In this document: positions 1 through 33,222 of the stretch, one piece after another | Layout: the number at the start of each line of letters is the position of its first letter | Position numbering within the stretch: position 1 is the stretch's first letter | Program-made: the position numbers and the translations under genes | Virus record (IMG/VR): IMGVR_UViG_3300042398_000322 | Span: 1-33,222 of that record | Source: a virus | Strand: one strand, 5' to 3' | Length of the DNA: 33,222 nt | The notes under the pieces: model-generated | Told to the model about the DNA's origin: nothing | Seen by the model: only the letters and a program-made list of their open reading frames with translations | Databases searched by the model: none

Positions 1-25
1 AATACTCTCTGTAAGGATACTTTTG
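1..25. repeat. Terminal direct repeat (left copy)
   Basis: The first 25 bases are identical to 33198-33222. Two reading frames (TerL/intein and the nested HNH gene) stay open and make continuous protein domains when 33197 is joined to base 1. The repeat is therefore best read as the assembly overlap of a circular or permuted genome, not as a biological terminal repeat. Confidence 0.93.
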
Positions 26-408
26 CCATTCTTTTCTCCATTGTTGAAGGTCTGCCTCCCTTGCTTCATCATGTGATCTATATTCTCTCTGAATGTCACC
101 CACTCCAAATTCTCCGCACAATTGTTGGCTCTGTTGTTGTCTATATGGTTGACCTGTGGTTTGTTGTCCGGATTCGGCACAAATGTCTCTGCTATAATTC
201 TGTGCATCTTTACAGTCTTGTAACTGCCATTTATCAGTATCATTGTCCTTAGATACCCATTCGCATCCTTCGCTGGTTTCATTATCCTGACTGAATCGTC
301 TCCTTTTTTCATCTTGTACATAAGTGCCGATAACCTTCCAAGATTGCTCACTTGATACCTCCCACCCGAACCAATGACCTCTTTCCAACATTCGTTTGGC
401 AATGACAT
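1..408 (-). CDS. NUMOD4-HNH homing endonuclease nested out of frame in the intein (continues at 33222)
   Basis: ATG at 406-408 opens a 178-codon frame that lies +1 relative to TerL. It starts MSLPNECWKEVIG. Residues 8-27 match the NUMOD4 pattern (W-x-x-V-x-G, then YQVSNLGRLSAL). An HNH core follows: H69-R70, VNHIDNNRANN (N87-H88-I89-D90, N96), NLEWVTFREN (100-109) and H112. This is the usual order of free-standing phage HNH homing endonucleases. In-frame ATGs at 426 and 450 are alternative starts after an upstream stop at 478-480. An AGGAAG lies about 18 bases before the 408 start. The third frame of this strand is closed (stops at 66-68, 192-194, 249-251). Expected role: cut intein-less terL so the intein can spread. 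Confidence 0.88.
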   Translation of the reverse strand, partial: MSLPNECWKEVIGSGGRYQVSNLGRLSALMYKMKKGDDSVRIMKPAKDANGYLRTMILINGSYKTVKMHRIIAETFVPNPDNKPQVNHIDNNRANNCAENLEWVTFRENIDHMMKQGRQTFNNGEKNGKSILTESI

Positions 409-745
409 CTGCCTTAATATATCCATCTTCCTGCAAAAGTTTGTGTCCATATGTACAAGTGATTTTTTTGTTGTCACTTAATACAAATGTAATTACTTTA
501 TGCCTTGAATGGTCAGTCTTGTATATGAACTTATCAACAACTTTTCTTAATACTGTGTTGTAATCATTGTCAATGCTGTAAACAAGTTGACCTGGTTTAA
601 TATCTTTAATTTGCTTATACCCATCATTGCATTTAACAAGAGTTTCACCAGTAAAGCATCTTGATCCTCCTTGCATAACAGAGATGCGCTTGTCGCTTTC
701 GTTTAGGATTTCGTAGATCTTGTTAGTCTGTAAGGTAGCATTCAT
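1..745 (-). CDS. terL: Terminase large subunit, N-extein plus first part of its intein (continues at 33222)
   Basis: ATG at 745 is the only possible start, because an in-frame TAA lies three codons upstream (752-754). Residues 1-29 are the N-extein and end in QGGSR, the first half of a Walker A motif. Cys30 (codon 656-658) begins an intein: block A reads CFTGETLV and a block B-like stretch TCTYGHKLLQ follows about 65 residues later. From about base 409 down to base 1 the frame stays open but yields only a Gln-rich sequence with no recognisable domain. That stretch is occupied by a real HNH gene in the +1 frame. The reading frame crosses the end of the window and resumes at 33197. The whole precursor is 682 residues: extein 29 + intein 301 + extein 352. 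Confidence 0.92.
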   Translation of the reverse strand, partial: MNATLQTNKIYEILNESDKRISVMQGGSRCFTGETLVKCNDGYKQIKDIKPGQLVYSIDNDYNTVLRKVVDKFIYKTDHSRHKVITFVLSDNKKITCTYGHKLLQEDGYIKADVIAKRMLERGHWFGWEVSSEQSWKVIGTYVQDEKRRRFSQDNETSEGCEWVSKDNDTDKWQLQDCKDAQNYSRDICAESGQQTTGQPYRQQQSQQLCGEFGVGDIQREYRSHDEAREADLQQWRKEWQKYPYREY

Positions 746-1054
746 ATTGTCTTAGTATTTATGGGTCAACCAAAGGTAAGTTTAAAAAATAAAAAAAAAT
801 TTTGGAATGCGATTTGAGGTTGAAAAGTAGAGGTAAAAAGGGGGGTCATCGTATATATAAATTTTATAAAGGTTGGTTAAATGACTATTATTTTTGGGGA
901 TTACCCCAACCCCCCTAAAAAGGTAATTCCTTTAAGTCCCCCCCATCGTATAGGGCCAGCTTGCCCACAAATCAGCATCAATACTAACAACTTTAGTATT
1001 TCTTATAACTAATATTATGTTAAATAGACACGCAAAGACTTATATATCAATGCC
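746..1054. other. terS-terL intergenic region with G/C tracts; candidate packaging site
   Basis: There are 309 bases without a credible gene between two genes that normally touch. The stretch holds a G6 tract (840-845), a C6 tract (911-915 with flanks), a C7 tract (938-944), a hairpin TTGGGG-ATTA-CCCCAA around 894-909, and a direct repeat CATCGTATA at 847-855 and 944-952 next to the G and C tracts. A TACCTTTG (complement of 771-778) lies about 26 bases before the terL ATG and fits the Bacteroidota -7 box, but no -33 element is clear. A pac/cos site or a late leader are both possible. Confidence 0.4.
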
Positions 1055-1405
1055 TTATATATTATCTTTATCTTCTATCTGTACAGTCCTATTGTCCTGA
1101 AGTAGGATGTTAGGCTTGATGATTTCAATGGCAATCTGGTTGAGGTTACCTTCTATCTTGGATTCTATCTTCTGAGTTGGTAGACCAATGTAGTAGGCGC
1201 AGAAGAGTTGTATGGCTTTCATATCCCCTTCCTTTATCTTTTCGTGGAGCTTAGTAAAGGCTGTGGTTGCCATTGGGTGTAGCTTCTCAATGATGGCATC
1301 CTCATCCATCCTTCGCTTCCTACCAGAACCTGGGCGATAGCCTCCGACCTTCTTCTTCTCTGCTGTCCTTTGGTCAATCTTTGCTTGTAGTTGTTCGTCA
1401 GTCAT
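1055..1405 (-). CDS. terS: Terminase small subunit-like protein
   Basis: 116 residues, directly upstream of terL in reading order. The first 45 residues are charged and contain GGYRPGSGRKRR, a basic segment common at the N-terminus of small terminases of this type. The middle (about 40-80) is helical with a pattern of the form A-x-x-x-L ending in YYIGLPTQKIESK, close to the 'iGkP.qk' segment of phage TerS proteins that follow an HTH. The predicted role is DNA recognition and TerL recruitment during packaging. The call rests on position and these weak motifs; a general DNA-binding protein is the alternative. Confidence 0.62.
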   Translation of the reverse strand: MTDEQLQAKIDQRTAEKKKVGGYRPGSGRKRRMDEDAIIEKLHPMATTAFTKLHEKIKEGDMKAIQLFCAYYIGLPTQKIESKIEGNLNQIAIEIIKPNILLQDNRTVQIEDKDNI

Positions 1406-1461
1406 TTGATTTGTAGTGGTTAATCACATATGCGTTTATATTGTAAATCAATGTTTAAACA

Positions 1462-1665
1462 TTAATCTACCTTATCCAATTTCTCCTTTTGCTGTATCAC
1501 TTCCATATTATGGGTAAATCCCTTTGGGTCATCAGCCTTCTCATATATCTTAAACTTCACCCATTCACCAGGTTGATCATTGATATACTCAATAAAATCA
1601 GCCTTAAAGATATTTAGGTAGAGACCATTCTCAGCCTTCTTTATATAAAATCCTTTCCTTTTCAT
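1462..1665 (-). CDS. Hypothetical small protein upstream of terS
   Basis: 67 residues, basic N-terminus (MKRKGFYIKK) then alternating hydrophobic and charged residues (GEWVKFKIYEK), suggesting a small beta-rich domain. I do not recognise the family. It is the first gene of the late minus-strand unit and is followed by terS after a 56-base gap. Its ATG lies at the edge of a divergent promoter region (1666-1802). Confidence 0.6.
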   Translation of the reverse strand: MKRKGFYIKKAENGLYLNIFKADFIEYINDQPGEWVKFKIYEKADDPKGFTHNMEVIQQKEKLDKVD

Positions 1666-1706
1666 ATACCTAAAATTAAATACAAAATTTATAAATCATT
1701 GATATT

Positions 1707-1746
1707 TATTTACTTATATAATAATGAAATAAATATTTACTTATAT
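1707..1746. promoter_or_regulatory. Two 13-bp direct repeats in a divergent promoter region
   Basis: TATTTACTTATAT occurs at 1707-1719 and again at 1734-1746, 27 bp apart start to start. The pair lies between the divergent genes starting at 1665 (-) and 1803 (+), just upstream of the plus-strand -7 box and touching its possible -33 element. This is the expected place for an operator, for example for the HTH protein at 11364-11561. The sequence is very AT-rich, so chance similarity cannot be dismissed. Confidence 0.4.
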
Positions 1747-1778
1747 TGATGTATATATGATATACTTTATTATCTTTG
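1746..1778 (+). promoter_or_regulatory. Bacteroidota-type promoter for the plus-strand unit
   Basis: TTG at 1746-1748, a 22-base spacer, and TATCTTTG at 1771-1778 fit the TTG / TAnnTTTG consensus of the Bacteroidota housekeeping sigma factor. Transcription would start near 1785, which places the first ATG of the transcript at 1803. The same -7 box and spacing occur in the 11579-11612 promoter. Confidence 0.6.
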
Positions 1779-1802
1779 ATATATCAATTTAAAATAATTA
1801 AC

Positions 1803-2009
1803 ATGAATATCACATCAGGACAATCAGCACAGAAACAACATTTAGAAAATGGTGCGCTTACAGCTTGCAATCGCAAATCATCTGGAATTAATAAAAATAG
1901 CTTTGAATCTTTTAAATGGTGGGCAGATAAATATCCTGAAGTTTGTTGCACAAAATGCCTTAATCGTTTTACTGAAAAATCAAATAGATTAACTCAAACA
2001 AATAAATAA
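1803..2009 (+). CDS. Small cysteine-containing protein, plus strand
   Basis: 68 residues from ATG 1803 (MNITSGQSAQKQHLENGAL). An upstream in-frame ATG at 1776 lies inside the promoter's -7 box, so it is unlikely to be used. The protein has a conserved-looking pattern: GALTACNR, a central FESFKWWADKYPE, then CCTKCLNRF, possibly a small zinc-binding site using C-x-n-CCxxC. No known family is recognised. It is the only convincing unit on the plus strand; the promoter upstream and terminator at 2125-2150 support it. A role against the host or in early regulation is only a guess. Confidence 0.62.
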   Translation: MNITSGQSAQKQHLENGALTACNRKSSGINKNSFESFKWWADKYPEVCCTKCLNRFTEKSNRLTQTNK

Positions 2010-2026
2010 AACCAAATCAAACAACA

Positions 2027-2104
2027 ATGAAAAAGTCAACACTCCAAACCATCGCAATCATTCTCTTGGCACTTATCCTTTGCACCGCTGATAACTGGTT
2101 CTAA
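2027..2104 (+). CDS. Very small hydrophobic peptide, plus strand
   Basis: 25 residues starting MKKSTLQTIAIILLALILC and ending TADNWF. It has two Lys at the start, one hydrophobic stretch, and a Cys at residue 19, so it looks like a single-pass membrane microprotein or a minimal signal peptide. It follows the Cys protein by 17 bases and is followed at once by a strong terminator, so it is probably cotranscribed. Confidence 0.5.
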   Translation: MKKSTLQTIAIILLALILCTADNWF

Positions 2105-2124
2105 ACCACAACAACATCAAAACT

Positions 2125-2150
2125 AAAAAGAGGGTATCAACCCTCTTTTT
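2125..2150. terminator. Bidirectional intrinsic terminator between converging units
   Basis: Perfect 10-bp stem AAAAAGAGGG / CCCTCTTTTT with a 6-base loop TATCAA, with a T run on either strand. It ends the plus-strand unit (stop at 2104) and the minus-strand replication unit (stop at 2151). Confidence 0.88.
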
Positions 2151-2555
2151 TTATATGTTATAATTTATCTTTTCTAACTCACATCCTTTGTCCATTAGAT
2201 ACCTTATCACCTCCTCACTATCAATCTCACTTGGAATTGATACGATTAGCCTTGTTGGTATGAGATACTTCGCTGCGATACAAAGATTAACCTGATCAAT
2301 GAACTGCTTAGTTATCTCATCCCCTATACTAAGCATATCCCTCACCTTTGTTATACCATGAATCACAGTAGTATGGTCAGCACCAAATAATGACCCAATA
2401 TCAACCAATTTAAGACCCATTTTTTCCCTTGCAATGAAATAGTAAGCATGACGGCAAAGAACGTAGCCACGCGCTCTATTTTGGCTCATAATCTCACTCT
2501 CTGGTATACCACTCACAAATGCAATGACTGACAGCAAATTCTCTTTAGTTAACAT
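2151..2555 (-). CDS. Stand-alone DnaA domain IV-like DNA-binding protein
   Basis: 134 residues. Residues 3-75 match the C-terminal DNA-binding domain of the initiator DnaA: an N-terminal helix, RGYVLCRHAYYFIARE (29-44), LKLVDIGSLFGADH (48-61), and the DnaA signature DHTTVIHGITKV (60-71), which reads the DnaA box. The AAA+ ATPase domain of DnaA is absent. The remaining 60 residues are unrecognised. It lies just beyond a 376-base non-coding stretch with iterons, next to the primase-helicase, so a role in phage origin recognition is likely. A decoy that competes with host DnaA is an alternative. Confidence 0.8.
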   Translation of the reverse strand: MLTKENLLSVIAFVSGIPESEIMSQNRARGYVLCRHAYYFIAREKMGLKLVDIGSLFGADHTTVIHGITKVRDMLSIGDEITKQFIDQVNLCIAAKYLIPTRLIVSIPSEIDSEEVIRYLMDKGCELEKINYNI

Positions 2556-2582
2556 ATTTATTTATTTAAAGTGTATAATATA

Positions 2583-2604
2583 GTACCTTGCATTGCCAAG
2601 TACC
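2583..2604. promoter_or_regulatory. Imperfect inverted repeat upstream of the DnaA-like gene
   Basis: GTACCTTG-CATTGC-CAAGTACC: the arms pair except for one bulged base. It is about 28 bases before the ATG at 2555, where an operator or leader hairpin could act on the DnaA-like gene. Confidence 0.35.
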
Positions 2605-2673
2605 CTCTCTTTTATCTTTATTGACCTTTCTTTTATCAATGTAAATATATCTTATTAAGTTATCAAGTTAGTA

Positions 2674-2723
2674 ACCAAGGTTTACCACAACCACCACAAC
2701 CAAACCCCACCAAAAACCTTGGT
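2674..2723. repeat. Inverted repeat with C/A-rich loop in the probable origin
   Basis: ACCAAGGTTT at 2674-2683 and AAACCTTGGT at 2714-2723 are exact reverse complements of 10 bp separated by 30 bases. The loop on the plus strand is almost only A and C (ACCACAACCACCACAACC...), a strand-biased composition often seen where DNA is unwound or primed. It lies between the primase-helicase and the DnaA-like gene. Confidence 0.6.
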
Positions 2724-2864
2724 AACGTCAGAACGCGATATTTTCATCTTTTCTTCTTTTCTATACACTATACTTTTGCAAAAAAATATAGGTATACCCT
2801 AAAAAATGAGAAAAATGATGTTAATCACGTCTCCACATTGATTATCAACCACTTACGAACCCAA

Positions 2865-2894
2865 AATCGCGTTAAAATCGCGTACCAATCGCGT
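2865..2894. repeat. Three iterons, AATCGCGT every 11 bp
   Basis: AATCGCGT occurs at 2865-2872, 2876-2883 and 2887-2894, exactly 11 bp apart, so each copy sits on the same face of the helix. The core ATCGCGT recurs inverted at 2733-2739 and 3018-3024, both extended to ACGCGATATT. DnaA-box-like TTATCAAGT (2660-2668) and TTATCAACC (2842-2850) flank. The 2556-2931 stretch has no gene and is best read as the replication origin or a regulator-binding array. Confidence 0.65.
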
Positions 2895-2931
2895 TCCCAA
2901 GCAAAAATGACGTATCCAAACTATATAAACA

Positions 2932-5430
2932 TTAGAATAAATCATCATATGTCTCATTTGTTTTATTAAAGTTATACATCTTTTTTCCTCCACTACTTTT
3001 TTCTCTCTTACTTTGGTACGCGATATTCAGAATTTGACATGACTCCTCCAACCCTTTGGTAAACCTTTTAACCGAGTAATCTTTCTTATCAAAACCACTC
3101 ATGAGCATAAAGTCATTGTAAAGCTGTTCCAACTTGATCCACCCAACTTCTTCCTCTACCACCTCCAAGAAGTATTCAAGGAACTCCTCCCCAAACTGCA
3201 CTCTGATCTGCTTGCGTTTAATCTTATCCGAAGATTTAACCTCCAACACTCCAAACTCAAGGTATCCTTGTACGCAATCAAACATCAAATTATAGAACCT
3301 ATTCCACTCATCTTTATCCCAATCATCAAAAAGCTTATGTCCAAACTCATCCTCTGGTGTCCGCTTCGGCCCAAAGTATCCGCTAAATTCCAATACCTTC
3401 TGCCTCCTCTTTGCGTGGTTACCCGAATTAGGGATAGTGTAGTTTGTGGTGAACATAACCTTTGGTGAGTCAGAATAAGGGATAAAAAGCTCATCCTTGT
3501 TCTTCTTTTCAACAGTGATACCTTCAGTTATGATGCTATAAAACCCTTCAAAATCAACATTCCGCCTTGTATCCTCAATTGCAAGTATCCTTGTATCCAG
3601 GTCAACCCTTTGAAAGGCAAATGACTTGTCAAACTTGAAGTTCTTGCCATCAACCCGAACAATATTGAGCAGATACCCCAATGCCTTCACGAATATCCCC
3701 TTTCCTGTTCCTCCTCCATTTGCTTCCTTCTCAGTCTCCTCTGCCAAGATCACCGAGAATGGCCTTGAAGGGTCTTTATAATTGTGCAATAAATAGCCTA
3801 TTAAGCCTAAAGCATAGATATACCTATCCTTGTCCGAATCACTAATCTTCTCAATAAATCTGAAGTATTCTATTTTCTCAAGCTCAATATCCCCATCAAT
3901 CACAATAAAATGGTCAATAACTTGTGATTTCCAGACTACTTTCCCTAATTCGCCATAACTTTTTAGTTCAATCTTGTCCTTCCCAACCACCACAACACCA
4001 TTCTTAAACGGGAAAAACCCTTCATTCTTGGTATCTTTCAAAAAACTAAGCTCTGCCCTCTCAAAGAACTCAAAAAAAGCATCAGAGAATAGCACAGTTG
4101 CCCCTTTGTAAATCAACTCAAGTAAATCTTGAGGTGTGACCCCGCCATCAAACGAGTCAGGTAACTTATCCACATAATCCTTGATAAATCTTTTAATCTG
4201 CTCTGTACTTGCCTCCTCAACAAATCCATCTTTAACCCGAACGAGTCTGTAAATGGTTGACCCACTATCGTAGAAGTATAGGCGAAAACCACCAATTGTA
4301 GTAAGAAACACTTGCAATTTGTACCGATTTATACTTGCTTTCCCTTTGTCATCAACATCCCAAAAGGTACAAATCTCATCTCCCCACCGAGCATCAAGCT
4401 CATCCACCATCAATTCTGCATCTTGAAGCGATTTATTGTGCTTTTTTACCAAAATCGTAATCAAATCATCCTTACTTGCCCCATCATTCTTCTTTGAAAA
4501 CAACTCTCTCTCTACCTTGTCACCGAAGGATGTTTTTTTTTCTCCGAACCCCATGTCAAGCAACTTCCGCGCAGCAAGCTTAAAGTCTCCAGATGTTTCC
4601 AAAATGGAAAAAACTGCTGAGAGCTTGTATCCTTTTTGCACAGTAAAAGGTGTGTTGACCGAAAAGACACTAAAAAGTCCCAAACCTTTATTCCATGATC
4701 CACTATGCTCAGCCTTTGACCCTGGTCTTAAAAAAAAAATACGTTCACTATTTTCTTTTACTACCACCCACCCATTGCGAGTCATCAGGTCAACAATATC
4801 TCCTCTCCGATTGTAGTCATCAAAAGGCGATACCCCATAATCTTTGGTTGACGGCCTCTGATGAGCCTCAATTATCGCTTCTTCAAAGATTTCGTTGAAG
4901 GAGCGCATAATCTCAAACAATACCTCGCGCTCATCAAGCGAGATGACATTAATCCCTTCTTGTTCAATTTCGTAGCCTTGTGTAGGCGGTGCAACAACAT
5001 ATCCACCTTCTCCCCGCGTCTCAATAATTGTATAAGATTTGATGGAAGGGTTATTCTTACTTTCTTCCAATGTTGGTAATCGCTGTGCGAGTTTTTGATT
5101 GCCTTCAATCGCCTCGCATTTATAGATGAGGTGTTTGCCATTGGAACGGGTTTTAACGATGTGTAATTTGTTATAAAGTTCAGAAGGAATAGCCGATTGT
5201 ATAGCCTCCCATAGGTCATAAGTCTCATACTTTGTATCAATGTCAATGACCTCAAGATTGCCACTCACCGCCCCACAAATAATGGCAACCCCTTTTGCCC
5301 TATTATCTGCCATTTGACGAGCTAATTCTTCTTCCTTTATCATTTCCTCTTGGTAGACCTTCCAAGGGAAAATAGCCTGCTTATTTTCATTTACAGCAAT
5401 AGTATTGATGCCGAGTTGTAAGTAGTTCAT
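2932..5430 (-). CDS. Primase-polymerase / SF3 helicase replication protein
   Basis: 832 residues. The N-terminal domain (about 1-190) is a bifunctional primase-polymerase of the Prim-Pol/AEP type: VIDIDTKY supplies the DxD metal site (D63, D65), GKHLIY the conserved His (H100), and ETRGEGGYVVAPP (137-149) the later strand. The C-terminal part (about 500-700) is an SF3 helicase with Walker A GGGTGKG (572-578), Walker B-like RILAIED (614-620), sensor KVMFTTNY (N663), and an arginine pair in KRRQK (674-678). The far C-terminus looks like a DNA-binding winged helix. The protein would prime and unwind phage DNA at the adjacent iteron-bearing origin. It starts 5 bases after the VRR-NUC gene. Confidence 0.9.
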   Translation of the reverse strand: MNYLQLGINTIAVNENKQAIFPWKVYQEEMIKEEELARQMADNRAKGVAIICGAVSGNLEVIDIDTKYETYDLWEAIQSAIPSELYNKLHIVKTRSNGKHLIYKCEAIEGNQKLAQRLPTLEESKNNPSIKSYTIIETRGEGGYVVAPPTQGYEIEQEGINVISLDEREVLFEIMRSFNEIFEEAIIEAHQRPSTKDYGVSPFDDYNRRGDIVDLMTRNGWVVVKENSERIFFLRPGSKAEHSGSWNKGLGLFSVFSVNTPFTVQKGYKLSAVFSILETSGDFKLAARKLLDMGFGEKKTSFGDKVERELFSKKNDGASKDDLITILVKKHNKSLQDAELMVDELDARWGDEICTFWDVDDKGKASINRYKLQVFLTTIGGFRLYFYDSGSTIYRLVRVKDGFVEEASTEQIKRFIKDYVDKLPDSFDGGVTPQDLLELIYKGATVLFSDAFFEFFERAELSFLKDTKNEGFFPFKNGVVVVGKDKIELKSYGELGKVVWKSQVIDHFIVIDGDIELEKIEYFRFIEKISDSDKDRYIYALGLIGYLLHNYKDPSRPFSVILAEETEKEANGGGTGKGIFVKALGYLLNIVRVDGKNFKFDKSFAFQRVDLDTRILAIEDTRRNVDFEGFYSIITEGITVEKKNKDELFIPYSDSPKVMFTTNYTIPNSGNHAKRRQKVLEFSGYFGPKRTPEDEFGHKLFDDWDKDEWNRFYNLMFDCVQGYLEFGVLEVKSSDKIKRKQIRVQFGEEFLEYFLEVVEEEVGWIKLEQLYNDFMLMSGFDKKDYSVKRFTKGLEESCQILNIAYQSKREKSSGGKKMYNFNKTNETYDDLF

Positions 5431-5435
5431 AGTAA

Positions 5436-5708
5436 TTATTGTAGTTTATAGCAAAAAACATCCACATCAGCGACATCCCTAACCACACGAGCAAATATGC
5501 CCATTGCGTTGAGTTTATCAATCATGTATTGTTGCAGTTCAGACACAACTCCGGTGTCAGTCTTAACTTCAAGCATTATGACAGTTCCCTTTCGTATCGC
5601 CATCAAGTCACAAATCCCAGGTGTTGATGTGCTGATGAGCTTTGTCACAAACCACCCATTTTCCTTTAATCGCTTAACTATTTTTGTCTGGAGTGTTGAT
5701 TCTTTCAT
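5436..5708 (-). CDS. VRR-NUC domain nuclease
   Basis: 90 residues, the length of a stand-alone VRR-NUC. The fold pattern is clear: STLQTKIVKRLKENGWF (helix 1), STPGICDLMAI (the catalytic Asp, with Cys before it where Pro is usual), MLEVKTDTG (the E-x-K of the PD-(D/E)xK core), SELQQYMIDKLNAMG (the Gln helix), then FARVVRDVADV. In phages such proteins act as structure-specific nucleases, often next to helicases or primases, as here. It is packed between the methyltransferase and the primase. Confidence 0.85.
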   Translation of the reverse strand: MKESTLQTKIVKRLKENGWFVTKLISTSTPGICDLMAIRKGTVIMLEVKTDTGVVSELQQYMIDKLNAMGIFARVVRDVADVDVFCYKLQ

Positions 5709-5709
5709 G

Positions 5710-6669
5710 TTAAAACATTTTTGTTTGCATTAGATAAGGTTTGATGTTTTGTTCGCATATTTTGATGTATTCTGTACTCATTTCGCTTCCTACAAAGTTC
5801 CTATTTGCTCTTAAAGCTGCAATTGCTGTTGTGCCTGTTCCCATAAATGGGTCATAAATCAATCCACCTTCAGGGCAGCCTGCAAGTATAGGCTTTTTTA
5901 TCAAATCTGTGTTGTAGGATGCAAAATGTTGGTCTGTGCTTCCTTTAGTGGTTACATCCCAAAAGTCTGATACTGAGCCAGGATTCTTTCCTTTTGGATT
6001 AAACGATACAGCAGTTGCTGACAGCATTTCTTCAGTATTGCTTTTGGCATTTGCATTATATGTATGCCTATTACCATCATTTCGCTTATCGTTTGAGTGC
6101 TTATGCTTATCTCTTATTGCATCCAAATCAAAGTAATATTTCTCAGATTTAGTCATAAAGAATATGTACTCATGCTTTTTAGTGAACCTATCTGTTACTG
6201 ATTCTGGCATACCATTGCGCTTTGCCCAAATAATGTCATTTCTGAGAATCCATCCTCTTTCAATGCAACCGATAGCAAACCTGTGCGGAATCAATAAAAG
6301 GCATTTATTTGGTAGATTCTTAGGCTTTAGTAATTTTCCGCTTTCCCCTCTATTTAGAATATAGGTTGACTCAGATTGGTAGTCTTTACCTCTTGCAAGT
6401 GCTGCATTTGTACCACTTTGAGTTGAGAAACTATCCCCTAAATTTATCCAACAAGTTCCTTCATCTTTAAGCACTCTATAAATCTCATCCATCATTTGCC
6501 AAAGATGCTCAAGGTATTCTTGAAAGGTTGGCTCTAATCCCCATTGACCATCATAACCATAGTCACGCAGTTGCCAATAAGGTGGTGATGATATAACACA
6601 ATCAATACTTTTATCTTGCATCTTTTTCAGTGTTTCAAGACAAGGTTCATTAAATATAGTGTTAATCAT
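5710..6669 (-). CDS. DNA methyltransferase (beta class, N6-adenine or N4-cytosine)
   Basis: 319 residues. The catalytic motif IV SSPPYW is at 27-32 and the AdoMet-binding motif I DPFMGTGTT at 273-281, near the C-terminus, the order that defines class beta amino-methyltransferases. A following FVGSEMSTEYI is motif II/III. SPPY is compatible with either N4-cytosine or N6-adenine as target. No restriction enzyme partner is seen, so it most likely protects phage DNA from host restriction. Its start overlaps the preceding gene by 4 bases (ATGA). Confidence 0.9.
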   Translation of the reverse strand: MINTIFNEPCLETLKKMQDKSIDCVISSPPYWQLRDYGYDGQWGLEPTFQEYLEHLWQMMDEIYRVLKDEGTCWINLGDSFSTQSGTNAALARGKDYQSESTYILNRGESGKLLKPKNLPNKCLLLIPHRFAIGCIERGWILRNDIIWAKRNGMPESVTDRFTKKHEYIFFMTKSEKYYFDLDAIRDKHKHSNDKRNDGNRHTYNANAKSNTEEMLSATAVSFNPKGKNPGSVSDFWDVTTKGSTDQHFASYNTDLIKKPILAGCPEGGLIYDPFMGTGTTAIAALRANRNFVGSEMSTEYIKICEQNIKPYLMQTKMF

Positions 6670-6881
6670 TTTATCTTAGTTTTATCAGGGTTTGTGCCTT
6701 TGTCATTAAATTTTATGTACTCATAACTTGGGTAATACAGTTCAAACATCTCCTCTGATCCCCAAATCTTTGGATGTATCTCAAACATCCACTCCCCATC
6801 TTTTAACCGCCATCTAACATTTTTACGTTCTAAATTGCCTTGAATGTACTCAGAGATTGAGTTAGTCTTTTTCTGATGCAT
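6666..6881 (-). CDS. Hypothetical small protein
   Basis: 71 residues, rich in aromatic and charged residues (WRLKDGEWMFEIHPKIWG, then a Tyr-rich ELYYPSYEYIKF). No family recognised. The 4-base overlap with the methyltransferase gene and codon content typical of the operon support it as real. Confidence 0.6.
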   Translation of the reverse strand: MHQKKTNSISEYIQGNLERKNVRWRLKDGEWMFEIHPKIWGSEEMFELYYPSYEYIKFNDKGTNPDKTKIK

Positions 6882-6973
6882 TGAGTTGTGTTTTTTAGTG
6901 TATAAAATGTGTGTGAGAGGATAAAAATAATGATAAATACGGGAATTGATACGATGAAAAAATAAATTACCAT
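6830..6973 (-). CDS. Possible small membrane peptide
   Basis: A 47-codon frame starting MVIYFFIVSIPVFIIIFIL has one strong membrane segment (residues 2-20) and a basic tail. It starts 20 bases after the helicase stop and fills a gap that otherwise has no gene. Its 3' part overlaps the next gene's start by 52 bases. The hydrophobic stretch could also be the chance product of AT-rich leader DNA. Confidence 0.38.
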   Translation of the reverse strand: MVIYFFIVSIPVFIIIFILSHTFYTLKNTTQCIRKRLTQSLSTFKAI

Positions 6974-6993
6974 GATTATATAAAAGAACAATT

Positions 6994-8244
6994 TCATATA
7001 TTGAAGTCCTTTTTGAAGTGATAGGTTGTGTAATCTTTCTTGTTCATCACCGCCTGATATATCTTGTCCTCAATACCACCACGACTAAATATCCAATGAA
7101 TATTTGCTTCTTTTACCCTATCTTTCGTTTGGATTCTTGCTCTTGCTTGCCAGTAACTAACCGCAGAGAAGTCAATATTTAAGAAAATCAACGCATCAGC
7201 AGTTGAGATGTTTACCCCTTCGCGACCGCTCTGAATCTGAGAGATAAATATCAAATTGGTTGACTCATTGAACACAGTCGCCTCTGTTGTCAAGTTTTCA
7301 GAACCAAAAACATATCTTATTGCCATTTCCTCTGCGATGAACTTATAATATATGGCAATCTTTAACCCATTAAACTTTTCTTTAATGTATTCAACCTTTG
7401 AGTAGTCAACCACCTTCGCCATCCTTTCCGGCTCATCAACTATGACAGTCCCAGAATACACTTGGTGCAATTTTTGCAACAACTTAACTGCTGTATCACC
7501 AAGCACAACTTGTCCTTCCTTATTCCTTACAACCTTATCTATTCGTAACCTATTTGCAAGAGTATAGGTTGACTCAAGCATCTCAACATGATGGATATGC
7601 TCATTTACAAGTGACTCAAAGCCAGCTTGCTCTTGGGTGAACGTGAGGAATAGGTGACCACACAAGTCCATCACCATTTTCTTATCAGCCTGGTCATAGT
7701 TGTTGAAGGACTGACCATTTATCTTCATCTTCTTCACGTTAACAAATTGCGTGGCCCATTTGTAGAAGTTCTGATAGTGGTCAAATGGCGAGTAACTACT
7801 AACCCAGAACTGATGATAAAGTTGAGAGAATGACTCAGGGTTTGGTGTACCACTAAGGTAGATGATAGGCTTTCCAAAGCAGATGCGCTTCAACTCCTTG
7901 GCTCGTGCTGATGGTACAGGAAAGGCACTCAAACTATGCGCCTCATCAATAATGATCAGGTCAAATGACTCATGCACGTTGCCAAGTTGCTCATAGTTGG
8001 TGACATAAAGTGCTATCGTTTTGTTGAATCCAACAAATTGATCCATTATGTCTTGAATGGCTTTCTTCTTGGTAACAAATAGGACTGACTTAGCACCAAA
8101 CTTATGGGCGGTTGCCATTGCAGTTAAAGTCTTGCCAGTTCTAACTTGCATTGCGAGATAAGCAATCTTGTACTTCTTCAGCAGTTCAACCGCCTTATTA
8201 CTTATCTCCTCCTGGTAATCCCGTAATTCCAAGGTGTTGCTCAT
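6994..8244 (-). CDS. SF2 (SNF2-like) DNA helicase/translocase
   Basis: 416 residues. Motif Q-like LRDYQEE is at 7-13, Walker A VRTGKT at 34-39, DEAH at 100-103, and motif III SGTP at 131-134. The second RecA-like half has QSGREGVNIS (motif V) and YWQARARIQTKDR (motif VI, arginine finger). Compact phage helicases of this kind act in replication, recombination or origin remodelling. It sits in the replication operon between tiny genes and the methyltransferase. Its start lies inside the end of the 8198-8419 gene (47-base overlap). Confidence 0.88.
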   Translation of the reverse strand: MSNTLELRDYQEEISNKAVELLKKYKIAYLAMQVRTGKTLTAMATAHKFGAKSVLFVTKKKAIQDIMDQFVGFNKTIALYVTNYEQLGNVHESFDLIIIDEAHSLSAFPVPSARAKELKRICFGKPIIYLSGTPNPESFSQLYHQFWVSSYSPFDHYQNFYKWATQFVNVKKMKINGQSFNNYDQADKKMVMDLCGHLFLTFTQEQAGFESLVNEHIHHVEMLESTYTLANRLRIDKVVRNKEGQVVLGDTAVKLLQKLHQVYSGTVIVDEPERMAKVVDYSKVEYIKEKFNGLKIAIYYKFIAEEMAIRYVFGSENLTTEATVFNESTNLIFISQIQSGREGVNISTADALIFLNIDFSAVSYWQARARIQTKDRVKEANIHWIFSRGGIEDKIYQAVMNKKDYTTYHFKKDFNI

Positions 8245-8419
8245 TATAATAATTTTGTGCTATAAATACTTTCCAATCTTCGGCATGAGCAAATTGTTCA
8301 AGACCATGTATGACTGCATTTTGTATCTGATCGCGTTCCATTTGTAAATACTTTGTAAAGTCAACGCGATTTCCGTTCTTAACGATTTCGTCCATTATTT
8401 CTTTTACTGCTGATTTCAT
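8198..8419 (-). CDS. Hypothetical small helical protein
   Basis: 73 residues, mostly helical: MKSAVKEIMDEIVKNG, QMERDQIQNAVIHG, and a C-terminal YYNEQH. The pattern 'E-x-x-Q-I-x-x-A-x-x-x-G ... YY' recurs in small proteins of many phages of this host group, of unknown role. It contains the iteron core ATCGCGT in both orientations (8330, 8364), probably by chance. Confidence 0.6.
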   Translation of the reverse strand: MKSAVKEIMDEIVKNGNRVDFTKYLQMERDQIQNAVIHGLEQFAHAEDWKVFIAQNYYNEQHLGITGLPGGDK

Positions 8420-8429
8420 TTTGTATATT

Positions 8430-8588
8430 TTAGATTAAACCATAAAGGCTTGCATATTCATCATCCTTTTTCTTTCTTCCTTTCTTCTCGCAGTCTTTGC
8501 AATAGACCGCGAGTTTATCAAGCCGTCTGTTGCTAACATAGAACTCAGACTTTGGCTTTTCTTTTTTGCATTTTGAACACTTCTTCAT
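8430..8588 (-). CDS. Small zinc-finger protein
   Basis: 52 residues: KCSKCKKEKPKSEFY, then a loop, YCKDCEKKGRKKK and an acidic/hydrophobic tail. Two CxxC pairs 25 residues apart make a zinc ribbon or treble-clef type site, followed by a strongly basic run suited to nucleic acid. The ATG overlaps the previous gene's stop by 4 bases (ATGA), which supports both the start and the gene. Confidence 0.72.
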   Translation of the reverse strand: MKKCSKCKKEKPKSEFYVSNRRLDKLAVYCKDCEKKGRKKKDDEYASLYGLI

Positions 8589-8839
8589 AGTTCACTTGGT
8601 TTTACGAATGTACAATTATCGCATCCTTTTCCATCGCAGTCTGGGCATACCTCATCAGGCTCATTTTGAGGCAATATTACCGACCTAACATACCCTATCA
8701 ATCTGAACTGCTCAACAGTTACTTTGAGGTGTTGTACGGCTTCGCCAGAGTAGATCATGGCATCAATTAACTCTCCGAGGAGTTTGTGTCTTTCGTAGGT
8801 TGAGAGGTCAACCCATTTAGGCAAAGGCATCTGGGGCAT
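8585..8839 (-). CDS. Small protein with C-terminal CxxCxGxGCxxC zinc site
   Basis: 84 residues. The first 60 are helical (LSTYERHKLLGELIDAMI). The C-terminal 25 hold VCPDCDGKGCDNC, a zinc-binding knuckle like one repeat of the DnaJ Cys-rich domain. Function unknown. It is one of three Cys-rich small proteins in a row in the early operon. Confidence 0.65.
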   Translation of the reverse strand: MPQMPLPKWVDLSTYERHKLLGELIDAMIYSGEAVQHLKVTVEQFRLIGYVRSVILPQNEPDEVCPDCDGKGCDNCTFVKPSEL

Positions 8840-8949
8840 AAGCTTTGTTTTTTTAAAGTTAGAGTATATTTGTGTTTACAGAGACGGCATTTAATCCAAA
8901 TCGGATTCAACATCATGTTGCGTTTCATCTTCTTGATAATAGTTGCCAT
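8767..8949 (-). CDS. Possible zinc-ribbon peptide
   Basis: A 60-codon frame starting MATIIKKMKRN contains CRLCKHKY and, 16 residues on, LCPRCLC, a plausible four-Cys zinc ribbon. Another ATG lies three codons upstream at 8958. Against it, the last 73 bases overlap the better supported 84-residue gene, and a 30-codon frame overlaps its start. It may be real as part of a compact overlapping set. Confidence 0.4.
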   Translation of the reverse strand: MATIIKKMKRNMMLNPIWIKCRLCKHKYTLTLKKQSLCPRCLCLNGLTSQPTKDTNSSES

Positions 8950-8983
8950 AATTTTCAAGTTGCCAGAGTTCGTAAGGTGTCAT
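8891..8983 (-). CDS. Possible 30-residue acidic peptide
   Basis: MTPYELWQLENYGNYYQEDE begins 3 bases after the preceding gene's stop, the usual spacing in this operon, and is acidic throughout. The start resembles small conserved phage proteins of the 'MTPxELWxLExYGN' kind. It is too short for a confident call. Confidence 0.4.
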   Translation of the reverse strand: MTPYELWQLENYGNYYQEDETQHDVESDLD

Positions 8984-8986
8984 TTG

Positions 8987-9187
8987 TTATAGTTTTATGT
9001 AATCGTTAAAATGTATTAATTTTAACCCTTCTCTGTCGCATCTAACACAAAACTCTGCATATTTTTCTATCTGCTCTTTCTGAATTGCTTTAGCTTGTTC
9101 AAATTCTTCATCGTATATTGATTCCTCGTAAACTTGCCTTCTGTTATACCTTACTTGTAACCATTCAACAGCTGTTTGTTTTTCCAT
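8987..9187 (-). CDS. Small conserved phage protein (TAVEWL type)
   Basis: 66 residues beginning MEKQTAVEWLQVRY, then FEQAKAIQKEQIEKYAEFC and a short tail HFNDYIKL. The N-terminal TAVEWL followed by 'F-x-Q-A-K-x-x-E-x-x-Q-I' is a pattern I recognise from many early-region phage proteins of unknown function. It lies 5 bases after the 9193 stop. Confidence 0.65.
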   Translation of the reverse strand: MEKQTAVEWLQVRYNRRQVYEESIYDEEFEQAKAIQKEQIEKYAEFCVRCDREGLKLIHFNDYIKL

Positions 9188-9192
9188 TGTGT

Positions 9193-9525
9193 TTATTTGA
9201 TAATTACTTCAATTGTTTTTCCTTTCAAAATATCAGTCAGTAGTCCATCAAGCTCCTCTCTTTGTTCTGGGTTGAGTAGTGCAAGCTTCTCAGTCAGCGA
9301 GTCATAGGAAAATGCATCTGATGCAATTTCTTTTCTCATTGACTCTCTGATTTCATCATCAAAGTGAGGGTAAGTTACAACATCTCTAAGTATCCAATTA
9401 AGCTTTAACGAATAATTGGCAAATATTGCTGATCCACGAGTGCCAGGGTTGGCTCTGACAAAGTCCTTTGCATACTCATCAGCAAGCTTTAAGTGATGGA
9501 TACAAGATACAACTGAGCTACCCAT
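9193..9525 (-). CDS. Hypothetical early protein
   Basis: 110 residues, largely helical, with the segment NPEQREELDGLLTDILKGK near the C-terminus. No family recognised. It overlaps the preceding gene by 8 bases. Confidence 0.6.
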   Translation of the reverse strand: MGSSVVSCIHHLKLADEYAKDFVRANPGTRGSAIFANYSLKLNWILRDVVTYPHFDDEIRESMRKEIASDAFSYDSLTEKLALLNPEQREELDGLLTDILKGKTIEVIIK

Positions 9526-9706
9526 TGATGTCTTTTTTCATACGTTCTAAATACAGGATTGCATCCATAAGTTCTTCTTGCAAGTGGTTCATCCAATCTA
9601 CAACATCAAGATCATTTCTCTCTAAGGTTGACCCGTACTTTGTGATACCTCTTTGTGACCTTTCGTTAAACTTGTTCACCACTTGCTCTACAATTTTATC
9701 CTTCAT
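9518..9706 (-). CDS. Small MazG-like or phage conserved protein
   Basis: 62 residues: RSQRGITKYGSTLERND followed by WMNHLQEELMDAILYLERM. The combination 'RG-x-x-KYG' with a helix E-E-L-x-D-A-x-x-Y is shared by small phage proteins related to the all-alpha NTP pyrophosphohydrolase (MazG) fold. Only part of the MazG metal site is visible, so enzymatic activity is uncertain. It overlaps genes on both sides by 8-11 bases. Confidence 0.55.
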   Translation of the reverse strand: MKDKIVEQVVNKFNERSQRGITKYGSTLERNDLDVVDWMNHLQEELMDAILYLERMKKDING

Positions 9707-10448
9707 TCTTCTGATATGTTATTTGGTAAGATGTGCGCTTTGGCTTGATGTCCTCATTGATTGACTTCCAGAGTTCAAATGTTGTTTGGAATGTTTTCCA
9801 ATCTTGTGCAGATTCCTCAATTGTCTTGGTGAGTAGTTGCCAACCAATGCCTTGTATTGCTCCTCCCTTTCCGGCTGTCCTTGTCTTTGCATTGAGCCAC
9901 AATATAGCCACTCCCTCAACATGATAGTCATATTCCTTGAGTAGCTCATTATAAGCCGCCAATTGAAGCCAATAAGAGTTGTGCATATTATTAGAGGTCT
10001 TGATGTCAACGAGGTACTCTTTGCCATTTATCTCAAGCACTCTGTCAACTGTTCCGGCAAAGCCAAGCACATCAGATGAGAAGTGCATCTCCATCATTCG
10101 CATCTTTGGACTCTGTGTATTGCAGAAGTCAACATACCTCTCAAACATTGCCCACTCAAGCATTTTGTACTTAGGATTACCAAATTGGTTGACAAAGGTC
10201 ACCTCTTGGTGCTGATCATATTGCTCAGTCAGCTCATGCACAAGTGAGCCTCTCCTACCAGCCTCATCACGAATGGAGTCAGCATCTTGGCCCACATCTT
10301 TGAGCCATTTAAAGAAGGCTGCGTCTTTTGGATAGGCTTCTAAAATTGTGGTGACTGATGGCACATAATTGCCGTTATCAGTAGCATAGAACCGATTATC
10401 CACGAACTCAATTCGGCCTTTGTTAATGTCTATATTAAAGTTTTGCAT
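9696..10448 (-). CDS. PD-(D/E)XK (RecB/Cas4-like) nuclease
   Basis: 250 residues. Early conserved PSVTTIL (30-36) and RRGSLVHELTEQY (65-77, with His71) are followed by the catalytic core: GFAGTVDRVLEI (D135), YLVDIKTS (D148, K150), and YWLQLAAYNELL (Gln162). This is the layout of PDDEXK_1 exonucleases found beside single-strand annealing or SSB genes in phages. It follows the SSB-like gene after a terminator hairpin. A role in recombination or degradation of host DNA is likely. Confidence 0.85.
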   Translation of the reverse strand: MQNFNIDINKGRIEFVDNRFYATDNGNYVPSVTTILEAYPKDAAFFKWLKDVGQDADSIRDEAGRRGSLVHELTEQYDQHQEVTFVNQFGNPKYKMLEWAMFERYVDFCNTQSPKMRMMEMHFSSDVLGFAGTVDRVLEINGKEYLVDIKTSNNMHNSYWLQLAAYNELLKEYDYHVEGVAILWLNAKTRTAGKGGAIQGIGWQLLTKTIEESAQDWKTFQTTFELWKSINEDIKPKRTSYQITYQKNEG

Positions 10449-10459
10449 ATTTTGTATTT

Positions 10460-10492
10460 AAAAAAGTAAGGAGTGAGCAATATGCCCACTCC
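10460..10492 (-). terminator. Intercistronic terminator after the SSB-like gene
   Basis: On the minus strand GGAGTGGGC-ATATT-GCTCACTCC forms a 9-bp stem (one G-T pair), followed by TTACTTTTTT. It starts 9 bases after the SSB stop and ends before the nuclease ATG (10448). Partial termination here would make SSB more abundant than the enzymes downstream. Confidence 0.72.
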
Positions 10493-10500
10493 CATTTGGT

Positions 10501-11073
10501 TTAAAAAGGAACTTCATCATCAATAACTGGTGCTTTAGAGCCACCAAATAAACTTTTTGCATAGTTCTCAAGGAACTCCATCCTATCTGAGTCATCCCAA
10601 GTGTCTTTGCCTTTTACTTTGATTTTTACCAGGTCAGGCATCCCATTTGGGTTATCCTTTGTAAATGCCCACTTTAATCCACTACCATTTTGATTCAGAA
10701 AGCAGACACTTTTCTTCTTGTCACCATCAATTGTGAGCTTTGGGGTGATTTGTACCCTTTGAGATAGGTTGACATTTGGTAGAGTCTTGAGAAAAGATGC
10801 TGAGTAACCAGATGAGAAGTTCATCTCAAGCTGATAGTTTACACCATTTGACTCAACTTGCACTACCAAGAATTTGCCATAGTCGCTTTCCTTTGTGCCT
10901 ACTTCTTTGATTGTTCCATCAAGAGAGTCATAAAACATTTCATAGACTTCGCGACCTGCTTTGTTGACACGAGATACTGCGCCCTCTGTCTTTTCTTTGA
11001 AGCTTCTTACAAGCTTGCCATTGCTAATTGATAAAAACACTTTTGATCCGCCTTGACTGTTAGTTAGTCCCAT
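10501..11073 (-). CDS. Single-stranded DNA-binding protein (SSB-like)
   Basis: 190 residues. The main part is beta-rich (GKFLVVQVESNGVNYQLEM, RVQITPKLTI) as expected of an OB fold. The decisive clue is the extreme C-terminus IDDEVPF, an acidic tail ending in Pro-Phe like the bacterial SSB tip (DDDIPF) that recruits replication and repair proteins. The body is not obviously homologous to bacterial SSB, so it is a phage-type SSB. Being followed by its own terminator fits a protein needed in large amounts. Confidence 0.75.
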   Translation of the reverse strand: MGLTNSQGGSKVFLSISNGKLVRSFKEKTEGAVSRVNKAGREVYEMFYDSLDGTIKEVGTKESDYGKFLVVQVESNGVNYQLEMNFSSGYSASFLKTLPNVNLSQRVQITPKLTIDGDKKKSVCFLNQNGSGLKWAFTKDNPNGMPDLVKIKVKGKDTWDDSDRMEFLENYAKSLFGGSKAPVIDDEVPF

Positions 11074-11398
11074 TTTTGTTTGTTTTATTGTTTAAAAGTT
11101 CTTGCTTTTTTTGATAACTATTGAGAATGTCAGCCATCCTATCGTTGTAAATCATTTGGTCAATCGTTTGAGAATATTTGTACTCAAAGTCCTCAATTTT
11201 AAATCTGACGGCTTCTGCACTTGCGTTTGACATATAGTAGATGTCAAGGGTGATTGAGTTGTATTCATCCCAGAAGGCTGATGGGATTTGGTATAAGGTT
11301 CTGCGTTGTACCATTTCTTGTGAGGATACTTTGTCATAATTAATCATTACAATTCCTACCAAACTACAACCCAGAATTAACAGGCATAGATACAGCAT
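11060..11398 (-). CDS. Small membrane-anchored or lipoprotein-like early protein
   Basis: 112 residues. Residues 1-20 are hydrophobic (MLYLCLLILGCSLVGIVMIN) with a weak lipobox LILGC but no basic start. The rest is polar and helical (DEYNSITLDIYY, FKIEDFEYKYSQTIDQMIY). Alternatives are a membrane anchor or a signal peptide. It overlaps the HTH gene by 35 bases and the SSB gene by 14, so it is cotranscribed. Confidence 0.55.
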   Translation of the reverse strand: MLYLCLLILGCSLVGIVMINYDKVSSQEMVQRRTLYQIPSAFWDEYNSITLDIYYMSNASAEAVRFKIEDFEYKYSQTIDQMIYNDRMADILNSYQKKQELLNNKTNKNGTN

Positions 11399-11561
11399 CT
11401 TGGAGTTGGTTTAGAGTGTTGACCAATTTGATATAAGTTGATTGCCTCATCTTACCAGAGTTTTCTGCTCTGTTGACTGTAACTGTGGTGACACCACTTA
11501 GGTATGCCAACTTTTCTTGCGTGATACCTTTCTGTTTTCTTAGTTCTCTTATTTCTTTCAT
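11364..11561 (-). CDS. HTH (Xre/Cro-type) transcription regulator
   Basis: 65 residues. A classic helix-turn-helix reads IRELRKQKGITQEKLAYLSG, with VTTVTVNRAENSG as recognition helix and turn. It is the first gene of the early minus-strand unit, with a leader of about 10 bases after the promoter at 11579-11612. Position and size suggest a Cro-like switch protein that may repress its own promoter. No integrase is seen, so it need not imply lysogeny. Confidence 0.8.
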   Translation of the reverse strand: MKEIRELRKQKGITQEKLAYLSGVTTVTVNRAENSGKMRQSTYIKLVNTLNQLQDAVSMPVNSGL

Positions 11562-11578
11562 TTTTGTTATTGTTTTAG

Positions 11579-11612
11579 CAAAGATATATAGGTTTTATAT
11601 ACAAAACACAAA
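11579..11612 (-). promoter_or_regulatory. Bacteroidota-type promoter of the early operon
   Basis: On the minus strand TTTG (complement of 11609-11612), a 22-base spacer, then TATCTTTG (11579-11586) fit TTTG / TAnnTTTG. Transcription would start near 11572, shortly before the HTH ATG at 11561. It lies directly behind the terminator of the late operon, so the two units are insulated. Confidence 0.68.
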
Positions 11613-11640
11613 GTTGATATATATTTTTTTTAATAATATG

Positions 11641-11668
11641 AAAAAACCCCCTCATAGAAATAAGGGGG
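11641..11668 (-). terminator. Terminator of the late/lysis operon
   Basis: On the minus strand CCCCCTTAT-TTCT-ATGAGGGGG gives a 9-bp stem with one G-T pair and a TTCT loop, followed by TTTTTT. It is about 40 bases after the endolysin stop. The loop sequence equals that of the capsid terminator at 26282-26310. Confidence 0.85.
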
Positions 11669-11709
11669 TGAAAACAATCATTATGCTCAACCTAAATACA
11701 AAACTAAAA

Positions 11710-12189
11710 TCATTTTATCAATGATTCATTCCCTTTATATGAAACGTATGCAGTTTTACCATTTACTTTTTTAGCTATAAGAATTTCATTTTTTAAATTC
11801 TTTTCATCGTATGCTACATGAACCCAACTCAATTTCCCATCAACTGGAAATTCAGCTATCAACTGTTTAAACTTCAAATTATTTCTAATGTAATTAAAAA
11901 CTTCATTATTGCTTATCTCTGTCCCATCCATATCAATATCTATCGCGCGACCAAAACAATGATCACTTGTAGAACTTCCCCCAACCTCACGATTTAGGGC
12001 CTCTGATCTGTAACCACTTGAGATGTGAATAGGACATCTGAAATGCTCCCTAATTGGTTGGAATACTTTCTCTGCCAATAATTTAAAGTTCTCAATATGC
12101 TCTGGTGTTGGCATATTTGAGATGCCTTTTCTTTTTGCTGACTCAGACCGGATTACTTCCGATAGGTCAAGGTGTTCTGATAGTTTCAT
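11710..12189 (-). CDS. Endolysin, M15-type peptidase
   Basis: 159 residues. The peptidase M15 (VanY/D,D-carboxypeptidase, phage L-Ala-D-Glu endopeptidase) zinc site is visible: SSGYRSEALNREVGG (R61), STSDHCFGRAIDID (H77, D84) and SWVHVAYD (H124). There is no signal peptide, so it needs the holin to reach the murein. It is the last gene of the lysis cassette and overlaps the u-spanin-like gene by 4 bases (ATGA). Confidence 0.9.
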   Translation of the reverse strand: MKLSEHLDLSEVIRSESAKRKGISNMPTPEHIENFKLLAEKVFQPIREHFRCPIHISSGYRSEALNREVGGSSTSDHCFGRAIDIDMDGTEISNNEVFNYIRNNLKFKQLIAEFPVDGKLSWVHVAYDEKNLKNEILIAKKVNGKTAYVSYKGNESLIK

Positions 12190-12677
12190 TTTTTTATTTT
12201 AAAATATAAATAAACTAAAACAATTATTAATAGTGATACAAGCCAATTTAAGCGACTATCTGCTTTTCCTTTCCATTGTATCACCTCACCCGTTAAACGT
12301 GCTGAATCTGCCTGTAATAAACGCACACGAGCATTGTCAACGATAAAGGACTTGATGGTATCGTGAATGGTGATTGACTTGGTAATGTCTCTTGTTTTCC
12401 ACTTGGTGATGTAGGTTGTATCATTCAGGATATAGGTATCAGTAAGGGTATCAATCCTCACCAATGTATCTACCTCAACCAAGGTATCAGACTTTACAAT
12501 GAATGTGGTATCATTCGCACACCATCCACCCTTTACCACAACCTTTGCAACTTCTTCAAGCATCTCTTGGTTGTTGAGAACTCTCTTAACTGGGTTGCAC
12601 GATGTTAGGCAAAGGAATAACAAAAGCAATGCAATTGCAATGAGCAACAACCTTGGTGCATTAATCTTTGTTCTCAT
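12186..12677 (-). CDS. u-spanin-like lipoprotein with C-terminal membrane segment
   Basis: 163 residues from ATG 12677 (MRTKINAPRLLLIAIALLLL). An upstream ATG at 12701 would overlap the holin gene more deeply. A lipoprotein signal ends in the lipobox LTSC. A beta-rich, Thr/Asp-rich middle follows (VDTLVRIDTLTDTYIL, SITIHDTIKSF), then a C-terminal membrane segment NWLVSLLIIVLVYLYFKIKK. A lipid anchor at one end and a membrane helix at the other is the design of unimolecular spanins (phage T1 gp11 type), which fuse inner and outer membrane in the last step of lysis. Confidence 0.7.
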   Translation of the reverse strand: MRTKINAPRLLLIAIALLLLFLCLTSCNPVKRVLNNQEMLEEVAKVVVKGGWCANDTTFIVKSDTLVEVDTLVRIDTLTDTYILNDTTYITKWKTRDITKSITIHDTIKSFIVDNARVRLLQADSARLTGEVIQWKGKADSRLNWLVSLLIIVLVYLYFKIKK

Positions 12678-12879
12678 CCTTCTTGAATATTTTCTCAGCA
12701 CTTGTCAAACCAAGGCAACCAAATGCAAGAGCAGACACAGAGTAAACCAATGCTTCTGATGGTTCAGTTTCGTAGAATGAGTTATGGTACATTGTTACGC
12801 AGATGATGATCACGCAAATAAAACCACAAAGTCTTTTCATTGATAGTCTGCCGTTTTCTTCACAAAAGAATTGTTTCAT
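12661..12879 (-). CDS. Holin-like membrane protein
   Basis: 72 residues with two membrane segments (RLCGFICVIIICVTMYH and ALVYSVSALAFGCLGL) and a charged C-terminal tail (KKDENKD). Size, topology, and position between the lipoprotein and the endolysin genes fit a class II-type holin. It overlaps the upstream gene by 4 bases (ATGA). Confidence 0.68.
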   Translation of the reverse strand: MKQFFCEENGRLSMKRLCGFICVIIICVTMYHNSFYETEPSEALVYSVSALAFGCLGLTSAEKIFKKDENKD

Positions 12880-13229
12880 TGTTGTTCTGTTGAATCTATT
12901 GTTGATATTGAATCAGTAGAGGTTCTTTTCCTACCCCAAAAATTTGTCTTTTCCTTGATGATGATGGTATCTCTAATTGTAATTGTCTTGACTATTTTGG
13001 CATCTTCTTTGAGTTTAGCATTTTGCAATTTGATGCTTTGCACATTGGTCAATACTTCCTTCTCTGCCTTTTCAATATGCTTGTCAACTTTGGGGAGGAA
13101 CTTCACAACAGTGTCAATATGTTCCTTTGATTGCATTAGGATAGTGTCAACCCCATCAAGAAGGACTTTATCCTCCTTGATAGGTGTTGCACATGATGAA
13201 AGAAATAGTATTGCAATTAATCGTTTCAT
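12876..13229 (-). CDS. Small lipoprotein, possible outer-membrane spanin subunit
   Basis: 117 residues. MKRLIAILFLSSCATP is a short lipoprotein signal with lipobox LSSC; the mature protein starts at Cys13. The rest is a helical coiled coil (KEHIDTVVKFLPKVDKHIEK, KLQNAKLKEDAKIV), then TITIRDTIIIKEK. It follows a membrane coiled-coil protein with a 4-base overlap, as i-spanin/o-spanin genes often do. The TITIRDTI motif resembles SITIHDTI in the u-spanin-like protein downstream. Confidence 0.58.
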   Translation of the reverse strand: MKRLIAILFLSSCATPIKEDKVLLDGVDTILMQSKEHIDTVVKFLPKVDKHIEKAEKEVLTNVQSIKLQNAKLKEDAKIVKTITIRDTIIIKEKTNFWGRKRTSTDSISTIDSTEQQ

Positions 13230-13501
13230 TTGATTTTTCCGAGTTCTTGAAGGACTAAGATTTTAGATGTTGTGGCAGAGAGCAATGAATCAGACCTCTT
13301 GAGTTGTATCCCAAGTGCATCTATCTTTGCTTCCAACTTTTCTATCTTTGAACCTTGACTCTCAATTTGCTCGGTGTACATCAGCTTTTGGTCTACATAT
13401 AAGTAACCAATTGCAATTAATGTAATAAACAGAAAACCTTTAACTGGGTCTTTACTGAACTGCTCAAATGAAATCGGTAATGCACTAATCTTTTTATCCA
13501 T
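13226..13501 (-). CDS. Membrane-anchored coiled-coil protein, possible inner-membrane spanin subunit
   Basis: 91 residues from ATG 13501. A longer frame from 13594 is rejected because its first 31 residues lie over the coiled-coil gene upstream. One membrane segment (GFLFITLIAIGYLYV, about 20-34) is followed by a periplasmic-looking coiled coil (QGSKIEKLEAKIDALGIQLK). N-in/C-out topology with a coiled coil matches Rz-type i-spanins. Its start overlaps the stop of the 43-residue gene by 8 bases. Confidence 0.6.
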   Translation of the reverse strand: MDKKISALPISFEQFSKDPVKGFLFITLIAIGYLYVDQKLMYTEQIESQGSKIEKLEAKIDALGIQLKRSDSLLSATTSKILVLQELGKIK

Positions 13502-13625
13502 TTTCGTTTTTCTCTTTTTGGAGTTCTTCTGCAATCTTTGCGTTAGTTTCTTGAAGTTGCTTTTGCAAATATTCAATCTGAGCAAGAATGTCATAGGCTT
13601 GTGCCTTAAGTTCTACAAGTGTCAT
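13494..13625 (-). CDS. Small coiled-coil protein
   Basis: 43 residues, MTLVELKAQAYDILAQIEYL followed by QKQLQETNAKIAEELQKEK: one amphipathic helix with heptads throughout. The ATG is 10 bases after the 13636 stop and the stop overlaps the next gene's ATG, so the gene is positioned tightly in the operon. Short proteins beginning MTLxELKAxAYD are familiar near the tail/lysis boundary of related phages; function unknown. Confidence 0.62.
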   Translation of the reverse strand: MTLVELKAQAYDILAQIEYLQKQLQETNAKIAEELQKEKNENG

Positions 13626-13635
13626 AGTATTTATT

Positions 13636-13935
13636 TTAAGGTAAAATTACTAAATTTAATTTATCAGCACTCCACTGATAAATCCAAGCATTTATACTCA
13701 TTGCTGGGACATCTCCCCACTCAACATATTGCGCCCCCTGAATCGTGAGATTGCCTTGAGCAACCTGCTCACCAATTGATTCAACACCTTCAGCATCCAC
13801 TACTTTGGTGAACAACTGCCAATAGTTCGTTGCACTATTTTCATAGTTGTCATTGATGCAGGTAACTTGAAAATACTCTGCTTGTTTGCTTTCGCCATTT
13901 ACCCACACTTGTTGTGGTTGGATTTTTTTTGCCAT
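13636..13935 (-). CDS. Small protein following the tail fiber
   Basis: 99 residues with aromatic-rich beta pattern (QVTCINDNYENSATNYWQLF, QYVEWGDVPAMSINAWIYQW). It lies directly after the tail fiber gene. It may be a fiber-associated or receptor-binding accessory protein, which would explain the surface aromatics. No family recognised. Confidence 0.55.
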   Translation of the reverse strand: MAKKIQPQQVWVNGESKQAEYFQVTCINDNYENSATNYWQLFTKVVDAEGVESIGEQVAQGNLTIQGAQYVEWGDVPAMSINAWIYQWSADKLNLVILP

Positions 13936-13953
13936 TTTTATATATTTAAAATT

Positions 13954-16509
13954 TTATAATAAAACAATTGTTCTTGTTACACCGCCAACTCTTATTTTAA
14001 GGTCAGTACCATCAAACCAAATATCTCCGTTGTTAGGTGAAGTTGGTGCAGTTCCTTGCCTAATTCGTAAAGATGAATTTCCTGTTGTTGAACCCATTAT
14101 ATCAACGTATGCACTTGCAGATATTGGTGCAGATGTAAGGTCTGAACCAAATTGATTTAATGAATCATAATAATTTGCCCTTGTTGCTAAATTATCTGAA
14201 TGTGTAAATGCCATTACTATTTTTGAAGGTAATGATGCATTTGAATAACCTATTTTATATTGCGTTGCATTCCCAGCACCATACCCATTTCCTTGAGAAA
14301 ATGATGCAATAAAATTTGCTGAATTATTTGAAAAGTTTATATATGATGAATTTGGCAATAAGTAACCAAAAGCACGAATAGTGCTACCAACAATTACACT
14401 ATCATTCACAATACTAATAGCAGGAATAGTTGATAAAGTATCTGTATTACCAGTTCCATAAATTTCTAAAGCAGGTTTACTTGAACCTTTTTGACTATAA
14501 TGGTCAGTTAACCTAATTGCTCCTGCAACACCATTTTCAGTATTGAATGAAATTCCATTTTTATTTGCAAATGTTCCAGTTACTGTCAATGGTTGTGTAC
14601 CACTCACCCTTGCCGTTCCGTTGACATCTAAATCATAAATTCCAACTGTTGATGTTTTTATCAGCAACCTTCCCCCCAAATAATTATTCGCAGTCCCTGC
14701 CCCGTACAATCCCCAACCGCTATTGTTAGTCCAACCAAATGCCTTGTATATACTCCCTGCGGTTAATGCAGTAAGAGTTGGTGATGCTAAAAAACTTGTA
14801 TAATCTAAAGTTGATGTTGAGGTGATATTCGTTAGAACATTATCTTGAAAACCACTACTTGTAAAATTCCCACTTGATGAAACACTCTGCGAACCTAATG
14901 CAATACGGGTATAACTTCCCGATGATGAATTTAGCAAACTTAAACTTGCATCAATATTAACTGTGCCAGTTGACAGACCTGCAATTGTGTTAAGTTTTAA
15001 TCTATTTGAGATTTCAACTACACCATCATTCCCTACTTTAAATCGTTGTGTTCCTGCACTATCTTGTACAATTAATCCACTTGTCGCTGATGTATTCCCA
15101 CTCCCCTTAATAAACGCATCACCCATCACCTGCAAACGCTGACCGCCATCGGTGAATGTGCCTCCGTTTTGGAGAACAAGATTTGAGGTATTGAAAAACC
15201 TTGCCCATTCAGTACCACCAGTGCCATTATAAAACCTTATAGTATTCCCGTAAAAATATAAATCACTATTATCTACTGAAGATAGAATCGTTGAACTTGA
15301 ACTTATTGTTAATGCAGGATATGTGTTATACCCTGTCATGTATATTCTCGCTTGCTTTGATTGCTGATTACTTGCTAATGTCAAATGACCTATGTCGTTT
15401 AACTGCATCAGCAATGTGCCTGCACTATCACTTATTCTCAAAGGTGTAGTTGCACTTGTTGTACCTGCTCCAAGAATATGTAATTTAGACGTAGGCAATG
15501 CAATCCCAATCCCCAACCTTGCATTTGCAGCATCCCAAAACAAATTATTACTCCCCGTTTGCGAACTCGTTCCATTCCAATATGCAACCTGTCCCGTTGC
15601 ACCGCTACCGCTTATAGGTGTGTAACCTAATGCACTTGCTATTGTCTTGTTCTTCCAAAGTGAGGTAGCTGATTCGTAGATTAGTGCCTCATTGTTTGCA
15701 GGACTAACTATACTCACGTCATGCAGTTCATCCAACTCCCACCCGTTCATCACCTTAACATAAATTTTCCCATGATTGGCATGGGCGTACTCAACATATC
15801 CAATGACAACAATGTGACCATTGCCAGTTGGCTTGACCTTTGTTATTGCACCGGGTGTTGTAGGACTAAGATAAAGCACATCACCATCTACCCACGTTTC
15901 ACCTTGAAGTGAACCAGTTGTGTTAATGTCCTCAATCTGTCCAACACATATAATAAATCCCTCTTGATTGGTTGCTATTGTTTCAGTAACAAGTCCAATC
16001 GTGTCTGCGCTATTCGCATCATTATTCGCTTGAGCAAAAGCAACGGCAAGTCTTTGCCCTTGCGCACCACTCACCCTTACCGCTTGGTATGCTGCCTTTG
16101 TTAGTGTAGTGTTTGGTGATACCTTGTTTACCACCCTTGCAACCAAGTCAACACCATTCTTGAGGATTACACTACCACCTTTTAAAGTAGTCTCACTGCT
16201 TCCTATTGTATCGTTCCATCTTGTTGTACCAACCGCAGCCGTTCCCGTTGGGGAGGTGTCAAGTGTCATCTGACCAGCCTTCAGTTCATACTCCCCCAGG
16301 TTCACGTTTGCAGTAGCACCCGTATAAGGCACTTTATCATCAAGAGCATCTTGCAGATCAGTCTGGTCACTAAGAGTGCCTGTAATGCCACCCCAAATCG
16401 CACCACCACCACCATTATTGACCGCACTATAATTCACAACCACATAAACGGGTGAGACTGATGTGCTGACATACACATCACTACTTGTATAATTAATCTT
16501 GATTACCAT
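13954..16509 (-). CDS. Tail fiber / receptor-binding protein
   Basis: 851 residues, rich in Gly, Ser, Thr and Asn with beta-repeat character. The N-terminal 100 residues (GGITGTLSDQTDLQDALDDK, VPYTGATANVNLGEYEL) are the typical virion-attachment start of such fibers. Two internal repeats are recognisable: LHILGAGTTSATTPLRISD and AFIKGSGNTSATSGLIVQD, each followed by SAGTxxxxxxND (DNA about 15375-15480 and 15000-15115). The C-terminus ends APTSPNNGDIWFDGTDLKIR, a common fiber tip motif. No autoproteolytic chaperone domain follows. Confidence 0.85.
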   Translation of the reverse strand: MVIKINYTSSDVYVSTSVSPVYVVVNYSAVNNGGGGAIWGGITGTLSDQTDLQDALDDKVPYTGATANVNLGEYELKAGQMTLDTSPTGTAAVGTTRWNDTIGSSETTLKGGSVILKNGVDLVARVVNKVSPNTTLTKAAYQAVRVSGAQGQRLAVAFAQANNDANSADTIGLVTETIATNQEGFIICVGQIEDINTTGSLQGETWVDGDVLYLSPTTPGAITKVKPTGNGHIVVIGYVEYAHANHGKIYVKVMNGWELDELHDVSIVSPANNEALIYESATSLWKNKTIASALGYTPISGSGATGQVAYWNGTSSQTGSNNLFWDAANARLGIGIALPTSKLHILGAGTTSATTPLRISDSAGTLLMQLNDIGHLTLASNQQSKQARIYMTGYNTYPALTISSSSTILSSVDNSDLYFYGNTIRFYNGTGGTEWARFFNTSNLVLQNGGTFTDGGQRLQVMGDAFIKGSGNTSATSGLIVQDSAGTQRFKVGNDGVVEISNRLKLNTIAGLSTGTVNIDASLSLLNSSSGSYTRIALGSQSVSSSGNFTSSGFQDNVLTNITSTSTLDYTSFLASPTLTALTAGSIYKAFGWTNNSGWGLYGAGTANNYLGGRLLIKTSTVGIYDLDVNGTARVSGTQPLTVTGTFANKNGISFNTENGVAGAIRLTDHYSQKGSSKPALEIYGTGNTDTLSTIPAISIVNDSVIVGSTIRAFGYLLPNSSYINFSNNSANFIASFSQGNGYGAGNATQYKIGYSNASLPSKIVMAFTHSDNLATRANYYDSLNQFGSDLTSAPISASAYVDIMGSTTGNSSLRIRQGTAPTSPNNGDIWFDGTDLKIRVGGVTRTIVLL

Positions 16510-16511
16510 CG

Positions 16512-16850
16512 TTAACTTGTTATTTGATCAACAACTTGGACAAAGCCTTGCATCCATGTAAACACACCAGAACCAGTAGTAACTTGGAGTTCGTAATTGA
16601 ACTCACCAAGAGCATAAGTAGCAGTAGTGACAGCACTCAATGTGACTGTCCTCTCATTAGTATCACCTTCAACAAAAATAGCATTATCCCAAGTAAATAT
16701 TGTAGTGCCGGAACTATTCTTTGCCATAAGTTTAAAAGTATATGTACTTACATCAATTGCCACCTCTTGACACTCATCTTCCCAAAATGATAATGGCAAC
16801 ACCCATGTATCACCTCTCTTAATTGCCCTTAAATTATGTTCGCCTATCAT
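16512..16850 (-). CDS. Baseplate/tail-tip protein, BppU-N-like
   Basis: 112 residues: RGDTWVLPLSFWED, then TYTFKLMAKNSSGTTIFTW, TVTLSAVTTATYALGEFNY and YELQVTTGSGVFTWMQGFV. The 'G-D-T-x-x-x-x-x-x-F' start and one Ig-like beta sandwich of about 100 residues resemble the N-terminal domain of phage baseplate upper proteins. It sits immediately before the fiber gene and could connect fiber to tail tip. Confidence 0.62.
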   Translation of the reverse strand: MIGEHNLRAIKRGDTWVLPLSFWEDECQEVAIDVSTYTFKLMAKNSSGTTIFTWDNAIFVEGDTNERTVTLSAVTTATYALGEFNYELQVTTGSGVFTWMQGFVQVVDQITS

Positions 16851-16875
16851 ATTGTAAATTTAAGATTTATTATGA

Positions 16876-17499
16876 TTATAAAGCTAAATATGATGCAGTC
16901 ACAGTCACCCCATTTAGTGCTGTGCCAAGTGATATAACAAAAGTTCCAGGTGTAGGCTCAGTCACAGTATAATTGAAGTACCACTTTCCTTGATACCCTA
17001 CAGCAGTCAATTTATGTGTAGTTGGATTCCTACCAGTTATCACACCACTTGACACCACATATTGGTCAACCACGTTGATTAGTTCAATCGCACCCGTTCC
17101 TTGCAACGTGTAGTCATAAGTAGGTGTAGCACCAATTGTTGAGTCAAGAGTCAAATCTTGCATAATACAATCAAACTTATAAACTTTGTAGTTATTTTGA
17201 TTGTCAATCATATCAAGATAAGCCTTGAACTTGGTATCTGTATTAAGGACAAATTGGTCAAAGAAGTAGAATGGTTGCATATAGCTTTGAGCAAGCTTAA
17301 TCAACCCACTCCCACTAATTGTGAAACCACTCCTACCACTTATATACTCCCTAAAATATCCACTTGTCTTAGGAGCAAGCTCAATGAAATCTCTTGATAT
17401 ATTTATTGAGGAGTTCTTGGCACAAGCAAAAGGGAACACATCACCATTGCTATATGTTGCCGTAATAACTAACCCTTCAGCTTTTAATATGTCTGCCAT
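16876..17499 (-). CDS. Second tail tube-like structural protein
   Basis: 207 residues, all-beta: NISRDFIELAPKTSGYFREY, SGRSGFTISGSGLIKL, FKAYLDMIDNQNNYKVYKF. The segment D-x-I-E-x-x-P-K-x-S-G followed by 'G-x-x-F-x-I-S-G' looks like phage tail tube proteins, although the main tail tube candidate is at 22288-22722. It may form the tail-tip ring or a terminal tube segment. It overlaps the preceding gene by one base. Confidence 0.58.
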   Translation of the reverse strand: MADILKAEGLVITATYSNGDVFPFACAKNSSINISRDFIELAPKTSGYFREYISGRSGFTISGSGLIKLAQSYMQPFYFFDQFVLNTDTKFKAYLDMIDNQNNYKVYKFDCIMQDLTLDSTIGATPTYDYTLQGTGAIELINVVDQYVVSSGVITGRNPTTHKLTAVGYQGKWYFNYTVTEPTPGTFVISLGTALNGVTVTASYLAL

Positions 17500-19955
17500 T
17501 ATTTATATATATATTTATCTTGATATGGGTCATAGTTTAAAGTACCAGGATAGTCATAAGATACACTCAACTCACCACCATTTACATCAAAGTCCCCAAC
17601 ATTTGAACTAATAGTTACATAAAGAGTATCATTTGGGTCAATTGTATATGTACCATTCAAAGATATACTAAAAATTGATGGAGTAGTTGAAGCATCGTGA
17701 GTGGCTGAATCAACCTCTACCTCATTGATATATAGTTTAAAGGTTGCTGTTGTAAACATTGGATTTATTGTGTTAATATCTCCATTTATATTGCATACAA
17801 ACAAGTCAGTAAGTGATATACTTCCATTATAAGTAAACTTCTTTGTTACTGAGTTATATGTAAAATCAGCAGCAGATACAATTGTAAAAGGTATCAAAAA
17901 TTCACCAGTCACTACATAATTGCCATTTATTGGGTCAGCATCAAAGTTCTTAGTAATCAACCCACCACCATCTCTATCATTATCCCAAACCTCAATCAAT
18001 GTTGCACTCCAAGTTGATGATGCAAAATCAATATCTTTTAAGTTCAATATTGCATATATTCTCTCTGGGTCATCATCAACAAACTTCAATGTATTAATCA
18101 ATCCAATAGGATCACTACCACCATTCCAAGTCAAACCAAAGAAGTTGGCATCAATTTTATTCCTATCAAATCTATTGAAATTCCAATGTGCTACTGTGTT
18201 CTCTTTCCTAAATCCTAAAATCTCAGCCGGATATCTTTTTCTATGCCATTGCCTATCAGTCAAGGTAACCCCATCAGTCTGAAGCAAAGCACCTTTATAA
18301 TTATTTGAGAAGCTATCATCAATATATATCTCACTACTATCAACCATCTTTAATGTATCAGTCTTAGTAAAGATTGATTGAATGCCTGTGATAGCTATAT
18401 CATATTGACCATTAAAACTTGATAATATCTGAACCTGAAGTGATTTGAAATAAGACTCTTGTCCACCACTTTCCCAAGTTCTAAAGTCATTTGCTAAAAT
18501 AATATTTATATTACCTGACTCTGGGCAAGGTTGTGAGTCAACACTCAACGTAATCCAATCGCTAAAAAGTGGGTCTCCACTCATCAAATATGATGTACCA
18601 AGATAGCTCTCATTTGTGCTAAATGTGCTATTTGTTTGAACCCAAGTACCATCATCTTTTAAATAATAATTATTCGTAGAACCATATAGTAAAATATATG
18701 CTTGACGTTTTAACCCGTCATCAGTAAAGACATTCTTATACCTTGTATCAACACTAAACCTAATTTTTTCACCTTGCAATAACTCAACATTGGTTGATTT
18801 AATCCACCTATACACAGCATTTGTTAAAGCATTTGCTCCATCAAATCTAACATAGTTATCTTCCAATACACCATAAGAACCATCATAAACCTCAAGCCTT
18901 GACAAAGACCCTGTGCTTGGAGTTGATGGTGATGTGAAAGCAGGTGCGCCACTCGTACCCCCTTCTTGCCAAGTCCAACTATCTATATTATATGATTTGA
19001 AATTGCCTATTTCAATAATAAATGAACCTCTTGCAAATGAACCATTTTGAACAATCTCATTGATTGATTCGTAATTATGTTGTATTATATCTTGCTTAGT
19101 CCTTCTTTTTAAAAACCTTAACATCTCTGGAGTTATAGGCTTAACACTTTCATCAACACCAATATTCACATCATATCTTGTGTTAATTAATGTTCTTGTT
19201 GATGAATTTGACCTAAATCCTCTTATATTATCTGTTGATGGGCAGTAAAGCTCCTCAATCCTAAATATTACCCATTTGCCCCTATACATATAAATAGTCT
19301 GATTCCAAGCTATATTAAGCTTTTCAATCGCTGTGTATGAATCATCATACTCAAGTACATCAATCTGGAATGTCTTTGCATCAATTTTGCATTGATCAAA
19401 ACCAGTATATGTATTCCCATCATTCATGGAAACATGAAATAAATTGGAAAATATTCTGTAATCAACAAAATTTTGTACTGCGCCTTGCATCGCATACTCC
19501 AATAGTTGAAATGGAGTAAAAGTACCAATCAACTCTGCACCATTATTGCCAAGTTTGGTCTCTTTTAGCAATCCAAGACCCTCTGTGGCCCTAAGAGTCA
19601 AGATGTGGTTGGTGTCAATCCAAGTCTCTTGAAAATCATCTTGGGTTAAATAACCCATCCAATAATTAGTCCAAGAACCAAAGTCAAAGTACACAATCAC
19701 ATCATTATCATTGTCCATCATAAAGTCATTAGTGGTTACACCACTTGCTGACCCTATTATGTTCATTGTTGCCAATTGCGCTCTTATTGGCTTGAATATA
19801 TTTTCATCAGTATTAAACTCACCCAAGGCAAATGGTTGGTCAGCACCTATCAATGTAGTAGATGAACCAACAAAACCTTCAAAGTCAAACCTAACAACGC
19901 AAGTTTGCCCCTCAAGTGTCTTGAAACTGTAACGATATTTTTCTGCTTTAGCCAA
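17499..19955 (-). CDS. Large tail tip protein (distal tail/hub-like)
   Basis: 818 residues. The N-terminal 250 residues are a beta-rich distal-tail-like region: YRYSFKTLEGQTCVVRFDFE, VIVYFDFGSWTNYWMGYLTQ, HILTLRATEGLGLLKE. The middle has carbohydrate-binding-like beta segments (GSYGVLEDNYVRFDG). The C-terminal domain (about 680-818) has DPNDTLYVTISSNVGDF. The family is one I associate with tail tips of Bacteroidota phages, between tape measure and fibers. It overlaps the tape measure stop by 8 bases. Catalytic activity is not evident. Confidence 0.68.
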   Translation of the reverse strand: MAKAEKYRYSFKTLEGQTCVVRFDFEGFVGSSTTLIGADQPFALGEFNTDENIFKPIRAQLATMNIIGSASGVTTNDFMMDNDNDVIVYFDFGSWTNYWMGYLTQDDFQETWIDTNHILTLRATEGLGLLKETKLGNNGAELIGTFTPFQLLEYAMQGAVQNFVDYRIFSNLFHVSMNDGNTYTGFDQCKIDAKTFQIDVLEYDDSYTAIEKLNIAWNQTIYMYRGKWVIFRIEELYCPSTDNIRGFRSNSSTRTLINTRYDVNIGVDESVKPITPEMLRFLKRRTKQDIIQHNYESINEIVQNGSFARGSFIIEIGNFKSYNIDSWTWQEGGTSGAPAFTSPSTPSTGSLSRLEVYDGSYGVLEDNYVRFDGANALTNAVYRWIKSTNVELLQGEKIRFSVDTRYKNVFTDDGLKRQAYILLYGSTNNYYLKDDGTWVQTNSTFSTNESYLGTSYLMSGDPLFSDWITLSVDSQPCPESGNINIILANDFRTWESGGQESYFKSLQVQILSSFNGQYDIAITGIQSIFTKTDTLKMVDSSEIYIDDSFSNNYKGALLQTDGVTLTDRQWHRKRYPAEILGFRKENTVAHWNFNRFDRNKIDANFFGLTWNGGSDPIGLINTLKFVDDDPERIYAILNLKDIDFASSTWSATLIEVWDNDRDGGGLITKNFDADPINGNYVVTGEFLIPFTIVSAADFTYNSVTKKFTYNGSISLTDLFVCNINGDINTINPMFTTATFKLYINEVEVDSATHDASTTPSIFSISLNGTYTIDPNDTLYVTISSNVGDFDVNGGELSVSYDYPGTLNYDPYQDKYIYK

Positions 19956-21648
19956 CTCTGTTAATTGTTGAATTTGTACGATTAATTGACCCCACTAAAT
20001 CACTACCTCTCAAAACCATGTTAACACTTCCACTCATTCCTAATTGACCTGCGCCAACACCATTAAATGAAGGAGCAGATACACCACCAATGCCTAACAA
20101 ACCACCAATTGACTTTAGGAATCCACCACCGCCTGCACCACCGCCTGCACCAACAACTGCACCTGACCCTGGTACTAAAATACTTGCAATAAGTTTAATT
20201 ATACCTGTTGCAATAATTTTAGCAACTATTTGTGAGATACTTTGTAGAATAGCTTTAGTAAAATCCTTAAATGCAAACTTACCAGTTTGTAAGAAGTTAG
20301 AAAATAAGTCTGTCATTGGTGCAAAAAATACACCTTCAAGAGCAGTTCTTGTTGAGTTAAACTTCTCAATTATATTGTTACGATAACTATTTACTTCTGT
20401 AATACTCTTTTGCAATGATTCAGTTGGAACAACCCCAAAACCTTTCCCATCAATCTTCTTAGGTATACTTACACCTTTAGCAATTGCATCTCTTTGTATG
20501 TTTACTTGATCCCTTGCTTGTTGTTTAACTTGTGCATTTATTATTCGCCTATTTCCTCGCAATGCAGCAGTTAATTTAGCAGGGTCAGTTGTAATTGTCC
20601 CTTCACCAAGCTCACCTCTTGTTGTTTTACCAATATCAGATTGAGCCTTTTTTAACTCCTTTGTTGACTTAGTTAATATAGTAGTATTTAAGTTAGCTTT
20701 TGCTATATTGTTTACTATAGGATCAAGCTGACCAATATATTGGTCTTGGGTTGCTGTAAGTTTCTTTATCTCAAGTTCTAAGTTCTTGACCTCTTGAGCA
20801 GAACTTTTATAATTAGAAAATGCATTTTGTTGCAATTGTACGGCTGCAAGACCTGTTACTAAGTTTTGCTTTTGACTATTTGATAAGTCTTTTTGTGCTT
20901 TAGCGGCATCTAAATTAGCCAATCTAAGTTGCTCTTGCTTTGTAGCTAACTCCTCTGCATTTTTACTTAGAACTGCTGTAATACCAGCTTCTTGTATCTT
21001 TAACTTTAAAAGATTCTGTCTTGCTATTGCATTTTCTAATACTAATTTACTTGATGCTTGAGTTAAAGCATTTTCTTCTTTAATACCAGCTACAACATCT
21101 GGTGATACTTTTTTTAACTCATTGTAAGCAGCAAGCCTATCTTTTTGAGGATTCTTTAAGTCAGTAAGTGTCTTAACAAGTATATTTATTTTTGCCGACT
21201 CTGCTGCAACATTTCCTGCTGCTTTTGCCGTCTCCTCATTGAAAAGCTTTTGTTCTGCTGTTAATTTAGGTGATAAACCAAGTATTGCATTCATTGCCTC
21301 ACCAAGTGAGCCATACTTTTGTATCAATGCAGTAACACCAGATATAACAGCACCAAATGCAAATGACAAACCTGCTGGGCCTATTAATGATGCACCAATT
21401 GATTTGAATGCACCACCCACACCACCTGCATCTTTTGTCAACTTACCAAATGAGTCAATAACTTGTGGCAAGTTGTTCTGAATCGCAATAAATCCAAAAG
21501 GTAAATCTCTGGTTACTTGACTTAAAGAAAATAAAGCATTTGCGCCATTGGCAGCAGGAGCTTTTAACCCATTCAATGAATTGGTAGCTACTTTTACCGC
21601 TTCTTGTAAACCAGAAGCATCTCCATTAATAGGTATATTAATACTCAT
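19948..21648 (-). CDS. Tape measure protein
   Basis: 566 residues, Ala/Gly/Ser-rich and helical. N-terminal hydrophobic region (about 70-120: SLIGPAGLSFAFGAVISGV), long coiled coil (about 130-320: LKLKIQEAGITAVLSKNAEE, KEQ repeats), and a C-terminal hydrophobic segment IAKIIATGIIKLIASILVPG followed by a Gly-rich stretch (about 495-530). It sets tail length and helps DNA ejection. It is short for a tape measure, which predicts a short tail. It starts 4 bases inside the chaperone gene end (ATGA). Confidence 0.85.
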   Translation of the reverse strand: MSINIPINGDASGLQEAVKVATNSLNGLKAPAANGANALFSLSQVTRDLPFGFIAIQNNLPQVIDSFGKLTKDAGGVGGAFKSIGASLIGPAGLSFAFGAVISGVTALIQKYGSLGEAMNAILGLSPKLTAEQKLFNEETAKAAGNVAAESAKINILVKTLTDLKNPQKDRLAAYNELKKVSPDVVAGIKEENALTQASSKLVLENAIARQNLLKLKIQEAGITAVLSKNAEELATKQEQLRLANLDAAKAQKDLSNSQKQNLVTGLAAVQLQQNAFSNYKSSAQEVKNLELEIKKLTATQDQYIGQLDPIVNNIAKANLNTTILTKSTKELKKAQSDIGKTTRGELGEGTITTDPAKLTAALRGNRRIINAQVKQQARDQVNIQRDAIAKGVSIPKKIDGKGFGVVPTESLQKSITEVNSYRNNIIEKFNSTRTALEGVFFAPMTDLFSNFLQTGKFAFKDFTKAILQSISQIVAKIIATGIIKLIASILVPGSGAVVGAGGGAGGGGFLKSIGGLLGIGGVSAPSFNGVGAGQLGMSGSVNMVLRGSDLVGSINRTNSTINRVG

Positions 21649-21944
21649 TTTCCCAACCTTTTAAATAATTCTCGCATCTCATCATCACTCATGACCTCAC
21701 CACTTTCTTGGTCACCTGGCAACTGCCACAATGCTTCTGGTGTTTTTGGTGCAGTTTTAGGATCACCCATCAACCGCACCATTGTAAACATCAAAAGTCT
21801 TGTCTGCTTGTAAGTATCAACCTTCCTCTTTTCATTTCCTCTTATCATTAAAGAAAACTCCCTTGGACTAATTGCATAGAAATGATTTGGCAATAAACAC
21901 AAGTCACCAAATGCAAATTCTTCTATTTCTTCCCACGAGTAGTC
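21645..21944 (-). CDS. Tail assembly chaperone, frameshift-expressed C-terminal half (gpT-like)
   Basis: In the -1 frame relative to the upstream chaperone, an open frame continues from the A9 slip site through DYSWEEIEEFAFGDLCLLPN and FYAISPREFSLMI to ELFKRLGK. The only initiation codon near its start is a TTG at 21902, so frameshifting is more likely than independent initiation. W-x-x-I-x-x-F-A-F-G followed by 'P-x-x-F-Y-x-x-S-P-R-E-F' is the pattern of the T half in lambda gpG-gpGT-type chaperones. It would bind the tape measure, whose gene starts right after. Confidence 0.78.
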   Translation of the reverse strand, partial: DYSWEEIEEFAFGDLCLLPNHFYAISPREFSLMIRGNEKRKVDTYKQTRLLMFTMVRLMGDPKTAPKTPEALWQLPGDQESGEVMSDDEMRELFKRLGK

Positions 21945-22285
21945 TTTTTTTTTGCTTCTTGCTTTGGTTCTTCCTTTATCTTTAGAAACTCATTACTACT
22001 CCAAATTTGTATTATATCTTTTATTTCAGATAATACTATTTCGTTTGATAAATTAGCTTCTATAAAATCAACAAAAGACTCAAAGCTTTTTTCAATCTCT
22101 ACATCCTTAATCAAGCAATTGTTATAATAACCAGAGTAAATGATATGAGCAATGCCAATCTCATTTAACTCGTTATTTGTATAAGCCTTGCCCTCTACGA
22201 ACTTATCAGAAAGGTATCTGAAAGATGCCATCCCGAATTTAAGTCCAATCTTAGTTCCGTTTATAGTAATAGTAGTGTAGTTCAT
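21923..22285 (-). CDS. Tail assembly chaperone (gpG-like)
   Basis: 120 residues. It begins with beta-type MNYTTITINGTKIGLKFG, then helices (ASFRYLSDKFVEG, ELNEIGIAHIIYSGYYN), and ends with a Lys-rich tail encoded by an A9 run. This is the usual architecture of the G half. Most ribosomes would end at TAG 21923-21925. A fraction slipping at 21945-21953 would make a G-T fusion of about 213 residues. It lies between the tail tube and tape measure genes, as in nearly all siphoviruses. Confidence 0.85.
   Translation of the reverse strand: MNYTTITINGTKIGLKFGMASFRYLSDKFVEGKAYTNNELNEIGIAHIIYSGYYNNCLIKDVEIEKSFESFVDFIEANLSNEIVLSEIKDIIQIWSSNEFLKIKEEPKQEAKKKTTRGKK
21945..21953 (-). promoter_or_regulatory. 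Programmed -1 ribosomal frameshift slip site (A9)
   Basis: On the message GCA AAA AAA AAG ACT contains nine A. Slipping back one base turns the next codons into AAA GAC TAC TCG TGG and opens the downstream chaperone frame. The site is 7 codons before the gpG-like stop, as in lambda-type tail chaperone frameshifts. Confidence 0.78.
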
Positions 22286-22287
22286 AA

Positions 22288-22722
22288 TTAAGCAGTAACA
22301 TCAATAGTTCCGGTAGATGTGATTGTACCAGAGAAATTGATAAATTCAGTAGTTGATTGATTGAGGGTAAGTGAAGTGATGTAGCCAAGAAACTGATGGT
22401 AGTAAGTAGCACCTGCGCTTGAACCACTAACAACTGGGTTCTGTACCCTTACACTTATAAGAGTTTTGCCTACACTTGCAGCAAGCAAATCCTCATAAGA
22501 AATCTGAGAAATAGTTGGAGATACTTCACAAATTGCATCAAAGTCAACACTTGCTGTTGCATCAGCAACACTTGTCATTGGCCCGCAATTTGTTTGCTCT
22601 GTGGTTGAGTCAACAGTTGTATTAACTGATGATGTGCGCAGACACACGAGATTTTTGTATGATGAGCCACCGGCTACATCTATTTCTACGTTCTGCAATG
22701 ATCCTAAAATTTGCTGTGGCAT
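22288..22722 (-). CDS. Major tail tube protein
   Basis: 144 residues, beta-rich: LVCLRTSSVNTTVDSTTEQT, ASVDFDAICEVSPTISQISY, KTLISVRVQNPVVSG, YYHQFLGYITSLTLNQSTTE, FINFSGTITSTGTID. The last strand with the order 'G-x-I-T-S-x-x-x-N-x-x-x-x-E-x-x-x-F-S-G-T-I-x-x-x-G' is typical of siphophage tail tube proteins. It stands just before the tail chaperones. Confidence 0.8.
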   Translation of the reverse strand: MPQQILGSLQNVEIDVAGGSSYKNLVCLRTSSVNTTVDSTTEQTNCGPMTSVADATASVDFDAICEVSPTISQISYEDLLAASVGKTLISVRVQNPVVSGSSAGATYYHQFLGYITSLTLNQSTTEFINFSGTITSTGTIDVTA

Positions 22723-22728
22723 ATTATT

Positions 22729-23160
22729 CTATTTTTGATTTACTAAATTACTAATTGTTATTATCTTTCTCGCTACAAAGTTTTCTCCATCCCTCAAAGG
22801 TAAATAACTTGATGAACTTCTTTGATAAGGATATACCTCAAAATCTGTATCACTAAATCCATTAACCTGAGTATCTGGAATTAATATATTTAAAATTTGA
22901 GATGATATTATGTCAACAATTGAGTTATCATATGTTCTATATTGCTCTGAGAATATATCAATGACCACATCAACATTGTTGCCAAATGAATTATTCGTAT
23001 TACTTGCTCCCTCATTTATTGATGAAATTACTATATAGTTTTGAGGTGTAGTTGTGAATGGTTGTTGACCATAAACAGGCACATTTTTGGCATTATATGA
23101 TATATTGCCATTTAAAGCACTTACATATATAGTCCTAACACTATTTGAACAATCAATCAT
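22729..23160 (-). CDS. Tail terminator/completion-like protein
   Basis: 143 residues: VPVYGQQPFTTTPQNYIVIS, then VVIDIFSEQYRTYDNSIVDI, and a final FVARKIITISNLV strand. The pattern of an input-dependent 'P-x-Y' strand followed by 'D-V-x-x-x-I-F-S-x-x' with a helix matches tail-completion (DUF3168/gpU-type) proteins. Position between gp10-like and tail tube genes agrees. It overlaps the neighbour by one base. Confidence 0.68.
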   Translation of the reverse strand: MIDCSNSVRTIYVSALNGNISYNAKNVPVYGQQPFTTTPQNYIVISSINEGASNTNNSFGNNVDVVIDIFSEQYRTYDNSIVDIISSQILNILIPDTQVNGFSDTDFEVYPYQRSSSSYLPLRDGENFVARKIITISNLVNQK

Positions 23161-23597
23161 TATATATCAATTTTTTTATCTGCAATATCTTGCAAATCTT
23201 TTTCAATGATTGGTAAAACCTTAGTAACACTTGGATAAAGATAAGGTCTTGGTAATAAATTTACTTGTCTTTTACCCTTCCCCTCAAACTTTGATGCCAA
23301 CACATCCCATTGCCCCCCATGATTTAAATAATATTTGCCAGTACCAAACTCAACATAAGCAGCATAATCAACTTGTGCAACAAGTTCATAAAAGAACTTT
23401 TTTACTTTATTTGATGATATTGATGACCTTAACCTACCTGTGTCAACTACTACCTTATTTTTTGCTTCAGTTGCCATCTGATCAACTCCAATTCCAATGG
23501 CAAAATCTAAAGCATTTTCAACCTTAACCTCCTCTTTATTTAACTTATTTAAGGTTTCTTTTAGTCCCTTTATCTCTATGTTAAATCCGCTCGCCAC
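23160..23597 (-). CDS. HK97 gp10-like tail completion protein
   Basis: 145 residues. Signature motifs of the family are present: VVDTGRLRSSIS (about 50-61), YAAYVEFGTGK (about 78-88), and RPYLYPSV (about 117-124). The protein joins head and tail. It overlaps the connector gene by one base. Confidence 0.85.
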   Translation of the reverse strand: MASGFNIEIKGLKETLNKLNKEEVKVENALDFAIGIGVDQMATEAKNKVVVDTGRLRSSISSNKVKKFFYELVAQVDYAAYVEFGTGKYYLNHGGQWDVLASKFEGKGKRQVNLLPRPYLYPSVTKVLPIIEKDLQDIADKKIDI

Positions 23598-24157
23598 TAT
23601 ATCACAACTTTTTTATATTGATGATAATTTAAACCATCCCAAGATGGGAACTCAGTCATTCTACTTGATGGGTCATTGTTCATCTTCTTTCCCCTATTCT
23701 CATAAGACCAAGCAGTCAAAGTAAGTATATCAGTAGCCAAGTCCTCTGGTATTGTGCTGAATCCACATTGATACTTTATGACATAAACTCCTGCCGTATA
23801 TATCCAAATTTTACCACCTATCACCTCAAAGTCAGTATTTTTGGTTAATACTTCGTAAGTATTCATACCTGTTTTCATCTTAACCTCATCAACGCAACCA
23901 AGTGGCCCATAAGGTACATCAAGAATCCAAAAGCCTTGGCTCTGTGGTGTAAGCTCAACATTTATCCTTACTGACTTGTTGACCAAAGAACAACCTGTCA
24001 ATTTCTCAATATGGACTCTTGCAGCACTCAATAAATCAACAATCATCACATCATCTGTGTCATAATTAGTGATTCTCATCCAATTCTTAGCATCTGTAAG
24101 GCTTACTGGTTCTACAACCGCGTCAGCTAATATTGTTATGCCGTCTATATATGTCAT
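23597..24157 (-). CDS. Head-tail connector protein (gp6/phiE125 gp8-like)
   Basis: 186 residues. VEPVSLTDAKNWMRITNYDT at the start, then VDLLSAARVHIEKLTGCSLV, a proline strand VPYGPLGCVDEV, and PEDLATDILTLTAWSYENRG. The L-x-x-A-K-x-x-x-R-I pattern with A-R-x-x-I-E-x-x-T-G is the standard gp6-type connector motif. It forms the ring below the portal. It follows the glycosyltransferase gene by 2 bases, so the cassette is part of the same transcript. Confidence 0.85.
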   Translation of the reverse strand: MTYIDGITILADAVVEPVSLTDAKNWMRITNYDTDDVMIVDLLSAARVHIEKLTGCSLVNKSVRINVELTPQSQGFWILDVPYGPLGCVDEVKMKTGMNTYEVLTKNTDFEVIGGKIWIYTAGVYVIKYQCGFSTIPEDLATDILTLTAWSYENRGKKMNNDPSSRMTEFPSWDGLNYHQYKKVVI

Positions 24158-24159
24158 CT

Positions 24160-25131
24160 TTAATTATATTTATTAACACTTTCTCGGAACCAGTTCTCAA
24201 ACTCATCAAGCGTTTTTCTTGTATCAAACTCTCTTGATCTCGCTTTTGCTTTTCTTGATGCCCATGAATAGGCTTTTTTGTCATCCAACTTTGTAATGGC
24301 TTCAACCCACTCTTTGACATTGTTTCTATCTTTAATGTAAATACCTGCTTTGTCACAATTCTCTTTCAACCCAGGTGTATCAGTACAAATTACCGGAATC
24401 CCACTACACATCGCTTCTGTTGCTGTTCTCCCCCAACTCTCATATTTTGATGGCATCAAGAGTATCCTTGTCTTTGCGTACCATTGCTTTATATCTGGCG
24501 AATTAGGCACATAAGTCACATTTGGTAGGTTTGGATTTATTTGGTCATCATATGACCCAAAAACACCTAAAAATGACTTGTGTGGCATTGCTCTTGCAAT
24601 CTCCGCAAATATCTTTCCACCCTTGTTCTCGTTTAAGTTTATTAAAGTGATATATTCAGACTTCTCAGGTTCATTCCTCAAGTCATAGTAATTGTAGTCT
24701 ACTGGCGGAGTCACTATAAAATTACTAAAATTATAATTAAGTAGTTCTTTTAACCACAAAGAATTGTATATTATGTGCTGTTTTTTCTCTGCATCAATAA
24801 TCTCCGGATATGGGTGAGAATTATGAATCAGATGGAAAACAGGCTTTCTATACATCTTTGCAATATGTATTGTCCACCTGGTGTAGTCCAAATGAGTAAA
24901 TACCGCATGACTCCATCTCATCAAGTTCTCAATCACATTTGGGTTGGGAGGAAATACATCAATTCCATCAAAGACATAATTATCCCTAATCTTGTACTTG
25001 TTAGCATCATGTAAAAGAACTCTAACATTGTGACCCTTTGATTGAAGGTCTTTGAGCATAAAGTGTAGCATCCATTCCGCTCCACAGTTATGCTCTGGTG
25101 GGTAAAGATGCACAGAAGCAACTATATTCAT
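24160..25131 (-). CDS. Glycosyltransferase family 4 (GT-B)
   Basis: 323 residues. N-terminal GT-B half with CGAEWMLHFMLKDLQSKGHN (the glycine-rich acceptor loop). C-terminal half with PSKYESWGRTATEAMCSGIPVI, containing the E-x7-E nucleotide-sugar motif (E231, E239). Family 4 retaining transferases move an NDP-sugar onto an acceptor. It is the third gene of a cassette placed between capsid and connector genes, an unusual site; it may decorate virion proteins. Confidence 0.88.
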   Translation of the reverse strand: MNIVASVHLYPPEHNCGAEWMLHFMLKDLQSKGHNVRVLLHDANKYKIRDNYVFDGIDVFPPNPNVIENLMRWSHAVFTHLDYTRWTIHIAKMYRKPVFHLIHNSHPYPEIIDAEKKQHIIYNSLWLKELLNYNFSNFIVTPPVDYNYYDLRNEPEKSEYITLINLNENKGGKIFAEIARAMPHKSFLGVFGSYDDQINPNLPNVTYVPNSPDIKQWYAKTRILLMPSKYESWGRTATEAMCSGIPVICTDTPGLKENCDKAGIYIKDRNNVKEWVEAITKLDDKKAYSWASRKAKARSREFDTRKTLDEFENWFRESVNKYN

Positions 25132-25712
25132 AATTTTAGTATTATATCCGCACCAACTATTTCACCTTTGTAGTGTGGATATTTTATTAGTAAATCAGTA
25201 TAAAAATTATCACTTATATAATGATTCTCAAATTTAAGTTCTTTTACATTATACTTCTCTAAATCAATTGTATTTAATATCCTTTCATCACATCCCTCTG
25301 TATCAATCTGCAAATAATGTATATTTTTTATATCATACCATTTGCAGTATTGGTCAAATGTTATAGAACCAATTCTAATTGTCTCAATTATGCTTTTGGG
25401 TAGTTCTTTTAAGTACCTATTCAATGGCTCACCATTCTCAACAAGTGAACTGCATCCATCTAAAAATGATGAGTCATTTGCAATCCACTCAGGCTTTACA
25501 TAAGCCATCTCAACACTATCATCACTATCTGATATAAAAAAGTTTGATGCAGTTGCGTTTGATAGTTGCTTTACGTTTTCTTTCAGCTTATTAAAATAGT
25601 GTGGTATTGGCTCAATAAAATATGCTTGATAGTCAGTCTCATCTTTTAGTCTATCAAAGATATTGTCATGACTAATGCCATCCATTGCGCCAATTATCAC
25701 ATAATTTTTCAT
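25128..25712 (-). CDS. FkbM-type methyltransferase
   Basis: 194 residues. AdoMet-binding motif IGAMDGISHD (7-16), acidic YFIEPIPHYFNKL (31-43), and motif HYLQIDTEGCDERIL (132-146) are those of the FkbM family, which methylate sugar hydroxyls or related groups. A shifted motif I (G-A-M-D-G for G-A-N-D/E-G) is within variation. It overlaps the glycosyltransferase gene by 4 bases and touches the preceding gene. Confidence 0.82.
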   Translation of the reverse strand: MKNYVIIGAMDGISHDNIFDRLKDETDYQAYFIEPIPHYFNKLKENVKQLSNATASNFFISDSDDSVEMAYVKPEWIANDSSFLDGCSSLVENGEPLNRYLKELPKSIIETIRIGSITFDQYCKWYDIKNIHYLQIDTEGCDERILNTIDLEKYNVKELKFENHYISDNFYTDLLIKYPHYKGEIVGADIILKL

Positions 25713-26270
25713 TTATATCAATTTAGCTGCCGAGTCATCAAATATTCTTGTATAGTCTACATATCCATTCCACAAATCGCTTTGATGTGGCTTTTGCCAA
25801 GCAATCATTGGTTTTATTATATAAGTATTGCCTCTTGGGTGTATATTATTCTTTAACCAATCATCAAACATTATGGTTGTATCAGTATATCGTTTGCACA
25901 ATTCCTTTGGGTTGTTGTACATAACTGCATGAGTAGTCCATGCCCCAAATGTCTTGTAAAGGTTCTCACTATACTTCTCAATGTGATCAACCAGATTCGC
26001 CCCAAGGTAGCACAACTCCCAATCACTTGGTAGTTGATATATGGCCTCCTCAAAATGACTGAAATCCCTTATTTCAACATCATCTTCAAAGAGCAATAGT
26101 ACCCCATTCGTACTATTCATTATTTTCTGCATTGATAGGTTGAATGATGTCCTTGCATCATCGTGTTCAACCGCATACACAACTTCACCACTAAATGAGT
26201 TCCTATGCATCTCTTTCAATGCACTATCAAGCATTTTTGATTTCTTAGTAGTAAGTATTTTTACTTCCAT
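25713..26270 (-). CDS. GT25-like glycosyltransferase
   Basis: 185 residues. MEVKILTTKKSKMLDSALKE, LLLFEDDVEIRDF (EDD at 62-64 as the probable metal-binding DxD), and ELCYLGANLVDH. This is the pattern of family 25 (LPS/galactosyl) transferases: an 'LEDD' strand then 'W-x-x-x-x-x-G'. It begins the three-gene cassette, directly after the capsid terminator. Confidence 0.75.
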   Translation of the reverse strand: MEVKILTTKKSKMLDSALKEMHRNSFSGEVVYAVEHDDARTSFNLSMQKIMNSTNGVLLLFEDDVEIRDFSHFEEAIYQLPSDWELCYLGANLVDHIEKYSENLYKTFGAWTTHAVMYNNPKELCKRYTDTTIMFDDWLKNNIHPRGNTYIIKPMIAWQKPHQSDLWNGYVDYTRIFDDSAAKLI

Positions 26271-26281
26271 AGTACAAAGTT

Positions 26282-26310
26282 AAAAAAAGGGGCGATAAGA
26301 ATACCGCCCC
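26282..26310 (-). terminator. Terminator after the major capsid gene
   Basis: On the minus strand GGGGCGGTA-TTCT-TATCGCCCC makes a 9-bp stem with one G-T pair and is followed by T7. It separates the capsid gene from the sugar-transfer cassette. Read-through or a promoter must supply the tail genes. A TAACTTTG overlaps the end of the T run (26275-26282) and could be a -7 box, but no -33 element is seen. Confidence 0.9.
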
Positions 26311-26340
26311 CCAAAATATACACTCTAAAAAAACAACACC

Positions 26341-27510
26341 TTAGATTGCACCGTATACGGCAGCAGTAGGTTGGAACTGAAGCAGTTCACAACGAGCTTC
26401 GCACCGGAACGTCAAAAGATTCTTGATGAAGTCGTCTTGGTCAAACTCAGTAGAACGAACATTCAGACCAGATTGTTGAGCAATGGCAAACTTGGTAGTA
26501 TCCATCACATACATCCTTGAAGCTGTAACCAAAGAATGAGGGATAACAGGGATACCAACAATTCTTACATTACCATTTTGGTCAATAACCATTCCGCCAG
26601 GTACTGAGTAATCAGCAGGCTTGGTTTTAAGCAAAGATGCCCAACCAGCATGAGTGATCAAAGAAAGGTTTGGAGTCCAATTCAAAGCACCCAACTGCGC
26701 AACATAATCAATGAACTTCTCAGCGGTATTAGCACCAGAAGAAGAACCTGCGGTTGCAGAAGAAGCGATTGCATTAAGATAATAAGTATCTTCTGCCTTT
26801 TGGAAATCTTCAATCAAAGACTGCTGAAGATAAGCTTGCAAGAATGGCAAATCATCAATCATCTGACGGCTTACTTTAGCATAACCAGCGATGAAAGAGA
26901 GAGCAGTATTTACAACTGTTACATCATAATCAACTTGAGGCTTTGCAGAACCTTCAGTTTGCTTACCGAAAGAACCTTCACCAACTGGAGTGTTGCCACG
27001 AGGAAAAGAAACTGAACCGGTAGAAACAGGGATGATGTTGAATACAGAACGCAGATGAGGGTTAACATAAGACCTCAAATATGCATTGTCAACATAAGAT
27101 GTATAAACAGAACCAGTCAGGTTAGTACCGATGGTCATTGTTTGAACAGCTTTGGCATCCATTTCGTAGTTGAAACCTTTACCATTGCTACGAGATGCAG
27201 CTTTGATATCGTTCCATCCTTTCTCAATTGCATTACCAATCTCGTTCTTAATGTTCATGATATGCTCACCATAAGAAGTAGCAACTTTTGCACTTTCTTT
27301 AGCTTGCAATTTGCCAAAAGATGCTTTAGCCTCAAGAACTTCGTTTCTTGCTTCAGCAGCAGTCTTGTTAGCTTTAACCAACTCCTCGTTGATTTGCTCA
27401 ATCCTTGACTCAAATGCTTTTGCAGCCTTCTCTGTGTTTACGGCTACTTCAGCCTTCTGCTCGGCCAATTTGGCATCAAGAGCAGCTTCAAACTTTTTTA
27501 AATCTTCCAT
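26341..27510 (-). CDS. Major capsid protein, HK97 fold
   Basis: 389 residues. Residues 1-100 are a charged coiled coil (KFEAALDAKLAEQKAEVA), the scaffolding delta domain removed during maturation. The core begins about 105. It shows SVFNIIPVSTGSVSFPRGNT, YAKVSRQMIDDLPFLQAYLQ (typical of the spine helix region), NLSLITHAGWASLLKTK, and GIPVIPHSL. No separate scaffold gene is present, as usual with a delta domain. It lies right after the prohead protease and is closed by its own terminator, fitting high expression. Confidence 0.92.
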   Translation of the reverse strand: MEDLKKFEAALDAKLAEQKAEVAVNTEKAAKAFESRIEQINEELVKANKTAAEARNEVLEAKASFGKLQAKESAKVATSYGEHIMNIKNEIGNAIEKGWNDIKAASRSNGKGFNYEMDAKAVQTMTIGTNLTGSVYTSYVDNAYLRSYVNPHLRSVFNIIPVSTGSVSFPRGNTPVGEGSFGKQTEGSAKPQVDYDVTVVNTALSFIAGYAKVSRQMIDDLPFLQAYLQQSLIEDFQKAEDTYYLNAIASSATAGSSSGANTAEKFIDYVAQLGALNWTPNLSLITHAGWASLLKTKPADYSVPGGMVIDQNGNVRIVGIPVIPHSLVTASRMYVMDTTKFAIAQQSGLNVRSTEFDQDDFIKNLLTFRCEARCELLQFQPTAAVYGAI

Positions 27511-27522
27511 TTTAATTTTACT

Positions 27523-28668
27523 TTAGAATTTATTCAAAATTGATATTAGTGATTGCTCAAGTTCCTCGTTCTTCTTTTGCTGCAAAGGTGTTTCTTCAAC
27601 TGCCTTTGTGCTACTCGTTTTCTCTATCGCTTGTGCCAATTGCCTGACCTTAATCAAGCATAGTTCAATTGTTTCATCGGTAACATCACTGTTCCTTATA
27701 AACTTCTCAAAGCTCTTAATTTGTTCTTGTATCTTGGCACTTTGCTCCAAACTTTTTATCCCCAAAATTGGTGTATATTCATTTGCGCCCCAAGCAGTAA
27801 GGCTTGAACCCTCAAAAAGCATCACCTCGTGTATCTCATTTGCACTATCACTCTTTTGCTCTCTCAAAGTCCTAAAACCGATTGAGTGTTCACCAATTAG
27901 TCCACTCTCAACCATTTTGATGAAGTCTTGCCCAAGCCTATGGCTTCCAACTTGTGAACGATAGTATAAGCCATAGCTATCTTCTTTTAACTCAACAATC
28001 TTACCAAGTGGTTGGCTTGGATCATGGTTCAACAAGTGCTTTACCCTTCCCTTTGCCTCTGGCCCCCAATCTTGGATTGACCTCTTGAACGCACCTGGCA
28101 TCATGATGTCTCCATCGGAGTCAACCATTCCAAATGCAGAAAAATAACCGCTTACCTCTCCTTTCTTTGAGTCAACATCCTTGACATTGGCCTCAAATGA
28201 TTTGTAATTGTATATCATACTTTTTTTATTGTCTATTTGATTTAATTTTCTTTGCGCCCATTCTATGCCTGCACTCCCTCCCCATGCATCCCACATAATG
28301 CCACCACAACCCTCTGAGTATGGCACATCCTTGTGTTGCTGATGCCTTTTAAAAGATGCCATCCTCGCAATGGTATCTCTGCTTATTTTTTCTCTACTCG
28401 CCAACTGATTTGCTCTTGCCCATCCAACTGGTGTACCACAATCACTACCATTCTCCTCTTTATACTTCAATGCTCTTTTTGCGTTATTTGTCGCAGCTTC
28501 TGGATAATCGTTGTACGTTTGTTCTTTGTAATTATCTGGTTCTTTACTCTCATCTTCCTCTTGTGCAAGATACGCAATATAAGCACGTTCAGCACTTGCT
28601 CTTGACCTATACATACACTCTCCGTCTCCTATCCTAAATGTTCCGTCACCGCAACTATATATTGGCAT
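27523..28668 (-). CDS. Prohead protease (U35/HK97 type) with an N-terminal accessory domain
   Basis: 381 residues. The protease starts near Met151 (MIYNYKSFEANVKDV) and has the catalytic His in HLLNHDPSQPLGK (H215) and Ser in GEHSIGFRT (S262). Residues 1-145 carry a separate domain: SCGDGTFRIGDGECMY, and YPEAATNNAKRALKYKEENG with VGWARANQLASRE and SRDTIARMASFKRH. The latter is a conserved helical domain often fused to phage proteases. The protein cleaves the capsid delta domain. It starts 2 bases after the small Cys protein gene. Confidence 0.88.
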   Translation of the reverse strand: MPIYSCGDGTFRIGDGECMYRSRASAERAYIAYLAQEEDESKEPDNYKEQTYNDYPEAATNNAKRALKYKEENGSDCGTPVGWARANQLASREKISRDTIARMASFKRHQQHKDVPYSEGCGGIMWDAWGGSAGIEWAQRKLNQIDNKKSMIYNYKSFEANVKDVDSKKGEVSGYFSAFGMVDSDGDIMMPGAFKRSIQDWGPEAKGRVKHLLNHDPSQPLGKIVELKEDSYGLYYRSQVGSHRLGQDFIKMVESGLIGEHSIGFRTLREQKSDSANEIHEVMLFEGSSLTAWGANEYTPILGIKSLEQSAKIQEQIKSFEKFIRNSDVTDETIELCLIKVRQLAQAIEKTSSTKAVEETPLQQKKNEELEQSLISILNKF

Positions 28669-28670
28669 AT

Positions 28671-28844
28671 TTAATCTTCTATTGGTTCAAAAACTATATC
28701 GTTGTCTTGCTCTGGTAAAGGTAATGAATGTTCATTTTCACCTTCAGTTATAATTGATGGTATTCCTTCTGGAAATGCATCACAACCACCTTCAATAGGT
28801 CTAAAATGTTTACATTTAAAACAAACCAATTCAATTGCTTCCAT
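28671..28844 (-). CDS. Small cysteine protein between minor head protein and protease
   Basis: 57 residues: MEAIELVCFKCKHFRP, GGCDAFPEGIPSIITEGENE, then HSLPLPEQDNDIVFEPIED. The CxxC-x8-C and 'AFPxGIP..I..G...H..P...D..I.F.P' pattern is familiar from small proteins encoded at this place in many siphophages; function unknown, probably a zinc-binding morphogenesis factor. It starts 2 bases after the minor head gene stop. It was too short to be noticed by length filters. Confidence 0.78.
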   Translation of the reverse strand: MEAIELVCFKCKHFRPIEGGCDAFPEGIPSIITEGENEHSLPLPEQDNDIVFEPIED

Positions 28845-28846
28845 AG

Positions 28847-30391
28847 TTATTTTTTAAAGTATTTATCTATAAGTTTACCTGTTGCAAGTGCATATTTACT
28901 TGGATTGCTACTTAATTTATATTCAGTAAATGCTTCAGCCATAAATTCATCAATATTTGTACTTGCATAATTACCAAGTGATATATCATTTCTTAGTTTA
29001 TAGTTTTTATTTCTATTTGCTTCTAATAATTCATTTATATAATTACTTCTAATTTGAGTCAATTCTCTATAAAACATTTTTGTAGATTCTGGTACATCTT
29101 TCAATTTTAAGTATTGACTTATTGAAATAACATGACCAAATTCATGAACTGTTGTAGCAATAGATAAATTTTGTTGATCAACTCTACTTTTTGTTCTTAA
29201 TCCTTCAAAATTTGGATCAAAAATTCTTCCATTGCTTAAATCTGATCTATCACCAAAATTTATTTCAGTTATTTTATTTCCAAAAAATCTTACAAATCCA
29301 TAAGCTCTTTTTGTACTCTTAAATGTTAAATTAGTTTCACCTTCATAATTTATAGCAGGACTTAAATTATATTCTTTAGTAAGTGAATTAATTGTATTTA
29401 TTCTTCTACTTAGTTGTTCATTATCAAGTGATTTGGATATCGTTATTTTAGATATATTAAAATTAGTATTGTTATTAAATACATTTGTAATATTTTGTTT
29501 TACATCAGGTAATTTTGGCGGTTTTGATAAATTTGTTATTTGAGGTACATTCAATTTAGGCTTCATTATTAGTCTACCATTTGCATCACGTTTGGGGATG
29601 AATCCAACTGTGCAACGGCAATTAATAGTAAATCCGGCAGGTGCGCTGATGTCTCCAGGTTGCATTGCTACCACACCCTCACCCTTCTTCCCTTCTGATG
29701 TAAATGGTTGATCAAAAGGAACAACCACACCATCTAACTCAACATGATCAAACTCATCCTCTGGTATCCTTCTCGTTCTGCTATCCCTCGCACTTATCCA
29801 TTGCTTGTCAACTTGGAAGCCATGAGCCTCTGCTCCTTTCATTGCCCCAATGTTTGAACCCCTCATTATCTCTGTCCTTACAATCCTTCTCGCCCTCATA
29901 TTTGAGTATTCCAACTCCTTATCATCTAAAACCAACTTAACTATATCATCAACACTCAATCCCTCTTGAACACCTGCATTTGCAATGTCAATTAACCTCT
30001 TTTTAGTTGTTTGAGTAATACCAGACACAAGTGTAAACCCTTTCACCATCAAAAACTCAAGTATTTCTTTAGTCCATTGAGCATTAAAGCCAAATGTCTC
30101 AGCCTTTTGGTTTGCTTCAATCTTCAATGCCCTATAAACTGCATTTCCAAAAGTAACAACACTTTCCTTATACATCGCCTCAAAGACCTTAATCAAATCC
30201 TTTTCCCACAAATTTAAACCAAGCTTAGAGATTGATGCCTCTACACCAATCTTCTCTATATCTTTTGCAAAGCCTTCAAATTGAGCAAATATTGACTTCT
30301 GAATAGAATTGATATACTTTTTCTCTATATCGTTTCTAATCAGTTGAAACTTGCGCCAATATTGCTCTCTTTGCTTCGCGTTCATCTTCAA
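28847..30391 (-). CDS. MuF-type minor head protein with a C-terminal zinc metallopeptidase-like domain
   Basis: 514 residues. Residues 1-265 are the phage Mu gpF-like minor head protein: RARRIVRTEIMRGSNIGAM (166-184), ARDSRTRRIPEDEFDHVELD (201-220), AMQPGDISAPAGFTINCRC (242-260). After a linker (270-315) comes an unrelated domain with VHEFGHVISI (HExxH, H416-E417-H420) and DEFMAEAFTEY (481-491), which would supply the third Glu ligand of a gluzincin-like site. DNA for residues about 275-514 is visibly more AT-rich than the first half. This is the layout of MuF polymorphic toxins, where a toxin domain rides into the cell with the DNA. Toxin identity is inferred. Confidence 0.85.
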   Translation of the reverse strand: MKMNAKQREQYWRKFQLIRNDIEKKYINSIQKSIFAQFEGFAKDIEKIGVEASISKLGLNLWEKDLIKVFEAMYKESVVTFGNAVYRALKIEANQKAETFGFNAQWTKEILEFLMVKGFTLVSGITQTTKKRLIDIANAGVQEGLSVDDIVKLVLDDKELEYSNMRARRIVRTEIMRGSNIGAMKGAEAHGFQVDKQWISARDSRTRRIPEDEFDHVELDGVVVPFDQPFTSEGKKGEGVVAMQPGDISAPAGFTINCRCTVGFIPKRDANGRLIMKPKLNVPQITNLSKPPKLPDVKQNITNVFNNNTNFNISKITISKSLDNEQLSRRINTINSLTKEYNLSPAINYEGETNLTFKSTKRAYGFVRFFGNKITEINFGDRSDLSNGRIFDPNFEGLRTKSRVDQQNLSIATTVHEFGHVISISQYLKLKDVPESTKMFYRELTQIRSNYINELLEANRNKNYKLRNDISLGNYASTNIDEFMAEAFTEYKLSSNPSKYALATGKLIDKYFKK

Positions 30392-30435
30392 GTCTTTTTT
30401 TATGCCACAACCTCAAGTCGCGCATCATCATTGCT

Positions 30436-31893
30436 TCAGTTCGGCATTTCCTCTCCGACTCCATCTTGGGATGAAGAGTCATCACCATTGACCATATCAT
30501 CTCGTCCGTAGTCCATGCTGTTATTTGTTCCATCAGGTACAGTTAAATCCATCCCAACTTGATCAAGCCTTACAAGTCCACCATTTACATATGAATACTC
30601 ATAAGCACCTTCCTTCTCTGAGTAGTTCATAGCTACGCGCTTCTCATCAAAGGTCAACCAGTTTGCATCACGAAGTGAACGGGTCATTCTCTCCATATCT
30701 TGTTGCATCTCTGGAAGTGCCGTAATATCAAAATCTATATACAAGTCCTCACCATATTGTGGAACTAACCATTTGTTCAGCTCATCACGCAATTGGCACA
30801 ACTTTGGAACAATTGTATTTGTAACAAGGTCACGCATTGCGTTCTGGTAGTTGTTGTAGCTTGATGTATCTGTGTCAAACAACACAGCAGGCAAACCGAA
30901 TACCCTACACCATTGATGCATGGACATTTGCATTGTCTTTACCAACTCCATATCAACACTACTCAAACCAAAGTTAAGGTAGTCCCAAGGTGTTTGGAGT
31001 ACATCAATCCTACCTTTGTTTTGTGTACCATTCACATCATCATTGAGCTTCCTCTTAATTAAGTTTGCTTGCTCCATTGATGGTTGAGCAGAGATTGAAC
31101 CCACAACCTTTGGAGTCAATGCTCCCTTTGCACCACCATTGTATGCCATCATCGCGGAGGCATCAGCAGCAGCATTTGACATTCTCAGAGTCTTGTAAGA
31201 GGCTCTCAATGGTGATAAGCCTCTAAGGTGAGACCTGGTGCTTGCATTGAAGTCTGGATTCCATGTTTTCCATTGGCATACCCGACTTTTCTCTATGTCA
31301 ATGCCTTGGTCAACCATTAGCTTATACCCAAGGATGCCATATAGGTCATTTGGGTCTGGGTAGATGTCAAGGAACTGCGTTGGAAGAACGAACATCTCCA
31401 ACACCTTGTCACCGCTTATTCCGGTGTTGCCGTAAATGTTACCCTCACCAGAAAGGAAATGGTAACCAATTAGGTTTTCAAGGAACTGATCCTGTGCTTG
31501 TCCAGGGTTGGGTCGCTCCAATAATTTAGCAAGAGGAGTGTCCATAACCACATTCTCAGAGTATGCGTTCTTCCTCGCCATTATGGCTTGCTCGTATGCA
31601 CCTTGTCCGGCTTGCAATCCTCTTGAGAGTTGTTTGTACCTCATCAATGATGTCCTTGCTTTCTCACCATTGTTCAAGCGGTACACATACCAAGGTATGC
31701 TTGCTGACTTCCTTGCAAGAAAGCTCACAATGGCATACACATCAGCATTGCCAAGGTATCCATCCTTTACATAACTATCTTGATTGTATTGTTGTAGAAC
31801 TGCACCATTTATACCTTGAAACGAAGGAGGAACATTTTGATTTGGATTCAACCCCTTCTTCTTACCAAAAATATCAAATAGACCCATTTTCAT
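30436..31893 (-). CDS. Portal protein (HK97 family)
   Basis: 485 residues. GNADVYAIVSFLARKSASIP (about 49-68), FGLSSVDMELVKTMQMSMHQ, WCRVFGLPAVLFDTDTSSYN, MRDLVTNTIVPKLCQLRDEL, and LNWLVPQYGEDLYIDFD-like end of the clip/stem region are those of HK97-type portals. It forms the 12-mer through which DNA enters. Its ATG is next to the terL stop. MKMGLFDIF allows a second start at residue 3. It is followed by the minor head gene after 44 bases. Confidence 0.9.
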   Translation of the reverse strand: MKMGLFDIFGKKKGLNPNQNVPPSFQGINGAVLQQYNQDSYVKDGYLGNADVYAIVSFLARKSASIPWYVYRLNNGEKARTSLMRYKQLSRGLQAGQGAYEQAIMARKNAYSENVVMDTPLAKLLERPNPGQAQDQFLENLIGYHFLSGEGNIYGNTGISGDKVLEMFVLPTQFLDIYPDPNDLYGILGYKLMVDQGIDIEKSRVCQWKTWNPDFNASTRSHLRGLSPLRASYKTLRMSNAAADASAMMAYNGGAKGALTPKVVGSISAQPSMEQANLIKRKLNDDVNGTQNKGRIDVLQTPWDYLNFGLSSVDMELVKTMQMSMHQWCRVFGLPAVLFDTDTSSYNNYQNAMRDLVTNTIVPKLCQLRDELNKWLVPQYGEDLYIDFDITALPEMQQDMERMTRSLRDANWLTFDEKRVAMNYSEKEGAYEYSYVNGGLVRLDQVGMDLTVPDGTNNSMDYGRDDMVNGDDSSSQDGVGEEMPN

Positions 31894-33222
31894 TTATATT
31901 GCCCCCCAAGTTATCTTAGGGATTGTTAACTTACTAAAAATGCTATATCGTAAGGCATCAAGTATGTGGTCACCAAACTTTACGGGTGAATCAAGTTTAT
32001 TGCCATTTCTATCGGTTTTCCACCGATAATTCTTCAATTCCTTTAGTAAATTTACACTATCTTGATGAATAAACAAGGGAGTGCCTTTTATAGTCCTAAT
32101 TCCTTCAGTCACATCTTTATTTGCGTGCTTGGCATTAAACCCGTTTCTCACCAACTCCTCAATGGTTTTTGGCTCGGCTGCATCGCAAAATATCTCATCG
32201 TACGGGTCAATATTAAGAAGCTTTAGCCTATCCACCAAATCATTTGTGGTCAACCTGGTTTCGTAGAGTAATTCCTGCGCATAGGCAGCACCCTCAACAA
32301 AGGTCACCTTTACTAATGCACTTGGCACATTAAACCCAAAGTCCAACCCATACACCACTTCACCATCTTCTGGCATCTCGGCAGTTGTCTTGTAGTGAGT
32401 ATATATCAAGTCCTGACTCAAGCCACGTTCACCAAGACCATAGATTTGCCAGTAGTTCGGGTCTGCATCCTTCAATCTTTCCAATTCGTCAACCAATTCT
32501 TTAGGGAGAAATGGGTTGTCTCTAAAGGTAGTGATGTTGAAGTCAGCATCATCCCTTGGTATGACTGAGTCATAAATCCAACTTGCCACATCAGAAGGAT
32601 TGTAGTCAATCACTATCTTACCCTCAGTTCTCATGATCAATTGCATCCAAGCCTCATAGCTGAGTTCATTTGCCTCGTTGCAGAAAAGGTAAGTCCTTGC
32701 CCTACCCCTTATCTTTTGGGGTTGATCAGCAGACACAAATTCAACTGTATTCCCATTCAATGAGTAAATCTGCTCAGTCTTGTTGTGGTTGTCCTCGCTG
32801 TAAATGTTCAATTTAGTAAGTATGTCCACAAAGTCTCTGAGAACAGACCCTTTTATTGATGGAAGCGATTGCCTTACTATTGTGAGAGTCTTGTTGTTTT
32901 CTTGAAGCAACTTTACAATGAACCAGATAAGTATGTTGTAGGTCTTGCCTGAATTATGAGAAATTATATTTTCCTCAGTAACAAAGTAATTGTGAAACTC
33001 CTCTACCTCTATATCATAAACTGGTTCATCAATCTCGTGATATATAATTTCTTTTATATCATTAAAGTCTAAACAACGTTTTTCCAACTTCTGCCCCTCA
33101 AAATATCCTTTATCGTGCAAGTCTTTACCCCATACTTCTTTGCCAAATCCTTCGCCATTACCACATACGGTTTGTATTCTTCGCGTATAGCTCTTACAAT
33201 ACTCTCTGTAAGGATACTTTTG
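31894..33222 (-). CDS. terL: Terminase large subunit, rest of the intein plus C-extein (continues from base 1)
   Basis: This is the packaging ATPase/nuclease that cuts and pumps phage DNA into proheads. The frame enters from base 1, so an apparent TTG start at 33120 is not a start. The intein C-terminus shows block F (VYDIEVEEFHNYFV) and block G (NIISHN), followed by Ser at the +1 position. Splicing joins GGSR to SGKT and restores Walker A (mature residues 26-33). Further motifs in the 381-residue mature protein are an acidic Walker B-like LFCNEANE (about 118-125) and nuclease acidic residues in YGLDFG (D233), FCDAAEP (D286) and GDHILDALRY (D357, D361). The layout fits PBSX/Terminase_3-type TerL, whose P-loop is near the N-terminus. 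The stop abuts the portal ATG. Confidence 0.93.
   Translation of the reverse strand, partial: QKYPYREYCKSYTRRIQTVCGNGEGFGKEVWGKDLHDKGYFEGQKLEKRCLDFNDIKEIIYHEIDEPVYDIEVEEFHNYFVTEENIISHNSGKTYNILIWFIVKLLQENNKTLTIVRQSLPSIKGSVLRDFVDILTKLNIYSEDNHNKTEQIYSLNGNTVEFVSADQPQKIRGRARTYLFCNEANELSYEAWMQLIMRTEGKIVIDYNPSDVASWIYDSVIPRDDADFNITTFRDNPFLPKELVDELERLKDADPNYWQIYGLGERGLSQDLIYTHYKTTAEMPEDGEVVYGLDFGFNVPSALVKVTFVEGAAYAQELLYETRLTTNDLVDRLKLLNIDPYDEIFCDAAEPKTIEELVRNGFNAKHANKDVTEGIRTIKGTPLFIHQDSVNLLKELKNYRWKTDRNGNKLDSPVKFGDHILDALRYSIFSKLTIPKITWGAI
33069..33222 (-). CDS. NUMOD4-HNH homing endonuclease, C-terminal part (continues from base 1)
   Basis: Residues 137-178 continue without a break across the circular joint. 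They carry a helix-turn-helix tail typical of these enzymes (LTESIVRAIREEY, then LAKKYGVKTCTIKDIL and GRSWKNV). The stop is TAG at 33069-33071. It lies just where the recognisable C-terminal Hint segment resumes in the TerL frame, so the gene fills the intein linker almost exactly. Expression would need internal translation initiation on the terL message, or a minor promoter; I see no strong one. Confidence 0.87.
   Translation of the reverse strand, partial: KSILTESIVRAIREEYKPYVVMAKDLAKKYGVKTCTIKDILRGRSWKNVV
33198..33222. repeat. Terminal direct repeat (right copy)
   Basis: Exact copy of bases 1-25. The unique genome length would be 33,197 bp. The joint falls inside the intein of the terminase large subunit gene. 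Confidence 0.93.

Follow-up and report, generated by a model that had tools for sequence, protein, structure and literature searches.

A phage terminase intein with a putative homing endonuclease gene overlapping it in the +1 frame

The terminase gene (terL) of a metagenomic tailed phage very probably houses a mobile intein with a homing endonuclease encoded by a gene of its own, placed in the +1 frame within the endonuclease-insertion loop. The phage is represented by IMG/VR record IMGVR_UViG_3300042398_000322, and the whole stretch of 33,222 nucleotides analysed is referred to here as the window. The window case belongs to a widespread family, and no fewer than three further types of endonuclease show the same trick.

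Terminase locus and intein

Both ends of the window share an exact 25-bp repeat (1-25 and 33198-33222), and the genome is therefore a circle of 33,197 bp. Its gene content is that of a tailed phage and includes genes for a portal protein (PF04860), a Mu-F-like head protein, a primase-polymerase, and a methylase. With the repeat trimmed, terL forms an open frame of 682 aa on the minus strand, running from ATG 745 to base 1 (1..745) and on from 33197 to the stop at 31894-31896 (31894..33197). This frame matches terminase PF04466 (2e-22), and Pfam detects both Terminase_3 and Intein_splicing in its 5' part. The portal gene lies directly 3' of terL (30436..31893, minus strand; PF04860, 9e-48).

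The terL product reads MNATLQ...QGGSR, then C...HN, then SGKTYN..., which places the intein within the Walker A loop. The N-extein (659..745) comprises 29 aa ending in MQGGSR. The C-extein (31897..32952), beginning SGKTYN, contains the ATPase and the RNase H-like nuclease (Terminase_3/Terminase_3C). Between them, the 301-aa intein starts at the C1 codon at 658, runs to base 1 (1..658), and continues in the open terL frame from 33197 to 32953, where it ends in IISHN (32953..33197). Its Hint N-part covers about 93 aa (380..658), as delimited by Pfam Hint/PT-HINT, AlphaFold, and Foldseek; the Hint C-part, NDIKEI..HN, covers about 37-40 aa (32953..33063), as delimited by AlphaFold pLDDT and the family profile. 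All these features are on the minus strand. A first-pass annotation, made from the letters alone, had given the halves 83 and about 40 residues; its C-part agrees with ours, and its N-part was too short.

Evidence for the intein is drawn from profiles, structure prediction, and conserved residues. In the terL frame, Intein_splicing (PF14890) scores 40.3 bits against a cut-off of 35.8 (3.6e-10), and Hint (PF01079) scores 34.6 bits against 29.7 (1.9e-8). AlphaFold assigns a pLDDT of about 80-90 to intein residues 1-90 and about 76-82 to most of the Hint C-part, with a disordered linker (about 25) between the folded Hint ends, and Foldseek matches the terL intein to solved mini-inteins. Across the family, C1, the penultimate His, and the Asn are each kept in 35 of 35 inteins, and the +1 residue is Ser in 34 and Thr in 1. 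The block B motif T-x-x-H occurs in the window intein as CTYGH, a block that a simple pattern catches in only 28 of the 35. Empty alleles are common: among the 80 nearest terL homologues (84-99% identical), 76 are free of the intein at precisely the R/S codon boundary and read QGGSR/SGKTYN. By its splicing residues, Hint domain, and empty alleles, the insert classifies as a class-1-type intein.

Nested endonuclease gene

The linker between the Hint halves holds no endonuclease domain in the terL frame, nor any other Pfam domain in a Pfam scan, as the first-pass annotation had supposed. The nuclease is encoded by the same bases in the +1 frame. Its gene starts at ATG 408 (1..408, minus strand) and continues from 33197 to the stop TAG at 33069-33071 (33069..33197, minus strand), giving a product of 178 aa with Pfam matches to NUMOD4 (1.4e-6) and HNH_3 (4e-9). 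The same gene, with these limits, had been proposed in the first pass, along with the view that it fills the linker almost exactly; that description needs the qualification that the gene also overlaps the last ~10 codons of the Hint N-part.

Among solved structures, the HNH profile has one match, I-HmuI (1U3E; E 1.6e-16). At the positions aligned with I-HmuI D74, H75, and N96, which we take to be active-site residues, all 39 of the nucleases compared carry N, H, and N. The AlphaFold model of the HNH protein is poor (pLDDT 37), so the fold assignment rests on similarity to I-HmuI. With NUMOD4, HNH, and the catalytic residues present, the nested gene can be assigned on sequence grounds to the I-HmuI/NUMOD4 type of homing endonuclease.

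Two frames kept open

The absence of stop codons from the host (terL) frame is a property that synonymous recoding of the nested gene destroys. Recoding used synonymous codons of the same phage, with 20,000 simulations per gene. In the window, 0 host-frame stops are observed against 17.3 expected, and the third frame has 20 stops. Throughout the family, the observed count is again 0, compared with 9-26 (mean 16.8) after recoding, and zero stops were reached in 0 of the 20,000 simulations for any gene. Chance openness is thereby ruled out. Table 11 already leaves the host frame open, so no alternative genetic code is needed. The host register is interrupted in every one of 70 free-standing HNH homologues.

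Codon usage points to the same pressure. A third-base T before codons beginning AA, AG, or GA occurs in 0 of 1304 instances in nested genes and in 1353 of 2984 (45%) in free-standing homologues, and it is avoided in the former because a T there makes a host-frame stop. At other sites, third-base T is used alike (48% in nested against 51% in free-standing genes). Among close relatives, substitutions at HNH codon positions 1, 2, and 3 number 26, 23, and 129 over 1581 codons, a pattern normal for coding in the HNH frame and reversed in the host frame; the first-pass annotation had proposed such a frame-by-frame comparison of rates. The host-frame linker identity of distant pairs is 0.222, compared with 0.208 expected from the HNH protein alone. 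In mid-distance pairs, it is 0.313 against 0.282 (mean z 1.1), an excess that shared ancestry at synonymous sites yields too. Taken together, stop avoidance, codon positions, and linker identity indicate that the HNH frame is selected for its protein, whereas the intein frame is kept merely open. The intein-frame linker is under almost no residue constraint apart from openness. The recoding and linker-identity comparisons thus bear out the earlier claim that the linker, stop-free in the TerL frame, is bound to stay open in two frames at once.

Relatives and recurrence of the offset

The same +1 offset occurs in 38 non-redundant phage inteins (the tree set, including four members from a later search). 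Their HNH proteins range in identity from about 99% to below 40%, and the host terminases are very different; in all 38, the intein frame is open, and splicing and nuclease residues are conserved. Four linear contigs (L001-L004; HNH 97-99% identical) read straight through the joint of the window, so the frame does not depend on the assembly, a point on which the first-pass annotation had advised a check. Ten further contigs, with HNH identity down to 59%, have the same offset, and profile searches reach very different terminases and one Bacteroidetes MAG contig. Of the fetched copies with an adjacent Hint N-half, 85 of 85 have the HNH in the +1 frame and none has it in frame with the intein, the arrangement that the first pass had suggested looking for. 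The Hint frame is open in 83 of the 85, the other two being a fragment of the window and one split intein. Two long HNH ORFs (L124 and L037) were considered as in-frame inteins and, on inspection by eye, are not inteins. No annotated phage with the terL version was found using the inteins of the window, L211, or L218.

Several individual contigs depart from the common pattern. In L221, the N-terminal part of the HNH is lost, and the intein frame (246-aa intein) is still open, a stage of decay. L206 has a terL intein C-half at the contig end with no nested HNH visible nearby, possibly a mini-intein or an intein with another nuclease. The same terL carries a second, unrelated intein of about 240 aa near its C-terminus in L004 (5644-5880) and L197, with junctions ..FGDH/CFVGDT..VLVHN/CDALRYS. 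In L124 (895-2269, a Bacteroidales MAG), a related HNH lies in frame inside a QueC-like protein with no intein visible.

A sister set consists of split inteins in P-loop proteins (L069/L250, L251, L267, and L249). Their homologous HNH starts in the same +1 register and overlaps the end of the N-part, the host frame stops about 99-101 aa past Cys1, and the C-part has an ORF to itself. In L069, where split intein and HNH span 985-1798, the broken frame contains 12 TGA, 6 TAA, and 2 TAG; since all three stop codons occur, the gene is truly split. A host gene broken between the Hint halves is confined to L249, L069, L251, and L267, and is found neither in the window nor in its 37 relatives. Free-standing HNH genes also fall within the nested clade (L031, L033, L034, and L036) or near its base (L041 and L055), and all six adjoin an intein-free terL, immediately upstream.

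A different kind of interruption was seen in intein-free terL genes. A stop-containing insertion at or next to the Arg codon breaks the Walker A loop in 17 of 73 terL genes homologous to those of L055/L031, as in L396 (=L055; ~1180-1240), L400, L403, L412, L430, L477 (=L031), L418, L471, L473, L398, and L406. Insertions range from hairpins of 38-44 nt to one as short as CGC TGA CGT, and some form stable hairpins (L477, -26.8; L430, -22.1; L400, -17.0 kcal/mol). The terL sequence 3' of the insertion is under purifying selection (for example, 89 synonymous against 20 non-synonymous codon differences), and in L055/L396 and L031/L477 terL is closely preceded by an HNH from the same family. By analogy, these genes look like bypass or stop-hop sites of the phage T4 gene 60 type, at about the place of the intein. 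In T4 gene 60, translational bypass is accompanied by a 5' homing endonuclease (PMC5009743). The likeness lies in the free-standing HNH relatives just 5' of terL and in the Walker A hairpin with a stop after the take-off codon. Bypass, putative here, is a different device from an intein, apparently with the same target.

Mobility of the element

Compared per 100 bases of DNA, the window intein and those of L001-L004 share 93-100% identity, whereas the adjoining exteins often reach only 79-85%. Conservation is just as high in the Hint N-part, most of which lies outside the overlap, and this indicates recent transfer rather than overlap constraint. L005 presents the converse, with a TerL 96% identical and an intein at the 70% level. 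Common empty terL alleles together with near-identical inteins in diverged terL genes indicate that the element moves, and the nested nuclease probably spreads the intein.

Other endonucleases hidden in inteins

Nine more continuous inteins, in terminases and helicases, hide other endonucleases; each has an Intein_splicing match above the Pfam cut-off and no nuclease domain in the host frame. Eight of them use the +1 frame: L272, L284, and L290 for DUF559; L273, L285, and L291 for an HNH (PF01844) that has zinc-finger-like cysteines; and L287 and L300 for a weaker PF01844 match, below the cut-off. In L310, LAGLIDADG_2 occupies the +2 frame. Openness of the host frame is improbable by chance in each of the nine (P 0.002 in L287). 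Unannotated examples also exist in cultured phages, namely Vibrio phages CP-T1 (L391) and 1.194.O (L392), Corynebacterium phage phi673 (L394), Pseudomonas phage MR14 (L395), and phage Clown (L393), where an annotated helicase or terminase houses the intein. The alternative-frame proteins of these five were assigned by motifs, without a Pfam scan. Openness has a P of 0.002 in MR14 and 0.00015 in Clown (GC 0.66), and Nahant Vibrio phages near-identical to 1.194.O share the arrangement.

Overprinted inteins are likely, in our judgment, to represent a general and unrecognised class of phage mobile element. NUMOD4-HNH, zinc-finger HNH, DUF559/Vsr-like, and LAGLIDADG nucleases would have been captured repeatedly as alternative-frame genes in the Hint loop, with openness maintained by stop avoidance alone. 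Such elements would be neighbours of the split-intein fractured genes, and the terL nuclease family would also be paired with bypass-like hairpins at seemingly the same Walker A target.

Proposed mechanism and alternatives

We infer that two separate proteins are made from the overlapping frames. The first frame would yield TerL-HintN-linker-HintC-TerL, from which the Hint halves, folding together, would excise the 301-residue intein and ligate TerL; splicing through Cys1, the His-Asn pair, and the +1 Ser would restore the Walker A loop. The linker would be a passive, unstructured by-product whose sole duty is to contain no stop codon. From an internal start, the second frame would yield an I-HmuI-type NUMOD4-HNH nuclease as a free protein. 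This nuclease may cut or nick the Walker A site of terL alleles that lack the intein; repair would then copy the whole intein together with the HNH gene into the empty allele.

The main rival to an internal start is programmed +1 frameshifting out of the TerL-HintN frame, which would give a TerL-HintN-HNH fusion and no free nuclease. A shift is possible within the 45-126 nt over which the HNH frame is open 5' of its first conserved residue. Start codons are also weak in several members: in the family of the window, the HNH start is ATG or TTG with several upstream candidates, and a Shine-Dalgarno sequence is weak or absent, as is common in Bacteroidota. Yet almost every member offers an in-frame start candidate, a slippery motif common to them was not seen, and the HNH ORF of the split relatives begins near its own start. 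Moreover, the DUF559-type inteins of CP-T1, 1.194.O, phi673, and MR14 have a Shine-Dalgarno sequence well spaced from the +1 ATG, at 5-8 nt. Frameshifting is accordingly regarded as unlikely, and initiation within the intein gene is preferred.

Less probable still is a state without current homing, in which the HNH would be a dead passenger and the stretch of open host frame a vestigial linker. The partial loss of the HNH in L221 would fit such a state. Against it stand the catalytic residues kept in every nuclease compared, the clustering of substitutions at HNH third positions, and the recent spread of near-identical inteins among diverged terL alleles. It is about as doubtful, if not slightly more so, that the host-frame linker is a functional domain and that something else preserves the HNH frame. 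The slight excess of host-frame identity at mid-distance would favour this view, but distant pairs sit at expectation, and the lack of a Pfam match, the predicted disorder, and the reversed codon-position pattern all argue the other way. Two compensating indels, from sequencing or assembly error, could fake a frame offset in a metagenome record whose gene crosses the joint, and the first-pass annotation had named this risk. None were found: the offset is repeated in dozens of independent contigs from several sequencing projects, including one bacterial MAG contig, and stops are avoided along the entire overlap. The independent contigs rule out such an error, whose probability is negligible. 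The reading retained is that of a mobile intein with a separately initiated +1-frame nuclease.

Relation to known systems and significance

Separation of intein and endonuclease between two genes has a reported precedent. Dassa et al. (2009) reportedly described fractured genes, in which the two halves of a split intein have a free-standing homing endonuclease gene between them. The likeness is a separate endonuclease gene between Hint halves, and split relatives of the same HNH exist. There, the host gene is broken and has to be spliced in trans, whereas the open host frame of the present case permits cis splicing. Passages of PMC6801210 and PMC3229294 cite such fractured-gene split inteins.

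For inteins in general, the rule is an endonuclease domain that is in frame and sits at a single conserved loop, with the C35 site between the Hint halves as the insertion point (PMC6801210). PI-SceI and PI-PfuI resemble the terL element in that Hint halves flank the endonuclease at the C35 site and in homing into conserved codons. In those inteins, the endonuclease is an in-frame domain of one protein, whereas here it is a separate overlapping gene, and no member of the family has the endonuclease in the Hint frame. I-HmuI belongs to the same fold family, with aligned catalytic positions conserved, but resides in a phage group I intron rather than an intein.

The closest published parallel, and the only near match in the full-text literature searched, is the ShiLan domain, an out-of-frame HNH in a phage methylase, described expressly as without splicing domains (PMC11855218); the insertion type also occurs in phage Applejack (PMC12613952). 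In both ShiLan and terL, the HNH gene occupies an alternative frame and adds no stop to the host gene, and the distribution of ShiLan is likewise patchy and homing-like. ShiLan lacks intein motifs and a splicing domain, and its insertion is thought to remain in the protein. In contrast, the terL insert has all splicing residues and complete flanking Hint parts, sits in an essential gene, and carries a nuclease of the NUMOD4/HNH_3 family. The first-pass remark that no such case had been described thus holds for inteins and fails for the trick itself. An out-of-frame endonuclease gene within an intein appears to be undescribed, none having been found in the full-text literature searched, outside which lies an actinophage intein preprint (10.1101/2025.01.02.630785) with non-canonical intein architecture in its title.

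The arrangement contradicts the textbook view of the endonuclease as a domain of the intein. Through it, nuclease genes that stand alone may enter or leave inteins in a simple way, without protein integration, and one shared overlap connects free homing genes with both classical and split inteins. As a natural example of a long same-strand gene overlap, the arrangement is unusually clean: one frame is functional, and the other is selected for openness only. Even in cultured phages, Corynebacterium phage phi673 among them, annotation pipelines overlook such nucleases.

Follow-up and report, generated by a model that had tools for sequence, protein, structure and literature searches.

A stand-alone DnaA domain IV protein beside a putative phage origin: comparative analysis points to the neighbouring primase-helicase as the probable origin reader and tentatively to host DnaA sites as the target of the DnaA-like protein

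The window, i.e. the whole stretch of viral DNA analysed here, is 33,222 nucleotides long and contains, in gene direction, a prim-pol/helicase gene (5430-2932), a gap of 376 bp, a gene for a DnaA-like protein (termed DnaA-C below) and a terminator-like stem-loop (2150-2125). Genes for a terminase and a major head protein on the same contig provide the phage context of DnaA-C. The protein-coding features and the stem-loop are the following.

2932..5430, minus strand: prim-pol / helicase, 832 aa (Pfam Prim-Pol 50.5 bits, DUF5906 33.1 bits)
2965..3189, minus strand: predicted winged helix at the C-terminus of the primase-helicase, the proposed reader of the iterons (AlphaFold2 order H-b-H-H-b-b, pLDDT 82.6)
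2151..2555, minus strand: DnaA-C, stand-alone DnaA domain IV protein, 134 aa (open reading frame; Pfam Bac_DnaA_C 53.4 bits; AlphaFold2 pLDDT 90.1)
2265..2555, minus strand: domain IV fold, residues 1-97, with the helix-turn-helix and DHTTVIHG at residues 60-67 (VIA-align Z 17.2 to 3pvp_A, 16.4 to 1j1v_A)
2154..2264, minus strand: extra C-terminal tail, residues 98-134, with a loop, a helix (113-122) and a low-confidence end (AlphaFold2 model; outside the DnaA match)
2125..2150, either strand: hairpin with an 11-pair stem where the DnaA-C gene ends (3'), resembling a terminator on each strand (terminator scan; pattern match only)

Reading the plus strand of 2151-2555 meets many stops, and the coding frame is that of the minus strand. 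The single Pfam family detected in its product is Bac_DnaA_C (residues 6-71, E 2.7e-14, 53.4 bits against a cut-off of 31.5); no AAA+ domain was found by the same search, and a protein of 134 aa is too short to hold one. Accordingly, the helix-turn-helix of domain IV with its DHTT motif is present, and domains III (AAA+) and I are absent. The NCBIfam DnaA models align by their C-terminal end only, with at most 48 bits against cut-offs of at least 344. The AlphaFold2 model (mean pLDDT 90.1, built from an input alignment of 44 sequences) was superimposed on M. tuberculosis DnaA 3pvp (Z 17.2, 96 residues, rmsd 1.2, model residues 2-98) and on E. coli domain IV 1j1v (Z 16.4, 93 residues, rmsd 1.3, model residues 2-95), both of them structures of domain IV bound to DNA. 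By sequence and model, DnaA-C consists of DnaA domain IV and a short tail and lacks the ATPase, which bears out the initial annotation of this frame, including its DHTTVIHG signature. The 60 C-terminal residues that were described there as unfamiliar are an overestimate: domain IV aligns over residues 2-98 in the comparison with 3pvp and takes up ~97 residues, and therefore only ~37 residues are extra. This tail (about residues 98-134) is hardly covered by the structure matches of the whole model.

Stand-alone DnaA-C proteins are common in phages and have been annotated before, and the gene in the window adds a member to them. Matches at E <= 0.01 were found in 36 records of the phage collection, every one with less than 60% identity, and at E <= 0.001 in 61 predicted viral structures of BFVD; a scan with the family alignment retrieved at least 449 relatives among the 599 stretches listed. 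Many of the BFVD matches carry the existing name 'Chromosomal replication initiator, DnaA C-terminal'; like DnaA-C, the stand-alone proteins among them consist of domain IV only (92-218 aa in the rows listed), although their identity to it is low (14-32% in the rows listed). Known examples annotated in INPHARED come from Pelagibacter phage Skadi, Olleya phage Harreka_1 and uncultured Caudovirales phages, and PHROG 27829, 'DnaA-like replication initiation protein', is a label of the same kind of protein. The neighbour genes differ widely between the phages that encode DnaA-C, and in the four annotated phage records examined they are, unlike in the window, other than a prim-pol/helicase. A search of the titles and abstract starts of open-licence literature yielded no functional work on phage proteins made of DnaA domain IV only. 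In the window, PADLOC reported no defence system and Rfam gave no match.

The neighbouring gene product matches a DNA polymerase/primase family in PHROGs over residues 2-299 and, over residues 329-753, a family without known function; its second half (DUF5906) is presumably a helicase. Its C-terminus, whose AlphaFold2 topology fits a winged helix, has no sequence match in PDB, and the structure matches listed include many winged-helix proteins, with Z values of only 6.5-8.1; P4 alpha is missing from the best 50 listed, which excludes nothing. A homologue of DnaA-C lies 134-535 bp downstream of the primase in 53 of 76 primase-related loci, 9 others being too short to judge and 14 lacking DnaA-C at that place. 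Since relatives of DnaA-C are encoded at 23 loci and this downstream homologue recurs, the DnaA-C frame is not due to chance. The primases of the 14 loci are 31-52% identical to that of the window, and one of these loci (L075) has a weak DnaA-C (23.8 bits, below the cut-off) ~5 kb away on the opposite strand. A primase scan of genome contigs returned only two matches, both distant and in Bacteroidetes MAGs (31-36%).

The gap between the two genes contains the following features.

2556..2931, minus strand: putative phage origin, 376 bp gap from the prim-pol/helicase stop to the DnaA-C start (layout and repeats)
2887..2895, minus strand: iteron, AATCGCGTT on the plus strand, AACGCGATT in gene direction
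2876..2884, minus strand: iteron AATCGCGTA, 11 bp from the neighbouring iterons
2865..2873, minus strand: iteron AATCGCGTT
2838..2848, no strand: palindrome TTGATTATCAA between two iteron blocks (conserved in most relatives)
2732..2740, plus strand: iteron, inverted copy, AACGCGATA

AATCGCGTW is thus present three times at 11 bp spacing and once as an inverted copy at 2732, and the window contains 7 copies of the core ATCGCGTW, where 0.30 would be expected. The repeat region at 2731-2895 has the appearance of an origin. The palindrome at 2838..2848 is, by its consensus, presumably IHF-like; in a relaxed form, a TTGATNATCAA-like palindrome follows the first iteron block in 51 of the 69 loci with enough sequence. 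Among relatives the spacing of the iterons is similar and their sequence divergent, with classes WACRCGATT (the group of the window), AACATCATT-like, TAGYSCATT, TACCACTTT, TTCCACTTR, TGCRCGATT and others, for which frames and class seeds were chosen after viewing the motif-finder output, so that the assignment is not blind. In an automatic 9-mer search the iteron was not the top repeat in many loci, including the window, A/T-rich and G/T-rich repeats being commoner, and the motif finder settled on other repeats in, e.g., L009 and L091. Several further repeats were observed. The gaps of many relatives (L021, L053, L060, L069) have GGGGTTTTTGG-like arrays between the iterons and DnaA-C, L053 having as many as 11 GTTTTTGGC copies, and such arrays are nearly missing from the window. 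A second ATCGCGTT pair, inverted, is found at 8330-8337 (plus) and 8363-8370 (minus) within the frame 8198-8419, far from the origin-like gap.

The iterons adjoin the DnaA-C gene, this layout is kept in relatives, the synteny recurs in 53 of 76 loci, and some of the repeats resemble a DnaA box (by eye, the L057 iteron TTAACCACT has 7 of 9 positions as in TTATCCACA). Adjacency and box resemblance at first sight favour the idea that DnaA-C reads the iterons; as an origin-recognition protein it would bind 2731-2895 and mark the origin for the primase-helicase. Such origin marking was also offered by the initial annotation. Iteron distance indeed shows a positive simple Mantel correlation with the distance of the DnaA-C helix-turn-helix (r 0.39), as well as with those of the helicase part (0.50) and the primase C-terminus (0.61), in 27 representatives of 47 loci (L069 was dropped as truncated and the remainder merged at a distance below 0.12). 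However, given the primase C-terminus, the partial correlation for DnaA-C in the same 27 representatives is -0.24 (p 0.997), and for the primase C-terminus given DnaA-C it is +0.55 (p 2e-4), a value to which linkage contributes, as primase and iterons adjoin each other.

The same direction is taken by the wing of the predicted primase winged helix. In the 20 loci tabulated from the group of the window, the wing REKS.GGKKM accompanies WACRCGATT or WACGTCATT iterons (14 loci) and the wing RDKGSGGKKL accompanies AACAYSATT iterons (6 loci); wing type and iteron class agree in 20 of 20, and DnaA-C does not separate the classes. Over residues 20-75, DnaA-C proteins are up to 88% identical across iteron classes and down to 61% identical within one class. 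Moreover, TACGCGATT-class iterons also occur with DnaA-C helix-turn-helix regions that are only 30-45% identical to that of the window, and in the iteron-bearing primase loci L081-L083 (contigs of 46-64 kb, which may be fragments) no DnaA-C is detectable.

A natural experiment is provided by the L141 group, in which three primase types adjoin DnaA-C proteins that share 94-100% identity in the pairs compared among six representative loci. This DnaA-C belongs to a distant subfamily (33% identical over residues 14-91; Pfam 28.3-28.4 bits, under the cut-off of 31.5). Pfam assigns type 1 primases to DUF3987 and types 2 and 3 to a BT4734-like family; the latter two share 47-49% identity, and blastp at 1e-3 matches neither of them to type 1. 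Each type has its own gap repeat: TTTACAG in 5-9 copies for type 1 (11 of 11 loci), AGGTAC in 4-5 copies for type 2 (9 of 9) and AGTACAA in 3-4 copies for type 3 (3 of 3), compared with a mean below 0.5 copies in shuffled controls; these counts come from 24 of the 27 group members, L156, L177 and L178 being absent and L155 having no typed primase. Among typed loci, only L141 has a repeat of another type in its gap, a single TTTACAG. In one pair, L162 and L154, the DnaA-C proteins are identical over 122 aa, whereas the primases are 47-48% identical and the repeats differ. As a separate observation, a possible stem was noted ahead of the primase start in L150, L154 and L164, where the leaders of type 1 and type 2 primases contain G-rich/C-rich sequence of the form AGGGGTT...CCCCCT or the like.

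Partial Mantel correlations, the L141 group and the wing classes agree in that the iterons track the primase C-terminus and do not co-vary with the reading head of DnaA-C. These comparisons strongly indicate that the iterons are not read by DnaA-C, and the idea of DnaA-C as iteron reader was rejected as the main explanation; as an account of the protein, origin marking is very unlikely. Because all three lines point to the primase, the predicted winged helix at the C-terminus of the primase-helicase is the most likely reader of the phage origin.

The L141 group also bears on an accessory role in replication, in which the C-terminal tail of DnaA-C would bridge DNA to the phage primase-helicase or to host DnaB. 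Primase or helicase genes of several kinds often adjoin DnaA-C, as expected from such a role, and recruitment of the primase-helicase by the tail had been suggested at the outset. This suggestion is disfavoured by analogy, with the reservation that the subfamily is distant and has a different tail: DnaA-C proteins that are nearly the same along their whole length, the tail as well, adjoin a DUF3987 protein in some loci and, in others, BT4734-like primases without detectable similarity to it. In addition, the tails vary between groups and some phages have DnaA-C away from primases, so we regard an accessory role as improbable.

The DNA-binding surface of DnaA-C is well preserved. In the alignment of 44 relatives, the equivalents of E. 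coli R399, R401 and R407 are kept in 44, 43 and 44 sequences and those of D433, H434, T435 and T436 in 41, 44, 39 and 33, all seven being, as we assume, DNA contacts of E. coli DnaA; the mean conservation of the contact equivalents is 0.94 compared with 0.61 across residues 5-75. DnaA-C thus shares its fold and box-contact residues with bacterial domain IV (E. coli 1j1v, M. tuberculosis 3pvp), and differs from bacterial DnaA in the lack of domains I-III, the extra tail and the equivalent of Q408, which is H in 37 of 44 relatives. Because the contact residues are conserved, DnaA-C is expected to recognise DnaA-box-like DNA as before. Such sites show no enrichment in phage genomes: 18 phage records have 26 TTATNCACA sites against 28 for the reversed-pattern control (totals summed by hand over the rows of these records), and the window has 8 copies of TTATCCACA with at most one mismatch, fewer than the 13.0 expected. 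On these counts a cluster of DnaA boxes was rejected as the phage target.

With conserved contacts and no enrichment of boxes in phage genomes, a target outside the phage origin is likely, and occupation of host boxes, which the initial annotation also raised, is the best of the remaining options. We tentatively propose, by elimination, the following scheme. Having domain IV and a short tail and no ATPase, DnaA-C could neither open DNA nor load a helicase. The origin would be read by the winged helix of the upstream prim-pol/helicase, as in P4 alpha or SaPI Rep, and not by DnaA-C. DnaA-C would instead bind DnaA-box-like DNA elsewhere, most likely host boxes (oriC and DnaA-regulated promoters), where it may compete with host DnaA, so that host initiation would be damped or DnaA-controlled transcription altered during infection. 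We give this tentative assignment of DnaA-C to DnaA boxes outside the phage origin, with those of the host as the likeliest, a little less than an even chance of being correct. The occurrence of DnaA-C beside very different neighbours would suit a function that is independent of the type of replicon. Several observations speak against host-box reading: the three-primase comparison is drawn from a distant subfamily, the strong primase synteny in the group of the window could mean a functional link, and the unconditioned Mantel correlation of DnaA-C with the iterons is positive.

The main rival to host DnaA boxes as the target is one or two operators in the phage genome, with which the absence of box clusters is compatible. 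DnaA-C would then be a local transcription regulator that acts on DnaA-box-like operators, e.g. in its own promoter, and times early or replication genes. Full-length DnaA autoregulates its own gene, and L045 and L047 have a perfect TTATCCACA ~36 bp ahead of the DnaA-C start, which suits local autoregulation; in the group of the window, a conserved block GGTACT..GCAATGCAAGGTACTATA is found just ahead of the start. However, this block is not a DnaA box, the box of L045 and L047 is not common to the group of the window, and boxes are not enriched over the 18 records. A local regulator therefore seems to us rather unlikely, and competition at host DnaA boxes is preferred.

Extended to the whole set, this preference would make the free DnaA domain IV proteins that are widespread in tailed phages occluders of DnaA boxes and not initiators, competing with host DnaA at oriC and regulated promoters and uncoupled from the phage origin system; we put this generalisation forward as more doubtful than the proposal for DnaA-C itself. 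The label 'DnaA-like replication initiation protein', on many phage genes, is probably wrong with respect to their own origin in these phages. If DnaA-C does act on host DnaA boxes, it would represent a simple and common phage means to disturb initiation of the host chromosome, and the natural pairs of iterons and wings offer a ready test set for origin specificity.

The proposed origin system has parallels among known initiators. P4 alpha is reported to bind its origin repeats through a winged helix domain (PMC4234260). P4 alpha, SaPI Rep and SCCmec Cch2 are initiator helicases that carry a DNA-binding domain at the C-terminus, as is predicted for the neighbour of DnaA-C; the iterons of SaPI, like those of the window, lie directly downstream of the helicase gene (PMC4234260, PMC7581432). 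The TACCACTT iterons of L055 and L057 resemble the SCCmec Cch2 origin TACCACTTAAT, as quoted in PMC7581432, which may be a coincidence. Primase and helicase are joined in one protein in P4 alpha, and 2932-5430 is alike, its helicase half being predicted. Unlike in P4 alpha, SaPI Rep and Cch2, the primase fused in the window is an archaeo-eukaryotic-type prim-pol, and the iterons are followed by a gene for a DnaA domain IV. With regard to the host, lambda P is an example of a phage protein that stops replication initiation of the host (PMC3640518), the step also proposed as the target of DnaA-C. Lambda P binds the helicase DnaB, whereas DnaA-C is proposed as a competitor for DNA sites.

Elsewhere in the window, the contig ends overlap, the peptide QKYPYREY ending one piece and beginning the other (1-745 and 33222-31894, both minus strand), and this sequence overlap suggests a circular record. 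The gene for the large terminase spans the contig ends. It has an intein in the Walker A region, with Hint and Intein_splicing matches and ...ISHN before SGKTYN, and inside the intein an HNH endonuclease frame (NUMOD4 and HNH_3) is encoded on the same strand in another frame.
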